A stretch of DNA of 64,000 nucleotides from Candidatus Didemnitutus sp. Its GTDB lineage: Bacteria > Verrucomicrobiota > Verrucomicrobiia > Opitutales > Opitutaceae. How positions within the stretch are numbered: the stretch's first letter is position 1; the number at the start of each line of letters is the position of its first letter. Below, in pieces: positions 1-64,000 of this stretch. The notes beneath the pieces are model-generated. The model had not been told where the DNA came from. It searched no databases and saw only the letters and a program-made list of their open reading frames with translations. The stretch covers positions 25,516 through 89,515 of the forward strand of contig JAMPXH010000001.1 of NCBI GenBank assembly GCA_023701285.1. Direction: 5' to 3'. A program made the translations under genes and the position numbers.

Positions 1-243
1 CGTGCCGACCATGAACCAGCCGTAGCCGAGCTGCTGGAACTCGGCCATGCTCATGCCGTAGCAGCGCTCCATCTGGTCGAAGCGGGCGGCGAGCACGTAA
101 TCCATATAGCGGCTGCTGTGGACATGCCGATACATGTCGATGTCGTCGGGCCGCACCTGCAGCTCGGTTTCGAACTTGGAGAAGATCAGCGGCAGATCGC
201 CGGCCGCATCGGGGCCGGCGGCGTTTTCGGGGGCGGCACTCAC
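1..243 (-). CDS. Acyl-CoA thioesterase, hotdog/4HBT family (partial, runs off window start)
   Basis: Minus-strand reading gives VSAAPENAAGPDAAGDLPLIFSKFETELQVRPDDIDMYRHVHSSRYMDYVLAARFDQMERCYGMSMAEFQQLGYGWFMVG, a YbgC/4HBT-like N-terminus; GTG start at 243. Confidence 0.7.
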   Translation of the reverse strand, partial: MSAAPENAAGPDAAGDLPLIFSKFETELQVRPDDIDMYRHVHSSRYMDYVLAARFDQMERCYGMSMAEFQQLGYGWFMVGT

Positions 244-280
244 GCCTGCAGGCTCCCGGACCGGGCGGGGCCGGTCAAAA

Positions 281-306
281 GAAAAGGCGCCTCGCTGGAG
301 GCGCCC
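281..306 (-). terminator. Rho-independent terminator of the DUF3016 gene
   Basis: Perfect stem GGCGCCTC-GCTG-GAGGCGCC (286-305) followed on the minus strand by TTTTCTTTT. Confidence 0.75.
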
Positions 307-330
307 GATGAGCTTGGCGATCCGCGCGGA

Positions 331-864
331 TCACTTCTTCGGCCGCTTGAACTCACGGCGCATCCAGTCGGAGAGCAACGCCTTGTCGTGGCGGAGCGGA
401 TCGCTCTGCGGCAGGGCGGTGTTCATCATGAACCCCAAGTCGCGGAGCTCCCGGCGACCTTCCCGGACGACGCTGCCGTCTGCGGCGAGCAGGCGGAACT
501 CGAGGTCGACGCGCGGGGGATAGAGATCCTTCACGATGCGGATGTCGTCGTATTGCGGACCGCGCCACGGCTCGAAATCGCCCGCCAGATCGATGTCGAC
601 AAAACGGACCTCGAGACGCTGGCCCTCGGGCAGCAATTGGTTGCCCAACCACTCGATATGCTTGCGAAACTCCTCCGAGAGGTGCTCGCGGCCGGAGTCC
701 CGCGCGAGGTATTCGCTGGTGAAATCGGTGAACTTCTCGGGGTCGACGAAGGTGACTTGAATCCGCTCAGGTTCGGCGGGCTTGGCTTCGGTTGGCTGCT
801 GCGCATGGAGCGCAATCCCGCCAACCAAGGCCGCAAAGGCGGTAACGCAGGGGATTGCTTTCAT
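331..864 (-). CDS. DUF3016-like secreted protein
   Basis: ORF 331..933, likely start at MKAIPCVTAFAALVGGIALHAQ (signal peptide); VTFVDPEKFTDF...W(M)RREFKRPKK pattern. Confidence 0.65.
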   Translation of the reverse strand: MKAIPCVTAFAALVGGIALHAQQPTEAKPAEPERIQVTFVDPEKFTDFTSEYLARDSGREHLSEEFRKHIEWLGNQLLPEGQRLEVRFVDIDLAGDFEPWRGPQYDDIRIVKDLYPPRVDLEFRLLAADGSVVREGRRELRDLGFMMNTALPQSDPLRHDKALLSDWMRREFKRPKK

Positions 865-1093
865 GGCTACTAGGATAGCGCATGCCGGGGAAAGTTCCAG
901 CCTCGGGAGCGCGCGACCGGATTTTTGGGGCATCCCGCTGCGCCAGATGCCGATGAGACGCGCCTTTGGCTTGCATCGCCGGCGCGCCTGCGTCTTTTGG
1001 ACCGTTCTCCGGCAACTTTGATACGCGTCGCTGCGTATTGTGGGAACCCGCAGACATCTTGCATACTCCTCCTGACCCGAGGCCTAACACCAT

Positions 1094-1160
1094 CATGCTC
1101 CTTTCCGTCATCATCCTCGCCTTGCTGTCGCTCCTCGTGGCGACCGAGCCAGACAGCTGA
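1094..1160 (+). CDS. Possible 21-aa hydrophobic small protein MLLSVIILALLSLLVATEPDS
   Basis: ATG at 1094, TGA at 1158-1160; promoter-like TTGTGG-N18-CATACT upstream and terminator hairpin at 1193-1220 directly downstream. Confidence 0.35.
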
Positions 1161-1192
1161 CGCGCGCCTGTCCGCGCCCCGCCCTTCCCTTG

Positions 1193-1221
1193 AGGCCGCC
1201 CCGGAATGAGGCGGCTTTTTT
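1193..1221 (+). terminator. Rho-independent terminator
   Basis: AGGCCGCC...GGCGGC followed by TTTTTT. Confidence 0.65.
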
Positions 1222-1324
1222 CGTGTCACAATTCCCTCGGGTGCACGGAAACGGCGGGAAACCCTTGCTTGCACAATCGCCCGCGGGGCCCTTCTTAGCG
1301 GGCCTCCACCACCTCAGAAAGAAA

Positions 1325-2518
1325 GTGTCCCGCCAAGTGTCCTCGTTCTCCGCGTCCCTGCGCCGTATCGGCGCGTCTCTCATCCAGTGGGTCGATTCCG
1401 ACTACACCCTCGAATCCCCGGAATCCATCCGCGCGCAGCCTGACGGCGTCAACCTCGTGCGCTGCCTGCCGTTCGTGATCCTCCACCTCGGCTGCCTCGG
1501 CGTCATCTGGGTCGGCTGGAGCTGGTTCGCCGTGTGGGCCGCCGTGTTCCTCTACGTCGTGCGCATGTTCGCCGTCACGGGCATCTTCCACCGCTATTTC
1601 TCGCACAAGACCTACAGCACGTCGCGCTTCGGGCAATTCCTGCTCGCCGTCTGGACCGGCACGACCGTGCAGCGCGGGCCGCTGTGGTGGGCCTACCATC
1701 ACCGCCACCATCACCAGCACTCCGACCAGGAGGAAGACGCCCACTCGCCGCACGTGCACGGCTTCCTGTGGTCGCACATCGGCTGGATCACCAGCAAACG
1801 CAACTTCCCCACCGACTACTCGAAGGTGAAGGACCTCGCGAAATACCCCGAGCTCGTCTGGCTGAACCGCTTCGACATCGTCGTCCCCGTGCTCTTCGCG
1901 CTCAGCCTGTTCGGCCTCGGCGCGTTCCTCGAATCCGCCGCCCCGCAACTCGGCACCAGCGCCTGGCAGCTCGTCGTCTGGGGCTTCTTCATCAGCACCA
2001 CGGCGCTCTTCCACGGCACCGCCTCGATCAACTCCTTCACTCATCTCTGGGGCAAGCGCCGCTTCCACACCACGGACGATTCCCGCAACAGCTTCATCCT
2101 CGCCATCATCACCCTCGGCGAGGGCTGGCACAACAACCACCACCGCTACCAGTCGTCCACGCGCAACGGTTTCTACTGGTGGGAAATCGATCCGACCTAC
2201 TACGGCCTGAAGTTCCTCTCCTGGACCGGCTTCATCTGGGGCCTCAAGCCCGTCCCGCAATCCATCTACGAGGAAGCCGCGCGCAACGCCCATCAGGACA
2301 CCATTCGCCGCATGTCGCTCTCCTCCGTGCAGGACGAGATCAACACGCTGAAGCGCGTCGTCCCCACCGCCGCCGCCATCGCGATGGCCACGGTCAACTC
2401 GCCCGAGGTCGCCGCGCAGATGCAGAAGAAGGACGGTCCGGCCATCCACAAGCCGGTCAACGAACTCGCGGAACAGCCTCCCGCCACGTCGCCGGACGCG
2501 CCCTCCAAACAAGACTGA
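1325..2518 (+). CDS. Fatty acid / acyl-CoA desaturase (membrane, His-box type)
   Basis: His boxes HRYFSH, HRHHH, HNNHH; ORF 1190..2518; GTG 1325 (VSRQVSSFS) is the likely start because the upstream part overlaps a terminator. Confidence 0.85.
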   Translation: MSRQVSSFSASLRRIGASLIQWVDSDYTLESPESIRAQPDGVNLVRCLPFVILHLGCLGVIWVGWSWFAVWAAVFLYVVRMFAVTGIFHRYFSHKTYSTSRFGQFLLAVWTGTTVQRGPLWWAYHHRHHHQHSDQEEDAHSPHVHGFLWSHIGWITSKRNFPTDYSKVKDLAKYPELVWLNRFDIVVPVLFALSLFGLGAFLESAAPQLGTSAWQLVVWGFFISTTALFHGTASINSFTHLWGKRRFHTTDDSRNSFILAIITLGEGWHNNHHRYQSSTRNGFYWWEIDPTYYGLKFLSWTGFIWGLKPVPQSIYEEAARNAHQDTIRRMSLSSVQDEINTLKRVVPTAAAIAMATVNSPEVAAQMQKKDGPAIHKPVNELAEQPPATSPDAPSKQD

Positions 2519-2544
2519 GCGCTCCGTCGCTTCTCCCTTCCTGC

Positions 2545-2572
2545 AAGGCAGGCCATCACGGCCTGCCTTTTT
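2545..2572 (+). terminator. Rho-independent terminator of desaturase gene
   Basis: Perfect stem AAGGCAGGCC-ATCAC-GGCCTGCCTT with T-tract. Confidence 0.85.
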
Positions 2573-2614
2573 CATTTCATCGCGGCACCCCGCATACGCC
2601 ACGCTGCGCGCCGC

Positions 2615-5600
2615 TCAGCGCGCCACGCCGATCCGGAAGAAAGCCGTCGGCTCGCCCGCATTCAGAATCGCCGTGAAGAACGCGTGGTCGTCATCGCCCG
2701 CCGCCGTGCGGCGCTCGACCTCGGTCCACGATCCCGCGGCCAGCGTGGCGCTGCGCTCGAGCACGTAGGTGTGCCCGGCGCGGGCGCGGTAACCGATCTG
2801 CCAGCCGCCCACCGTAACGAGCGCCGGCTGCACCACGAACCGATCGCGCGCATCGAAAGGATCGCCGCCGGTGAGGAATTCCATGCGGTTGCTGTCCCCA
2901 TCGCCGTCCGCGTCCGCCGCGTCGTCGTTCCCCGTCAGCGGATCGAAACCATGCAGACGCTCCCAATAATCCGCCGCGCCGCCGCCGTCGCTGTCCGCCG
3001 CCCCGGCCCCGCGGTAGATCATATCCAAACTGTCACCGACGATCTCGCTCCACAGCGCCGCGTGCGCCAGCAGACCGTGCGGCGTGGCAAAGTGCACGCG
3101 GCTGCCGCCGAGGTCGCGATACTCAAGCCCGAGCGAGTCGCTGTCCGCCCCGCGCCACGCGAGCCCTTCGCTCCATAACTGCTCCTGCGCCTGCTGCACG
3201 TTCGGGTCGCCCGTCGTCTCGAGCGGCCAGCGGCTCGCGCGGGCCACGAACCACGGGAACGCCCAACCGGCGTCCGCGCGCGAGGAGACGATCACGTTGG
3301 CCAGCCGGTTGTAGTAATCCTGCCGTGACGTGCGCGTGGTGCCGGGCACGTGCGTGGAATCGCTCTCGCCCTGGTGCCAGAGCAGGGCGCGGAAGCCGCC
3401 CGGACCAAACTGCCGCGCGCGTGCCAGCAACCAGTTGTAGAGCCCGTTGTGGTAGGCGCCCGCGAAATCCGTGAAATCGTGCGGCGCCGTCGGCTGCCAT
3501 TCCGCGACGTCCGTGGCGCCCTGCCCTGCGATCGAGATCGCCACCGGCACGCCGAAACGCGCCGCCAGCTGGTCGCCGAACGCCGGGTAATAGCTGCCGC
3601 CGCTGCTCGTGTCGTGCGCGCCGGGCTGCGGATCGTGGCCTTCCTGCCAATGCGCGCCGCTGAACGAGCTGACGAGCCCCGACGCGGGATTCATCGGCCC
3701 TTCCGTGACCGCGAGATCGCTGTTCGCGTAGGCGCTGTTGGTTGAGTTCGACTGCCCGGCTGCGAGAAAAACCTCGCCCACGCCGAAGCGCTCGACCGTC
3801 CATTCCGCGATCACGGCGCCGGCCGCCCGCGCCCGCACCGTGGCGCGATACCAGCCGCCGGCGGGCAGCGTGAATTCCTGGGCGAACTTCAGCGTCGCCG
3901 CGTCGAAAGCCAGCGCCTGCTCGCCGGCGGGCAACGCGCCCGCGAGCGGCGGCGCGTGCAGATCCCCGGCGGAAAACTCGACCGTCACCTGCTCCGCCCC
4001 GGCCGGCGCGCGGCCGGCCACCCGCACCGGACCGTCCGTGCGCGTGGCGCGCTGGAACACCTGCCAATCCTGCGGCGCATCGACCGAGAGCGGATCGAAC
4101 GTGACCATGAACGACCGCACCGAACGCGGCGGCACGTCGAGCAACAGGAACTGGCGCGCCGGCGGCACGCCGTCCGGCCCGCTCGTCATCCGCTCGAAAC
4201 CCGTCAGGCGCAGCACGCGACCTGACTCATGGCGCAACACCACATCACCCGCGGCCGCGCCGGTGACGGCAACCGGAGTCGCCGCCGTCGCTCCGTCGCC
4301 GGTGCGCACCTGCGTGGCGACGGTGGCGTCGATCGAGAGCCGGTAGGTCGCTGTCGCGGTGTTGTCGTGGTTCTGTAGCATCACGACGTAGCGGCCGCGC
4401 GCGAAGCCGCCGGCCGTCATTTCGCGCAGCATGAAAGTCTTGTAGAAAAAGCTGCCGACCGTGCTCGCGTTTTGCACCGCAGTCGTGCCGCTGGCCGTGA
4501 ACGCACCGCCTTCGGGCCCGAGCCAGAAGAGTCCGCCGTGGCGCAGGTAGGCGAGCTGGTGATTGCCGGTCAGGTAGGCGTCGAAGGCGTCGGTGGTGAT
4601 GCTGAAGTTGGAGCCGTTGCGGCGCACTTCGGCGACAGGCGCGACAACGGGCGTCGTGGCCAGCGCGGCGGCGAAATCCGTGGCAACCCGCAGGTCGTCC
4701 ACGTCGAAGCGCCCGAGGTTGGTGCCGTCGGTGTTGAGCACGCGCAGCGCCACGCCGCTGAACGTGTAGGTGCCCATGTCGCCCGTTTTTGCGGCGACCG
4801 CATCGGCCGGCTCTGCTTCCTCAGCGGCATCGATCCACAGCGCGCTGTCGTTCGTGGCGGCGTCGTGGCGCACCACCACGCGATAGGGCGTGCCCGGCAC
4901 GAGGTCGCGTGCGGCGAACACCGCGGTGGCCGCCATGGCGTCGGTCGACACGCCGAGTTGCGCTGTGCCGGACGTCGCGCCGGCGCGCAGCCAGACGTGG
5001 CCGTTGAAGGTCGTGGCATTGGCGATCCCCTGCAGGGCCTGGAACCAACCGCTCGCGCCCGGCGCAGGGGCCGCGCGCACCGTGATCGTGAAGGCGCGAT
5101 ACGACACCGGCCCGAGTTGCCCGGCAGTCGGGGCGCGGTGGTATTGGCGGTCACCGCTGAAGTTCCGGCGATAGACGCCGGCGTTCGTCGCAGGCGTCGT
5201 GTAATCGAATACGAGCGCGTCGTCCGCGACTTGGAGCGACGGCGCGCCGTCGCCCACGCTCCAACGGGCGCTGGAGTTGGAGCGCAGCTCGCCCGTGCCG
5301 TAGGGGAAACGCTCCCAGAGCAACACCGCGGGATCGTAGCGCAGATTCACAGCGGCAAGCGTGCCGGTGCCGAACCCGGCCGGCACCGTCGGCGCGGGCG
5401 CGGCCACGGTGCCGCGCAACACGTCGACCTGCACGTCATCGAGCAGAAAGTCGATGTAGGCATCGCTCGTGGTGGTGTTGAATTCAATCTGGCCGAGATT
5501 CGACGGCGCGGTGCGGTAGCTCAGCGTGTTGTCGAAGGGGCCGACGCCGCGGTAAACGGCATCGAGGAAGAGCGCGACGGAGTTTGCCGCCAGCGTGCGG

Positions 5601-6256
5601 GCGACGCCGTCGGGGCCCGCGTATTCGAGCGTCTCCGAGTCGTGATCGTTGAGGTAGAGCACGACTTGGTGCGCTTCCGCCGGGGTGAACGTGACATTGA
5701 GATCGTTCGCGGAACCGGAGAGATCGAGGCGAAGCGCGCCGTTGGTCGCGAGCGTGAGCAGCATCGGACGGTTGGCGCTGCTCGCCAGGGTCATGCCGAG
5801 CTGACCTGCGCTGAAGCGCAGCGTCTTCGCGTCCGTGCCGTGGTTGGCCGTGGCCGCGAAGGCGAACGCCACCCGCACCGCCGTGGCCATCTCCGCCGCG
5901 TTCGCCGCGAAGTCGTAGCGCAGCACCGTGCCGGTATCAGTGTCGTAATCGAAGAAGCGCACGAATTTCCCCGTGCCCGGCACCGGAGCGGCCGGCATTC
6001 CCGTGTAGGGTCCCACCGCGACGCCACGCGGGCCCGTCGTGCTCGGCGTCACGGGCAGCGGCGTCGTGGCGCCCACCGGCGAGGTCGGGCTCACGCTGCT
6101 CGCCGGCGGCGCCGCGCCGGCCACTCCCGACTCATAATCCATCCACAGCACCGGATCAGCCGCGCCGGCGGTCGCAGCCAGCAGCGCGAGGCTGCCGAGC
6201 AGGGCCCCGACACGGGGCAGAGAAGGGGCGGACCAAGGACGCAACAGCAGGAACAT
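2615..6256 (-). CDS. Large secreted sialate O-acetylesterase/SGNH-like (DUF303) protein with N-terminal beta-sandwich regions and Ca-binding-like C-terminal module
   Basis: Signal peptide; GEVFLAAGQSNSTNS and ALLWHQGESDS motifs; C-terminal DADGDGDSNRMEFLTGGDP...TAFFRIGV. Confidence 0.75.
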   Translation of the reverse strand: MFLLLRPWSAPSLPRVGALLGSLALLAATAGAADPVLWMDYESGVAGAAPPASSVSPTSPVGATTPLPVTPSTTGPRGVAVGPYTGMPAAPVPGTGKFVRFFDYDTDTGTVLRYDFAANAAEMATAVRVAFAFAATANHGTDAKTLRFSAGQLGMTLASSANRPMLLTLATNGALRLDLSGSANDLNVTFTPAEAHQVVLYLNDHDSETLEYAGPDGVARTLAANSVALFLDAVYRGVGPFDNTLSYRTAPSNLGQIEFNTTTSDAYIDFLLDDVQVDVLRGTVAAPAPTVPAGFGTGTLAAVNLRYDPAVLLWERFPYGTGELRSNSSARWSVGDGAPSLQVADDALVFDYTTPATNAGVYRRNFSGDRQYHRAPTAGQLGPVSYRAFTITVRAAPAPGASGWFQALQGIANATTFNGHVWLRAGATSGTAQLGVSTDAMAATAVFAARDLVPGTPYRVVVRHDAATNDSALWIDAAEEAEPADAVAAKTGDMGTYTFSGVALRVLNTDGTNLGRFDVDDLRVATDFAAALATTPVVAPVAEVRRNGSNFSITTDAFDAYLTGNHQLAYLRHGGLFWLGPEGGAFTASGTTAVQNASTVGSFFYKTFMLREMTAGGFARGRYVVMLQNHDNTATATYRLSIDATVATQVRTGDGATAATPVAVTGAAAGDVVLRHESGRVLRLTGFERMTSGPDGVPPARQFLLLDVPPRSVRSFMVTFDPLSVDAPQDWQVFQRATRTDGPVRVAGRAPAGAEQVTVEFSAGDLHAPPLAGALPAGEQALAFDAATLKFAQEFTLPAGGWYRATVRARAAGAVIAEWTVERFGVGEVFLAAGQSNSTNSAYANSDLAVTEGPMNPASGLVSSFSGAHWQEGHDPQPGAHDTSSGGSYYPAFGDQLAARFGVPVAISIAGQGATDVAEWQPTAPHDFTDFAGAYHNGLYNWLLARARQFGPGGFRALLWHQGESDSTHVPGTTRTSRQDYYNRLANVIVSSRADAGWAFPWFVARASRWPLETTGDPNVQQAQEQLWSEGLAWRGADSDSLGLEYRDLGGSRVHFATPHGLLAHAALWSEIVGDSLDMIYRGAGAADSDGGGAADYWERLHGFDPLTGNDDAADADGDGDSNRMEFLTGGDPFDARDRFVVQPALVTVGGWQIGYRARAGHTYVLERSATLAAGSWTEVERRTAAGDDDHAFFTAILNAGEPTAFFRIGVAR

Positions 6257-6382
6257 GGGGACGGCCAGCTGAGCTAATAATAATTAAATTGTCGAGCCGA
6301 AAGCCGTTCGGGCATCGCCGCACGCGCCGGTCTGCGGCCCATTTCGATGAATCCACCGGAGCGGCCGGAGCGTAAGCTGGGC

Positions 6383-7735
6383 ATGGCTCGTCCTTCCCTC
6401 GCGATCATCGGCACTGGCATCTCCGGTCTGGGCTGCGCGCATTTTCTGCACCGCCACTACGAGATCACGCTGTTCGAGCAGGACCGTCACGTCGGCGGGC
6501 ACACGAACACCGTCACCGTGCCCGAAGCCGGCACCGGCCGGCCGTTGCCCATCGACACGGGTTTCATGGTCTTCAACTACGAGACCTACCCGCAACTCAC
6601 GCGCATGTTCGCCCAGCTCGGTGTGCCGGTGAAGAAGACCGACATGTCCTTCAGCGTGCGTCACGAAGACACCGGGCTCGAATTCTGCGGCTCGTCGCTC
6701 AACCACCTCTTCTGCCAGCGCCGAAACCTGCTGCGCCCGTCGTTCTACCGGATGCTGCGCCAGATCGACCGCTTCAACCGCGAAGCCGTCGCCGCGCTGG
6801 AAGACCCGTCCTGGGGCGAGTTGACGCTGGCCGACTACGTCGCGCGCCGCGGCTACGGCGCCGACTTCCTCGATCTCTACGTCGTGCCGATGAGCAGCGC
6901 CGTCTGGTCGACGCCGCCGGACAAGATGCTGCAGTTCCCTGCGCGCACCCTGCTGCGCTTCTTCCATAATCACGGCTTCCTCGGCCTGCACACGCAGCAT
7001 CAGTGGTGGACCGTCGACGGCGGCGCGCAGCAATACGTCACGCGCCTCACCTCGCCCTGGCGCGACCGCATCCGGCGCGAGACGCGCGTGCTCTCCGTCC
7101 GCCGCTCGCCCGACGGCGTCCATGTCACCACGGCCGACCGCCGCACCGAACGCTTCGACAAAGTCATCCTCGCCGCGCACGGCCACGAATCGCTCGCCCT
7201 GCTCGCCGACCCCACGCCCGACGAGGCGCGCCTCCTGCGCGAGTTCCAGTATCAGCCCAACACCGCCACGCTGCACACCGATGCCTCCATCATGCCGCGC
7301 GCGAAACTCGCGTGGTCCGCGTGGAACTACTCCATCGCGCGCGACGCCCGCGGCCGCATCGAGCCGATGACCATTTACTGGATGAACCGCCTCCAAGGTG
7401 TCTCGGATCGAGAAAATTACTTCGTGTCGATCAACCGCCCCGACCGCGTCGATCCGCGGAAAATCCTGCGCACGATCGCCTACGAGCACCCGCTCTTCAC
7501 GCTCGCCGCGATCCGCGTCCAAGCGGAAATCCCGGCACTGAACGCCTCCGGCGCCGGCGCGACCGAGACCTATTTCTGCGGCGCGTGGACCCGCTATGGG
7601 TTCCACGAGGACGGCTTCCTCTCGGCTGTGCAACTCGCGCAACAGCTCCTCGGACGCGATCCGTGGACCGCCGGCGGGCCGGCCGATGAGCCGCGGCCCG
7701 AAAACCAGCCGTCCCTGCCCCAGCCTGCAACTTGA
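6383..7735 (+). CDS. FAD-dependent oxidoreductase (amine-oxidase-like flavoprotein of CFA-type operons)
   Basis: MARPSLAIIGTGISGLGCAHFL Rossmann motif; VGGHTNTV; IDTGFMVFNYETYPQL. Confidence 0.85.
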   Translation: MARPSLAIIGTGISGLGCAHFLHRHYEITLFEQDRHVGGHTNTVTVPEAGTGRPLPIDTGFMVFNYETYPQLTRMFAQLGVPVKKTDMSFSVRHEDTGLEFCGSSLNHLFCQRRNLLRPSFYRMLRQIDRFNREAVAALEDPSWGELTLADYVARRGYGADFLDLYVVPMSSAVWSTPPDKMLQFPARTLLRFFHNHGFLGLHTQHQWWTVDGGAQQYVTRLTSPWRDRIRRETRVLSVRRSPDGVHVTTADRRTERFDKVILAAHGHESLALLADPTPDEARLLREFQYQPNTATLHTDASIMPRAKLAWSAWNYSIARDARGRIEPMTIYWMNRLQGVSDRENYFVSINRPDRVDPRKILRTIAYEHPLFTLAAIRVQAEIPALNASGAGATETYFCGAWTRYGFHEDGFLSAVQLAQQLLGRDPWTAGGPADEPRPENQPSLPQPAT

Positions 7736-7832
7736 GCGGACGGCGGCTTTGCCCGGTCGCGAGTTCCCTTGCGGTCGGAGGAGCGGTGCATTCGCTGCAT
7801 CCCGTTGCCGGTCCGGCCCGTAGTTTAAGCCG

Positions 7833-8687
7833 TTGAACTCCTGCCTCTACGAATGCGATGTGCTCCACCACCGGTTCGCGCCCAAGCCGCACCGGTTCGT
7901 GTATCGCATTTTCCTGTTCGCGCTCGATCTCGACGAACTGGACACGCTGCATCACCGGCTGCGGCTGTTCTCGGTGGGAAAGCGTAATTTCTACAGTTTC
8001 CGCGACCGGGACTTTTTTCCCAGCCACGAACGCCTCCACAACCCCTCGTCCGGTCCCGCTGAAAAACAGGCATCGCCCGGACAGAAACTCAAGGAGCGCG
8101 TGAGCGCCCATCTCGCCGCGCATGGCATCGACCTCACGGGCGGGCGCGTCGTGCTCGTCACGCTGCCACGCGTCGCCGGCTATCTCTTCAACCCGGTCTC
8201 GTTCTACTTCTGCTACGATCGCACCGGCGCGGCCGTCGCCAGCATCGCGGAAGTCACCAACACCTTCCGCGAGGTGAAAGCCTTCACGCTCACGGCGCCG
8301 CAGCGCGCAGGCGGCTCTGGCGCGACCTTCCGGCTCCGCGCGCCCAAGCATTTCTACGTCTCGCCCTTCTCGGACGTCGACGTGCAGTTCGAATTCGTCC
8401 TGCGCACGCCCGGAGGACGCCTCGCCATCCAGATCGACGATTACGCCGGCGACGCGCGCACGCTCACCAGCACGCTGACCGGCCCGCGCCACGAACTCAC
8501 CGACGCCACGCTCGCATGGTTCACGCTCCGCCATCCGCTGCCCACGCTGCGCATCATCACGCTGATCCACTGGCACGCGTTGCAACTGTGGCTGAAACGG
8601 CTTCCTTGGTTCCGCAAGAACGCCCGCTCCGCCGACCAGCGCGACCTTCGCCGCCCGCACGCCTCCCTCGTCCCGCATCAGTCATGA
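7833..8687 (+). CDS. DUF1365 family protein
   Basis: ECDVLHHRFAPKPHRFVYRIFLFALDLDEL; downstream of FAD oxidoreductase; TTG start. Confidence 0.85.
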   Translation: MNSCLYECDVLHHRFAPKPHRFVYRIFLFALDLDELDTLHHRLRLFSVGKRNFYSFRDRDFFPSHERLHNPSSGPAEKQASPGQKLKERVSAHLAAHGIDLTGGRVVLVTLPRVAGYLFNPVSFYFCYDRTGAAVASIAEVTNTFREVKAFTLTAPQRAGGSGATFRLRAPKHFYVSPFSDVDVQFEFVLRTPGGRLAIQIDDYAGDARTLTSTLTGPRHELTDATLAWFTLRHPLPTLRIITLIHWHALQLWLKRLPWFRKNARSADQRDLRRPHASLVPHQS

Positions 8688-9976
8688 GCCTGTCCGCCAA
8701 GACCGCCGCCGCGTCCCCCTCCGCCCCCGCGCGCCGCGCCTCCCTCGCCGAGCGCGCCGTGCTCTCCTCCTTCGCCGCGATGCCGCGCGGCCGCCTCCTG
8801 CTTGAGCTGCCCGACGGCACCACGCGCCAGTTCGGCGAACCGGACGTCGCGCCGCTGACCGTCGCTCCCGGCGTGAGCAACTGCGCCACGCTGCGCGTGC
8901 GGCGCGAGGCGTTCTTCTCGAAATGTCTCCTCAGCGGCGACATCGGTTTCGCCGAGTCGTTCATCGACGGCGACTGGGAGACACCCGACCTCACGTCCGT
9001 CGTCGGCTGGTTCATCCTCAACCTCGAGCACGCGCCCACGCTTTCCGGCTCGCGTCGCGCGCAGGCCCTCGCGCTGAACCTGCTCCGCGCCGCCAACCGC
9101 CTCGGCCATCTCCTGCGTCCGAACTCCCGCCGCCTCGCGCGCCGCAACATCGCCGAGCACTACGACCTGTCGAACGACTTCTTCTCCCTCTGGCTCGACG
9201 ACACGATGATGTATTCCGCGGCCAAGTGGGAGGCCGCGGGCGCCAGCCTGCGCGACGCGCAAATCGCCAAGAACGACGCGCTCTGCCGCAAGCTGCACCT
9301 CTCCCCCGCGGACCACGTGCTCGAAATCGGCACCGGCTGGGGCGGCTGGAGCCTCCACGCCGCGCGCTATTACGGCTGCCGCGTCACCACGCTCACCATT
9401 TCGCAACAGCAGCACGACCTCGCCGTCCGCCGCATCGCCGCGGCCGGGCTGACCGACCGCGTGACCGTGTTGCTGCAGGATTACCGCGACGTCACCGGCC
9501 AGTTCGACAAGATCGTCTCGATCGAAATGCTCGAAGCCGTCGGCCACGCCTATCAGGCCGACTTCGCCCGGGTCGTGTCGCGCGTGTTGAAGCCCGACGG
9601 CCTGCTCGCGCTCCAGTTCATCACCTGCCCCGACTCGCGCTACGCCGAGTTCCGCCGCGGCGTGGATTTCATCCAGAAGCACATCTTCCCGGGCTCGCTG
9701 CTGCTCTCCGCCAACCGGCTCAACGCCCTGCTCGCACAGGCCGGCGGCTTCGTGCTGCACCAGCACGAGGATATGGGCCGCGACTACGCGCGCACGTTGC
9801 GCGTCTGGCGCGACGCCTTCCAGGGCAAGCTCGATCACGTGCGCCAGCTCGGTTTCGGCGACCGCTTCATCCGCAAGTGGCACTACTACCTCTGCTACTG
9901 CGAGGCGGCCTTCGCGATGCGCAACATCTCCGTCGTGCAAACCGTCCACACGCGTCCGAACAATCTCTCCTTCTGA
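8684..9976 (+). CDS. Cyclopropane-fatty-acyl-phospholipid synthase family methyltransferase
   Basis: RNIAEHYDLSNDFFSLWLDDTMMYSAA, LEIGTGWGGWSLHAA; ATGA overlap with DUF1365 stop. Confidence 0.9.
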   Translation: MSLSAKTAAASPSAPARRASLAERAVLSSFAAMPRGRLLLELPDGTTRQFGEPDVAPLTVAPGVSNCATLRVRREAFFSKCLLSGDIGFAESFIDGDWETPDLTSVVGWFILNLEHAPTLSGSRRAQALALNLLRAANRLGHLLRPNSRRLARRNIAEHYDLSNDFFSLWLDDTMMYSAAKWEAAGASLRDAQIAKNDALCRKLHLSPADHVLEIGTGWGGWSLHAARYYGCRVTTLTISQQQHDLAVRRIAAAGLTDRVTVLLQDYRDVTGQFDKIVSIEMLEAVGHAYQADFARVVSRVLKPDGLLALQFITCPDSRYAEFRRGVDFIQKHIFPGSLLLSANRLNALLAQAGGFVLHQHEDMGRDYARTLRVWRDAFQGKLDHVRQLGFGDRFIRKWHYYLCYCEAAFAMRNISVVQTVHTRPNNLSF

Positions 9977-10023
9977 GGCCGATCGACGCATTGCCGCCTC
10001 CTCCCGCCTCCTCCACTCACGCC

Positions 10024-10422
10024 ATGCTCTGGTTCCTCCGCCTCCTCTTCATCGGCATCATCGCCGCCATGCTGGGCGCCACGGTCACCGCGTCGCTGGC
10101 GCAACCGCTCGGCGAATTCGCCCGCGGCCCCGTCATCCGCGACCCGTGGGTCATCGCGACGCTGGCCGATGCCTACTTCGCCTTCCTCACCTTCTACGTG
10201 TGGATGGTCTGGAAGGAGCGTCGCCTCGCCGCCGCTGTCCTGTGGTTCCCGGCGGTGATGCTGCTCGGCAACTTCGCGATGTCCGCCTACATGTTGCGCG
10301 AGCTTTTCGCCGTGCAACCGGGTGAACCGCTCCAGCAGGTCTTCACGCGGCGCAACGAAGGCCGCCTCATCCTGCCCGGCGCGTTGACCACGGTCGCCGT
10401 CGGGGTCTATCTGCTCGCGTGA
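10024..10422 (+). CDS. DUF1475-like membrane protein
   Basis: MLWFLRLLFIGIIAAMLGATVTASLAQPL...DPWVIATLADAYFAFLTFYVWMVWKE. Confidence 0.6.
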   Translation: MLWFLRLLFIGIIAAMLGATVTASLAQPLGEFARGPVIRDPWVIATLADAYFAFLTFYVWMVWKERRLAAAVLWFPAVMLLGNFAMSAYMLRELFAVQPGEPLQQVFTRRNEGRLILPGALTTVAVGVYLLA

Positions 10423-10913
10423 ACGACACGCCTTCCCCGCGCCCCGGCTTCTGGCAGCGCCGTGTCGTCGGGCCCGTCGTCGCGCAGCTCACGCAAGGGG
10501 TGACGCCCGACCGTCTCGCACTGACGCTCGGCGCCGGCCTCGCGTGCGGGATGTTTCCGTTCCTCGGTTTCACGACGGGATTGTGCTTCGTCGTGGCGGC
10601 CGCGTGGCGGCTGAACCAGCCGCTCATCCACGTGGTCAACCAGCTCCTCTGGCCCGTGCAACTCGCCGGCATCCCGCTCTACGTCGCCTTCGGCCAGCAA
10701 CTCTACGGCGCGCCGCCGCTCCCGGTCGACCCGGCGGAGATCGCCCGTGTGTTTCGCGAGGCCCCGCGGGAATTCTGGACGCGCTTCGGTCTGATGGGGC
10801 TGCATGCGCTGACGGCGTGGCTGCTGACTGTGCCGGTGCTCGTGGGCGCGACTTATTGGGGAACGCGTCCAGTGTTGCGCCGGTTGGCGTCCAAATGGGT
10901 GCGCCGCCCGTAG
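10419..10913 (+). CDS. DUF2062 domain protein
   Basis: TPDRLALTLGAGLACGMFPFLGFTT...NQPLIHVVNQLLWPVQ; GTG start overlaps previous stop. Confidence 0.8.
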   Translation: MNDTPSPRPGFWQRRVVGPVVAQLTQGVTPDRLALTLGAGLACGMFPFLGFTTGLCFVVAAAWRLNQPLIHVVNQLLWPVQLAGIPLYVAFGQQLYGAPPLPVDPAEIARVFREAPREFWTRFGLMGLHALTAWLLTVPVLVGATYWGTRPVLRRLASKWVRRP

Positions 10914-10921
10914 TCTAGGGC

Positions 10922-11713
10922 GTGTCCGTCCTTTCCCTCGTCCTCGTCGCCCTGGCCGCGCTCTGCGGTCTGTTCGCGCTGCTCTACTTCGTCGCGCGGC
11001 GGTTGGACAACTACGGCATCGTGGATGTCGCGTGGGCCTACGCCTTCGCGCCGACGGCCGCCTTCTACGCTCTCGCCGGCCAAGGCTGGGCGCCGCGGCG
11101 CGCCTTGCTGGCCGCGCTGGCTGCGACGTGGAGCCTGCGCCTCGGCACGCATCTCCTGCGGCGGGTTGCCTCGCATCACCCCGTCGAGGATGGCCGCTAC
11201 GTGCAGTTGCGCCGGGACTGGGCCGGCGTCTTCGCCCCGAAGATGTTTGGCTTCTTTCAACTGCAGGCCGTCTCCGTCGTGCTGCTCGCGCTGCCTTTCG
11301 CGTTGCCCGTGAACGACGCCACGCCGGCCTTTTCCGGCTTCGAACTCGCCGGCGCCGCGCTCTGGCTCGCGGCCCTCGCCGGCGAATCGCTCGCGGATGC
11401 GCAGCTCGCCGCCTTCAAGCGCGATCCGGCCAACCGCGACCGCGTCTGCGCCGTCGGTCTCTGGCGCTACAGCCGGCACCCGAATTATTTCTTCGAGTGG
11501 CTCGTCTGGGTCGCCTTCGCGCTGTGCGCCCTCGCCGCGCCGTGGGGCTGGCTCGGCCTCGTGGCCCCGGCCTCGATTCTTTACCTGCTCCTTCGCGTGA
11601 CCGGTATCCCGCTCAACGAGGAGCAATCGCTCCGCTCCAAGGGCGACGCCTACCGCCGCTATCAACAGACCACGAGCGCCTTCGTGCCGTGGTTTCCCAA
11701 GAATCTGCCATGA
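10922..11713 (+). CDS. DUF1295 (steroid 5-alpha-reductase-like) membrane protein
   Basis: VDVAWAYAF, GLWRYSRHPNYFFEWLVW, multi-TM. Confidence 0.85.
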   Translation: MSVLSLVLVALAALCGLFALLYFVARRLDNYGIVDVAWAYAFAPTAAFYALAGQGWAPRRALLAALAATWSLRLGTHLLRRVASHHPVEDGRYVQLRRDWAGVFAPKMFGFFQLQAVSVVLLALPFALPVNDATPAFSGFELAGAALWLAALAGESLADAQLAAFKRDPANRDRVCAVGLWRYSRHPNYFFEWLVWVAFALCALAAPWGWLGLVAPASILYLLLRVTGIPLNEEQSLRSKGDAYRRYQQTTSAFVPWFPKNLP

Positions 11714-12756
11714 TCGACTCCCTCCTTTCCCGCGACCTGCTCCCCGATTGGCTGATCCGCGTCGGCATCCGCCGCCTGCTGCGGCAGCGCCTGCGCGAGA
11801 TCGCCCACCCGTCGCCCTCCGTGCAAGTCATGCGCTTCGCGCAGGAGCTGCGCAACCAGCCGATCGCGATCAACACCGGCGACTCGAAGGAGCAGCACTA
11901 CGAGGTGCCGACCACGTTCTACCAATTTTGCCTCGGGCCGCGCCTGAAATACTCCTCGGGTTACTACGAGCAAGGCACGGAGCCGCTCGCCGCGGCCGAG
12001 GAGCGGATGCTCGCGCTCACGGGCGAGCGCGCCCGGTTGAGCGACGGCCTCGCGATCCTCGAACTCGGCTGCGGCTGGGGCTCGCTGACGCTGTGGATGG
12101 CCGAACGCTACCCGCACGCCCGCATCACCGGCGTCTCGCACTCGCGCACCCAGCGCGCGCACATCCTCGCCGAGGCGGCGCGCCGCGGGCTGGACAACGT
12201 CGAGATCATCACCTGCGACATGAACGACTTCGACATCGACGCCGGTCGCTTCGACCGCGTCGTGTCGGTGGAGATGTTCGAGCACATGAAGAACTGGCCG
12301 CGCCTGATGGCGAACATCGCGCGCTGGCTGAAGCCCGGCGGGCTGTTCTTCGCCCACGTCTTCGTCCACGCACGTTTCGCCTACCACTTCGTGGCCCGCG
12401 ATGAGACGGATTGGATGAGCCGCTATTTCTTCACCGGCGGCATGATGCCGGCGCACGACCTGTTCCCGCAGTTCCAGGAGGACCTTTCCCTCGTCGAAGC
12501 GTGGAAGGTGAACGGCCGCCACTACGCCCAGACTGCCGAGCACTGGCTGCAAAACATGGATGCGCACCGCGCGGAGATCCTGCCGCTGTTCGCGCAGACC
12601 TACGGCGCCGACCAAGCCCTGAAATGGTGGTGCTACTGGCGCGTCTTCTACCTCGCCTGCGCCGAGCTGTGGAAATTCCGCGGCGGCGAGGAGTGGCACG
12701 TCAGCCACTACCTGTTCCGCAAACCGGCCTTCCGCTCGCCGGACGCGCTGCCCTGA
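11710..12756 (+). CDS. CFA-synthase-like SAM-dependent methyltransferase (second copy in operon)
   Basis: MIDSLLSRDLLPDWLIRVGIRRLL...SSGYYEQG, LELGCGWGSLTLWMAERYP; ATGA overlap with DUF1295 stop. Confidence 0.85.
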   Translation: MIDSLLSRDLLPDWLIRVGIRRLLRQRLREIAHPSPSVQVMRFAQELRNQPIAINTGDSKEQHYEVPTTFYQFCLGPRLKYSSGYYEQGTEPLAAAEERMLALTGERARLSDGLAILELGCGWGSLTLWMAERYPHARITGVSHSRTQRAHILAEAARRGLDNVEIITCDMNDFDIDAGRFDRVVSVEMFEHMKNWPRLMANIARWLKPGGLFFAHVFVHARFAYHFVARDETDWMSRYFFTGGMMPAHDLFPQFQEDLSLVEAWKVNGRHYAQTAEHWLQNMDAHRAEILPLFAQTYGADQALKWWCYWRVFYLACAELWKFRGGEEWHVSHYLFRKPAFRSPDALP

Positions 12757-12789
12757 GCCTGCGTCCGGCGCGGCGCCGGAATCGGCCGC

Positions 12790-13218
12790 TCAATAGTTCG
12801 GCCACAGCCCCGGCGTCACCAACTCAAGCGCGTTGCCCTCGGAATCGCGGAAATAGACGCTGCGCGAGCCGCGTTCCCATATGACTTCGCTCTCGATCGC
12901 CACGCCGGCCGCGCGCAGGCGCTCCACCCACGGGCCGTAGGCGTCGTGCGTGATCGCGAGGCCGAGGTGATGCGGCCCCCGGCCGTCGTGCGCCGGAATC
13001 ACTCCGCCGCCGGGGAGCGCAAGCGGCTCCAGCGTGGCGCCGCGCTGGAAGATCAGCAGCGCCTGCCGGCCGCCGGCGTTGAAGGCCTGGAAGCGCCGGC
13101 CGTCGCCGCCCATCGGCCGCAACCCCAGCACCTCGCGGTAGAACGCGACTGCCCGCGGCAGGTCGTCCGCGTAGAGGATGGTTTCGACGATGCCTTCGAT
13201 CACGGGGCCGGTGGACAT
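12790..13218 (-). CDS. VOC/glyoxalase family protein
   Basis: IVETILYADDLPRAVAFYREVLGLRPM...HHLGLAI...VYFRDSEGNALELVTPG. Confidence 0.9.
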   Translation of the reverse strand: MSTGPVIEGIVETILYADDLPRAVAFYREVLGLRPMGGDGRRFQAFNAGGRQALLIFQRGATLEPLALPGGGVIPAHDGRGPHHLGLAITHDAYGPWVERLRAAGVAIESEVIWERGSRSVYFRDSEGNALELVTPGLWPNY

Positions 13219-13295
13219 GCCCGCAGGTTCGCCCCGCCCCTGCACAATCGCAAGCCGACCCGCACCCGGCGACCGTCCCCGCACGTAACACCGGC

Positions 13296-14042
13296 ATGAA
13301 CCGTTTGCTCGCCGTTGTGCTTTTCCTCACCGCGACGATCCTCCACGCGGAGGACGGGCGGCTGGCACAGGCGCTGGACGCGGAGGCGAGGCTCGATTCG
13401 GCTCAAGCCCTGCGCCTTTTCCTCCAGCTGCACGCGGCGCGTCCGGACGACCCGTTCCTCCTGCAAAAGATCGCGCGGCAATACTCCGATCTTGTGGTGG
13501 ACCAGTCCGATGCCGCGGAAAAGCAGCGCCATGCCCGCCTCGCCCTCGACTATGCCGAACGCGCCGCCGCGCTCCGGCCCGACGACCCGGTGAACCTCCT
13601 CTCGGTGGCGATCAGCCGCGGCAAGCTCGCGCTCTACAGCGACACCCGCACGAAGGTGCAATACTCCCGCGACGTGAAGGACTACGCCGAACGCGCCCTC
13701 GCCCTCGCGCCCGATTACGCTTGGGCGCACCACGTCCTCGGGCGCTGGCACCACGAGGTCGCGGCGCTCGGGATGACCGCGCGCCTGGTCGTGCGGGTGT
13801 TCTACGGCGGCCTGCCGCCAGCCTCGAACGAGGCCGCGGTCTCGCATCTCGAACGCGCCGTCGCGCTCGAGCCGGACGAACTCGCGCATCACATCGAGCT
13901 CGGTTTCGCGCTCGCCGCCACCGGCCGCACCGCCGAGGCCCGCGCCGCCTGGGAACGCGGCCTCGCGCTGCCTTCGCGCGCGAAGCACGACGAGTCCGCC
14001 AAGCACCGGGCCCGCGTGGCGCTGCGAGACACCGCGCCTTGA
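13296..14042 (+). CDS. Secreted TPR protein, RMDN (regulator of microtubule dynamics)-like
   Basis: Signal peptide; repeats HARLALDYAERAAALRPDDP, SHLERAVALEPDE; GRWHHEVAALGM. Confidence 0.6.
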   Translation: MNRLLAVVLFLTATILHAEDGRLAQALDAEARLDSAQALRLFLQLHAARPDDPFLLQKIARQYSDLVVDQSDAAEKQRHARLALDYAERAAALRPDDPVNLLSVAISRGKLALYSDTRTKVQYSRDVKDYAERALALAPDYAWAHHVLGRWHHEVAALGMTARLVVRVFYGGLPPASNEAAVSHLERAVALEPDELAHHIELGFALAATGRTAEARAAWERGLALPSRAKHDESAKHRARVALRDTAP

Positions 14043-14070
14043 TCCACACCGCGCGGCGGCACCGCAGCGC

Positions 14071-14958
14071 TCACACCAGCACGAGCGCGATGGCCGCGAC
14101 CATCAGCGCCGCCCCGGAGAAACGATAACGGAGCACCCGCGGCGCGAGGTGTTGCTCCGTGTTGGCGAACCAGTGTCCGATCGCCCACACGAGCACGACG
14201 CTGAGCAAGCCGCGCACGCTGTAGACGATGTTCACCGCCGTCGCGTCGCCCCAGATGCCGAGCGTGAGCACGATCCCGGCGTTGTTCACCGCCATCAAAA
14301 GCGCCCCGGCGCCGATCCAGCGCCAAGCCGGCGCCGGCAACGCGCGCAACGGCGCGCTGAACAGCGGCACGAAGGCGAAGGAGTAAAGCCCCACCAGCAG
14401 GAACATCGGCGGGAAGTAGCTGCCCGTGCCCCACGTCGGCACCCATTTTTGCAGCAACACATCGCCCAACCCGTAGGACGCCGCGCTCGCTGTCGCCAGC
14501 AGCACGGTCCGGCCCACGTGGCCCCGCACGCCGGGCCGCTCGCCCGCGTGCAGCAACGCCACCGCCGCCGCGCTCAGGCCCGCCCCGATCCACCATTGCA
14601 ACGGCACATCGCCCACGCGCAGCAACGCGCTGAACAGCGCCACCAGCACGACCTTCGTGCCCATCACCGGTGTGGTCACCGAGATGTCCCCACGGCTGAT
14701 CGCGAGGAAGATGAACACCTGCCCGCCGAGGAACAGCAGCGCCGTCACCGCCGGCTGCCAGTAATCCGCCAGCGGACGCAGCTCACCGCCGTGCGTGAAC
14801 CACCACGGCACGAACACGAGGAACATCATCCAGTTCGCGACGAAACTCGTGCGCCACACCCCGACCCCGTAAACGCCCGCCCGCTTCACCGTCAGCGCGC
14901 CGACGACATAGAAAAACGCACACGCAACCGGGATGAGCAGATGGAGCGGGAAGGACAC
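14071..14958 (-). CDS. EamA/DMT-family permease
   Basis: Ten-TM-like pattern; ISRGDISVTTPVMGTKVVLVALFSALLRVGD. Confidence 0.75.
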   Translation of the reverse strand: MSFPLHLLIPVACAFFYVVGALTVKRAGVYGVGVWRTSFVANWMMFLVFVPWWFTHGGELRPLADYWQPAVTALLFLGGQVFIFLAISRGDISVTTPVMGTKVVLVALFSALLRVGDVPLQWWIGAGLSAAAVALLHAGERPGVRGHVGRTVLLATASAASYGLGDVLLQKWVPTWGTGSYFPPMFLLVGLYSFAFVPLFSAPLRALPAPAWRWIGAGALLMAVNNAGIVLTLGIWGDATAVNIVYSVRGLLSVVLVWAIGHWFANTEQHLAPRVLRYRFSGAALMVAAIALVLV

Positions 14959-15198
14959 GCGCCCTCAGCAAGCCGGACCGCCGGGGCCGGCTTCAAACCC
15001 AAAGTGACCGGCAGGCTCACGCCTCGCCGTTGCCGCCGCCGCGCAGGCCGGCTCGGCGCATCCGCCCCGCTCAGCCGGAATCATGCAGGAGGTGGGCGCG
15101 GTGTCCCTACCGACGCCTGTCGCCGCTGGGACCGCGGCGACCACCCAATGGTCAGGAGCTCATCAGTCGGGAATCGCGTCCAACTGCATGGGTCCGGC

Positions 15199-15741
15199 TC
15201 AGAGCAAGGGCTTCACCAACGCCTCGTAGGCCGCGTGGTCCATGCCGCCGACCTTGCGGTGCCGCACCTTGCCCTCGCGATCGATGAGGAAGGTCGTGGG
15301 GATCGCCTCGATGCCGCCAAAGGCTTCCACGAGCGCCTCGTCGCCCATCGCGAGCGCGTAATTGATGCCGCGCTTCGCCGCGAATTCCTTCACGTGCTCC
15401 GCCCCTTTGCGGTCGAGCGACACGCCCACGATCACGAGTCCCTGCGGGCCGTATTGCTTCTGCATCTCGATGTAGCCCGGGATCTCCGCGATGCACGGGC
15501 CGCACCACGTCGCCCAGAAATCGACGACCACAACCTTGCCCTTGAGCGCCGCGGCGGAAACCTCGGCGCCGTCGAGCGTGGTGAGCCGGAAATCGGGCAC
15601 CGGTCCGAGCGTCGGGAGCGTGGAGGGCGCCGCGGCGACGGACGCGGCCGTGGGCGCGCCGGCATCGGCGGAAGGCTTGCCGCAACCAGCCAGCAACAGG
15701 ACCGAAGCGGAGAGGACGAGTGAAACGAGGCGGGAGCGCAT
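15199..15741 (-). CDS. TlpA-like thioredoxin-fold lipoprotein
   Basis: Lipobox LLLAGC; VVDFWATWCGPCIAEIP. Confidence 0.9.
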   Translation of the reverse strand: MRSRLVSLVLSASVLLLAGCGKPSADAGAPTAASVAAAPSTLPTLGPVPDFRLTTLDGAEVSAAALKGKVVVVDFWATWCGPCIAEIPGYIEMQKQYGPQGLVIVGVSLDRKGAEHVKEFAAKRGINYALAMGDEALVEAFGGIEAIPTTFLIDREGKVRHRKVGGMDHAAYEALVKPLL

Positions 15742-15883
15742 GCGGACTAGAGGAGCCAGAACGCCGACTTGTTCCAGAGAATTTCCGGCGCGCCCGGATC
15801 TTCCGCGCGCGGAAGAAGCAATCGGCCCCGCGCGCCGGACGCGCCACGTCGCCTCGGCTCCGGCGCGGGCGCGGAAACGAAAA

Positions 15884-15911
15884 AGCGCGCCGGCCAGCGA
15901 CGCGCTCGGGT
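15884..15911 (-). terminator. Rho-independent terminator of the LysR gene
   Basis: AGCGCG...CGCGCT dyad followed on minus strand by TTTTTCG. Confidence 0.5.
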
Positions 15912-15947
15912 GTTGCGGCGTGGGCGACGCCGCGTGACTGCCGGGGG

Positions 15948-16865
15948 TCAGCCCTGCGGGCCAGTGCCACCGGCGGTGGTCATCGCGCCTTCCTGGTTCA
16001 GCGTCTCGATGAACTTCTTCATCGCGGGCGTGAGCACGCGGCCCTTGCGATGCAGGATCGCGAGCGGGCGGGTGAACTCCTTGCCCTTGAACGGCACGGC
16101 GGCGAGCGTGCCCTGCTTCACTTCCTGCACGACGGTGGCGTGCGGGACGATGGCGATGCCGTGGTCGATCTCGACCGCGCGCTTCACCGTCTCGATGTTG
16201 TCGAACTCCATCACCGGTGTGATCTCGAGCCGGTTGTCGCGGAAAATCTGGTCGACGGCCTTGCGCGTCGGGATGTCGGGATCGAAGCCGATGAACTTGT
16301 GGCCCGAGAGCGTCTTCAGGTCGACGTCGGTCGACTTGGCCAGCGGGTGGTTCGGGTGCGTGATGAGCACGAGCCGGTCGTTGCGGAAGGGGATGGTCTC
16401 GATCTGGCGCAGCTTCTGCGGGAAGGCGACGAGGCCGAAGTCGACGGAGTTGTGCAGGATGTCCTCGTAGACGAGGTTCGAGCGGCGGTATTCGATGCGG
16501 ACGTTGACCGAGGGGTAGTCGTGCAGGAATTTCTTGATGTAGGGCGGCAGCTCGTGGAGGCCGATCGAGTAGATGGTCGAGATGCGGATGGTGCCGCTGA
16601 TGACCTTCTTCATCTCCTGCAGCTCGCTCAGGAGCTTCTCGTAAACATGCAGGATCTCCTTCGCCGCGTCATAGATGCGCTGACCCTCGCGCGTCAGGTT
16701 GAACTGCTTCTGCGATCGGTCGATCATGAGCGTCTTGAAATTACGCTCCATCGATCGCGCCTGCTGGCTGACCGCGGACTGGGTGATGCCGTTCAGCTTC
16801 GCGGCTTTGGAAAAGCTCTTCGTTTCAACGAGGTCGGCGAAGATCTTGAAGTTTTCGATTTGCAT
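15948..16865 (-). CDS. LysR family transcriptional regulator
   Basis: MQIENFKIFADLVETKSFSKAAKLNGITQSAVSQQ HTH plus substrate-binding domain. Confidence 0.95.
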   Translation of the reverse strand: MQIENFKIFADLVETKSFSKAAKLNGITQSAVSQQARSMERNFKTLMIDRSQKQFNLTREGQRIYDAAKEILHVYEKLLSELQEMKKVISGTIRISTIYSIGLHELPPYIKKFLHDYPSVNVRIEYRRSNLVYEDILHNSVDFGLVAFPQKLRQIETIPFRNDRLVLITHPNHPLAKSTDVDLKTLSGHKFIGFDPDIPTRKAVDQIFRDNRLEITPVMEFDNIETVKRAVEIDHGIAIVPHATVVQEVKQGTLAAVPFKGKEFTRPLAILHRKGRVLTPAMKKFIETLNQEGAMTTAGGTGPQG

Positions 16866-16934
16866 AGCGGCTCTTTCGCACAACGCCTATAACAACCCCT
16901 AATCCGCAATCCAACCTAAAAGGGGCTCTCATAA

Positions 16935-17642
16935 ATGTTTATCGATTTCGAGACCTTCCGGACCCGCGCCGATAAGCTGCGGGCGCTGATGGACGAGGCG
17001 TGTGTCGCCGTGGGGCGGCACCCGACGGAAGTGCAGCTAATGCCCGTCACCAAGAACCATCCGGTCGCCGCCGCCGATTACGTCGTGCGTTACGGCCTGC
17101 CGGTCGTCGGCGAGAACCGCGTGCAGGAAGCCGTGGAGAAGCGCGCCGCGAGCACCGGCCCGTTGCGCTGGGAACTCATCGGGCACCTCCAATCCAACAA
17201 GGCCCGGCTCGCCGTCCAACACTTCGACCGCGTGCAAAGCGTCGACAGCGAGAAGCTGCTCAACCACCTCGACCGCGCCGCCGGCGAACTCGGCCGGACG
17301 CTGCCCATCCTGCTGCAGATCAATGCCGGCAACGACCCCGCCAAGTTCGGCGCCGAGCCCGCCGACGCCCCGCGCCTCCTCGACGCCGCGCTGGCGAAAC
17401 CCCATCTCCGCGTCGACGGCTTGATGACCATCGCACCGCTCGGCGCCACGCCCGCCGAGACCGCCGGGCACGCCCGCCGCACCTTCGCCAACCTCCGCCA
17501 CATCCGCGACGATCTCGCCGCCCGCACCGGCGCGCCGCTGCGCGAACTCTCGATGGGCATGACCGGCGACTTCGCCCTCGCCATCCAAGCCGGCAGCACC
17601 CTCGTGCGCGTCGGCACCGCGCTGTTCGGCCCGCGCACCTGA
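16935..17642 (+). CDS. YggS/PLPBP family pyridoxal-phosphate protein
   Basis: LMPVTKNHP, GENRVQEA, WELIGHLQSNK, LSMGMTGDFALAIQAGSTLVRVGTALFG. Confidence 0.92.
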   Translation: MFIDFETFRTRADKLRALMDEACVAVGRHPTEVQLMPVTKNHPVAAADYVVRYGLPVVGENRVQEAVEKRAASTGPLRWELIGHLQSNKARLAVQHFDRVQSVDSEKLLNHLDRAAGELGRTLPILLQINAGNDPAKFGAEPADAPRLLDAALAKPHLRVDGLMTIAPLGATPAETAGHARRTFANLRHIRDDLAARTGAPLRELSMGMTGDFALAIQAGSTLVRVGTALFGPRT

Positions 17643-17786
17643 GCCGGCCCGCATCGCTCCGCGCGATCCCGCGCGCAGACCGGCAGGGCCGGTCGGCCCC
17701 GGCAGTAGCGCGCACACCGGCCTGCAAAACGCCCGACCGAGCCGTTCCGCGTTGCCAGTCAGAGCGAAACGACTTCGCTTCGGCCT

Positions 17787-18656
17787 GTGGAACCGCGACC
17801 ACTCACGCCTGCCGCCAAGGAAGCGCTCACCGCGTTGCTCGACGACGAGTCCGGGACGGTGCGCCAGTCGCTCCTCGCCCACTTCGCGCAGCTCGGCGAC
17901 GAGGGCCGGAGCTTCCTGCAGGAAACCGCCCGCGGCCCGAACCGCGTCGCCGCGCTCGCCGCCACGTGGTTCCTCCGCGAGCTCAAGTTCAGCGATCCCG
18001 TGGCCGAGTTCCGCGGTTTCATCCAGTCGCTCAACTACGAACTCGAGACCGGTGCGCTCCTGCTCGCCCGCACGGTCAACCCCGCGCTCGATGTCGCCGC
18101 CGTCTGCGCGCAGCTCGACGCCTTCGCGGCCCGCGCCCGCAAGCTCATGCCCAAGGCCGCCACGATGCGCGCCCAAGCCCGCGTGATCAACCGCGTGCTC
18201 TTCGAGGAGTTCGGCCTGCGCGGCAACCACGAGAACTACACCGACCCGCGCAACAGCTTCGTCGACCAGGTGCTCGAACGCCGCGTCGGCATCCCCATCT
18301 CGCTGTCCATCGTCTACCTCCTCGTCGCCCAACGCGTGGGCCTCGAGCTGGAACCCGTCGGCGTCCCCGGCCACTTCCTCGTCGGCGGCTACGAGCCCGA
18401 GGGCCCGTTCTTCATCGACCCCTTCAACTCCGGCCTGCTGCTCGCGCCCGACGACGTGTTCGCCCGCATTCGCTCGCTGCACCACACGCCGCAACTCGCC
18501 GACCTCGCGCCCACGCCCGTCCGCGAGGTGCTCTGCCGCGCCTGCCGCAATCTCGTCAACCACTACGCCGCCGCGGACGACGCCGCGCACGCGAAACTCT
18601 TCGCGGATTTCGTGGCCGAGTTCGAAGCCACCTACGAACGCCACGCCAGCCCCTGA
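17787..18656 (+). CDS. SirB1/transglutaminase-like family protein
   Basis: NRVLFEEFGLRGNHENYTDPRNSFVDQVLERRVGIPISLSIVYLLVAQRVGL...PGHFLVG; GTG start. Confidence 0.85.
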   Translation: MEPRPLTPAAKEALTALLDDESGTVRQSLLAHFAQLGDEGRSFLQETARGPNRVAALAATWFLRELKFSDPVAEFRGFIQSLNYELETGALLLARTVNPALDVAAVCAQLDAFAARARKLMPKAATMRAQARVINRVLFEEFGLRGNHENYTDPRNSFVDQVLERRVGIPISLSIVYLLVAQRVGLELEPVGVPGHFLVGGYEPEGPFFIDPFNSGLLLAPDDVFARIRSLHHTPQLADLAPTPVREVLCRACRNLVNHYAAADDAAHAKLFADFVAEFEATYERHASP

Positions 18657-18737
18657 AGCGGAACCGGACGCGGCGGGTCTTAAACCGCGCTTACCCTTGC
18701 CCGCCGCCCGCCTTCCGGCTGACTCTCGCCCGTCCGC

Positions 18738-19649
18738 ATGCAAGCGCCCCATCACCCCGTCCATACCTTCGCGGAGCTGGCTGACTGGCCGATCGACCCG
18801 CCCAGCCTGGCCGTGATCGGGCAACCGGTGGCGCACTCGCTCAGCCCGGTCATCCACCACGCCGCGCTGGCCGCGCTCGCAGTCAATGAGCCGCGCTACG
18901 CCGCGTGGCGCTACCACAAGTTCGAGCTCGCGCCGGACGAACTCGCGGCGGCGCTGCCGCTCTTCCATGCCCGCGGCTTCGCCGGCCTCAACGTCACCGT
19001 GCCGCACAAGGAAGCCATCCTCGACCACGTCGAGAGTGCCGATCCCTTCGCCCGCGCCGCCGGCGCGGCCAACACCCTCGTGCGCACACCCACCGGCTGG
19101 CGCGCCTTCAACACCGATTGCACCGGCCTCGTCGATGCGTTGCGCGCCGACCTCGGCGTCGCCCTCGCCGGCGCACACGTCATCCTCCTCGGCGCCGGCG
19201 GCGCAGCGCGCGCCACCGCCGTGCAGTGCCTGCGCGACAAGGTCGCCTCCCTCGCGATCGGCAATCGCGGCGAGGAGCGCCTGCACGCCTTGCTCGATCA
19301 TCTCCAACCGCTCGCCGGCGGAGTCCCGGTGCGCGGGTTTTCCCTCGCGCAACCGCCCGCCGACCTGCCAGCCGACGCCCTGCTCATCAACTCCACCAGC
19401 GCCGGGTTGAAGGACGCCACCACTTCCCCGCTCGACCTGACCAAGCTGCCGCGCCCCGCCCAAGTTTACGACATGATCTACAACCCGCCGCAGACCGCGC
19501 TCCTGCGCCAGGCGGCGGAGCTCGGCATCCCGCACGCCAATGGCCTCTCGATGCTCGTGCACCAAGGCGCCCACGCCCTCGCCAAGTGGACGAGCGCCAC
19601 CGTGCCGACCGACGTGATGGACCGCGCCCTGCGCGAAGCGTTGCGGTAA
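18738..19649 (+). CDS. aroE: Shikimate dehydrogenase
   Basis: VIGQPVAHSLSPVIHHAAL, LNVTVPHKEAI, GAANTLV, NTDCTGLVDAL, LLGAGGAARA, NGLSMLVHQGA. Confidence 0.95.
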   Translation: MQAPHHPVHTFAELADWPIDPPSLAVIGQPVAHSLSPVIHHAALAALAVNEPRYAAWRYHKFELAPDELAAALPLFHARGFAGLNVTVPHKEAILDHVESADPFARAAGAANTLVRTPTGWRAFNTDCTGLVDALRADLGVALAGAHVILLGAGGAARATAVQCLRDKVASLAIGNRGEERLHALLDHLQPLAGGVPVRGFSLAQPPADLPADALLINSTSAGLKDATTSPLDLTKLPRPAQVYDMIYNPPQTALLRQAAELGIPHANGLSMLVHQGAHALAKWTSATVPTDVMDRALREALR

Positions 19650-19849
19650 GACGCGAACCCGCGCGGCCCGCGCCCGCGAAGGCGCAGCTGAACGCGATGC
19701 GACGCCGCGGCGAGGTGACGCCCGGCGGGGGGGTGCTTTCTTCTTTCTCGTGGCGGTCGGGACGACCGCCGCTACCGCCGCGGGCTCCGGCCCGCGCGCC
19801 AACGAACTCTCGACCGCGTCCGAAATTCCCGCACGCTCTCGGTTCGCCA

Positions 19850-20761
19850 ATGGCCACGTTCCACGAAATCAACCTGCTCGCGCCGTGGTTCTTCCCGGCC
19901 TGCGCATTTCTCTTCGGCGCGTGCATCGGGAGTTTTCTGAACGTCTGCATCTACCGCATCCCGAAAGGCGAGTCGATCGTGTCGCCGGGGTCGCATTGCG
20001 CGTGCGGCCAGCCGGTCAAATGGCACGACAACATCCCGATCGTGAGCTGGCTCCTGCTGCGCGGCCGGGCGCGATGCTGCGGGCGGCCTTTCAGTTTCCG
20101 TTATCCGTTCGTCGAGTTGCTCACGGCCGGGCTCTTTATCCTCTGCTGGCTGGAATTTCCGCCCGCGAAGGCGGTGGCGGGCATGGTTCTCGTGGCCATC
20201 GTCCTTTGCGCGACCTTCATCGACCTCGACCACATGATCATCCCCGATGTGTTCACGATCGGCGGCGTGGTGGCGGGCGTGGCGCTGTCACTCGCGTTGC
20301 CGGCGCTGCACGGGCAGGCGCACGAGTTCTATTTCGTCGCCAGCATGCGGGCGGGGCTGGATGCCGTGCTCGGGGTGTTCGTCGGGTCGGGCTTGGTGCT
20401 GTGGATCGCGCTCCTGGCCGAGGCCGTGCTGAAGAAGGAGGCGATGGGCTTCGGCGACGTGAAATTCCTCGGCGCGCTCGGCGCGTTCGTGGGCTGGCAG
20501 GGCGCGGTATTCGCGATGTTCGGCGGCGCGATCATCGGCTGCCTGTGGTTCGTGGTCGCGGCGCTGTGGCAGAAGGCCTCGGGACACGCCGCACCCGTCG
20601 GGCCGCGCATCGAGACGCCGGAAGGCGAACCGACCGAGAAGATCGGTCTCGGTGTGCACGTGAGTTTCGGGCCGATGCTCGGCCTCGGGGCGTTGCTCTA
20701 CTTCCTCGGCGTGCAACGCTGGGTCGACGCCTACTTCGAGGGCGTGCGCTTCCTGTTCTGA
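19850..20761 (+). CDS. Prepilin peptidase (A24 family)
   Basis: FLFGACIGSFLNVCIYRIPKGESIV, HCACGQ...RARCC, IDLDHMIIPD, MGFGDVKFLGALG. Confidence 0.92.
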   Translation: MATFHEINLLAPWFFPACAFLFGACIGSFLNVCIYRIPKGESIVSPGSHCACGQPVKWHDNIPIVSWLLLRGRARCCGRPFSFRYPFVELLTAGLFILCWLEFPPAKAVAGMVLVAIVLCATFIDLDHMIIPDVFTIGGVVAGVALSLALPALHGQAHEFYFVASMRAGLDAVLGVFVGSGLVLWIALLAEAVLKKEAMGFGDVKFLGALGAFVGWQGAVFAMFGGAIIGCLWFVVAALWQKASGHAAPVGPRIETPEGEPTEKIGLGVHVSFGPMLGLGALLYFLGVQRWVDAYFEGVRFLF

Positions 20762-20770
20762 TCGACGGTT

Positions 20771-20995
20771 TCAGCCGCGTGGCGCCGGCGGCGTGAAGCC
20801 CGGCGGCACCTCGCCCTGCCGCCCGTGCACGAGCACGGAGAGCAGGTGCTGCATCGCCGCTTCGCGCGGGATCGCGCGCTCGGCCGCGAGTTGGTCGGCG
20901 CGCTTCATCAGCTGCTGCGCCATCACCGCAGCCTGTTCGTCGGTTGCGGCGCCGAGGCGGCGGCAGAGCTGCGTCAAGCGGACCAGTTCATCCAT
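20771..20995 (-). CDS. Small conserved-type hypothetical protein
   Basis: 74-aa ORF overlapping the ygfZ stop by 8 nt on the same strand. Confidence 0.55.
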   Translation of the reverse strand: MDELVRLTQLCRRLGAATDEQAAVMAQQLMKRADQLAAERAIPREAAMQHLLSVLVHGRQGEVPPGFTPPAPRG

Positions 20996-21908
20996 GGTGG
21001 ATCACGATCTCAGCCGCACCGCCGGCCGTGAGAGAGAGTGGAGCGGCGGGCTGGAGCGTCACCAAGGAGAGCATGGCCAACGCCACGAAGCCGTCGCCGT
21101 CGCGCGCCGCGCTGCGGATCTCGCCCACGCGCTGTGTGCCTTGGAACAAATCCGCGGTCCGCAGAGGCGGCTCGCCCGGACCACGGACGAGGTGAAGCTT
21201 GCGGCGCACCTGCCCGAGGTTCTTCAGGCGCGCCATCACCTCCTGGCCGAGATAACAGCCCTTCGTGTAGGAAATGGCCTCGTGCTCGAGGCCACCCTCG
21301 TTCGGCAAATCGGCCGGGCCGACATCGTCGGGCACCGCGGGCTGCCGGGCGAGGATGCGCCGCCGCTCGAGTTCCGCCCCGGGAAGCTCGGTCCAACCAG
21401 CCGCCCGTAAACGCGCGACCCACGCCGCGACCGTCTCCGTGGACACCAACAAGACGTAGTTCGCCGCGCCCGTGAAGCACCCCGAAAAGAGCTTCCAACC
21501 CTCCGCGCTCGCGAAACAGGACGCCTCCGGCAAATCGCCCAAACCCAAGGCCGTCCACGCCGCACCCAAATTACCGCCCGTTAAGTATATTGCAGACCAA
21601 TGAGTTGAAAAATCCTCCATTTCGACCTCATCGGCGATCAAGTAACTTTCGAGCCGCTCCCGCAAGATAAGCGCAGTCGTGCGCGGCGCGTGGACCCAAT
21701 AGGCATTTTCGGCCTCTTTCAGGATATAGCTGTCCGCCAACACTTTGCCCTTCTGATTCAGCCAGAGTCCGTAGCATTTTCGTCCGGCAGGCAGGCGAAG
21801 CTCCTGCGTGAACTGGCCTTGCAAATAGGTATTAGCATCAGGACCTCTAATCCGGAGTGTGGCTGATGGGATTTGCAAGTCCCTGTTGGTTAACGTGAAA
21901 AAGGCCAT
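20988..21908 (-). CDS. ygfZ: Folate-binding protein YgfZ (COG0354/CAF17-like)
   Basis: KGCYLGQEVMARLKNLGQVRRKL; GPDANTYLQGQFTQELR; likely start MAFFTLTNRDLQ. Confidence 0.88.
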   Translation of the reverse strand: MAFFTLTNRDLQIPSATLRIRGPDANTYLQGQFTQELRLPAGRKCYGLWLNQKGKVLADSYILKEAENAYWVHAPRTTALILRERLESYLIADEVEMEDFSTHWSAIYLTGGNLGAAWTALGLGDLPEASCFASAEGWKLFSGCFTGAANYVLLVSTETVAAWVARLRAAGWTELPGAELERRRILARQPAVPDDVGPADLPNEGGLEHEAISYTKGCYLGQEVMARLKNLGQVRRKLHLVRGPGEPPLRTADLFQGTQRVGEIRSAARDGDGFVALAMLSLVTLQPAAPLSLTAGGAAEIVIHHG

Positions 21909-22030
21909 CGCGACACTGGTCATATCGTGCTGTTGCCCGTCCGTCACAAGGTTTGGTTATCGTGTGCCTGCCCGAACGATTGACGAAAGGTCGGAACAAA
22001 CTACCTATTGCGCAATCTCACTTTTCGCTT

Positions 22031-22051
22031 CTCCCGCCTAGCGGGAGTTTT
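22031..22051 (+). terminator. Rho-independent terminator-like hairpin
   Basis: CTCCCGC-CTA-GCGGGAG-TTTT perfect stem. Confidence 0.6.
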
Positions 22052-22069
22052 GGGGTAACTAAGAAAGCA

Positions 22070-22112
22070 ATGGCGGGCCGCTTAGGGGTAGGCGGCCCGC
22101 CTTTTCTTTTCC
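22070..22112 (+). terminator. Strong terminator-like hairpin upstream of DAHP synthase
   Basis: GGCGGGCCGC...GCGGCCCGCC followed by TTTTCTTTT. Confidence 0.7.
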
Positions 22113-22172
22113 TGTCACGGAATCGGACCACAGTTGCGGCAGACGGCTCCGCCGGACCATATCTCCCGTCTC

Positions 22173-23228
22173 ATGCAGCGAACCTCGGACCTCAACGTCC
22201 TCGAAAACCGCATCCTGCCCTCTCCGGCCCAGTTACTGGCCGAATTGCCCAAGACGGATGCCCAAGCCGACCTGATCGCCCGCGCCCGTGAGGATATTCA
22301 CCGGGTCATCTTCACGGACGACCGTCGATTCCTCTTCGTCGTCGGCCCTTGCTCGATCCACGATCCGGCCGCCGGCCGCGACTACGCGCGCCGCCTCGCC
22401 GCCCTCGCCCGTCAGGTCTCCGACCGCATCCTCATCGTCATGCGCGTCTACTTCGAGAAACCGCGCACCACCGTCGGCTGGAAGGGCCTCATCATGGACC
22501 CGCATCTCGACGGCTCGCACGACATCGCCGCCGGCCTGCGCCTCGCCCGCACCTTCCTCCGCGACGTCCTCGACCTCGGCCTGCCCACCGCCACCGAGCT
22601 GCTCGACCCGATCACGCCGCAATACATCGCCGACCTCGTCTGCTGGTCCGCCATCGGTGCGCGCACCGCCGAGTCCCAGACCCACCGCCAGATGGCCTCC
22701 GGCCTGTCGATGCCCCTTGGCTTCAAAAACGGCACCGATGGCTCCATCCAGACCGCCATCAACGCCATCCGCGCCGCCGCCGCGCCCCAGACTTTCCTCG
22801 GCATCAACCTCGATGGCGCCGCCTCCGTCGTCGTCACCCGCGGCAACCCGAATTGCCACGTCGTCCTTCGCGGCGGCACCGGCGGCCCCAACTACTCCCC
22901 CGAGCACATCGCCCGCACCGAGCAGCTCCTCGCCGCCGCCAAGCTCCCGCGCTCCATCCTCGTCGATTGCTCGCACGACAACTCCGCCAAGAAACCCGAG
23001 CTCCAGCCCGACGTCCTGCGCGCCCTCCTCACCCAGATCGCCGCCGGCAACACCTCCATCATGGGCGCCATGGTCGAGAGCAACCTCGGCGCCGGCAACC
23101 AAGCCTTCCCCCAGCCGCTCTCCGCCCTGAAATACGGCGTCTCCATCACCGACGGCTGCATCGACTGGGCGACCACCGAGCACCTCGTGCAGGATATCTA
23201 CTCCGCGCTCGCCCCGCGCTTCGCCTGA
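22173..23228 (+). CDS. 3-deoxy-7-phosphoheptulonate synthase (class I, AroF/G/H type)
   Basis: VVGPCSIHD, RVYFEKPRTTVGWKGLIMDP, LDCSHDNSAKKPELQ-like; MQRTSDLNVLENR start. Confidence 0.95.
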   Translation: MQRTSDLNVLENRILPSPAQLLAELPKTDAQADLIARAREDIHRVIFTDDRRFLFVVGPCSIHDPAAGRDYARRLAALARQVSDRILIVMRVYFEKPRTTVGWKGLIMDPHLDGSHDIAAGLRLARTFLRDVLDLGLPTATELLDPITPQYIADLVCWSAIGARTAESQTHRQMASGLSMPLGFKNGTDGSIQTAINAIRAAAAPQTFLGINLDGAASVVVTRGNPNCHVVLRGGTGGPNYSPEHIARTEQLLAAAKLPRSILVDCSHDNSAKKPELQPDVLRALLTQIAAGNTSIMGAMVESNLGAGNQAFPQPLSALKYGVSITDGCIDWATTEHLVQDIYSALAPRFA

Positions 23229-23360
23229 AGCCCTCCGCCGGGCTGGCCCCGAGCCAATAAGTAGCATAACTCCAAGCGCACCACCGGCTCCTAACACCTG
23301 CCCGTGGACAAACTTCATGCGTGTTTTTCCCGGCCGTCCCGCTAAACCGATACCCCTCTT

Positions 23361-24347
23361 ATGAAAGCACCCATCCGTGTCGCAGTCACCGGCGCCGCCG
23401 GCCAGATTGGTTACTCCCTGCTTTTCCGCATCGCCTCCGGCGCGATGTTCGGCCCCGACCAGCCCGTGATCCTGCAACTCATCGAAGCCCCGATCGAGAA
23501 GGCCCTCAAGGCCCTCGAAGGCGTCGCGATGGAACTCGATGACTGCGCCTTCCCGCTCCTCAAGGGCATCGTCCAGACCTCCGACGCGTCCGTCGGCTTC
23601 AAAGACGCCAACTGGTGCCTCCTCATCGGCGCCAAGCCGCGCGGCCCCGGCATGGAGCGCGCCGACCTCCTGAAGGACAACGGCAAGATCTTCATTGAGC
23701 AGGGCAAGATCATCGACGCCGTCGCCGCCGCCGATGCCCGCGTCGCGGTCGTCGGCAATCCGGCCAACACGAACTGCATGATCGCCGCCTCGCAGGCCAA
23801 GCGCCTCCCGGCCGAACGCTTCACCGCCATGGTCCGCCTCGACCAAAACCGCGCCCAGACCCAGCTCGCCAAGAAGGCCGGCGTCGATCTGACCGACGTG
23901 AAGGACATCTTCATCTACGGCAACCACAGCCCGACCATGTTCCCGGCCTTCGGCCACGCCACGATCGGCGGCAAGCCCGCTGCGTCCGTCATCAACGACG
24001 ACGCCTGGCTCCAAGGCCCGTTCTGCGAGACCGTCGGCAAGCGCGGCGCCGCCATCATCGCCGCCCGCGGCCTCTCGTCGGCCGCCTCTGCCGCCAACGC
24101 CCTGGTCGACCACGTCCGCAGCCTCGTGACCCCCGGCGCCATCCACTCGATCGCCGTGAAGTCGAACGGTCACTACGGCTTCGACGCCAACGTCTGGGCC
24201 GGCATGCCCGTCCGCACCACGACCCCCGGCAGCTACGAGGTCATCACCGGCTACGATCTCAGCGATGCCTTCTCGCAGCAAAAGCTCGCCGCCACGAACA
24301 AGGAGCTCGTCGAAGAGCGCGCCTTCGTGGCCGACATGATCAAGTAA
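23361..24347 (+). CDS. mdh: Malate dehydrogenase
   Basis: [54 protein letters not shown]. Confidence 0.97.
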
Positions 24348-24402
24348 GCCGTCGCAAGCGCGCCACACCACCAACCGGCGCCGCATCGGCGCGACGGAAC
24401 TC

Positions 24403-24431
24403 AAGGCGGGGCCGCTGGCTCCGCCTTTTTT
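24403..24431 (+). terminator. Rho-independent terminator of mdh
   Basis: AAGGCGGGGCC-GCT-GGCTCCGCCTT + T-tract. Confidence 0.8.
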
Positions 24432-24557
24432 CGTGCCCGCAACGGGAGGCGTCGGCTCACCGCCAGCCTCCCATCCTCGCCGCGTGCTCCTGCCGGGCCG
24501 GCGCGCACGCAGCGCCCATTCCCATTTTTCGCACCCTTCTCCCTTCGCCGATCGCCG

Positions 24558-25262
24558 CTAAAGCAAACCCGCCAGCACGCGATCCTTCGTCAGCGCGAAG
24601 GCCGAGCGCACCGCCGCGAACTCCGCGCCGAGTTCCCGCGGCGAGCCGCTGCGCGCGAACCGCAGCTCCAGCGTCGCCCCGTCGCACACCACCTCGGCCG
24701 CGACCTCGGCGACCGTCAGCACGCAATGCCGGCAATCCGACGGATAACTCACCGTCAGCCCCGCCGGCTCCCCCAGCGCTTCCACCGCATCGATCACCGC
24801 CTCCACCCGCACCCCCGCCACGAGCGCGAAGGCGATCGTCGAGAAACGTCCGGCGAACAACCGGTCCATCGCGGCATGTTGCAACACATCGGGGCTGCGC
24901 ACCTCCTGCAACGTCCGCGTGATGCCGAACAGCGCCGGCGCCGCCTCATCCAGCCGGTAGCCGATCGCGTAGGTGAAATCCCGCGTCGTCAGCACCGCGT
25001 CCGGACTCGTCACATCGAGCGAGAGATCCGCGCGCTTGTAGCCGAAGGCCGCCCGCGCCTCCTGGAAAACCGCCTCGGCCTCCGCCGCCAGCTCTTCGCT
25101 GCACAGCTTCGCCAGGAAGGCCGCCGTCGCCGCGTTCACCGCATCGGGCACCGTGTGGTGCTGTTTGCGGAAGCCCGCCAGATTCTTCACCGCGCCGCCG
25201 CCACGACCCACGAAACTGATGCGCGAGACATACGCGGACTCGTTGGATGAAGCTCGGGACAC
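24558..25262 (-). CDS. Hypothetical protein
   Basis: 234-aa ORF, coding-like composition, no motif recognised. Confidence 0.6.
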   Translation of the reverse strand: MSRASSNESAYVSRISFVGRGGGAVKNLAGFRKQHHTVPDAVNAATAAFLAKLCSEELAAEAEAVFQEARAAFGYKRADLSLDVTSPDAVLTTRDFTYAIGYRLDEAAPALFGITRTLQEVRSPDVLQHAAMDRLFAGRFSTIAFALVAGVRVEAVIDAVEALGEPAGLTVSYPSDCRHCVLTVAEVAAEVVCDGATLELRFARSGSPRELGAEFAAVRSAFALTKDRVLAGLL

Positions 25263-25311
25263 GCGCGGATTGAGTCAGGGCCGCCGCCCGGAATCAAGGA
25301 ACGCGCCGAAA

Positions 25312-25346
25312 AAATAAAGGCGGCGGTCCACGCGGGACCGCCGCCC
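25312..25346 (-). terminator. Rho-independent terminator
   Basis: GGCGGCGGTCC-ACGCG-GGACCGCCGCC perfect 11-bp stem, T-rich tract on minus strand. Confidence 0.75.
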
Positions 25347-25388
25347 TTGCCTGACCCCTGTTGTCGGCAGAAAATTCTTCGGTGCGCC

Positions 25389-25655
25389 TCAGGCCGCGAC
25401 CGGCGGCACGTTGCGCTCGCGCCGGAACAGACTCACGAGGCCGATGACGACGAGCACTGGGATCCAGACCGGCGCGAGGGCCACCGCGAAGGCGATCAAC
25501 ACCCCCGCGAGCGCCGCGACGAGCGAGAGACCGACCGCTCCGAGCACCACGGCGGCGAGCAGGCCGACCAGAGCCAGGACGAAGAGCACCGGGCTGAACT
25601 TGATCGCCAGCAACAGGAGCGCGGCGACCACGAGGATTTTCAGGAAAGTTTTCAT
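25389..25655 (-). CDS. Small membrane protein
   Basis: 88 aa, two hydrophobic helices, MKTFLKILVVAALLLLAIKFSPVLFVLALVGLLAAVVLGAVG. Confidence 0.65.
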   Translation of the reverse strand: MKTFLKILVVAALLLLAIKFSPVLFVLALVGLLAAVVLGAVGLSLVAALAGVLIAFAVALAPVWIPVLVVIGLVSLFRRERNVPPVAA

Positions 25656-25782
25656 ACCGGGAAAACCCGGCTCGCCGGGAAAAGTTGCACGGTGGCCCGC
25701 GACGCCGCGCTCACCAAGGGCGGCGACGCCAACCGCGCCCGCGGAACTATGCCGGCTGGAACGAGTTGACCGGGCAGCCGCC

Positions 25783-26868
25783 TCAACGCGCCCCTGCCAC
25801 CCGCAAGGCCTGCCAATCTTCCTTCACGGCCTCGACCATCTCCTGCACTTCCTCGTCCAGCAGCCAGAAATCCGGCCGCACTCCCGCCTCGTCCGCCAAT
25901 ACACTCCAGCCGGGCTGCTGCGCGAGTTCACCATCCGACTCGCTGAGTCGGGAACCGCTGAAACCCAGGCCGTGACGCTTGGCCAGATAGTTCGCCAAGC
26001 TCACCAAGGCCACCAGCACCCGGTGAGTGGGAGCGGCCGCCGGATTCGCGTGATATTCGATCGCGGCAATCACCTCTGCCGGCAGACCGCCTTGCCGCGC
26101 GAACAGCGCCCCCGCTTCGCGATGCCCCACGCCGAGATGACTCAACTCCAACGCATCCAGGCCTGCGCCGTGATTCCATCCGGCGTCGAGCACGGCCCGG
26201 TATTTTTCCGACTCAACCGTGGCCAACACGATCTTGCCCACATCGTGCAACAGGCCGGCCAGATGCAACCCGGGCTCGGGTGCCACCTGCAAGCGCTGCT
26301 GCAGTTCCTCCGCCAGGGCCGCCGTGGCGAGCGAGTGGATCCAGAGGTGCCGCCAATCGAGCCCGGTCGCCACGTTCTGCGCGTCGCGCAACGTGAATAT
26401 CGCCTGCGTCAACGTGGATACCCGCCTCAAGCCGAGCATCTGCACCGCCGAGAAGACATCCTCGATCTTCCGTTCCGGCCGCACCAACGCCGAGTTGGCC
26501 AGACGGAGCACGCGCACACACAGGGCCGGATCCTTCTGCACGGCCGCAACCACCTCATCCACCGAACCGCCATCGCTTGTCGCCGCGCGCAGAAATCCCT
26601 GCGCCAGCGATTGCAGCGCCGGGATCTGCTGCAGGTTTTGCAACGCCTCCACGGTGCGTTTCCGCAGTGTCGGATCGGCTTGGAATAATTCATTCGCCCG
26701 CGACACGCCACCGCCCGATTGCGCCGACGGGTTCGGCAACACATCCGCTTCGGCCTCCTCCCGGAGACGCGACCGCAGCTCCGGGGCATGCGCCTCCGGG
26801 ACGAGGACAGGCGTCCGCATCCACCAAGCGCGCAAGCGCGCCCGCAGGGAGGCAAGTGTCATGAGCAT
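25783..26868 (-). CDS. HDOD domain signalling protein
   Basis: IPALQSLAQGFLRAATSDGGSVDEVVAAVQKDPALCVRVLRLANSAL; LAGLLHDVGKIVL. Confidence 0.9.
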   Translation of the reverse strand: MLMTLASLRARLRAWWMRTPVLVPEAHAPELRSRLREEAEADVLPNPSAQSGGGVSRANELFQADPTLRKRTVEALQNLQQIPALQSLAQGFLRAATSDGGSVDEVVAAVQKDPALCVRVLRLANSALVRPERKIEDVFSAVQMLGLRRVSTLTQAIFTLRDAQNVATGLDWRHLWIHSLATAALAEELQQRLQVAPEPGLHLAGLLHDVGKIVLATVESEKYRAVLDAGWNHGAGLDALELSHLGVGHREAGALFARQGGLPAEVIAAIEYHANPAAAPTHRVLVALVSLANYLAKRHGLGFSGSRLSESDGELAQQPGWSVLADEAGVRPDFWLLDEEVQEMVEAVKEDWQALRVAGAR

Positions 26869-26921
26869 TGATTCGCCCCTGCGTCATCGTCTCACTCGCC
26901 GCACCGCTTCAGCGGAAACTC

Positions 26922-27341
26922 ATGTCCGCCTCCGCCGTTCCCTCCCCGCCGCCCGTGCCGGTCGTCTGCGCCGTCATCGAACGCGGCGGCCTGGTCCTCC
27001 TCGCCCAACGCCCCGCGCACAAGCTGCTGCCTTTGAAATGGGAATTCGCCGGCGGCAAGGTCGAGCCCGGCGAAGACCCCGCCGCCGCCATCGTGCGCGA
27101 GATCCGCGAGGAGCTCGGCTGCTCCATCGCGATCACGCGCGCGCTGCCACGCTTCGTGCACGATTACGGCCGCGTGGTCATCGAGATGATTCCCTTCCTC
27201 TGCACTCTCGCGCCCGGCGCGCCCGAACCGCACGCGCACGAACACGTCGCCCTCGCGTGGGTCCGCCCGGACGAGTTCGAACGCTACGACCTCGCCGCCG
27301 CCGACTGGCCCGTGGTCGCCGCCTATCGCGCCACGCACTGA
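26922..27341 (+). CDS. Nudix hydrolase (MutT-like)
   Basis: Nudix box GGKVEPGEDPAAAIVREIREELG. Confidence 0.92.
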   Translation: MSASAVPSPPPVPVVCAVIERGGLVLLAQRPAHKLLPLKWEFAGGKVEPGEDPAAAIVREIREELGCSIAITRALPRFVHDYGRVVIEMIPFLCTLAPGAPEPHAHEHVALAWVRPDEFERYDLAAADWPVVAAYRATH

Positions 27342-27467
27342 GCGCACGAAACGCCGCCGCGGCGGCGTGGCGACCCCGCCAAGCAACGTAGCCTGACCGC
27401 GACCCCGCCTTCCACCTCACCCCGAGTCGCCCCTCCGCGCGCCCCGCGCACGTCGCGCGTGAACTTT

Positions 27468-27482
27468 ACTTAATACGTAAGT
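27468..27482. promoter_or_regulatory. Candidate operator upstream of acyl-CoA dehydrogenase
   Basis: Inverted repeat ACTTA-ATACG-TAAGT in a GC-rich intergenic region. Confidence 0.35.
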
Positions 27483-27602
27483 TTCCCTCTGAGCGGCCCG
27501 AGGAAAAAGCGCGCTCGCACACTCACCCGTTCGCCCGTTTTCGCGCGGGTGCGCTTCCCGGTTGCGCCGCCCGGGACGTGTCATAACCTGCCCGCACGCC
27601 CC

Positions 27603-28796
<1,194 letters not shown>

Positions 28797-28861
28797 AGCA
28801 ACGCCGCCGGACCCGGCGGCAGGAGCGCTTGCCCGGCGGCGACAGGTGTCGACCGGGGAAA

Positions 28862-28889
28862 GAAAAAGCCCGCTGCACCAGCAGCGGGC
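28862..28889 (-). terminator. Rho-independent terminator of PEP-CTERM gene
   Basis: GCCCGCTGC-ACCA-GCAGCGGGC, T-tract on minus strand. Confidence 0.8.
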
Positions 28890-28916
28890 GGTGAACCAAC
28901 CGAGCGTAGCCCCGGA

Positions 28917-29813
28917 TCAAATCTTCGCCTTGCGGCGACGATGGATCATCACGCCGCACAGGGCCGCGAGCCCGGCGAGCGCCGCGTAGGTCGAGGGCTC
29001 GGGGATCGGGGTCAGCGTGGCGTTGAAGGTGAAGTCGCTCACGAAGGCCGAGCCGTTCGTGCCGCCGGCAGCGGAATTCAGGGAGGACAGCGTCCAAAGG
29101 TAGCCGATGGCCTGCACATCGTTGAACACCGGTGTCGCGGCGGTGCCGATCGAGTTCAGACTGGCGGTGTTGTAATTACTCCAGCCCGTGAACGCGCTGC
29201 CGAAAGTGGAGGAGACCGTCTTGAGCGTCCCGGCCGTGTAGCTGATGGTGTTCGAGACATACCAATCCGAACCGTTCTTGATCAGGACGCGGAAATTGGT
29301 GTTGGCCACCTGATAGCCGCTGCTCGCGAGGAAGAACGACAGGTTGACGGACTCGGTGCCGCTGATCGAGACCGTGGAGGACGAGCCGCCATTCAGGAAC
29401 TCGGACTTGGGGAACGCGACCGCCGCGTAGAACTTCTGCTGCCCGTCGCCGGTGGTGCCGCTCCAAGTCGGGTAGAACCGGAAGGCATCGTTGCCGGCGG
29501 TGCCGCTCTGGGCCGCCGTGGTGTTGTTTTTCACGAGCATGCCGGTGGTGGCGTTCCACTGGCCGGTGCCGTTCGTGCCCACCACGGAGGCGCCGCCGTA
29601 GAAGTTGGGCCCGCTGTAGCCGGATTGCGGGTTGAATTCGGAGACCAGATCGAAGGCCCTGCCCGAAGTCGTGTAGCCGTTGAACAGGGCGTCGCCAGCC
29701 ACATAGGTCGACGAGGTGCCCCAATCGACGATGGTGGTCTGGGCGTGCGCGACACTGGCCACGAACACGGCAGCCGCGATGAGCGCGGCCAATTTGGGTG
29801 AGAAACGATTCAT
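28917..29813 (-). CDS. PEP-CTERM sorting domain protein
   Basis: Signal peptide MNRFSPKLAALIAAAVFVASVAHA; C-terminus PIPEPSTYAALAGLAALCGVMIHRRRKAKI. Confidence 0.9.
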   Translation of the reverse strand: MNRFSPKLAALIAAAVFVASVAHAQTTIVDWGTSSTYVAGDALFNGYTTSGRAFDLVSEFNPQSGYSGPNFYGGASVVGTNGTGQWNATTGMLVKNNTTAAQSGTAGNDAFRFYPTWSGTTGDGQQKFYAAVAFPKSEFLNGGSSSTVSISGTESVNLSFFLASSGYQVANTNFRVLIKNGSDWYVSNTISYTAGTLKTVSSTFGSAFTGWSNYNTASLNSIGTAATPVFNDVQAIGYLWTLSSLNSAAGGTNGSAFVSDFTFNATLTPIPEPSTYAALAGLAALCGVMIHRRRKAKI

Positions 29814-30085
29814 TGCGATGGGGGGATGCGCGAAGCGGTTGCTTCGCAAATGGGGTATTCTGCCAAGGCGCGCATCATACCAACTGTCCCGCGCTCCCGC
29901 ATTCCCCCGTTAGAGTGAAAGGCGCTCCCGCGCCGCCGACGCTGGCCGCACGCCCCGCGGCGGGCGCCACATGTTCCCCCCGAACGGGTGAATTGTCCGG
30001 CGGCCGGGCCGGTGATAAGCTGACCCGCCACACCGACACCCCGCCCGGGTGCCAGTCGTGCACCCCTCGCCCCACCCCTGCTGCC

Positions 30086-32416
30086 ATGAAATCTACGTCC
30101 GGACGGTTCACGCTCCGCTGTTTCGCCTATGCGGCGATGCTCTCCTTGGCTCTTTGCCCGGCCTTCGCCCAAAGCCTCAACTGGACCGGCGGCAACCTGG
30201 CCACCAATAACGGCTGGGCGTCCGGCACCGCCGGCACCCTGACGAACTGGGAGGGCAACGTGCTGCCCGTGGCGATCACGCCCGTGGCCATCAACATCGC
30301 CACGGGAAACTTCACCCCGCCCAACACCTTCAACAACACCACCGGCAACCTGGTCAGCAGCTCGAATGACACCATGGCGTTCGGTGGGTCGTGGCAGATC
30401 ACCAGCCTCACCTTCAACAACGCCGCCGGGCAATTTCCCGCTCTCCTGCGGCTCAACGCCAATTTCGGCGCGGGCACGGGCACGCGCAATCAAACCATCC
30501 TCACCGACAGCAATGGCATGATGATCAATGTCGTGAACGGCGCCGCGGTCCTCATCTCGGCGAACAGCAGCACGACGCCGCTGCAAAGCTTCGTGGGCTC
30601 CAACCTCAACCTGAACTACTCGGGCAACGGCATCATCAACGTGGACAGCACCTCCAGCCTCTCCATCGGCGGTAATGCGACCAATTTCAAGGCCGTCGCC
30701 GGACAGACCGCCGCCATCGTCAAGACCGGTGAAGGCTCGCTCACGCTGGGCGGCGGTGGATCGAATTACACCGGCGGTTTCACGCTCCAGGAAGGCACGG
30801 TCTACGTGGTCGCCAGCTCGAACACGACGGCGACTATCCCCGCCACCGGAAACCCGAACCCCAACTACGGCGCCGGCGCCTTCGGCTTTGGCGGCACCCT
30901 CACCATCAACGCCGGCACCAAGCTCGCGTCGAACGGCACGTCCACCAACGCCAACCGCGTGATCGACAACCCCGTCAACTTCATCGGCGGCACCGTGACG
31001 CTGGGCGACACGACCAACAATGGCACCGTCACGTTCTCCTCCAGCGTTTTCGAGGGTAAGATCACCCTCTCGGCCAACACGACCGTAAATGCGTTGAGCA
31101 ACGTGAACTTCACCCGTGAGGTCACCGGCAGCGGCTCCCTGACCAAGACGGGCCCGGGCACCCTCTCGCTCGGCACCGTTCACACCTACACCGGTGGCAC
31201 GATCATCCAGGGCGGCATGCTTCAGATGTCCGACAGTGACAAGCTCCCCGTCGGCAGCGAAGTGACCTTCGACGGCGGCGCCCTCCGCATCGCCGGCAAC
31301 ACCAGCTTCACCGCCAACCACATCACCACACTCACCTCGAACGGCGCCACCTTCAACATCGCCGGCGGCGTCACCCTGACTTGGTCCGGCAACATCTCCG
31401 GCACCGGCGGCCTCAGCACCGCGGGCAGCGGCGCCACCGGTGGCCTCACCCTCTCCGGCCTCAACACCTACGCTGGCCCCACCGACATCGCCGCCGGCAA
31501 ACTCAAGGTCAACGGCTCGCTCGCCAGCGCCGTCACCATCGCCAGCGGCGCCGATCTCTCCGGCACCGGCACGCTCCACGGCGCCGTGCAAGTCAGCGGC
31601 ACTCACCACCCGGGCAATTCCGCCGGCGTCCAGACCTTCACTAGCAACCTCACTTACGGCACCGACGCGAGCATCGGTTGGGAACTCGCGGACAACTCCA
31701 CGGCCGCCGGCAGCTTCGATCAGGTGATCGTCGGCGGCACGCTCGACTTCGCCGGCCCCACCACGCTCGCGCTCTCCTTCGCCGGCACCAATTCCGCCGT
31801 GGTATGGCAAAACGCCTTCTGGCTCGAAGCCCGTTCGTGGCTGGTGTTCGACGCCGCGACCCTGACCAACTTCCAGAACCTGACCCTCAGCAGCCCGGCA
31901 ACGTGGACCGACTCCACCGGCGCCACCCTCGAGACCGCCCTCCCCGGCGCCACCTTCACCCTCTCCCAATCCGGCCAGAAGGTTTACCTCAACTACGCCC
32001 CCGTGCCCGTCATCGCCGACCCCTACACCCTCTGGCGGCAGGAATACTTCTCCCTCGCGGAGCTCGACCTCCCCACCGTCAGCGGCCCGCTCGCCGACCC
32101 CGATGCCGACGGCCTCGACAACCTCCTGGAATACGCGCTCGGGCTCGATCCGCGCCAAGCGGACTCCGCCGCGCTCCCCGCCGCCACGGCCGAGGACGGC
32201 TACTGGGTCTTCCATTACACGCGCCCGCTGAACCGCAGCGACGTGAGCTACAGCGTGGAAGTCTCCACCGACCTGCAGTCGTGGAGCACGAGCGTCATCG
32301 ACCACGAACAGATGGCCGTGGCGGGCGAAACCGCCACCTGGCGCGCGCGCTATCCGCAGACCGGCGCGCCCAAAGCGTTCTTCCGCCTCAGCGTCACGCC
32401 CCTCGTGACGCAGTAA
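30086..32416 (+). CDS. Autotransporter-associated beta-strand repeat (PATR-like) secreted protein with Verrucomicrobial-type C-terminal module
   Basis: GSGSLTKTGPGTLSLGTVHTYTGGTIIQGGMLQM and similar repeats; C-terminal DPDADGLDNLLEYALGLDP...AFFRLSVTP. Confidence 0.85.
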   Translation: MKSTSGRFTLRCFAYAAMLSLALCPAFAQSLNWTGGNLATNNGWASGTAGTLTNWEGNVLPVAITPVAINIATGNFTPPNTFNNTTGNLVSSSNDTMAFGGSWQITSLTFNNAAGQFPALLRLNANFGAGTGTRNQTILTDSNGMMINVVNGAAVLISANSSTTPLQSFVGSNLNLNYSGNGIINVDSTSSLSIGGNATNFKAVAGQTAAIVKTGEGSLTLGGGGSNYTGGFTLQEGTVYVVASSNTTATIPATGNPNPNYGAGAFGFGGTLTINAGTKLASNGTSTNANRVIDNPVNFIGGTVTLGDTTNNGTVTFSSSVFEGKITLSANTTVNALSNVNFTREVTGSGSLTKTGPGTLSLGTVHTYTGGTIIQGGMLQMSDSDKLPVGSEVTFDGGALRIAGNTSFTANHITTLTSNGATFNIAGGVTLTWSGNISGTGGLSTAGSGATGGLTLSGLNTYAGPTDIAAGKLKVNGSLASAVTIASGADLSGTGTLHGAVQVSGTHHPGNSAGVQTFTSNLTYGTDASIGWELADNSTAAGSFDQVIVGGTLDFAGPTTLALSFAGTNSAVVWQNAFWLEARSWLVFDAATLTNFQNLTLSSPATWTDSTGATLETALPGATFTLSQSGQKVYLNYAPVPVIADPYTLWRQEYFSLAELDLPTVSGPLADPDADGLDNLLEYALGLDPRQADSAALPAATAEDGYWVFHYTRPLNRSDVSYSVEVSTDLQSWSTSVIDHEQMAVAGETATWRARYPQTGAPKAFFRLSVTPLVTQ

Positions 32417-32573
32417 CCAAAACTTTTCCTGTGGGACCGGATCTGCATCCGGTCCGCCTGTCCTTCGCCGTCCATGGCGATCCGGGGCGAATTCGGTCCC
32501 ACCGGAAGCTCTTTCCTCCACGCGTGACGGCCACCGCATCGGCGGCCGCGAGACGCGCCCGACCGCACCGCGC

Positions 32574-33032
32574 TCAACCCCGGTAAGCCGCGCAGCGGCT
32601 CGACCAATCGCGCGAGCCCGCCGCCGGGTGCCCGGACTTCATGCGGTTCTGACACACCGCGCACAGGCACTCGATTTCATCGATGCCGATCAGGCGGAAC
32701 CGCGCCAGCGCCACGTCCAGCTCCCGCGGTTGCAGGAACGGTGCCACGGCGCGCAGGGCGAGCTCGCCGGTCGCATAGAACTTCGCCAGTGGGTTCATGC
32801 GGCAATCGCAGTGCCGCTCCAACGGCAGCCGCAGCGAGCTGCGCCGCGCCATCACCGCGAGATCCTTCCGCAACTGCGTGAGCACGGCCGTGATGGTGTC
32901 GTCCATCTTGAAGACGAGCGTGTCGGGATTGCCCAGCGCCGAGACGCTGGGTTCGCGACGCAACAGCGCCTCCCACTCGAATTTCCAGAGTGCGCGGCGT
33001 GCTTCCAGCTGAAGGATCGTCGATGCGTCCAT
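32574..33032 (-). CDS. Hypothetical protein, Cys/His-rich C-terminal half
   Basis: MDASTILQLEARRALWKFEWEALLRREPS...CDCRMNPLAKFY...IECLCAVCQNRM. Confidence 0.5.
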   Translation of the reverse strand: MDASTILQLEARRALWKFEWEALLRREPSVSALGNPDTLVFKMDDTITAVLTQLRKDLAVMARRSSLRLPLERHCDCRMNPLAKFYATGELALRAVAPFLQPRELDVALARFRLIGIDEIECLCAVCQNRMKSGHPAAGSRDWSSRCAAYRG

Positions 33033-33141
33033 GTGCCGCAGTATGCGCCGGACCGGGCCCGCGCGCCGCGCATGGATTGGCGACGTCTCTGCGCCGGTTT
33101 TCTTCCGCGCTCCCTTCACCGCTCGGCGCCCACCCGGGCGC

Positions 33142-33717
33142 TCAAAACGACAACCGCCGCTCCCGCGCCACGAACCAAACCGGCTGCGCCTCGTCGTCGA
33201 GGAACGGACTGATCCGCACCTCCGCCCGGTAACGGCTCCCGTCCTTGTGGTAGTTCACCAGCTGCTCGCGGCAGCTGCGCCGGCCCCGCACCGCCGCGCG
33301 GATGCGTTGCACCGTCTCGGGGTCGGTCTCCGGCCCCTGCAACAATTCGCCGGGCTTGCGTCCCTTCAACTCGTCGAGCTGGTAACCGCACAGCGCGGTG
33401 AACGCCGCGTTCACCCACACGATCCGCCCGAGCGGATCGGTCACGACGAGCGATTCCGGCTCCTTCTCCTGCGCCACAGCGTCCGCCGCGACCAGGATCC
33501 GCAGCTTCAACTCCGCCGGCGGCGTCGCGCGCGCGGGGGAAGCCGCTTCGGGCAACAGCGTCAGCGCCGCGGCCTCCTGTAGCACGGCGACATGCTCCTG
33601 CAGCTCGCGGTCGAACTCCACCAACACGCCAAAGCCCTCGCGTTCCTCTGGGCTCATGGCCCCGGACACGTAGAGCGCCGCACGGTCTTGGAGGAGTTCG
33701 GACAACACAACCTTCAT
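33142..33717 (-). CDS. RskA-like anti-sigma N-terminus fused to a PAS domain
   Basis: ALYVSGAMSPEEREGFGVLVEFDRELQEHVAVLQEAAALTLLP...LKLRIL followed by LVVTDPLGRIVWVNAAFTALCGYQLDELKGRKPGELLQGPETD. Confidence 0.7.
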   Translation of the reverse strand: MKVVLSELLQDRAALYVSGAMSPEEREGFGVLVEFDRELQEHVAVLQEAAALTLLPEAASPARATPPAELKLRILVAADAVAQEKEPESLVVTDPLGRIVWVNAAFTALCGYQLDELKGRKPGELLQGPETDPETVQRIRAAVRGRRSCREQLVNYHKDGSRYRAEVRISPFLDDEAQPVWFVARERRLSF

Positions 33718-33828
33718 GCAAGTCGTCCCGCCCCCACAGTCAAAACCGGATTCCCCTTCTGCCCACCGGTAGGGCGAGTTGTCCCCAACGAGCCGCTCAT
33801 GCGCCCGCCGCCCACCGCCAGCGCCGGC

Positions 33829-36800
33829 TCAACCGGCCACGATGTTCACGCTCACTTGCAGGCGGAAGAACACAGCCGTTGCCGCACCGCGCGGCAGCGT
33901 GGCCTGCCAGATCTCGCGGTCACCCTCGGTGCCGACATGCGTGAGCGTGACCGCCTCCGACGCCCATTCCACCAAGTCGCTCGATGCCTGCACCGTGTAG
34001 CTCACATCCGCGCGCCCGACCGGCTTCGTGAACGTGAAGGTCCACGCCTCGGCACCCAGCTCCACCTGCGGCGCAAGCGCGGCGGCATCCGCCGCGCGCG
34101 GATCGGTGCCGAGCCCGTATTCGATCAGGTTGGCGAGACCGTCCGCGTCGGGATCGGCCTCCGCTCCGCTGATCGTCTCCTGATCGAGTTCTCCGGGCAA
34201 AAAGGCGGCCGCCCGCCACGCCGCGAAATCGGGCGTGATGGTGAGCACGAGCGTCGCCGTGCCGGTGCCGATCGCGTTGGCGGCACCGAGCGCGAGCTGG
34301 AACGTGCCCGCGACCATCGGCGTGCCGCTGATGTAACCGGTCTCCGGATTGAAATTCAGGCCCTCTGGGAGCGGCGCGGCGGCAAAGGCATCCGGCGCAC
34401 CCGACGCTTCGATCACGTAGATGAACGATTGCCCCACCTGCGCCTGCGCCGTGCGCGCGCTCGTGATTTGCGGCGCCGCGGGCACGAGCGCCGACGCGCG
34501 CACGAAGACCAGCCGGCCGTTGAGCGGCGCGCCCGGCGTGACGACGTCCGAGCTCTGCAACAACACGAAGCTGTCGTCGCCCCACCGGATCAGCTTCAAC
34601 GGCAGATGCGTGCTCTCCGGCAACGCGACCTCGCCGACGCGGCTGAATCCGCCCAGCTCGTAGCTGCGCAGCGCGGTGTTCACCACGCCGTAGGCCCGGC
34701 CGCGCGCCGTCTCCAACACCGGCACGCCGCCCGCGCCGGACGACAGCTCCGCGATCGTGCCGAGCGTGACGCCGGCCTTCGCATCGAACACCACGCCGGA
34801 GGCGCTGAGCGCCAGGTTGCCCGAGCTCACGAAGTCGCCCGCCGAGGCATTGAAGGCCGAGTAAGTGGGTCCGGCCGACAGGCCCGACGGGAAAACCGCC
34901 AGCCGCATCAACTGCTGCGTCCCGACCGTGTCGAGCGCGAGCAGCGTGTCGGCATCGGGCCCGCGCTCGAGCCGGTCGCCCGTGAAGAGTCCGAGGCTCG
35001 CGATCCGCGCCGTGGCGCCGTCGAACACATACACGCCACGATACGACATCGCGACGGCGATCGACTCCGGTTGCCCCGGCAACACCACGATGTCCGCCGC
35101 GGGGAACGTGCCGTAAGCCGACACCGGCATCGGAATCTCCAGCGCGACGGTGAAACTCTCCAAGTCCACGCGCAGCACCTTCGTCTCGTCGCCGAGGCCG
35201 ACGTAGAGGAACTCGCCGCCATCGCTGATCGCGAGCCGCCGCGGGTTGCCGCCGGTCTCAAGCGCGCGCAGCACGCGGCCCGTGCGGGCATCGAGCTCCA
35301 ACACGCGCTGGGCAAAGTCGGCCGCGCCCTGATTGCCCGTGCTCACATAGACGCGCGGCAAAACCGGGTGCGCGACCACGTCGGTGGCGTGCAGCAGCAG
35401 CGCGTTCACGGCTTCGGGCTCGTCCGCGAACACCGCCGACACGGCGCGCGCCGCCCCGTCGTTCTCCGGCACCGGATCGACCGCGCCCGAGAACACCGCC
35501 GCGCGCAGCACCGCCGGCCCGTAGGCCGCCGCCGTCAGCGCAAAGGTCAACGCGCGCGTCTCGCCCGCCGCGAGATCGCCGAGCCGCGCCACGACCGCGC
35601 CAGCCAGTGTCTCGAACGTCACGCCGGGCGTCACCCCGGGCGCGATCGCCATCGCGTAGTCGTTCCAGAAATCGAGCCGCACCGCCGGCGCCGGATTCGG
35701 GCCGTGGTTGGTCACCGTGAGCGTGAATTCCTGCGGCACGCCCGGCGTCAATTCGTCGCCGGTGCCGGGCGCGAAGACCACCGCCACATCCGTCGCCGGC
35801 GCCGTGGGCGCGAGCGCGGGATGCCGGAACACGACCACGTCGCCGCCGAACAGCCGCAACGCCACGCCATCCGCGCCCCAGCGTTGCAACTCCGCGATTT
35901 CACCGAGCCCGGCGGGGAGAGCCAGTTGCGCCAGCGGCCGCAGCGTCACGGCATCGAACACCCACAATCCGCCCGGCGATTGCGCCGCGTAGAAACGCCG
36001 CGCCGCCGCATCCGCGCCCACCGCCCACGCCGTCACATCCGTCGGCAGCGCCAGCCGCCCGCGGCCGCGCAACGCGAGCCCGTCGGCCACGACTCCCGTG
36101 CTGGCGATGACGAGATCGCCCGACGCCGCGAGCTTGGTCTGGAAGCCCCTGAACGGCGTGTCCGCCGCCGGCTGCACCGCGAGCGCGCCGGCCGTTACGG
36201 TCAACGCGGCGAAATCATGCCCGTCGTTGGACGTGTTGTAGCCATACACGACGCCCGGCCGCTGCGCCGCCGCCAGCTCGAGCAGCGGCGGGTTGCTCTG
36301 TTGCGCCACGAGCACGCCGTTGCGGTAGCTGCCGACGGTGGCGAACGAACTCGCCTGCGTCCGCTGGCCCACCAGCACCGTGTCCGGCGCACCCGGCACC
36401 ACCGCGAGATCGACCGGGTAATACGCATAGCTGTCGAACGGCGCCCCCAGCGCCCCGAGCGTGAGCGTCCGCACCACCGCCTGCGCGTTCAGATCGTATT
36501 GCACCACTTGGTTGCTGAAGCCGAGCCCGACGTAGGCGAACGCGCCGTCATCGCTTACCGCCAGCGACTGCGGCGCATTCCCCAACGCCGCCGAGGGCGT
36601 GAGGACGCCCGTGAGCGGATCGAGCGCCACGAGCGCGTTCGCGAGATTGCCCGCGGCGTTCGGCCCGGCAGTGAAGAGTAACCGCCCGCGCGTCGCATCC
36701 GCCGCGAGCGCCGCGGCCGCGACCGCCGCCACACGGAAAGGCTGCACCGCTGCGCTGACCGACGACACCCCGTCGACCATCACGCGCAGCCGCAAGGTCG

Positions 36801-37098
36801 CGAGTGTGTCCGGCACCGTCAGCGCCACCAGCGTTTGCCCGCTGGAGAACGTCACCGGCACGGCTTCGCCCACCGTCGCACCGCCCGCCGCCTCGATCCA
36901 CGCCGCCGTGCCGCTCCCGTTGAATGTGAAGAGCTGCGCCGCCCCCGCATCGCGCGCCGTGACGATGAATTGCGTCTGCGTTCCCACCCGCGCCCACTCC
37001 GAATCCCGCGTGAAGGCGAAGTCCGCCGGCACCTGCGCGAGCAGCACGGCGGGCAGGAAAACGAGCAACGCAGCGACGAAGAAGTGACGGAAGATCAT
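33829..37098 (-). CDS. Large secreted beta-propeller (YVTN-like) protein with putative Ig (He_PIG-like) domain and C-terminal module
   Basis: ALDPLTGVLTPSAALGNAPQSLAVSDDGAFAYVGL...; GLNFNPETGYISGTPMVAGTFQLALGAANAIGT; DPDADGLANLIEYGLGTDP...FFRLQV. Confidence 0.8.
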   Translation of the reverse strand: MIFRHFFVAALLVFLPAVLLAQVPADFAFTRDSEWARVGTQTQFIVTARDAGAAQLFTFNGSGTAAWIEAAGGATVGEAVPVTFSSGQTLVALTVPDTLATLRLRVMVDGVSSVSAAVQPFRVAAVAAAALAADATRGRLLFTAGPNAAGNLANALVALDPLTGVLTPSAALGNAPQSLAVSDDGAFAYVGLGFSNQVVQYDLNAQAVVRTLTLGALGAPFDSYAYYPVDLAVVPGAPDTVLVGQRTQASSFATVGSYRNGVLVAQQSNPPLLELAAAQRPGVVYGYNTSNDGHDFAALTVTAGALAVQPAADTPFRGFQTKLAASGDLVIASTGVVADGLALRGRGRLALPTDVTAWAVGADAAARRFYAAQSPGGLWVFDAVTLRPLAQLALPAGLGEIAELQRWGADGVALRLFGGDVVVFRHPALAPTAPATDVAVVFAPGTGDELTPGVPQEFTLTVTNHGPNPAPAVRLDFWNDYAMAIAPGVTPGVTFETLAGAVVARLGDLAAGETRALTFALTAAAYGPAVLRAAVFSGAVDPVPENDGAARAVSAVFADEPEAVNALLLHATDVVAHPVLPRVYVSTGNQGAADFAQRVLELDARTGRVLRALETGGNPRRLAISDGGEFLYVGLGDETKVLRVDLESFTVALEIPMPVSAYGTFPAADIVVLPGQPESIAVAMSYRGVYVFDGATARIASLGLFTGDRLERGPDADTLLALDTVGTQQLMRLAVFPSGLSAGPTYSAFNASAGDFVSSGNLALSASGVVFDAKAGVTLGTIAELSSGAGGVPVLETARGRAYGVVNTALRSYELGGFSRVGEVALPESTHLPLKLIRWGDDSFVLLQSSDVVTPGAPLNGRLVFVRASALVPAAPQITSARTAQAQVGQSFIYVIEASGAPDAFAAAPLPEGLNFNPETGYISGTPMVAGTFQLALGAANAIGTGTATLVLTITPDFAAWRAAAFLPGELDQETISGAEADPDADGLANLIEYGLGTDPRAADAAALAPQVELGAEAWTFTFTKPVGRADVSYTVQASSDLVEWASEAVTLTHVGTEGDREIWQATLPRGAATAVFFRLQVSVNIVAG

Positions 37099-37290
37099 GC
37101 GGACGGAGGAGACTTTGGCGTGGAAACGAAAAGCGGGCCGGCACCCGAAGGCATCACAACCCGCTCACTCACCGCCCACCCTAAAAATCCCCCACCGCCC
37201 GACGCAAGACCGGTGTCATACCGCCATTAGATGCCTCACTCGAACCAGCTTTTAATAAAGAGCAGCCCCTGAAAGCTAAAAAGGCTTTGT

Positions 37291-38082
37291 TCAGATCGCT
37301 TCGTGAATCCAAAGCAGTGTGAGAATGAACCGGCTATCGCGTGCCCGCATAGAGTCCTCGGTGATATACTCCTTCCCATTGGGTCGGAAGCCGCGGATCC
37401 ACATGCCCGCCGGCACGTCCTGCGCGCGTGATTGCGTTTCAGGGCCTTGCAGGAGTTCATTCGCACAACTGTAGCGATGGATTTCCGTTTCGTCGCGCGG
37501 CCAGAAGTCTAGCGCCTGATCGCCCATCACGAACCATTTTCGCTCCCCATTTTCAGAAGCGACCAGAAGCACTGGTTCGCTGCTATAGTGCACAAACTGA
37601 ATCGCCGCGGACGACAACGTGGTTTGATAGCGATCAGCTAACCGTTTCACAGCGTCCCACCCTGGCTCGCAAAGACGAGCCTCCGGTTGGAAAAATTGCT
37701 TAGGCATGAGCAACTCTGCGGCGAAGTAATTCGCTTCGAGCTCCTCTGGTTGCTGGCGATGATTGAAATTGCGCGTCTGTGTGACGTCGACTTCGTCCAT
37801 CTGACGGATGTTCGGGTGCAAGAGAACATGGCCCAACTCGTGGGCGATGATCATTCGCCGCTGTCCCGTGCGCGTTATGGCCTCGTTGACCGTGATGATC
37901 GCCAAACCGTCCGAACGGACCATCCGCCCGTGGCAACCAGCAAGAGGTGCGTAGCGAACCGGTGCGTTTTTGTAGGGAGCGATTTTCTCGATGATGATCT
38001 CGGCCGGATCGCGAATTTGTAGCTCCGTGATGAGGTCACGTGCCCGACACACCGCTCCCGCGTAGCTCGGAACCTTGGTCAC
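37291..38082 (-). CDS. ImmA/IrrE family metallo-endopeptidase
   Basis: MIIAHELGHVLLHP (HExxH) and downstream LEANYFAAELLMP. Confidence 0.92.
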   Translation of the reverse strand: MTKVPSYAGAVCRARDLITELQIRDPAEIIIEKIAPYKNAPVRYAPLAGCHGRMVRSDGLAIITVNEAITRTGQRRMIIAHELGHVLLHPNIRQMDEVDVTQTRNFNHRQQPEELEANYFAAELLMPKQFFQPEARLCEPGWDAVKRLADRYQTTLSSAAIQFVHYSSEPVLLVASENGERKWFVMGDQALDFWPRDETEIHRYSCANELLQGPETQSRAQDVPAGMWIRGFRPNGKEYITEDSMRARDSRFILTLLWIHEAI

Positions 38083-38534
38083 AGTGTAGGGGGCTGCTCC
38101 GGTGGAGTCTCATGCTGGAGTTCCAGGAGAATATCCACTTCGTCGAGAAACGCCGCTTTGCTTTCGACCGTGACGCTTGTGAGATTGCTGAAGGCGGTCT
38201 GGACCCGGAGTTGCCCTTGCGCGCCGTAGCGTCCGCTGCGCACCGCGTTAAAGGCGGTGTTAATTTCGTCCGCGGTGCGCCCCAGCCACGAACGCCGGGT
38301 TCGGCCGGCGGCATTGGCTCGCGCTTGCAAGGCGTCCCCCTGCTGCATCCAACTCAACCGCGACTCGCGGGAAAGAGCGGCCGCGCGCGCCTTGAGCCGC
38401 GTCACGAGCGCTTCGGGATCGTAACCCTTCTCACAGAGGCTAGCTTTGACCTCGGCCGCAGTCAGGCCATCGGTCCGGCTCAAGCCTTCGACAATCCGCC
38501 CGAGGGGCGGATGCTCGAATTCAGCGGGATTCAT
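38079..38534 (-). CDS. Hypothetical protein, 151 aa, translationally coupled to ImmA/IrrE gene
   Basis: 4-nt overlaps with both neighbours on the minus strand. Confidence 0.75.
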   Translation of the reverse strand: MNPAEFEHPPLGRIVEGLSRTDGLTAAEVKASLCEKGYDPEALVTRLKARAAALSRESRLSWMQQGDALQARANAAGRTRRSWLGRTADEINTAFNAVRSGRYGAQGQLRVQTAFSNLTSVTVESKAAFLDEVDILLELQHETPPEQPPTL

Positions 38535-39184
38535 GAGACCTCCTGTAATGGTTTGATATCGGCATACTGGGGATTCTGGCGAAGAATTTTTTCGGCTTTG
38601 CCTTCAAGTTTGCGCTTCAATTCGGAGATCCGGGTGGGCGCGAGTCCCGTTTGCTCGGCGATTTTCGCCGGCGTGTAGTGCCCTTCTTCATAGGCCAGCA
38701 GCAGGAGTCCGAGTTCCTCGTCGTCCGCGACACTGTTGGCGAGGAGCGTGCAAAACTCGCGCTGCTGCCGCTTCCGTTCGTCCGCTTCCGCCGCGTTCGC
38801 CGGCAGGGTCGGGTCCGGTGCGTTCTCGATCAGGTCCACTTGCTGATGATCAACGTCCTCCCGCACCACATGATTGGCGATCGGCGAACGACAGGCCTGC
38901 TTGTAATGGTTTCGGACTAAACTCCAAATGACGGCACGGAGGTTTTGTTCCAGCGACTGGTCGGCGTGGTAGGCACGCCGACCCTGCGCCAGTGCCTCCA
39001 GCGCTTCCTCCACGATTTCATCCGCGGTGCAGTTGTTGATCGTGACGGCCGTCGCGCGTGAACCCGCCATCGCCAATCCGCGCCACCGGCAACCAACGAT
39101 CTCGTAGTGCGCGTAGCGCAGGAGCTGCGGACCGAGGTGTTCCCAATCGGCGATCTCAATAGCGGCGACGGCAGCGGTCTGCAT
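38531..39184 (-). CDS. Sigma-70/ECF-like sigma factor
   Basis: TADEIVEEALEALAQG...NLRAVIWSLVRNHYKQ and C-terminal HTH-like YTPAKIAEQTGLAPTRISELKRKLEGK. Confidence 0.7.
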   Translation of the reverse strand: MQTAAVAAIEIADWEHLGPQLLRYAHYEIVGCRWRGLAMAGSRATAVTINNCTADEIVEEALEALAQGRRAYHADQSLEQNLRAVIWSLVRNHYKQACRSPIANHVVREDVDHQQVDLIENAPDPTLPANAAEADERKRQQREFCTLLANSVADDEELGLLLLAYEEGHYTPAKIAEQTGLAPTRISELKRKLEGKAEKILRQNPQYADIKPLQEVS

Positions 39185-39257
39185 GGAACTCAGACATAGC
39201 GGAACGGAGCAGACGGCCAACTAAACAAAATTCCGGGCGCGAAATATTTTTCCCCAG

Positions 39258-39269
39258 AAACGGCCGTTT
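39258..39269. promoter_or_regulatory. Candidate operator between the divergent arms of the ubiquitin-like locus
   Basis: Perfect 12-bp palindrome AAACGGCCGTTT in the 39185-39331 intergenic region. Confidence 0.4.
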
Positions 39270-39331
39270 TCGGAGGAAGTAATGTGGCGAGTCGTGGCAA
39301 TTCCGCCGCTCCCGCCCACCAACCAACCGTC

Positions 39332-39613
39332 ATGAGTAACGCAGACAACGCTCCCGGGCAGAACCGGGACCACGACCGCAAAGAGGTCACGATCGTCGTC
39401 AACGGCCGATCGAAAACGATCACCCAAAAGGATCTGACCTTCGACGAGGTCGTCACGCTCGCGTTCGGTCCGCCGAACTACGAAACGAGCGTTTACACCG
39501 TCACCTACCAGAAAGGCGACGAGCACAAGCCGAAGGGCAGCCTCGTGCAGGGCCAGTCGGTCAAAATCAAAGATGGGATGATCTTCGATGTCCTCCGCAC
39601 TGATAAATCTTAG
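39332..39613 (+). CDS. Multiubiquitin-family ubiquitin-like protein (single Ubl domain)
   Basis: KEVTIVVNGRSKTITQKDLTFDEVVTLAFGPPNYETSVYTVTYQKGDEHKPKGSLVQGQSVKIKDGMIFDVLRTDKS; alternative GTG start at 39284 has a better-placed GGAGG. Confidence 0.85.
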   Translation: MSNADNAPGQNRDHDRKEVTIVVNGRSKTITQKDLTFDEVVTLAFGPPNYETSVYTVTYQKGDEHKPKGSLVQGQSVKIKDGMIFDVLRTDKS

Positions 39614-40763
39614 TCCCGACCTCCTCCGTCTGCGGAACGAGGGGTTTGAGGTGGCCGTGCAAGCCGGCCACCTCGTCATCGGCAATGTGCCGTATGTCAA
39701 CGCGCGCCGCGAAGTCGTGCGCGGGATGCTCGTGTCCGAACTGACTCTGGCGGGCAACCAGACGGCACGGCCGTCCACCCACGTGGCGCTGTTCGCCGGT
39801 TCTCAACCGTGCAACATTGACGGCTCCTTCATTGGCGGCCTGCAGATCGGCGAAGCCGTCCAGGATCTTGGCCACGGGTTGATCGTGCACCGCACGTTTT
39901 CCAACAAGCCACCCGAAGGTTACGGCGACTACTACGCGAAGATGAGTCGGTATATCACGATCTTATCGGCGCCGGCTCGCGCCCTTGACCCGACGGCCCG
40001 GGCCCAGACCTTCAAGCCCATCGCCGAGATAGATGAGGAGTCGCCCTTCGTTTATCTCGACACCAATACCAGTCGGGCACACTTGGGCGCGGTGACCGCC
40101 AAATTGCGCGGCCTGCGCGTTGCAATCGTTGGGGTCGGCGGCACCGGTTCCTATGTCCTCGATCTCGTGGCCAAAACGCCGGTGCGGGAAATTCATCTGT
40201 TCGACGGCGACGTGTTCTTGCAGCACAATGCATTTCGTGCGCCCGGCGCGGCCCCGCTCGAAAAACTGGCGCCGACGGTGCCGAAGGTGGATTACTTTCG
40301 CGAGATTTACGCGAAGATGCACAAGGGCATCGTCTCGCATGCCGAATTCCTGGTCGCGGCCAACGCCGCGAGTCTGACCGGCTTCGACTACGTGTTCCTC
40401 TGCATGGACGCGAGCGAGGCCAAACGGGAACTGATCGATTTCCTGTTGCGGAAAGGTATTCCGTGCATCGATGCCGGCCTCGGCGTTCAGGAAGTTGACG
40501 GCAAGCTGCTCGGGCTGGTGCGTGTCACTACGCTGACCGCCGACAAACACGACCATCGCGCGCTCCGGATTTCCTGCATCGCCACCGCGGAGGACGACTA
40601 TTCGAGCAATATCCAGATCGCGGACCTCAATATGCTCAATGCGGCGTTCGCCGTCCTCAAGTGGAAGAAGCTCGCCGGTTTCTACGTCGATTACGAGCGG
40701 GAGCACAACAGCCTCTACACCCTCAGCGGGAACCTTCTCCTCAGTGAAGACATTCCAGCCTAA
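39588..40763 (+). CDS. E1-like ThiF adenylyltransferase with N-terminal DUF6791-type domain
   Basis: VAIVGVGGTGSYVLDLVAKTPVREIHLFDGDVFLQHNAFRAPGA; N-terminal THVALFAGSQPCNIDG...HRTFSNKPPEGYGDYYAKMSRYI; overlaps Ubl gene by 26 nt. Confidence 0.9.
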   Translation: MSSALINLSPDLLRLRNEGFEVAVQAGHLVIGNVPYVNARREVVRGMLVSELTLAGNQTARPSTHVALFAGSQPCNIDGSFIGGLQIGEAVQDLGHGLIVHRTFSNKPPEGYGDYYAKMSRYITILSAPARALDPTARAQTFKPIAEIDEESPFVYLDTNTSRAHLGAVTAKLRGLRVAIVGVGGTGSYVLDLVAKTPVREIHLFDGDVFLQHNAFRAPGAAPLEKLAPTVPKVDYFREIYAKMHKGIVSHAEFLVAANAASLTGFDYVFLCMDASEAKRELIDFLLRKGIPCIDAGLGVQEVDGKLLGLVRVTTLTADKHDHRALRISCIATAEDDYSSNIQIADLNMLNAAFAVLKWKKLAGFYVDYEREHNSLYTLSGNLLLSEDIPA

Positions 40764-41136
40764 GTTCGTCGAATTCATGCCGGAGGCCTTGGAGGAGGGG
40801 CTCCTCTATATCTCACCGCGTTTCGCCCTGGTTTCTCACCGTTGCCCTTGTGGGTGCGGCGAAGAGGTCGTGCTGAAACTCTCCCGCACCGATTGGCAGA
40901 TGGTTTTCGATGGCGAGGCGGTGTCAATCTACCCGTCAGTCGGCAATTGGGGACTGCCTTGCCGCTCACATTACTGGATCGTCGAAAATTGCGTGCGGTG
41001 GGCGCCCCGCTGGTCTGAAGCGAGAATCAAGATTCACAGAGCAAATAACAGTCCAGGCTCATCCGAACCGCCACCAGCGATACGATCACTTCGAGTTTGG
41101 TCGTTCTTTCACCGCAAGCGGTTTGGTTTAGAATAA
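40744..41136 (+). CDS. DUF6527 family zinc-binding protein
   Basis: HRCPCGCGEEVVLKL...SIYPSVGNWGLPCRSHYWIVENCVRWAP; GTG start, overlaps ThiF gene by 20 nt. Confidence 0.85.
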   Translation: MKTFQPKFVEFMPEALEEGLLYISPRFALVSHRCPCGCGEEVVLKLSRTDWQMVFDGEAVSIYPSVGNWGLPCRSHYWIVENCVRWAPRWSEARIKIHRANNSPGSSEPPPAIRSLRVWSFFHRKRFGLE

Positions 41137-41292
41137 TCCCTGCGCTAGCCGCCTAACCGGCACATTTTCCACGTATCATCCACCTTCAATCCATCCGCCG
41201 GCTTCTCCACCTGCTTCAGTGGCCTATTACCAACATACCTCCAGCACGCGACTCAATGCCTGTATTTGGGCAGCGGTCCTCAGGGAGCCCCC

Positions 41293-42603
41293 TCACTCCC
41301 GCGGCGTGAGCGTGCCGAGGCCGCGCATCGTGGCGTCGGTGACGGCGCGGAAGGTCCACTGGCCCGGCCAGTCGCGGCGCATGATCGCGTCGAGCCGGTC
41401 CGAGCCGCCGGAGACGGCGACGTTGCGCAGGAGTTTCGTGCCGGACGCCGCGAGCAGGGGCAGGCGCGCGGCGCTGGCGGCGACGAGCGATTCCACGACG
41501 GCCGACAGCATCTGCTCGCGCGTGCTGGCGAGCGTCAGCCCGGTGAACGCGCCCTGGCGCTGCTCGATGCTCGTGCGCTCGCCGGCCATGTAGGGCTCGA
41601 AGCGCACCGTGCCCGACGCCTGCGGGCCGCGCCGGGCGAGCCGGCGGAATTCCGCGCGGAACTCCTCGATCGGCATCCCGGGGCACATCTGGTCGCGCAC
41701 CCAGTAGATCGCGGAGGCGACGGCGGCGAGCGTGCTGACTTGCAGCCATTTTCCCTGCACGCCGAGCGCGCGCGTGAGGAGCTTCTCGTGCGGCTTCGGG
41801 CGGTCGGTGCAAAGCGCGAGCACGTCGGTGGAGCCGCAGACGTTGAACAGCTGGCCGACCTTCGCGCCGGCGAGCAGCATGCCGGCGCTGCCATCCATCA
41901 GGCCGACGAGCATGGGCGTGCCGGCGCGCAACCCGAAGGCGCGCGCGGCCTCGGGCGTGATGCGGCCGCCGATGCGGTCCGCGTCGTGCACCTCGGGCAA
42001 CAACGCGCGGTCGACGCCAAGGTTGGCGCAGAGCTCGTCGCTCCAGCCGTCGAGCGTGAGCGTGCGGTAGAGGCCGGTGAAGGAGGCGTTGGACGGATCG
42101 GTGACGCGGGCGCCGGTGAGGCGGCGGTGCAGGAAGGTGTTGAGGTGGCCGACGAGGTCGGCGCGGCGCAGGCGTTGCGGCTGGTGTTGCTTGAACCAAG
42201 CCCACGTCGTCGAGCTGATGCCGCCGGGGAACGGCCGGCAGCCGCAGGTGTTGAGGTGCGCCTCGCGCCCGAAGCGCGTCTCGAGCTCCAGCGCCTGTGC
42301 GACGCTGCGGCGATCCTGGTGCGTGACGAGCGGCGTGAGCGCGCGGCCGGTGCGATCGAGCGCGATCCAGGCCGGACACATGACGGCGAGGTGGATGGCG
42401 TCGACCTCCTTCGCCGCGCCGCCGAGGCCCGCGATGGCGGTGCGCAGCGCGCGGAGCAATTCGTCGGGCTCGACCTCCACGCGCGGGCCGTCGCACCGGG
42501 ACTTGAAGAAGGCGCGCGGCGCCTCCGCAACGACCTTGGTGCCGCGCAAGATGCCGGCGATGACGGACGAGGAGCCGATGTCGAGTCCCAGCGTTGTAGC
42601 CAT
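41293..42603 (-). CDS. FGGY-family carbohydrate kinase (xylulokinase-like)
   Basis: MATTLGLDIGSSSVIAGILRG; VSGGSDRLDAIMR; PVLVGLMDGSAGML-like region. Confidence 0.85.
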   Translation of the reverse strand: MATTLGLDIGSSSVIAGILRGTKVVAEAPRAFFKSRCDGPRVEVEPDELLRALRTAIAGLGGAAKEVDAIHLAVMCPAWIALDRTGRALTPLVTHQDRRSVAQALELETRFGREAHLNTCGCRPFPGGISSTTWAWFKQHQPQRLRRADLVGHLNTFLHRRLTGARVTDPSNASFTGLYRTLTLDGWSDELCANLGVDRALLPEVHDADRIGGRITPEAARAFGLRAGTPMLVGLMDGSAGMLLAGAKVGQLFNVCGSTDVLALCTDRPKPHEKLLTRALGVQGKWLQVSTLAAVASAIYWVRDQMCPGMPIEEFRAEFRRLARRGPQASGTVRFEPYMAGERTSIEQRQGAFTGLTLASTREQMLSAVVESLVAASAARLPLLAASGTKLLRNVAVSGGSDRLDAIMRRDWPGQWTFRAVTDATMRGLGTLTPRE

Positions 42604-42898
42604 GCGACCAACCAACAGCACGCGACCCCGCATCACAATCTGGTTTTGTGTCTCGACCGCAGCAAGGGCGCGCCTGATGCATCGGGCCTCGGCACATGCG
42701 CCACCCTTCGCCGCAATGCCCGTCCGTTGTCGCACTCCCCAAACGCCGCCGCGTCTCTGCGGCGCCGAACTCCATCGCCCGCCCCGCGCCGGCGCGGCGA
42801 TTTTTCCCGTGGGGCCGGGCCTTCGCCGGACCGCAATGGACGGCGGATGACATGCGGGCCGCGTCCCGACCCAGCCCCACAGGAGAAGAGGTTTTTCG

Positions 42899-45800
42899 CT
42901 AGGGCGTCACGGGTGTGATCCTCAGCCGGAAGAAAAGTCGCGGCGCGTCCGCCTGCGGATAACGCGCCCGCCACACGGCGGTCTGCCCGTCGATGCTGAC
43001 CTGTTCGTGCTCCACGCCGGACATCGTCCAATCCGCCAGATCGGGAGCCACTTCCACGGCGTAAGCCACATCGGCCCGATCGACGGGGCGCGCGTAAAGA
43101 AAGAGCCAGTAGCCGTCGGCCGTCGTCGTCGCGGGCACGGCGGCGGTGTCGACTTCGAGCGGCGCGAGCCCGAGGGCGTATTCGACGAGGTTGGCGAGAC
43201 CATCGGCATCGGGGTCGGCAAGATCGGCCGCCGGGCCGGTGGCCTCGCTGCGACCGAAGTGCGTGAGGCGCCAGTTTTCCACGGCGGAGATCACCGTCAC
43301 AGTCACGGGCGTGCTCGTGACCGAGCCACCGGCGTTGGCGACGACGACATCATAGGTGCCGGCATCGGCGAGTTGCGCAGCGGCGCGGGTGAACGCCGGA
43401 CTGGTCGCGCCCTCGATCGGCGCGCCTTCGTGCCGCCATTGGTAGGTCGGATCGGGCGTGCCGGTGGCGGTGACGCTGAGCGTGAAGTCGCCGCCGGCGA
43501 TGACGGTGGCGGATTGCGGCGGAGTGACGATCTCCGGTGCGACGGCGGGCGGGGCGGGCGTGTATTCGACGGCGACGTTGTCGATCTTGTAGCTCGAGCC
43601 GTTGCTGGACGTGGAGAGGATGGCGAAGCTGTCGAATGCCGTGACGAGATTCGCCGTCGCCTCGGCAGCGAAGCCGTAGTCGACAAGCGCGCCGCCGGTC
43701 ACCCGGAAATCAACGCGCAAAGCGGAGGCGGAGGTGCGCGTGACGGCGAAGGTGGCGGTGTAATCCTGCCCGGCGACGAAGCTCTGGCTGTTGCCGCTGA
43801 AGGCGGCGACCGACGTGTAGATGTTGTTCGTGCTCGAAATCAACGTGGTGTTCGCCGTGCCCGGCAACCGCTGCATGAGCCGCAGGGTGCCGGAGGTCGC
43901 GCCGCTGCTGTCGGGATACTGCGCGGTGGTGGTGGCGATGTAGCCGTCGTAGCCGCCGAAGGAGGCGTTGTCACCGTCGGTGGCGCGCGTGGCGCCGTTG
44001 GAGTTGAAGAAGCCGAGGCGGAACCCGCCGGACGAAGTGCCGACGGTGGTGAAGTTCAGCGTGAACGTCACCGCGAGCGAATCGCCAACGTCGAGCGCCT
44101 GTGCGCCGCTGGCGGTGAAATACGCGAGCGCGTGCCGGCCACCAGGCACGAGCAGCGCACCGGAGTTGAGCGCGAGGTTGCCGGAGCTGCTCGTGCTCGA
44201 GCTATACCAGTGCGCGGAGCCGGGCAGATCCTGCGTCTTGAAGCCGCTGCCGGAGAAGGTGTCGTTCAACAGCAGCGTGCCGCCGGGCAGCGTCAGATCG
44301 GCGGCCTGGCTGAGCACGGATTGGCCGAGGCCGTTGGTCACCTCGACGGTGTAGGCACCGACCGCGGAGGGCTGGACATCGGCCAGCGTGAGCGTGGCCG
44401 CGGTTTCGCCGGGGAGCGCGAGCCCGTCCTTGAACCACTGGTAACCGAGCGGCGGCTGGCCGAGGGCGGCGACGGAGAAGGTCACCGTGCTGCCGGCGTT
44501 CGCGAGGCGGGAGACGGGTTGCGCCGTGATCTCGGGCGCGGAGGGCAGCACCGTGAGCTTGATCGGGAAACTGGTGGTCGCGCCCGCGGCGCTGGTGGCG
44601 ATGACGAGGTAACTGCCGCTGTCGGCGGGTTGCACGGCGGCGAACGCGAGGCTCGCTCCGGTGGCGCCGGCCACGGGCGCGTCGTCCTTGAACCATTGCA
44701 GCGTGGCGGCGAGCTCGCTCTCGAGCGCGACCGACAGCGTGACGGGGTTGCCCGCGTAGAGCGCGGACGAAGGCGTGAAGCTCGTGAAGCGCGGGGCCCG
44801 CGCGGCCTGCGTGCGGCCCTCGAAGACCGCGCCGACGTCGCCGCGCGCGAGCGGGCGCCCGATGGCGGGGCCGGTGGCGCCGCGATCGTGGGCGCCGACA
44901 TCGGCGCCGAGCGCGGGTCGGACCAAGCCGCGCAGGTCGCGCCGGGTGGCGGGGCTCGTCGCGACGGCGGCGCCGAGGGCCGGGCTTTCGGAAGCGGGCA
45001 CGGCGTAGCCGAGCGCGGCATCGGTCGCGAGCAGCACGGGCGTGCCGGTCGCGAAGCCCGCGGGAAGTGCGCCGGTGGAAGTGCCGCCGTAGGTGCCCGC
45101 GGCGTGCCAGGCCTGGTTGCCGGCGAAGGTGACGGCGGCGAGGGCGAAGCTGTTGGCGTCGTTGAAGAACAGCGCGGCGCCGTCGGTGGCGGCGCTTTGG
45201 ATGAGGTTGTTCGCGACGATGACGCCCGTCGGGGCGACAGTGCCGCCCTTGGACGGATCGCCGGTGGTGACACCGATCGCGAGTGGCGAGGTGCAGTCGA
45301 CGAGGGTGTTGTGGTAGATCTTCGCGTCGTTGGCGGACTCGTAGCCGGAGCTGTAGGTGGTGTCGCTCCAGCCGCCGCTGCCCTTCATGACGCAGATGGC
45401 GGCGTTCAGCTCGGTGCCGTCGACGTCCTGGAGGTAGTTGTTGCGCACGATGTGGCGCTGGCCGATGACGCGGATGCCGGAGCCGAGCGGCGAGCCGGGC
45501 TCGGCGAAGAAGAAGTTGCCCTCGACGAGACAGTCGTCGCCCGCGCGCAGGACGATGCCGCCGCGGCAATCGATGAAGGTGTTGTGGCGATAGATGTTCG
45601 CGCAGGATTTGTTGGAGATGATCTCGGGCTCGCCGGAGCCGGCGCGGTAGATGGCGCGCTCGAACAGGCAGTGCTCCACGGTGGAGGTCATGGCGAAGTT
45701 GATGAACTTTCCCTCGGCCAGGCGGACGATCTCGTAGCCGTTCTCGCCGATGTTGGTGCGCTCGCCGAAGTAGCAGTAGCGGATGCGGTGATGGCGCGGC

Positions 45801-46390
45801 ACATCCTGCGTGGGCGCGCGCGTGCCGGCCGTGAAAGCCTGGTCCTCATCGGGGCTGATGGTGATCAGCGGGTCGGGCGCGACCTTGTGGGCGAAGCTGC
45901 AATACTCGATCGTGTGCCGGAAACCGGCTAGGTAGAGCCAGGTCGTGCCGGAGACCGGGTCGGCGCCGGCATCGAAGTTGTTGAAACGGCAGTCGCGCAG
46001 CGTGCAGTCGGAGGAATTGGCGTCGAAGCGGAAGATGCCGCTCGGATAACCGGGACCGCCAGCGACGACATCGCCGTCGAACGTGAGCCCGGAGATGATC
46101 ATCCACGTGCCTTGGATCTTGAACTGCACGCCGCCCCCGAAGAAGACCCGGCCGGGATTTTCCGCGCGCATGACAACGGGCGCGGCCTCGGTGCCGGCGG
46201 CTTTGAGCGTGCGGATGACGTTCAGGTAGGTGCCATCCTTGAGCACGATCTCGTCACCGGCCTGCAACGTGGCGGGCAGCGAACCGAAGCCCGTCGCGGG
46301 ATCGAGGGTGTAGGTCGCAGCGCGGAGCGCCGGCGACAGGCCGCAGAGGAGGCCGACAAAGGCCAGCAGGCGAAACAAGAAGGAGGGCAC
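42899..46390 (-). CDS. Secreted PL6-like (alginate/chondroitin-B lyase family) beta-helix protein with Ig-like, NDTFSG-module and C-terminal module
   Basis: LQAGDEIVLKDGTYLNV, FRFDANSSDCTLRDCRFNNFD, RIRYCYFGERTNIGENGYE, EPEIISNKSCANIYRHNTFIDCRGGIVLRAGDDCLVEGNFFF; GTG start. Confidence 0.82.
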   Translation of the reverse strand: MPSFLFRLLAFVGLLCGLSPALRAATYTLDPATGFGSLPATLQAGDEIVLKDGTYLNVIRTLKAAGTEAAPVVMRAENPGRVFFGGGVQFKIQGTWMIISGLTFDGDVVAGGPGYPSGIFRFDANSSDCTLRDCRFNNFDAGADPVSGTTWLYLAGFRHTIEYCSFAHKVAPDPLITISPDEDQAFTAGTRAPTQDVPRHHRIRYCYFGERTNIGENGYEIVRLAEGKFINFAMTSTVEHCLFERAIYRAGSGEPEIISNKSCANIYRHNTFIDCRGGIVLRAGDDCLVEGNFFFAEPGSPLGSGIRVIGQRHIVRNNYLQDVDGTELNAAICVMKGSGGWSDTTYSSGYESANDAKIYHNTLVDCTSPLAIGVTTGDPSKGGTVAPTGVIVANNLIQSAATDGAALFFNDANSFALAAVTFAGNQAWHAAGTYGGTSTGALPAGFATGTPVLLATDAALGYAVPASESPALGAAVATSPATRRDLRGLVRPALGADVGAHDRGATGPAIGRPLARGDVGAVFEGRTQAARAPRFTSFTPSSALYAGNPVTLSVALESELAATLQWFKDDAPVAGATGASLAFAAVQPADSGSYLVIATSAAGATTSFPIKLTVLPSAPEITAQPVSRLANAGSTVTFSVAALGQPPLGYQWFKDGLALPGETAATLTLADVQPSAVGAYTVEVTNGLGQSVLSQAADLTLPGGTLLLNDTFSGSGFKTQDLPGSAHWYSSSTSSSGNLALNSGALLVPGGRHALAYFTASGAQALDVGDSLAVTFTLNFTTVGTSSGGFRLGFFNSNGATRATDGDNASFGGYDGYIATTTAQYPDSSGATSGTLRLMQRLPGTANTTLISSTNNIYTSVAAFSGNSQSFVAGQDYTATFAVTRTSASALRVDFRVTGGALVDYGFAAEATANLVTAFDSFAILSTSSNGSSYKIDNVAVEYTPAPPAVAPEIVTPPQSATVIAGGDFTLSVTATGTPDPTYQWRHEGAPIEGATSPAFTRAAAQLADAGTYDVVVANAGGSVTSTPVTVTVISAVENWRLTHFGRSEATGPAADLADPDADGLANLVEYALGLAPLEVDTAAVPATTTADGYWLFLYARPVDRADVAYAVEVAPDLADWTMSGVEHEQVSIDGQTAVWRARYPQADAPRLFFRLRITPVTP

Positions 46391-46467
46391 GGGGAGAATA
46401 CAGGCAATGCGGCAGCAAAACCGGCCCGGAACGGGCCGGCGCGCGAAACCGGAGATTCAACCGCGAA

Positions 46468-49212
46468 TCAGGGCGCGTTCAGGCTGACGCTGAGGCGGAA
46501 GAAAGCGTTGGGATTGCCAGCCTGCGGGTAAACGGCCCGCCAAGTGGCGGTGTCGCCGACCACGGCGGCCTGCTCCTGCGCGACCGTCGTCCAGCTCTGC
46601 AGGTTCGTCGACACCTGCACCGTGTAGGTCAGGTCGCTGCGGTCGACCGGGCGCGTGTAGTTGAAGACCCACTGACCTTCTGCGCTGGCGGTGGCGGGCA
46701 GCGCGGCGACGTCGGCTTCGTTGGGATCGAAGCCGAGTGCGTATTCCACGAGGTTCACGAGTCCGTCCGCATCCGGATCGGCAAGGTCGGCGGCGTTGCC
46801 GGTCGCCTCGGGGGCGCCGAAATGGGTCACGCGCCAAGTCTGGAGCGCCGAGAACGGGCTGGCGACGGTCAGCACCGCGACGTTGCTCGTGGCGGAACCG
46901 GCACTGTTGGTCACGACAACATCGTAATCGCCCGCATCGCCGGCGGCGGCCGACGCGATCGTGTAGGAGGCGCCGGTCGCACCGTCGATCGCCACCCCGC
47001 CCTTGCGCCATTGGAACGAAGGCACGGGCGTGCCCGTGGCATCGGCGCTGAAGGTCACGCTCTCGCCCGGACTCACCGAGGCCGATTGCGGCTGCGCCAG
47101 GATCGTCGGTGCCACCGCCGCGGGCGCAGCGGTGTGCGTCACGACGAAGTTATCGAGCGTGAAGGTGGAGCCGCTGGCCGAAGTGGAGAGGACGGCGAAG
47201 CTGTCGAAACCGGTCAGGGCGGAGTCGGTCTCGATCTCGAAGCCGTAGGCGGGGAGCGTGCCGCCCACGGCTTGGAAGGTGAAGCGGATCTTGCCGGCGG
47301 CGGTGCGGACGGCGCTGACACTGAAGGTGTAGTTGATGCCGGTGGCGAAGGACTGGCTGTTGCCAGGGAAGTCGTCGACCGCCGTGTAGTTGCCCACCGT
47401 GGAGAGGAGGGCGCCGGAGGAGCTGGGATTGACGCGACGCATGAAGTTCATGCTGCCGACGAGGCGGGCGTCGGTGTCGGGGAACGTGCCCGTAGTCGTG
47501 GCAATGAACCCGTCGTAGTTGGTGAAGGACGCGTTGTCGCCGTCGGTGGCACGGGTGGCGCCGTTGGAGTTGAAGAGACCGAAGCGCAGGCCGCCGGAGG
47601 AATTGCCGACGGTGGAGAAGTTGAGCGTGAAGGTGACACGCAGCTCGTCGCCGATCTCGAGCGTGCGGGCGCCGCTCTCGGTGAAGTAAGCGAGGGCGTG
47701 GCGGCCGGCCGGCACGAGGAGCGCGCCGGATTGGAGCGCGAGGTTGCCGGTGCTGCTAGTGCTGGAGCTATACCAGTGCGCGGAGGTCGGCAGGCTCTGG
47801 GTGATGAAGTTGGCGCCCGAGAAGGTGTCGTTCAGCAACGTGGTGCTGGTCGGGGCGGCGGCGACGACCGTGAGTGTCGCGACGGAACTGAGGGTGGTGC
47901 CGGCGGCGTTGGTGACCGCGACGCTGTAGGAGCCCGCCTGCGCGAGCGCCACGTTGGAGAGCGTGAGGGTGGCGGAGGTGGCATCGGGAACAGCGACACC
48001 ATTGCGGAGCCACTGATACGTGAAGGGCGCGGAACCGGTGGCGCGGACCACGAAGCTGGCGCTGCCGCCCGCCACCACCGTCTGTGAGAACGGCGGCGCG
48101 GTGATCGAAGGAGCGACGGGCGTGGTGTCGACGGTGAGGACGGCGGGGTCGCTGGTGACTTCGCCGGCGGCATTCGAGACCTTGACCGTATAGCTGCCGG
48201 CATCGGCGGCTTGCACGCTGGCGAGATTCAGGGTGGCGGAATTCGGTGCGGTGAGCAGCTGGCCGTCGCGATACCATTGATAGGTAAGCGGGGACGAACC
48301 GGTGGCGGTGACGGAAAACACCGCCGGATCGCCGGCGCGGGCGGTGGTCGCCGCGGGCTGGCTGGTGATCTCCGGGGGAGTCGGGGGCGGCACGCCGTAG
48401 TGGGTCACCGCAACGTTATCGAAGGTGATCTCGGTGACGGCCGCGACACTGTTGGCCGAACCGATGGCGAGCGCGATGGTGTCGAAGGCCGTGACGGCAC
48501 CGGCGACATCGGTCGTCGTGACCTCGTAGGCGGGCAGGCTGCCGCCGCTGTAGGTGGTGGTGACGCGGACCAGATCGGTATCGAGCCGCTCGACGCGCAG
48601 GGTCGCCCGGTAGACGGGGCCGGCCGTGAAGGTGGCGATGGGGCCGCCGCTGCCGCCGGTGAGGGCGATATAGGAACCGGTGGACGTGATCAGCTGGTTG
48701 GCCGTGGTTGAAGTGCGCTCGCGGAGCACCGTCGGATTGATGGCGGTGGGTGCGGCGTTGGTCGTCACGCCGTAGCCGATGTAGGTGACGGTCAGGTTGC
48801 TGTTATCGGCCGTGACCTTGGTATTGCCATTGGAATGGAGCAGGGCGAAGCGCAGGCCGCCGGCTTGGTTGGCGAACTCGGCCGTCGTCTTGAAGTCAAA
48901 GGCCAGTTCGATCGATTCGCCGATCGCGATGGTCGTTTCCGGGAAGTAGGCGGCCGCGTGACGGCCACCGGTCAGTGTGAGGATCAACGTGCCGCCGGAC
49001 GCAGCCAACGTCGAGGTGCCGCCGGAGGCGAACCACTGGAGCGTGCCAGGCGGATTCTGGGTGACGCGCTCGTTGTCGGTGAAGGTGTCGTTGACGATGA
49101 CCGTCTGCGGTCCGGTGGCGGCGGAAAGCGACAGCGCAGAAAGCGAGGCGGCCAGCAGGCAGGCAAACCGGGCAGCCAGTCGCCGGAGGGCGGGGGGAAA
49201 ACAGCAATTCAT
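46468..49212 (-). CDS. Secreted multi-domain protein: two NDTF-type beta-sandwich modules, Ig-like repeats and C-terminal module; no enzymatic domain recognised
   Basis: Signal peptide; VIVNDTFTDNERVTQNPPGTLQWF and LLNDTFSGANFITQSLPTSAHWYSSSTSS; YQWYRDGQLL / YQWLRNGVAV Ig-like repeats. Confidence 0.78.
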   Translation of the reverse strand: MNCCFPPALRRLAARFACLLAASLSALSLSAATGPQTVIVNDTFTDNERVTQNPPGTLQWFASGGTSTLAASGGTLILTLTGGRHAAAYFPETTIAIGESIELAFDFKTTAEFANQAGGLRFALLHSNGNTKVTADNSNLTVTYIGYGVTTNAAPTAINPTVLRERTSTTANQLITSTGSYIALTGGSGGPIATFTAGPVYRATLRVERLDTDLVRVTTTYSGGSLPAYEVTTTDVAGAVTAFDTIALAIGSANSVAAVTEITFDNVAVTHYGVPPPTPPEITSQPAATTARAGDPAVFSVTATGSSPLTYQWYRDGQLLTAPNSATLNLASVQAADAGSYTVKVSNAAGEVTSDPAVLTVDTTPVAPSITAPPFSQTVVAGGSASFVVRATGSAPFTYQWLRNGVAVPDATSATLTLSNVALAQAGSYSVAVTNAAGTTLSSVATLTVVAAAPTSTTLLNDTFSGANFITQSLPTSAHWYSSSTSSTGNLALQSGALLVPAGRHALAYFTESGARTLEIGDELRVTFTLNFSTVGNSSGGLRFGLFNSNGATRATDGDNASFTNYDGFIATTTGTFPDTDARLVGSMNFMRRVNPSSSGALLSTVGNYTAVDDFPGNSQSFATGINYTFSVSAVRTAAGKIRFTFQAVGGTLPAYGFEIETDSALTGFDSFAVLSTSASGSTFTLDNFVVTHTAAPAAVAPTILAQPQSASVSPGESVTFSADATGTPVPSFQWRKGGVAIDGATGASYTIASAAAGDAGDYDVVVTNSAGSATSNVAVLTVASPFSALQTWRVTHFGAPEATGNAADLADPDADGLVNLVEYALGFDPNEADVAALPATASAEGQWVFNYTRPVDRSDLTYTVQVSTNLQSWTTVAQEQAAVVGDTATWRAVYPQAGNPNAFFRLSVSLNAP

Positions 49213-49215
49213 GGG

Positions 49216-49231
49216 GATAATAATTATTATC
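49216..49231. promoter_or_regulatory. Perfect palindrome GATAATAATTATTATC immediately upstream of secreted-protein start codon
   Basis: Read directly; related A/T element at 6275-6290, 52842-52855 and 62389-62404. Confidence 0.5.
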
Positions 49232-49354
49232 GTAAGACCGGGCCCCGGCGCAAGCCGAAACCTTGCAGAAGCAGCATGCCGTCGGGCGGGAGGCCGGTCG
49301 GGGCCGGCCTATTTATATAAGTAATTGCCTGTCAAACGATGCCGCGAACAGGCC

Positions 49355-52300
49355 TCACGGGACCGCGGGGCTGACGCTGAGGCGGAAGAAAGCGTTGGGA
49401 TTGCCGGCCTGCGGGTAAACGGCACGCCAAGTGGCGGTGTCGCCGACCACGGCGGCCTGCTCCTGCGCGACCGTCGCCCAAGTCTGCAGGTTCGTCGACA
49501 CCTGCACCGTGTAGGTCAGGTCGCTGCGACCGACGGGGCGCGTGTAGTTGAACACCCATTGGCCGTCCGCGCTGGCGGTGGCGGGCAGCGCGGCGACGTC
49601 GGCCTCCTTCGGATCGAAGCCCAGTGCGTATTCGACCAAGTTGACGAGGCCGTCCGCGTCCGGATCCGCGAGGTCGGCGGCATCGCCCGTCGCCTCAGGG
49701 GCGCCGAAATAGGTGACGCGCCAGGCCTGAAGCGCGGAGAGCGGGCTGGTGACCGTGAGCACCGCCACGTTGCTCGTAGCGGTGCCGGCACTGTTGGTCA
49801 CGACGACGTCGTAGTCGCCCGCATCGCCGGCGGCGGCGGACGCGATGGTGTAGGAGGCGCCGGTGGCGCCTTCGATCGCCACCCCACCCTTGCGCCACTG
49901 GAAGGTCGGCACGGGCGTGCCGGTGGCATCGGCGCTGAAGGTCACGCTCTCGCCCGGGTTCACCGAGGCCGATTGCGGCTGCGCGAGGATCGTCGGCGCC
50001 ACCGCCGCGGGCGCCGCCGTGTGCGTGACGGACACGTTGTCGATGAGGTAGCTGGAGCCGTTGGCGTTGGCCGAGACGGACAGCACGGCGAAGGCATCGA
50101 AGGCGTGCACGGTGCTCGCGTCGATCTCGCGCTCGAAACCGTAGGCGGTCAGGGCGCCGCCCGTGACGGTGAAGGAGAAACTCAGCCGCGCCTGCGCCGT
50201 GCGCGCCACGACGAGGCGCACGAGGTAGTTCGTGCCGGTGACGAAGCTCTGCGTGTTGCCGCCGATCGTGGCCAGCGCGGTGTAGACGTTTTGGGTGCTG
50301 GAGAGCAGCGTGCCGGCCACATCCGTGCGGCGTTGCATCAGGGTCAACGCGCTGGACGTGCCGTCGGGAATCTGTGGTGTGGTGGCGACGAGGAAGCCGT
50401 CGTATTGGGTGAAGCCGTCGTTGTTGCCGTCGGCGGGGCGCGCGACGCCGTTGGAATTGAAGAGCCCGACGCGGAAACCGCCGGAGCCGGTGCCGACCGA
50501 GGTGAAGTTGACGGTGAAGGCAACGACCAGTTCATCGCCGACCGCGAGCGATTGCGGGGCGCCGTCGGTGAAATACGCCAGCGCGTGCCGCCCGGCGGGC
50601 ACGAGCAGCGCGCCGGACTGGAGCGCGAGGTTGCCGCTGCTGCTGGTGCTGGAGCTGCGCCAGAGAGCGGAGACGGGCAGTTGCTGCGTCTTGAAGCCGC
50701 TGCCGGAAAACGTGTCGTTGAGCAGCAGCGCCTGACTCGCACCGAGCACCTCGACGAGCGCGCCGGTGCTCTCGACCTCGCCGTAACTGTTCGCAACGAC
50801 GACGGTGTAGGTGCCGGCGTCGCCAGGCTGGGCGTTGGCGATGGTGAGCGTGGCCGCGGTGGCGCCGGGGATCGCGATACCGTCGCGTTTCCACGTGTAG
50901 GTCAGCGGCAACTCACCGCTTGCGGACACGTGCAACGCGAACGTCGCACCGGCGGCGACGGTCTGGGCGGCGGGCGAGGCGGTGATGACGGGACGGCTCG
51001 GCGTAACGACCAAGGCGGCAGGCACCGAGAGGGCGGTGCCGGCGGCGTTGACAATGGCGACGGTGTAAGCGCCCTCGTCGGCTTCGAGCACAGAGGCGAA
51101 GGTGAGCGTGGCGCCGGTCGCACCCGCGAGTGGCGCGTCGTCCTTGAACCATTGGTAGGTGAAGGGGCCTTCGCCGCCGACGGTGACGGAGAACGACGCC
51201 GGGCCGAACTCAGGGGCGGTCTGACTGGCCGGCGACACGAGGATCAGCGGCGCCATGGCGGTGCTGTTGCGGCCGTCGTAGCTCGGGCCCACGTCGGCGC
51301 GGGTGAGCGGGCGGTTGAGCACGGCGCCGGTGGCCTGGCTGTCGTAGCTGCCGGCATCGCGCGTGGCGCCGCGGAACTTGCCGCGGAGATCGCGCACGGT
51401 GGCGGGTATCGTGGCGGGCGCCTGGCCGAGGACGGGGCTGCCGGGTTGCGGCACATGGTAGCCGAGGCCGGCGTCGGCCGCGAGTTGCACGGGGGCACCC
51501 GTGGTGACTCCGGTGGCGGGCTGGATCGCGCCGTAGGTGCCGGACGGATGATAAAACCAGTTAGCGGAGAAGGCGACGGAGGAGATCGACCAGCCGTTGG
51601 CGTCGTTGAAGGTGAGGATGGCGCCGTCGCCCGCGGCGCTTTGCACGACGTTGCCGCGGACCTCGACGCCCACGGGTGCGGTGGTGCCGGAGCTGGCGGA
51701 GGTGGCGCCGAGGTTCAGCGGCTGTGCGCTGTTCACGATGGTGTTGTGGAAGATCCGGGCATAGCCGGCGGATTCGTAGGCGTTGTTGCCGGAGTTCACG
51801 TCCCACTCTCCGCTGCCCTTCGTCACGCAGATGGCGGCGCGGAAGCCGGTGCCATCGATGTCCTGCAGGTAGTTGTTGCGCACGAGGTGACGCAGGCCGA
51901 TGACGCGGATGCCCGAGCCCATGACGGAGCCCGGTTCGCCGAAGAAGAAGTTGCCCTCGACGACGCAATCGTCGCCGTGCCGGAGCACGATGCCGCCCTT
52001 GCAGTGGATGAAGGTGTTGTAGCGGTAGATGTTGTTGCGCGATTTGTTGGAGATGACCTCGGGCTCGTAGCCGGTGACGTCGGCGCCGTAGATCGCCTTC
52101 TCGAAGACGCAGTATTCGACGACGGTGGAGAGATCATACATCTGGTATTCGCTGCCGCCGGTGCGGATGGTCTCGTAGCCGTTGTCGGAGATGTTGGTGC
52201 GTTCGCCGAAGTAGCAGTAGCGGATGAGGTGGCGGCGCGGGATGTCGCGCGTCGGGTAGGTGCCGGCCGGGGCGCTGTCGTCCTCCTGCGGCACGATGTT

Positions 52301-52834
52301 GATGATGGGGTCGGCCTGCTGTTTCTTCGCGAAGCGGCAATACTCCACTGTGTGCCGGTAACCGTTGATCAGCACCCAGAACGCCCCGTCGATGCCGACG
52401 CCGGTGTCGAAGTTGTTGAACACGCAGTCGCGCAGCACGCAGTCGGAGGAATTGACGTTGAACCGGAACACGCCGCTCGCCGAGGCCGGCCCGCCGGCCA
52501 CCACGTCGCCGTCGAACACGAAGCCCGAGATGACCAGCGCCGTGCCGCGCACCTGGAACTGCGTCGCGCCGCCGAAGAAGACCTGGCCGGGATTCTCGGC
52601 GCGGAAGTGCACGGGGTTGGCGACCGTGCCGGCGGCGTTGAGCGTGCGCGCGACGTTCAGGTAGGTGCCGTTCTTCACCAGCACAACGTCGCCCGCCTGC
52701 AATGTGGACGGGAGCGAGGAGAAATCCGACGCCTGGGTGATCGTGTAGGTGGCGGCGCGCAGACCGAGGCCGGCCAGCAGGGCGCCGAGCGCGACGAGGA
52801 CGCGCAGGCCTCGCGAGATGGGGTGGCAATTCAT
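49355..52834 (-). CDS. Secreted PL6-like beta-helix lyase, paralogue, with Ig-like, NDTFSG and C-terminal modules
   Basis: RYCYFGERTNISDNGYETIRTGGSEYQ, EPEVISNKSRNNIYRYNTFIHCKGGIVLRHGDDCVVEGNFFFGE. Confidence 0.87.
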   Translation of the reverse strand: MNCHPISRGLRVLVALGALLAGLGLRAATYTITQASDFSSLPSTLQAGDVVLVKNGTYLNVARTLNAAGTVANPVHFRAENPGQVFFGGATQFQVRGTALVISGFVFDGDVVAGGPASASGVFRFNVNSSDCVLRDCVFNNFDTGVGIDGAFWVLINGYRHTVEYCRFAKKQQADPIINIVPQEDDSAPAGTYPTRDIPRRHLIRYCYFGERTNISDNGYETIRTGGSEYQMYDLSTVVEYCVFEKAIYGADVTGYEPEVISNKSRNNIYRYNTFIHCKGGIVLRHGDDCVVEGNFFFGEPGSVMGSGIRVIGLRHLVRNNYLQDIDGTGFRAAICVTKGSGEWDVNSGNNAYESAGYARIFHNTIVNSAQPLNLGATSASSGTTAPVGVEVRGNVVQSAAGDGAILTFNDANGWSISSVAFSANWFYHPSGTYGAIQPATGVTTGAPVQLAADAGLGYHVPQPGSPVLGQAPATIPATVRDLRGKFRGATRDAGSYDSQATGAVLNRPLTRADVGPSYDGRNSTAMAPLILVSPASQTAPEFGPASFSVTVGGEGPFTYQWFKDDAPLAGATGATLTFASVLEADEGAYTVAIVNAAGTALSVPAALVVTPSRPVITASPAAQTVAAGATFALHVSASGELPLTYTWKRDGIAIPGATAATLTIANAQPGDAGTYTVVVANSYGEVESTGALVEVLGASQALLLNDTFSGSGFKTQQLPVSALWRSSSTSSSGNLALQSGALLVPAGRHALAYFTDGAPQSLAVGDELVVAFTVNFTSVGTGSGGFRVGLFNSNGVARPADGNNDGFTQYDGFLVATTPQIPDGTSSALTLMQRRTDVAGTLLSSTQNVYTALATIGGNTQSFVTGTNYLVRLVVARTAQARLSFSFTVTGGALTAYGFEREIDASTVHAFDAFAVLSVSANANGSSYLIDNVSVTHTAAPAAVAPTILAQPQSASVNPGESVTFSADATGTPVPTFQWRKGGVAIEGATGASYTIASAAAGDAGDYDVVVTNSAGTATSNVAVLTVTSPLSALQAWRVTYFGAPEATGDAADLADPDADGLVNLVEYALGFDPKEADVAALPATASADGQWVFNYTRPVGRSDLTYTVQVSTNLQTWATVAQEQAAVVGDTATWRAVYPQAGNPNAFFRLSVSPAVP

Positions 52835-53064
52835 GGGGTTCTAATAATTATTATCAAAAGCGCCGCGCCATCGGCAAGCCGAAACGTCCGCGCGGCGGTC
52901 TGGTGACGCGGTCCGGGCGCGGGCAAGCCCATCGACGCCGCGAGGCGGACGGAAACGCGCCTTTGACTAATGCCTGCGTCCGGCAACGCTGCCGACGGAG
53001 ACAGGCCTCCGCGGCCTCTCTCCTTCCCCGCCCCATTTCCACCGCTGACTGCGTCCCACGCGCG

Positions 53065-54786
53065 ATGTCACTCATCCTGTTCCTGCTCGTGTCCGGCCTG
53101 TTGCTGGGCCTCGCCTACCGTTGGTATGGCGGCTTCCTCGCCCGCTTCCTCGATCTGCACGAAACCAAGCCCACGCCGGCGCACCTGCGTCGCGACGGGC
53201 TCGACTACGAGCCGGCGCGCTGGTCGTGGCTGTTGCCGCAACATTTCTCCGCCATCGCGGCGGCCGGGCCGGTGGTGGGGCCGATCCTCGCCGCGACCTA
53301 CTTCGGGTGGTTGCCGGCATGGATCTGGATCATCGTGGGCTCGATCCTCGTCGGCGGCGTGCACGACCTGATGACGCTCGTCGCCTCGGTGCGGCATGAC
53401 GCGAAGTCGATCGCGGAGGTCGTGCGGCGCTACATGAACCGGCGATCCTACCGGCTGTTCCTCGCCTTCATCTGGATCTCGCTGATCTACGTGATCATCG
53501 CGTTCGCGGACGTGACGGCGGGGACGTTCGTGCAGCAGGCGTCCGCCGCCGGCGGCGAGGCGCCCGGGCCGGCGGTGGCGACGTCGTCGTTGCTCTACCT
53601 CGGGCTGGCGCTGGTGATGGGTTTCACGATGCGCCGGTGGAAACTCGGCGAAGGCAAGGCGCAGCTGATCTTCCTGCCGCTCGTGCTGGTGGCGATCCTG
53701 GTCGGGCCGGAACTGCCGTTCGACCTCGGGGCGTTGACGGGCTTCGCCCGGCCGCAGCTGCTGTGGGACTGGCTGCTGCTCGGCTACTGTTTCTTCGCGG
53801 CGATGGCGCCGATGTGGCTGCTGATGCAGCCGCGCGGGGCGCTCGGCGGCTATTTCCTCTATGTGGTGACGATCATGGGCGTGCTGGGCGTGTTGGTGGG
53901 CGGCCTGAGCGGACGGATCGACATCGCGGCGCCGGCGCTGTCGGGCGCGGAGCTGTTCCATTTCAGCGGGAGCACGCCGCCGCTGTTCCCCATCCTGTTC
54001 ATCACGATCGCGTGCGGTGCGTGCTCGGGCTTCCACTCGATCGTGGCGAGCGGCACGACGTCGAAGCAACTCGACCGCGAGGTGGATGCGCGGCCGGTGG
54101 CCTACGGCGGCATGATGTTGGAGGGATTCTTCGCGTGCATCAGCCTCGCCACGGTGATGATCCTCGCGAAATCGAGCGGGCGGCCGGACCTGACTTACGC
54201 GGACGGCGTGGCGGTGTTCATGCACCACGCGACGTTCGGCGCGGTGCCGGTGGAGGTGGCGCGGCAGTTCGGCCTGCTGTGTTTCGCCACGTTCGTGTTC
54301 GACACGCTCGATGCCTGCACGCGGCTGGCGCGCTATGTGTTGATGGAGATCACGGGCTGGACCGGGCGCGCCGGCGTGGTCGGCGCCACGGCGCTGACGC
54401 TGGCGTTGCCGCTGCTCGTGGTGAGCCTGCCGCCGGCGGAGATCGACGGGCGGCAGCTGCCCATCTGGCGCGTATTCTGGAATCTCTTCGGCACCTCCAA
54501 CCAACTCCTCGCCGCGCTCGCGCTGCTGGCGGTGACGGTGTGGCTGCGCCACCTGGGCAAGGCGGTGTGGTTCACGCTCGGGCCCACGCTGCTCATGCTG
54601 GCGATGACGCTGTGGAGCCTCGGCCTGAGCATCTCGGTGCATCTGGACCGGATGGCGCAGGGCGCGGTGGCGGCGGCGTTGCACGTCGAGTTCGCCGTGT
54701 GCGTGCTGCTGCTCGGGCTGGCACTGTGGCTCGTCGTCGAGGCGGCGCTGCTCGCGCGGGAGAAGTCGCACGCGCCGGCGGCGTGA
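53065..54786 (+). CDS. Carbon starvation protein CstA family (peptide/pyruvate transporter)
   Basis: PQHFSAIAAAGPVVGPILAATYFGWLPAWIWIIVGSILVGGVHDLMTLVASVRHDAKSIAEV; many TMs. Confidence 0.93.
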   Translation: MSLILFLLVSGLLLGLAYRWYGGFLARFLDLHETKPTPAHLRRDGLDYEPARWSWLLPQHFSAIAAAGPVVGPILAATYFGWLPAWIWIIVGSILVGGVHDLMTLVASVRHDAKSIAEVVRRYMNRRSYRLFLAFIWISLIYVIIAFADVTAGTFVQQASAAGGEAPGPAVATSSLLYLGLALVMGFTMRRWKLGEGKAQLIFLPLVLVAILVGPELPFDLGALTGFARPQLLWDWLLLGYCFFAAMAPMWLLMQPRGALGGYFLYVVTIMGVLGVLVGGLSGRIDIAAPALSGAELFHFSGSTPPLFPILFITIACGACSGFHSIVASGTTSKQLDREVDARPVAYGGMMLEGFFACISLATVMILAKSSGRPDLTYADGVAVFMHHATFGAVPVEVARQFGLLCFATFVFDTLDACTRLARYVLMEITGWTGRAGVVGATALTLALPLLVVSLPPAEIDGRQLPIWRVFWNLFGTSNQLLAALALLAVTVWLRHLGKAVWFTLGPTLLMLAMTLWSLGLSISVHLDRMAQGAVAAALHVEFAVCVLLLGLALWLVVEAALLAREKSHAPAA

Positions 54787-54795
54787 GATCATGGA

Positions 54796-54827
54796 GATAA
54801 AAAACCCGCCGGACGAGACCGGCGGGT
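54796..54827 (-). terminator. Rho-independent terminator of collagen-like gene
   Basis: ACCCGCCGG-ACGAGA-CCGGCGGGT, T-tract on minus strand. Confidence 0.8.
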
Positions 54828-54853
54828 GAAAACGCTGAGTGGGTGCGAAGCGG

Positions 54854-55597
54854 TCAGTTGCCGCCGTTGCCGTAACCCGGATCGAGGTCCATCACGCGGT
54901 AAACGTGACCGGTGTTCTGCTGGATCCAGAAATCGCCGACGCGCAGGCCGGCCGCAAGCGCGGCGGGCTTGTTCTGGAAAATCGGCAGCGCGGAAAGCCC
55001 CGTGACGCCGGAAGCGCCCTGCTCGCCACGGTCACCCTTGTCGCCCTTCATGCCTTGTGCGCCTTGGTCGCCCTTGTCGCCCTTGTCGCCCTTCGCACCT
55101 TGGATGCCTTGGTCGCCGGTGAAGCCGCGGGGGCCCTGGGCGCCCGTGTCGCCCTTATCACCCTTGTCGCCTTTCGCGCCGGTGAGACCGACCGCACCGA
55201 TGGTGAATTCAAAGGAGTCGGTCACGTTGGTGCCGGGGCCGAAGCTGACCATCACGCGGTAGGAGCCCGGGGCGGTGGTGGAAAGGCCTTGCGGCAAGAG
55301 GGCGAGAACGGTGGCCCCGTCGTATTGGGAGGTCAGAGTCGTCACGTTGCCACCGGCCAGGCGGAGCGAGACCACTGGATAGCCGGCGCGCGGACTGCGC
55401 GGGAAGTTGATGCCGGTGATGGCGATCGCGCCGCCGTTGCCATCGGCCGAGAGCAGCGGCTCCACGGCTGCGATGACGACACCGTTCTGGGAGAGCAGCG
55501 ACTGAGCTTGGGCGTGCGCATTCAGCCCAGCGGAGAGAGAGAATACAAACGCAGCCGCGAGGAGAGCGCTGCGGATTGACGTAGGGTAGGATTTCAT
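54854..55597 (-). CDS. Secreted collagen-like (Gly-X-Y) repeat protein with IPT/TIG-like N-terminal region
   Basis: GLTGAKGDKGDKGDTGAQGPRGFTGDQGIQGAKGDKGDKGDQGAQGMKGDKGDRGEQGASG. Confidence 0.88.
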   Translation of the reverse strand: MKSYPTSIRSALLAAAFVFSLSAGLNAHAQAQSLLSQNGVVIAAVEPLLSADGNGGAIAITGINFPRSPRAGYPVVSLRLAGGNVTTLTSQYDGATVLALLPQGLSTTAPGSYRVMVSFGPGTNVTDSFEFTIGAVGLTGAKGDKGDKGDTGAQGPRGFTGDQGIQGAKGDKGDKGDQGAQGMKGDKGDRGEQGASGVTGLSALPIFQNKPAALAAGLRVGDFWIQQNTGHVYRVMDLDPGYGNGGN

Positions 55598-55744
55598 GAA
55601 TTTGCTGTGCGCCTATTCTTATAGGGCGTAAACCCTAAAATCACTGGGGTTATTCCTTTTTACATTGTTTGTCAGGCATTTACGATATAAATTCAGGGCA
55701 TATTGGCCCTAATTAACCTCCTCAACGAGGCTTTTGGCCAAGAA

Positions 55745-55772
55745 AAAGGCCGATCCGGTAGGATCGGCCTCG
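55745..55772 (-). terminator. Rho-independent terminator of pfk gene
   Basis: GGCCGATCC-GGTA-GGATCGGCC; minus-strand TTTTT. Confidence 0.85.
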
Positions 55773-55792
55773 GCAGGAGAACTGCAGTAAAC

Positions 55793-57043
55793 TCAGCCTT
55801 CGTAGGCCGGGAGCTGCTTGTCGACGGACTCCGCGGCGAGGCGCGCGAAGGTCGGCAGGCCGTTATCGTAGGGCAGGGTGACTTCGCCTTGGATGAGCGG
55901 CGTGGCGTAGCGGTAGAACTGGAAGTTCAGGCTGACGCCGTCCTCGTTGATCCACTCGCCGGGGAGTTTCTTCGTGTTGCCGACGATTTCGGAGAAGGCC
56001 ACGAGGCTGGTCTCGCAGGTGTATTGGTCGGTGTCGCCGCGGACGAGGGTCACCATCTTCTCGCTCTCGCCGTCGATGGCGGCCTTGACGGCGGCCTGAC
56101 CGGCGAGGAAGGCCTCGTCGGCGTCGGTCTTGGAGGCGAGATGGGCAGCGGAGCGCTGGGTGACGCCGAGACGGACGACGCGGACATTGCCGCCGACCTG
56201 GGTCTCGACGAGTTCGCGGAGGTGTTCACCGACGCCACCGAAGTGGGCGGCGGCACCGGCTTCGCCGCCTTCGACGGCGACGTAGTTGCCGTCCTTGTCG
56301 ACGAGGCCTTCGCCCGCGACGACGACGCAGTGTTTCTCGCGCTTGAGGATGCGGCGGACGTCATCGGCGAACTTGGCGCTGTCGAATGGCTTTTCGGGCA
56401 GGTAAACGAGGTGCGGCGGATCGTTCGGGTGGTCGCGGCGCTTGGCGAGCGTGGCGGCGGCGGCGAGCCAGCCGGTGTTGCGGCCCATGACCTCGACGAT
56501 GGTGACGATGTCGTTCTGCGCGGTGGCGTCGGCATCGATGGCGAGCTCGCGCACGGTGGTGGCGATGAACTTGGCGGCGCTGCCGTAGCCGGGGCAGTGG
56601 TCGGTGACGGAGAGGTCGTTGTCGATCGTCTTCGGCACGCCGATGACGCGGAGGTCGTAGTTCTGCGCGTTGGCGAGCTCGGCGAGCTTGGCGGCGGTGT
56701 CCTGGGACTCGCCGTCGCCGATGTGGAAGTAATAGCGGATGTTGTGCGCCTTGAACACCTCGAGCACGCGCTCGAAATCCTGGGGTTTCTTGAGCTTCGC
56801 ACGGCTGCTGCCGAGGGCGGCGCCGGGGGTGTGGCGCAGGCCGCGGATGGCCTGTTGCGACTCGGCGGCGAGGTCGATCAGGTCTTCACCGAGCAGGCCC
56901 TGCACGCCGTTGAGCGCGCCGTAAACCTCCTCGATGCAACCGTGATTGAGGGCTTCGGACACAATGCCGGCCACGCTGGCGTTGACGACCGCGGTGGGGC
57001 CGCCGGATTGGCCGATGAGACAGTTTCCTGCGAGTTCTGCCAT
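55793..57043 (-). CDS. 6-phosphofructokinase family (ATP/PPi specificity uncertain)
   Basis: LIGQSGGPTAVVNASVAG, YYFHIGDGESQDTAAKLAE, VIGVPKTIDNDL, VEVMGRNTGWLAA. Confidence 0.92.
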   Translation of the reverse strand: MAELAGNCLIGQSGGPTAVVNASVAGIVSEALNHGCIEEVYGALNGVQGLLGEDLIDLAAESQQAIRGLRHTPGAALGSSRAKLKKPQDFERVLEVFKAHNIRYYFHIGDGESQDTAAKLAELANAQNYDLRVIGVPKTIDNDLSVTDHCPGYGSAAKFIATTVRELAIDADATAQNDIVTIVEVMGRNTGWLAAAATLAKRRDHPNDPPHLVYLPEKPFDSAKFADDVRRILKREKHCVVVAGEGLVDKDGNYVAVEGGEAGAAAHFGGVGEHLRELVETQVGGNVRVVRLGVTQRSAAHLASKTDADEAFLAGQAAVKAAIDGESEKMVTLVRGDTDQYTCETSLVAFSEIVGNTKKLPGEWINEDGVSLNFQFYRYATPLIQGEVTLPYDNGLPTFARLAAESVDKQLPAYEG

Positions 57044-57186
57044 AGTTGTTAGGTGTTAAAGCTGGAAAAGAAGCGAAAAGAGGGTCCAAAAAACGCCCCG
57101 CCCCGCGCACTGGCAACCCAATTCTCCCAGTGCCCGGGGAAATGGTAAAAGGCCTCCGCAGGTGAGGCGCGGACGCGGGGCCCGGC

Positions 57187-60100
57187 TCAGCGGGTCACGT
57201 TGAGCCGGAAGAAGAGCCGGTCGGTGGTCGATCGCGGATAGGTCGCGCGCCAGGTTTCCACGCCGCCACTTGTAAAGATAAGCTCGTGCGTGACGCCACT
57301 CGTGGTCCAATCCGTCAAGTTCGGCGAAACTTCGACATTGTAGCTCAAGTCGGGGCGGTAGTAAGGACGCGCGTAAGTGTAAACCCAGTCGGCGCCGGTC
57401 ACGCTCAAGGAGGGCAGAGATCCGGCCGTGTTCGCGGCCTTCGGCGAAAGACCCAGTGCGTATTCGGCGAGGTTGTCCAATCCGTCCCCGTCCGGATCTG
57501 CATCCGGCCCCGAAATCGCGGCATCGAGTCGTTCGGCAGAGCTGAAATAGTCCATCGACCAACCGTTGAAATTCTTGATGATTTCCAGCGTGCCGTTGGC
57601 CACGCCAGTGTAGTTGACCAGATCGGCCACTCTCGCCCAGACCGAGTAGATTCCCGGCTGCGTCGGAGCCACGGTGCCTAGATAGAGCGATTCGCCACTG
57701 TAGGTAACGAACGTCGCCACACCTGACGGCTCTGTGGTAACGCTAACCGGCTTCTGTGTCCCATCATAGAGCGCAGTCGTGTTACCCAAAGTGATCGAGA
57801 CAGGCATCGGGTCCACCCGGAGCGTGACAATTGCGACGGCAGCAGAATAGGTGGATGTGTCCGCTGGGGTAAAGGTCGCCGTGAGAATATGCGTCCCGGC
57901 CCCAAGGATCGCACCGGTCTCGTGGGAATAAATCATCGCCCCCGCGACATCACTGGACGCATTTAGCTGCTTATCAGACAACCCCGTGCCGTAGGTAATC
58001 GAAGGAGGCGTAGACCAAGATACCGTGGGCGTTGCACGGCTCGAATCCACCAGATAGGCGAAATGATCGAATCCCGCTGCGAGCCCGACCACGCCGTTCG
58101 CCACCAACTCCGACCGCGCGCCCACCGCGGTTTTCCAAAGAGTCCCGTCGGTCTTCACGAACAGCGTGAACGACGATCTCGCCGCAACCGCCTTCACCCC
58201 GCTCGCCACAAGCACTGGCTGCCGGTATGCATTTTGCCCCATGGTCCACAGCGTTCCGTCCGTCTTCACGAACGCCGTATGATAATCGCCCGCCGCAACG
58301 GATGACACCCCCGAAGCGACCTGCACCGGAACGGTGATGCCATAGTCCGTGGTTTCGATTCCCAGTTGACCGCTAGTGCTCTGCCCCATGGCCCAAAGTG
58401 TCCCATCCGTCTTCACAAACATTGTGTGTCTGTAACCGGCCGCAACCGACGCCACGCCACTGGCTACCTGCACGGGAACCGTGCGCGTCGTCACGGTCCC
58501 ATCGCCCAATTGGCCGTAATCATTGTAACCCGTAGCCCAGAGCGTCCCGTCGATTTTCACGAACAATGTATGTGAATTCCCCGCCGCGACCGAGGCGACA
58601 TCACTGGCGATCTGCACCGGCTCGAGAGGACCGTAGGTCCCGCCGTTGCCTAGTTGGCCGTAATCATTGTAGCCCGCAGCCCAGAGCGTCCCATCCGTCT
58701 TCACGAACAGCGAATATCTGGTGCCTGCCGCGACGGCGGCCACATTACTTGCGACCCGCGTCATGGCCAATGGAAGGCTGGACGCGCCGCCATTACACAG
58801 CTCGCCGTCATTATTCGAACCCATCGCCCATAAAGTTCCGTCCGTCTTCACGAACATCGTGTGCGAACTCCCCGTCGCAACGGACGCAACCCCGGTTGCG
58901 ATCGCCATTGGAACTGCGCGGCCAGCGTAGGTGCCGTCTGCCAACTGCCCGGCCTTGGTTTCTCCGGTCGCCCAGAGCGTCCCATCCGTCTTTACCCAGA
59001 CCGAGTGGCCGGCACCGGCAGAAACAGAAGCAACGCCATTCGCCACTTCCACCGGTGTTGGGCGAAAACTGTTCGCGGAAGCGGCGCGGCCCGCACCTAA
59101 TTGTCCGGTCAAGTCGCTGCCTGCCACCCAAAGTGCGCCGTCGGTTTTCACGAAAAGCGTGTGATAGAAGCCGGCCGCAATTGAAGCCACGCCGCTCGCC
59201 ACTTGTTGAGGGCTGACCCGATCGGCAGTTGTGCCATCTGCCAGTTGGCCAAAGTCATTTCTTCCCACGGTCCACAAAGTGCCATCGTTCTTCACAAAGG
59301 CGGTGTGCTCATATCCTGCAGCCACGACAGTCACTCCTGTAGCCACTTGCACCGGCGTTGGGCGGTAATAGTCCGTCCCATCGCCCAACTGCCCGGAGGC
59401 GTTCGCACCCATCGCCCAAAGCGTGCCGTCCGTCTTCAAGAAAACGGAATGGCTGCCGCCTGCGGCGACGGACGCAACGCCGGTCGTCACCTGCACAGGG
59501 TCGGTCTCGAAATCCGATCTACCAGCGCCAAGTTGGCGGCTAAAATTATCCCCCAAGCCCCAAAGTGTCCCGTTCGTTTTAACGAACATGATATGTCTGG
59601 AGCCCGCCGCGACCGTTACTACTCCGCTCGCCACTTGCGCCGGACTCGTCCGAAGAGACATGGCTCCCCCTTGGCGCAAACTATAGTCCTTTACGCCCAT
59701 CACCCATAGCGTGCCATTGGCTTTCACAAATGCCGTGTGCCAAGCCCCTGCGGCAACCGACACAACATCACTTGCCACTCGAAAGGGAACGACTCGGGCC
59801 GCTGTCGTCCCATCTCCCAATTGACCGTAGGCGTTGGAGCCCACCGCCCAAAGCGTGCCGTCTTTTTTCAGGATCATCGTGTGGCTTTCTCCGGCCGCCG
59901 TCGCCGCAATATCGGTGGAGACTTGAACCGGGGAAGTGCGCGACACGTTTGTCAGTCCCAGCTGACCTGCAGAATTACTGCCGACGACGCAGAGGTCAGA
60001 GCCACTGCCCGCCGCGTTAGCGTTCTGCGTAAGCGTGTGGGACATGCCCGCGATAGTGAGCGTCGCCTGCCGGCTCGTCCCGGCGCCATTGGTCTGCACT

Positions 60101-60318
60101 GTCACCGTGACGTTCCACTGACCGCTACCCGAACTTGGGGTGACGCTCACCCAAGGGACATTTGCGCTGGCCGTCCACGCACCCGTAGCGTTGACGAAAA
60201 TCTCGTAGCGCAGCGCAGCGGGACCGAGGAGCTTCGTAGTCGGCGTCAGCGTGTCAGCGACCGCTTCGGGCTGAAGTGTCGCTAACAAAACGAGCGCGAT
60301 GGCCGCAAACAAACGCAT
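57187..60318 (-). CDS. Large secreted RCC1-repeat protein with BACON-like N-terminus, MBG-like domain and C-terminal module
   Basis: Many repeats of VASVAAGxxHTxFVKTDGTLWAMGxNxxGQLGDGT; C-terminal DPDGDGLDNLAEYALGLSP...FFRLNVTR; start MRLFAAIALVLLA. Confidence 0.88.
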   Translation of the reverse strand: MRLFAAIALVLLATLQPEAVADTLTPTTKLLGPAALRYEIFVNATGAWTASANVPWVSVTPSSGSGQWNVTVTVQTNGAGTSRQATLTIAGMSHTLTQNANAAGSGSDLCVVGSNSAGQLGLTNVSRTSPVQVSTDIAATAAGESHTMILKKDGTLWAVGSNAYGQLGDGTTAARVVPFRVASDVVSVAAGAWHTAFVKANGTLWVMGVKDYSLRQGGAMSLRTSPAQVASGVVTVAAGSRHIMFVKTNGTLWGLGDNFSRQLGAGRSDFETDPVQVTTGVASVAAGGSHSVFLKTDGTLWAMGANASGQLGDGTDYYRPTPVQVATGVTVVAAGYEHTAFVKNDGTLWTVGRNDFGQLADGTTADRVSPQQVASGVASIAAGFYHTLFVKTDGALWVAGSDLTGQLGAGRAASANSFRPTPVEVANGVASVSAGAGHSVWVKTDGTLWATGETKAGQLADGTYAGRAVPMAIATGVASVATGSSHTMFVKTDGTLWAMGSNNDGELCNGGASSLPLAMTRVASNVAAVAAGTRYSLFVKTDGTLWAAGYNDYGQLGNGGTYGPLEPVQIASDVASVAAGNSHTLFVKIDGTLWATGYNDYGQLGDGTVTTRTVPVQVASGVASVAAGYRHTMFVKTDGTLWAMGQSTSGQLGIETTDYGITVPVQVASGVSSVAAGDYHTAFVKTDGTLWTMGQNAYRQPVLVASGVKAVAARSSFTLFVKTDGTLWKTAVGARSELVANGVVGLAAGFDHFAYLVDSSRATPTVSWSTPPSITYGTGLSDKQLNASSDVAGAMIYSHETGAILGAGTHILTATFTPADTSTYSAAVAIVTLRVDPMPVSITLGNTTALYDGTQKPVSVTTEPSGVATFVTYSGESLYLGTVAPTQPGIYSVWARVADLVNYTGVANGTLEIIKNFNGWSMDYFSSAERLDAAISGPDADPDGDGLDNLAEYALGLSPKAANTAGSLPSLSVTGADWVYTYARPYYRPDLSYNVEVSPNLTDWTTSGVTHELIFTSGGVETWRATYPRSTTDRLFFRLNVTR

Positions 60319-60442
60319 GCGAACTTGATTTGAAGGACTGCCGAAGTGTGATGCCTCTCCGGCAAAGGCGGCCCGGCGTTTATGCCGGGTGAAGTGCCCA
60401 CTCACGTCAACACGCATCTGGCGCCGCTCGGGCCAAGTCTCT

Positions 60443-61879
60443 TCAGAGCAGCTTGCCCGGACGATACTCGGCGGCGCCCTTGTGCTTCTTGGCGAGCGGC
60501 TTCACGGCGGCGATGAATTCGTCCACCTGATGCGGCGCGGCGCCGACGAAGCGTTCGCTCTGGGCGAGGATTTCCTGCAGCTTCCTTTTGCCGAGGCCGA
60601 TGCGCTTTTCCGCAGCGAGCAGCGAGAGGAGGTCGGCGTTGCCGCCGTTGCGAAGGGCCTTGGCGGCGGCGAGGGCGTGGAGCTTGATCGCCTCGTGCGC
60701 GGTCTCGCGACCGGCACCGTGCTTCACGGCTTCCATGAGGATGGTCGTCGTGGCGAGGAAGGGCAGGTTGCGCTCGTTCTCCGCAGCGATGGCGGCGGGG
60801 AAGATCTCCATCTGGCGCAGGACCGTGAGATACGTCTCGAACAGGCCGTCGAGCGCGAAGAATGCATCCGGCAACGCCACGCGGCGCACGACGGAGCAGG
60901 ACACGTCGCCCTCGTTCCACTGGTGGCCGGCGAGGCCGGCGGTCATCGTCACGTAGCCGGAGAGGAGCGTCGAGAAGCCGCAGACGCGCTCGCAGTTGCG
61001 GGCGTTGACCTTGTGCGGCATCGCGGACGAGCCGACCTGGCCGTCCTGAAAGCCCTCCGTGAGCAACCCCGCGCCAGCCATCAGCCGCAGCGTGGTCGCG
61101 GCACTCGCCGCGGCGGCGCCGGTCTGGTGCAGCGCGCTGACGACGTCGAAATCGAGGCTGCGCGGGTAAACCTGGCCGACCGCGCCGAGCGAAGCCTTGA
61201 AACCGAGGTGCTTCACGATGCGCGACTCGAGCTGGTCGACTTTGTCCGCATCGCCGCCGAGGAGCGTGAGCTGGTCGAGCTGGGTGCCGACCGCGCCCTT
61301 CACGCCGCGCACCGGGTAACGGGCGATCAACTCGTCGAGCCGGGTGAACGCGACCAACATCTCCTGGCCGGCCATGGCGAGGCGCTTGCCGAGCGTGGTG
61401 GGTTGCGCGGGCACGTTGTGCGTGCGGCCGGTGATCATCACGTCGCGCCACTCGCCGGCGCGCTGGGCCAGCAGGTGCAGCGCCGTGACGCTCTTGAAGC
61501 GCACGAGCTCCAGCGCGCGGGCGACCTGGAGCTGCTCGACGTTTTCCGTGAGGTCGCGGCTGGTGAGCCCGAGGTGGATGAACTGGCGCTTCGCCAGCTC
61601 GGAAAATTCCTCGATGCGCGCCTTCACGTCGTGGAGCGTGGTGCGCTCGCGCTCCTTGATGCGTTCGAGATTCACGTCGCCGCGCACGCGCTCGTAGTCG
61701 CGGATGGCCTCGGCCGGGATGGCCACGCCGAGATCGCGCTGGGCCTTCATCACCGCGATCCAGAAATCGCGTTCGAGGAGGATGCGGCCGTGCGCCGACC
61801 AGATTTCCTTCATCGCCGGCGAGGCGTATCGCTCGGCGAGCACGTTCGGGAGAGAGGCGGAGGAGGCGGCGTCGGACAT
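60443..61879 (-). CDS. purB: Adenylosuccinate lyase
   Basis: QFIHLGLTSRDLTENVEQLQ, ITGRTHNVPAQPTTLGKRLA, GQVGSSAMPHKVNARNCERVCG. Confidence 0.92.
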   Translation of the reverse strand: MSDAASSASLPNVLAERYASPAMKEIWSAHGRILLERDFWIAVMKAQRDLGVAIPAEAIRDYERVRGDVNLERIKERERTTLHDVKARIEEFSELAKRQFIHLGLTSRDLTENVEQLQVARALELVRFKSVTALHLLAQRAGEWRDVMITGRTHNVPAQPTTLGKRLAMAGQEMLVAFTRLDELIARYPVRGVKGAVGTQLDQLTLLGGDADKVDQLESRIVKHLGFKASLGAVGQVYPRSLDFDVVSALHQTGAAAASAATTLRLMAGAGLLTEGFQDGQVGSSAMPHKVNARNCERVCGFSTLLSGYVTMTAGLAGHQWNEGDVSCSVVRRVALPDAFFALDGLFETYLTVLRQMEIFPAAIAAENERNLPFLATTTILMEAVKHGAGRETAHEAIKLHALAAAKALRNGGNADLLSLLAAEKRIGLGKRKLQEILAQSERFVGAAPHQVDEFIAAVKPLAKKHKGAAEYRPGKLL

Positions 61880-61987
61880 GGGAACCGGCCGACCGTTACG
61901 GAACCTCCCGGGTCTGGCCAATGGAAAATCCGCCGGGCTGCGTCACGCCGCCCGCGCGTTGCTCGGCAACGCCGCCGCGACGACGGC

Positions 61988-62311
61988 TCAGAGGAACGAG
62001 CAGATGTATTCGCAGATCCCGCCCGCGACCTCGATCGTGAAACCCGATTTGCCCGGCACGTCGAAGTGCGTGCCCGCGGCGTAGTCCTTCCAGTCCGGGC
62101 TGCCGTCGAGCTGCACGCGGCAGGCGCCCGCCACGATCTCCATCCGCTCGGGCGCGCCAGTGCCGAAGTGATACGAGCCGGCGTAGATGAGCCCGAGCGT
62201 CTTCTTTTCCCCGCCGGGGAAAAGGACGGTGTGGCTGACGACCTTGCCGTCGAAATAGACGTTGGCTTTCGTGTGGACCGTGACGCCGCTGAACTCGCTG
62301 GGGAGAGACAT
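61988..62311 (-). CDS. ppnP: Pyrimidine/purine nucleoside phosphorylase (DUF1255)
   Basis: VTVHTKANVYFDGKVVSHTVLFPGGEKKTLGLI...FDVPGKSGFTIEV. Confidence 0.93.
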   Translation of the reverse strand: MSLPSEFSGVTVHTKANVYFDGKVVSHTVLFPGGEKKTLGLIYAGSYHFGTGAPERMEIVAGACRVQLDGSPDWKDYAAGTHFDVPGKSGFTIEVAGGICEYICSFL

Positions 62312-62435
62312 GTTGCCGCCACCTTGGCGCCGCCCGCGCGCGAGACAAGACCCCGGCACGTCATGCGCCGGACGATTACGCTTGGCTGTTAATAATAATT
62401 ATCAAGACTGGGTGCTCCCCTCTCCGCCCCACCCC

Positions 62436-64000
62436 ATGCCCCGCGCCGCCGCCGTCCTTTGCCTGGCCTGTCTCGCCGCGACCGCCGCCCTCGCGAGCTG
62501 GCGTTCGTCGCTCTATCCGGAGACGGGTTACGATCCCGCCGCCGCCAATCTCGACACCGACAAGGTCCTGCAGGATTTCTCCTATGCCGGCTACCGCGCG
62601 GGTGCCGCCGCCCTGCCCGACCGCACGGGCCCTGTCTTCGACGTCACCGCCGCGCCTTACCAAGCCGATCCCACGGGCGTCACCGACGCCACGGCCGCGA
62701 TCCAGAGCGCCATCAACGCCGCCGAGTCCGCCGGCGGCGGCGTGGTCTATCTGCCCGCCGGCACCTACCGGCTCTCCGTGCCCGCCGCGCAGACGCAGGC
62801 CCTGCTCATCGACGCGGGCAACGTCGTGCTCCGCGGCGCGGGCGCCGGCCAGACCTTCCTGCTCAACACCACCACGACCAACCTCCGCTCCAAGGCCGTC
62901 ATCCGCGTGCGCGACGGCACCGAGATGAGCTTCTACCGCACCTCGGGCACCACGTCCGTCGCCCTGTCGCGCGACCTGCTCAACTCCACCACCGTCATCC
63001 CGGTCGCCTCCACCGCGGGCTTCGCCGTCGGCGACACCGTCGTCGTGCGCAACGACATCGGCGACGATTGGATCAACGAGCACGGCGAGACGCTCTGGCT
63101 CGGCCAGGGTTCCTCGCTCGGCGGCCTCACCTACCGCCGCACCGTCGTGGCCGTCGATCCCGTGGCCAAGACGCTCACGGTCGACGCCCCCACGCGCTAC
63201 GCGCTCAAGCTCCGCGACGGCGCCCGCGTCGTCCGCCTCACCCGCGCGCCCATCGCGGAGATCGGCCTCGAGGACTTCTCCTTCGCCAACGTGCAGAGCG
63301 AGGCCACCACCGGCTGGGGCGAGGACGATTATGGCATCTCCGGCACCGCGGCCTACGAGATCAACGGCTTTTTCTTCATCGTGTTCGAACGCGTGAAGGA
63401 TTCCTGGATGCGCCGCCTCGCCACCTACCAGCCCGCCGGCAACACCACCACGGCGCACCTGCTCAGCGGCGCCTTCAGCGCCCGCGAGTGCACGCACCTC
63501 ACCGTCGAGCACTGCTTCTTTCAACGCCCCCAATACGGCGGCGGCGGCGGCAACGGCTATATGTTCCGCCTCCTCGATACCGGCGAGTCGCTCATCCAGT
63601 CCTGCGAGGCGCGCTTCTCGCGGCACGGTTTCCAATTCAGCGGCACCGGCGCCGCCGGCAACGTCATCCACGCCAGCCTCGACGCCATCACTGGCCGCGC
63701 CACCGGGGCCGTCGGTGCCGCGGGCTACGCCACCGGCGGACGCGCCAGCGACCACCACCAGCATTTCAGCCAAGCCAACCTCGTCGACACCTGCACCGCC
63801 GAGGACAGCTGGTTCGAGGCGCGCTACCGCGGCACCTCCGGCACCGTGCCGCACGGCATCTCGGCCGCGCACTCCGTCTTCTGGAACACCGCCGGCACCG
63901 GCACCTCGACCCAAGCCGTCGTGAAAAGCGAACAGGCCCGCTACGGCTACGTCATCGGCACCCGCGGCAACCGCACCAACGTCGACATCCTCAACACCAC
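62436..64000 (+). CDS. Secreted beta-helix/pectate-lyase-superfamily-like protein (partial, runs off window end)
   Basis: Open frame to window end, absent from ORF list because unterminated; ADPTGVTDATAAIQSAINAAESAGGGVVYLPAGTYRLS, VVLRGAGAGQTFLLN. Confidence 0.8.
   Translation, partial: MPRAAAVLCLACLAATAALASWRSSLYPETGYDPAAANLDTDKVLQDFSYAGYRAGAAALPDRTGPVFDVTAAPYQADPTGVTDATAAIQSAINAAESAGGGVVYLPAGTYRLSVPAAQTQALLIDAGNVVLRGAGAGQTFLLNTTTTNLRSKAVIRVRDGTEMSFYRTSGTTSVALSRDLLNSTTVIPVASTAGFAVGDTVVVRNDIGDDWINEHGETLWLGQGSSLGGLTYRRTVVAVDPVAKTLTVDAPTRYALKLRDGARVVRLTRAPIAEIGLEDFSFANVQSEATTGWGEDDYGISGTAAYEINGFFFIVFERVKDSWMRRLATYQPAGNTTTAHLLSGAFSARECTHLTVEHCFFQRPQYGGGGGNGYMFRLLDTGESLIQSCEARFSRHGFQFSGTGAAGNVIHASLDAITGRATGAVGAAGYATGGRASDHHQHFSQANLVDTCTAEDSWFEARYRGTSGTVPHGISAAHSVFWNTAGTGTSTQAVVKSEQARYGYVIGTRGNRTNVDILNT

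What the first reader, a model, noticed from the sequence alone, without database searches (positions are those of the whole stretch)
37291..41136. Divergent bacterial ubiquitin-like (Ubl) locus paired with an ImmA/IrrE protease and a sigma-like regulator
Right arm: a multiubiquitin-type Ubl, a DUF6791-ThiF E1-like protein and a DUF6527 protein, each overlapping the next (26 nt, 20 nt), so almost certainly one translationally coupled operon. Left arm, divergent: a sigma-like protein, a 151-aa unknown protein and an HExxH ImmA/IrrE metallopeptidase, each pair overlapping by 4 nt. Polyubiquitin-like/ThiF cassettes were predicted by comparative genomics and related systems act in bacterial stress/antiviral defence. 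Linkage to a regulatory protease plus a dedicated sigma-like factor suggests an inducible module in which the Ubl arm and the protease/sigma arm are functionally coupled. That coupling is inference.
Basis: partly seen in the sequence, partly recalled or inferred. Interest (0 to 1): 0.9.

Follow-up and report, generated by a model that had tools for sequence, protein, structure and literature searches.

The report
Sigma–protease switch guarding ubiquitin-like operon
A bacterial ubiquitin-like gene set sits next to a three-gene control cassette (a sigma factor, a small unknown protein and a DNA-damage-type protease) that other bacteria carry beside quite different antiviral systems, which points to an undescribed plug-in switch for turning bacterial immunity on.

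Summary
In detail: all six ORFs and their overlaps are present. The right arm is a multiubiquitin Ubl, a DUF6791-ThiF E1 and a DUF6527 protein. It is a relative of the published Bub pathway, widespread on plasmids, and not new in itself. The left arm is the surprise. The metallopeptidase is a CapP homologue (PADLOC capP 6e-52), and sigma–X–CapP is a conserved, co-diverging, translationally coupled triad. Among 35 triads found without using the Ubl operon as bait, 21 face a recognisable immune operon: Ubl/E1 types, Bil, CBASS, Pycsar or an E1-E2-JAB type. Ubl–E1–DUF6527 operons elsewhere use CapH+CapP-like, HTH–IrrE or WYL regulators in the same position. In Proteobacterial triads a bipartite promoter-like element (TGTCCG-N17/18-GCATA) precedes the sigma gene and is often mirrored towards the divergent operon; derived on 11 triads, it was recovered in 5 of 6 held-out ones. 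Best reading: X is an anti-sigma factor that CapP destroys (by analogy on ssDNA), freeing a dedicated sigma factor to transcribe both arms. The cassette and shared promoter are shown by sequence; the X–sigma–CapP biochemistry is inferred. The window's own promoter pair is inconclusive.

The parts
37291..38082 (-). CapP-like ImmA/IrrE (M78) metallopeptidase, 263 aa, GTG start; HELGH and third-ligand Glu present
   Evidence: Pfam M78 2e-17; PADLOC capP 6e-52 over nearly the full length; solved CapP 7t5t 2e-14; HExxH kept in 32/32 triad members
38079..38534 (-). X, 151 aa, no known family; conserved middle gene of the triad; proposed anti-sigma factor and CapP substrate (inferred)
   Evidence: No Pfam/NCBIfam/PADLOC family; X profile recovers sigma and CapP neighbours in other genomes
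38531..39184 (-). ECF-type sigma-like factor, 217 aa from ATG (229 aa from TTG 39220)
   Evidence: TIGR02937 2e-8; profile matches SigH 5zx2 at 7e-5; ATG is the start preferred by position
39185..39332 (.). Divergent intergenic region, expected to hold both promoters; imperfect palindrome at 39238-39289 (inconclusive)
   Evidence: the repeat finder 70% complementary arms; p 0.57, 0.01, 0.89 by three statistics; mirrored elements clear in other triads
39333..39613 (+). Multiubiquitin-type Ubl, one beta-grasp domain, C-terminus TDKS, no Gly-Gly
   Evidence: Pfam Multi_ubiq 2e-14; PDB 9cd2 6e-14 with the same C-terminus
39588..40763 (+). DUF6791-ThiF E1-like enzyme, 391 aa; GxGGTG nucleotide motif
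   Evidence: Pfam DUF6791 1e-52 and ThiF 2e-15; NCBIfam NF004805 7e-160; BubCD best PDB profile match, 7e-10, ThiF part only
40744..41136 (+). DUF6527 protein, 130 aa from GTG; invariant H-x-C-x-C-G-C ... C-x-S-H set, likely metal-binding
   Evidence: Pfam DUF6527 1e-23; alignments; no PDB relative

Best explanation
The locus is a ubiquitin-like conjugation operon (Ubl, E1, DUF6527) under a portable proteolytic sigma switch. In resting cells the small protein X holds the dedicated ECF-type sigma factor inactive. A stress signal of infection or DNA damage (by analogy with CapP and PprI, single-stranded DNA) activates the CapP-like metallopeptidase, which cleaves X. The freed sigma factor directs RNA polymerase to paired divergent promoters and so raises both its own operon and the Ubl operon, whose products would then modify cell or phage proteins. 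Shown by sequence: gene identities, the conserved triad, its reuse beside unrelated immune operons, and mirrored promoter elements in many other triads. Inferred: X as anti-sigma and CapP substrate, the ssDNA signal, and the target of the Ubl.
For: (1) CapP identity: PADLOC 6e-52, 7t5t 2e-14; HExxH in 32/32 triad proteases. (2) X profile searches (the query holds neither sigma nor CapP) returned X next to sigma and CapP in 14 further Bacteroidota and 2 further Verrucomicrobiota genomes. Gene order is fixed and the genes mostly overlap. (3) Distances of sigma, X and CapP co-vary, r 0.77-0.81. (4) 21 of 35 triads found without E1 bait face CBASS, Pycsar, Bil, E1-E2-JAB or Ubl/E1 operons. (5) Ubl-E1-DUF6527 operons elsewhere carry HTH plus IrrE (L001, L025, L026), an HTH-IrrE fusion (L003) or WYL (L017, L027) in the same divergent place, so sigma plus X stands where CapH stands. 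(6) TGTCCG-N17/18-G[CT][AC]TA: 17 hits in 2.74 Mb of strand, 16 of them in triad promoters, 6 mirrored; held-out test 5/6 at 8-28 nt before sigma and 5/6 mirrored. (7) Mirrored arms reach p 0.01 (no shuffle of 100 as good) in 12 of 27 triads. (8) L076 fuses the N-terminal half of X to a CapP domain, directly after sigma.
Against: In the window itself the mirrored promoter pair is not clear (p 0.57, 0.01 and 0.89 with three statistics). X has no recognised anti-sigma fold, and no structure model of X was made. The sigma match is below the NCBIfam cut-off. L160 has sigma and X but no CapP next to them, and the fused L076 protein keeps only half of X. Some triads face operons with no known immune function. 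The promoter pattern was derived by eye from the first 11 triads; only the six held-out loci are an independent test. No expression or phage data exist.
Confidence: 0.62

Rival explanations
1. The sigma-like protein is a DNA-binding repressor that sits on the palindromic sites; CapP cleaves it or its co-repressor X, relieving repression as in CapH+CapP.
For: CapH+CapP is the documented scheme and occupies the same place in sister loci; the sites are palindromic as a whole.
Against: The half-site elements are 17-18 nt apart and lie 8-28 nt before the start codon in most triads, as -35/-10 elements do; the family matches ECF sigma factors over regions 2 and 4.
Confidence: 0.17
2. X is an inhibitor, adaptor or chaperone of the CapP protease rather than an anti-sigma factor; CapP acts on sigma itself or on a host protein, and sigma is set by another route.
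For: X and CapP genes are always adjacent when both are present; an X N-terminal half is fused to CapP in L076; X has no detectable fold relative.
Against: L160 keeps sigma and X but has no CapP gene, and X distances co-vary with sigma as strongly as with CapP.
Confidence: 0.14
3. The two arms are merely neighbours in an acquired defence island and are regulated independently.
For: The block is an acquired island: 59% G+C against 69-70% outside, and absent beside the orthologous FGGY gene in four congeners; the window's own promoter palindrome is not convincing.
Against: The same divergent head-to-head layout with immune operons recurs across phyla, with mirrored promoter elements.
Confidence: 0.07

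Closest known systems
CapH+CapP (controllers of CBASS, Bub and other immune operons)
   Same: Homologous CapP protease, upstream divergent position, immune operon controlled; EMBO J 2026 (PMC13373217) counts 219 of 544 Bub operons with CapW or CapH+CapP
   Different: No HTH repressor CapH; a sigma factor and X take its place, implying activation rather than derepression
CRISPR-Calp (CalpL protease, CalpT anti-sigma, CalpS sigma; PMC12751052)
   Same: Protease, third partner and sigma factor in an antiviral setting; works-like analogy for a proteolysed anti-sigma
   Different: CalpL is a Lon-SAVED protease fired by cyclic tetra-adenylate; here an M78 metallopeptidase, no CRISPR genes, and no detected homology of X to CalpT was tested directly
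Bub (bacterial ubiquitination-like) operons; PDB BubCD 9ea4/9ea5, Ubl 9cd2
   Same: Ubl matches 9cd2 and shares the TDKS tail; ThiF part best matched by BubCD
   Different: Match to BubCD does not extend over DUF6791 by sequence; no recognised E2 or peptidase gene; DUF6527 does not match BubB or any PDB chain
CapK+CapS and CapW controllers (PMC13373217)
   Same: Portable regulators of adjacent immune operons, DNA-damage responsive
   Different: Kinase/STAS repressor and WYL repressor; no sigma factor or protease
PprI(IrrE)-DdrO of Deinococcus (PMC10904395)
   Same: M78 protease activated by ssDNA
   Different: Substrate is an HTH repressor of DNA repair genes

Membership tests
CapH+CapP controller | CapP-family M78 metallopeptidase with HExxH | tested here: met
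CapH+CapP controller | Partner HTH repressor CapH | tested here: not met
   Partners are sigma and X; no Pfam HTH family above cut-off; X profile has no meaningful match to CapH-like proteins. Not filed as CapH+CapP
CapH+CapP controller | ssDNA-activated cleavage of the partner | not testable with these tools
   needs protein assay
ECF sigma factor | Sigma regions 2 and 4 | tested here: met
   TIGR02937 positions 21-163/165 at 2e-8, but below that model's cut-off; profile matches SigH 5zx2 over profile positions 39-182, 6.6e-5
ECF sigma factor | Own bipartite promoter upstream of itself | tested here: inconclusive
   Met in Proteobacterial triads; window not convincing
Bub operon | Multiubiquitin Ubl and ThiF-type E1 | tested here: met
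Bub operon | E2-like partner and dedicated peptidase (as summarised in PMC12687455) | tested here: inconclusive
   No Prok-E2 or JAB match in the six proteins; DUF6791 could be an E2-like part but the model is too poor (pLDDT 49); DUF6527 function unknown
CRISPR-Calp | Lon-SAVED protease and type III CRISPR genes | tested here: not met
   Protease is M78; no CRISPR or SAVED match among the six proteins

The most novel reading that the evidence does not exclude
Sigma–X–CapP is an undescribed class of portable immune controller: a DNA-damage-fired protease/anti-sigma/sigma switch that activates, rather than derepresses, whichever CBASS, Pycsar, Bil or ubiquitin-like operon lies divergent to it.
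Probability: 0.6. Interest if true: 0.86.

Novelty: new variant of a known kind. Interest (0 to 1): 0.76.

Why it matters
Portable regulators of immune operons known so far (CapW, CapH+CapP, CapK+CapS) are repressor-based. A sigma-based, protease-fired activator that is swapped among CBASS, Pycsar, Bil and ubiquitin-like operons would be a different logic of control, would link intracellular proteolysis to immune transcription as Calp does for type III CRISPR, and gives a promoter signature that can be used to find further immune operons, including those of unknown function now found opposite the cassette.

Tried and rejected
Single-sequence search for X found only the window; a profile was needed. 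AlphaFold models of E1 (pLDDT 49) and DUF6527 (pLDDT 53) were too poor to use; the DUF6527 fold search gave nothing. I ran no further search on X, because only a few permitted, very diverged sequences were available. X against CapH-like partners: no meaningful similarity. PDB matches of X to a repeat protein entered as lysozyme and of sigma to a cap-repeat protein were rejected as repeat artefacts. The window's palindrome passes one of three post-hoc tests, so it is not claimed. No E1 relative in phage records or viral contigs. The exact mirrored motif gave no viral hit. The sigma/UvrD genes upstream of Acinetobacter-type Ubl operons are not detected by the sigma or X profiles. Literature searches found no description of the triad, but the two main Bub papers are not held and most subscription papers are missing.
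Full report
Observation. The six ORFs and their overlaps are present as described. Domain searches confirm Multi_ubiq, DUF6791 plus ThiF, DUF6527 and M78. The sigma-like protein matches TIGR02937 across nearly the whole model at 2e-8, below that model's cut-off, and a profile of ten relatives matches solved ECF SigH. The 151-aa protein, here called X, matches no family.

Surroundings. The 4-kb block has 59% G+C against 69-70% outside. The adjacent FGGY kinase is 82-87% identical in four genomes of the same genus whose flank lacks the block. It is therefore most likely an acquired island.

Right arm. The Ubl is a single beta-grasp domain matching the last domain of PDB 9cd2, with the same TDKS C-terminus and no Gly-Gly. 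The E1 is best matched in the PDB by Citrobacter BubCD when a profile is used, over the ThiF part only (single-sequence search ranks tRNA-modifying TcdA slightly higher). A weak fold model also ranks BubCD first, though its confidence is too low to lean on. DUF6527 matches no solved chain, although entries containing BubB are in the database, and carries an invariant H-x-C-x-C-G-C ... C-x-S-H set that looks metal-binding. The cassette is common: 117 plasmid records hold a relative of the E1; no phage record does. It is a Bub-like operon, but I do not file it as Bub because separate E2 and peptidase components were not identified.

Left arm. The protease is a CapP homologue almost end to end. 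Relatives of the whole left arm occur in Cytophagia (L004), in another Verrucomicrobiota family (L009) and on many plasmids, in the order sigma–X–CapP, usually overlapping. Sequence distances of the three proteins co-vary (r 0.77-0.81). A profile of X alone hit 24 of 396 sampled Bacteroidota genomes; 15 of these, including one query genome, carry all three genes, once as an X-CapP fusion. It found the full triad in 4 of 289 Verrucomicrobiota genomes (two of them query genomes) and gave one weak hit, without the neighbours, in 399 sampled Pseudomonadota genomes. Hits without neighbours were mostly long unrelated ORFs. Because sigma and CapP were not in the query, the linkage is an independent check.

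What the triad controls. Excluding loci found with the E1 as bait, and two that could not be judged (L074 at a contig end; L079 with X and CapP but no detectable sigma), I inspected 35 triads (L160 lacks CapP, L070 has a short CapP). Of these, 21 lie divergent to a recognisable immune operon. Ubl/E1 operons with or without E2, JAB and DUF6527: L022, L060, L063, L066, L076, L160, L161, L164, L185, and a Ubl remnant in L023. Bil: L065, BilD 2e-134. CBASS-type cyclases: L019, L056, L068, L072, L163, L184. Pycsar cyclase with an E2: L020, PycC 4e-232. E1-JAB operons, with an E2 domain in L064 and MBL-like first genes in L024 and L061: L024, L061, L064. Seven others face small ORFs, mostly with DUF2188 or DUF3892. 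L018 faces a 'beta' protein that PADLOC lists as a defence candidate. Conversely, Ubl–E1–DUF6527 operons elsewhere have HTH+IrrE (L001, L025, L026), an HTH-IrrE fusion (L003) or WYL regulators (L017, L027) in the same divergent position. Controllers and immune operons are thus swapped, and sigma plus X occupies the slot of the repressor CapH. The plasmid loci were picked from CapP or sigma hit lists before their neighbours were seen, but they are a convenience sample, not a census.

Promoters. Upstream of the sigma gene many triads carry a mirrored bipartite element. In 12 of 27 triads no shuffle of 100 matched the observed mirrored score. In Proteobacterial triads the element is TGTCCG-N17/18-G[CT][AC]TA. 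It occurs 17 times in 2.74 million strand-bases over 127 loci, 16 of these in triad promoters. It is found before sigma in 10 of the 11 triads it was derived from, with an exact mirror copy facing the divergent operon in 6. I wrote down the prediction before fetching six further triads: 5 of 6 have it (at most one mismatch) 8-28 nt before the sigma start, and 5 of 6 have a copy facing the other way. Spacing and position fit a sigma-factor promoter better than an operator. In the window the corresponding palindrome (39238-39289) is not convincingly above chance: p 0.57, 0.01 and 0.89 with three statistics.

Mechanism. Established knowledge: ssDNA activates cleavage of CapH by CapP (PMC13373217; PMC10904395). 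In Calp a protease cuts the anti-sigma CalpT and frees the sigma factor CalpS (PMC12751052). Putting CapP, X and sigma in those roles gives the best explanation. A natural fusion of the N-terminal half of X to a CapP domain, directly after a sigma gene and facing a Ubl–E1–DUF6527 operon (L076), fits a direct X–CapP partnership but does not fix its direction. Cleavage, binding and the signal are inferred.

Novelty. The ubiquitin-like arm is a known kind. Three portable controllers of immune operons are described in PMC13373217 and none uses a sigma factor; ten full-text searches found no report of this triad. The two main Bub papers and most subscription journals are not held, so prior description cannot be excluded.

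Noticed in passing
window 39588-39613; L012-L017, L025, L027: The 26-nt overlap between Ubl and E1 genes recurs exactly in these distant loci, so the Ubl tail (TDKS) and the E1 N-terminus (MSQQLINLS) are encoded by the same bases; conservation of either may partly reflect the other.
   Followed up: partly
L076:5318-6952: Natural fusion: N-terminal half of X, CapP-like protease domain and a macro-domain-like C-terminus, directly downstream of sigma; a separate macro-domain-like gene also lies near CapP in L004 (5157-6323).
   Followed up: partly
L013, L015, L016: Plasmid Ubl-E1-DUF6527 operons of Cereibacter, Klebsiella and Acinetobacter have a UvrD-family helicase and a small hypothetical gene upstream on the same strand; in L016 an annotated sigma-70 gene precedes them. 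Not detected by the triad profiles, so possibly another regulatory or effector arrangement.
   Followed up: no
L019, L021, L055, L057, L058, L070, L159, L162: Small proteins (a family of about 92 aa, DUF2188, DUF3892) repeatedly lie opposite the triad promoter; they may be minimal effectors or accessory proteins.
   Followed up: no
L079: A viral contig carries X and CapP divergent from an E2-like ORF and a JAB-ThiF E1 that appears interrupted next to a resolvase gene; no sigma gene was detected.
   Followed up: partly
window 39588-40763: DUF6791 has a near-invariant Cys75 (Pro-Cys...Gly; His in one relative), a candidate transfer residue, while the ThiF part has no invariant cysteine.
   Followed up: no
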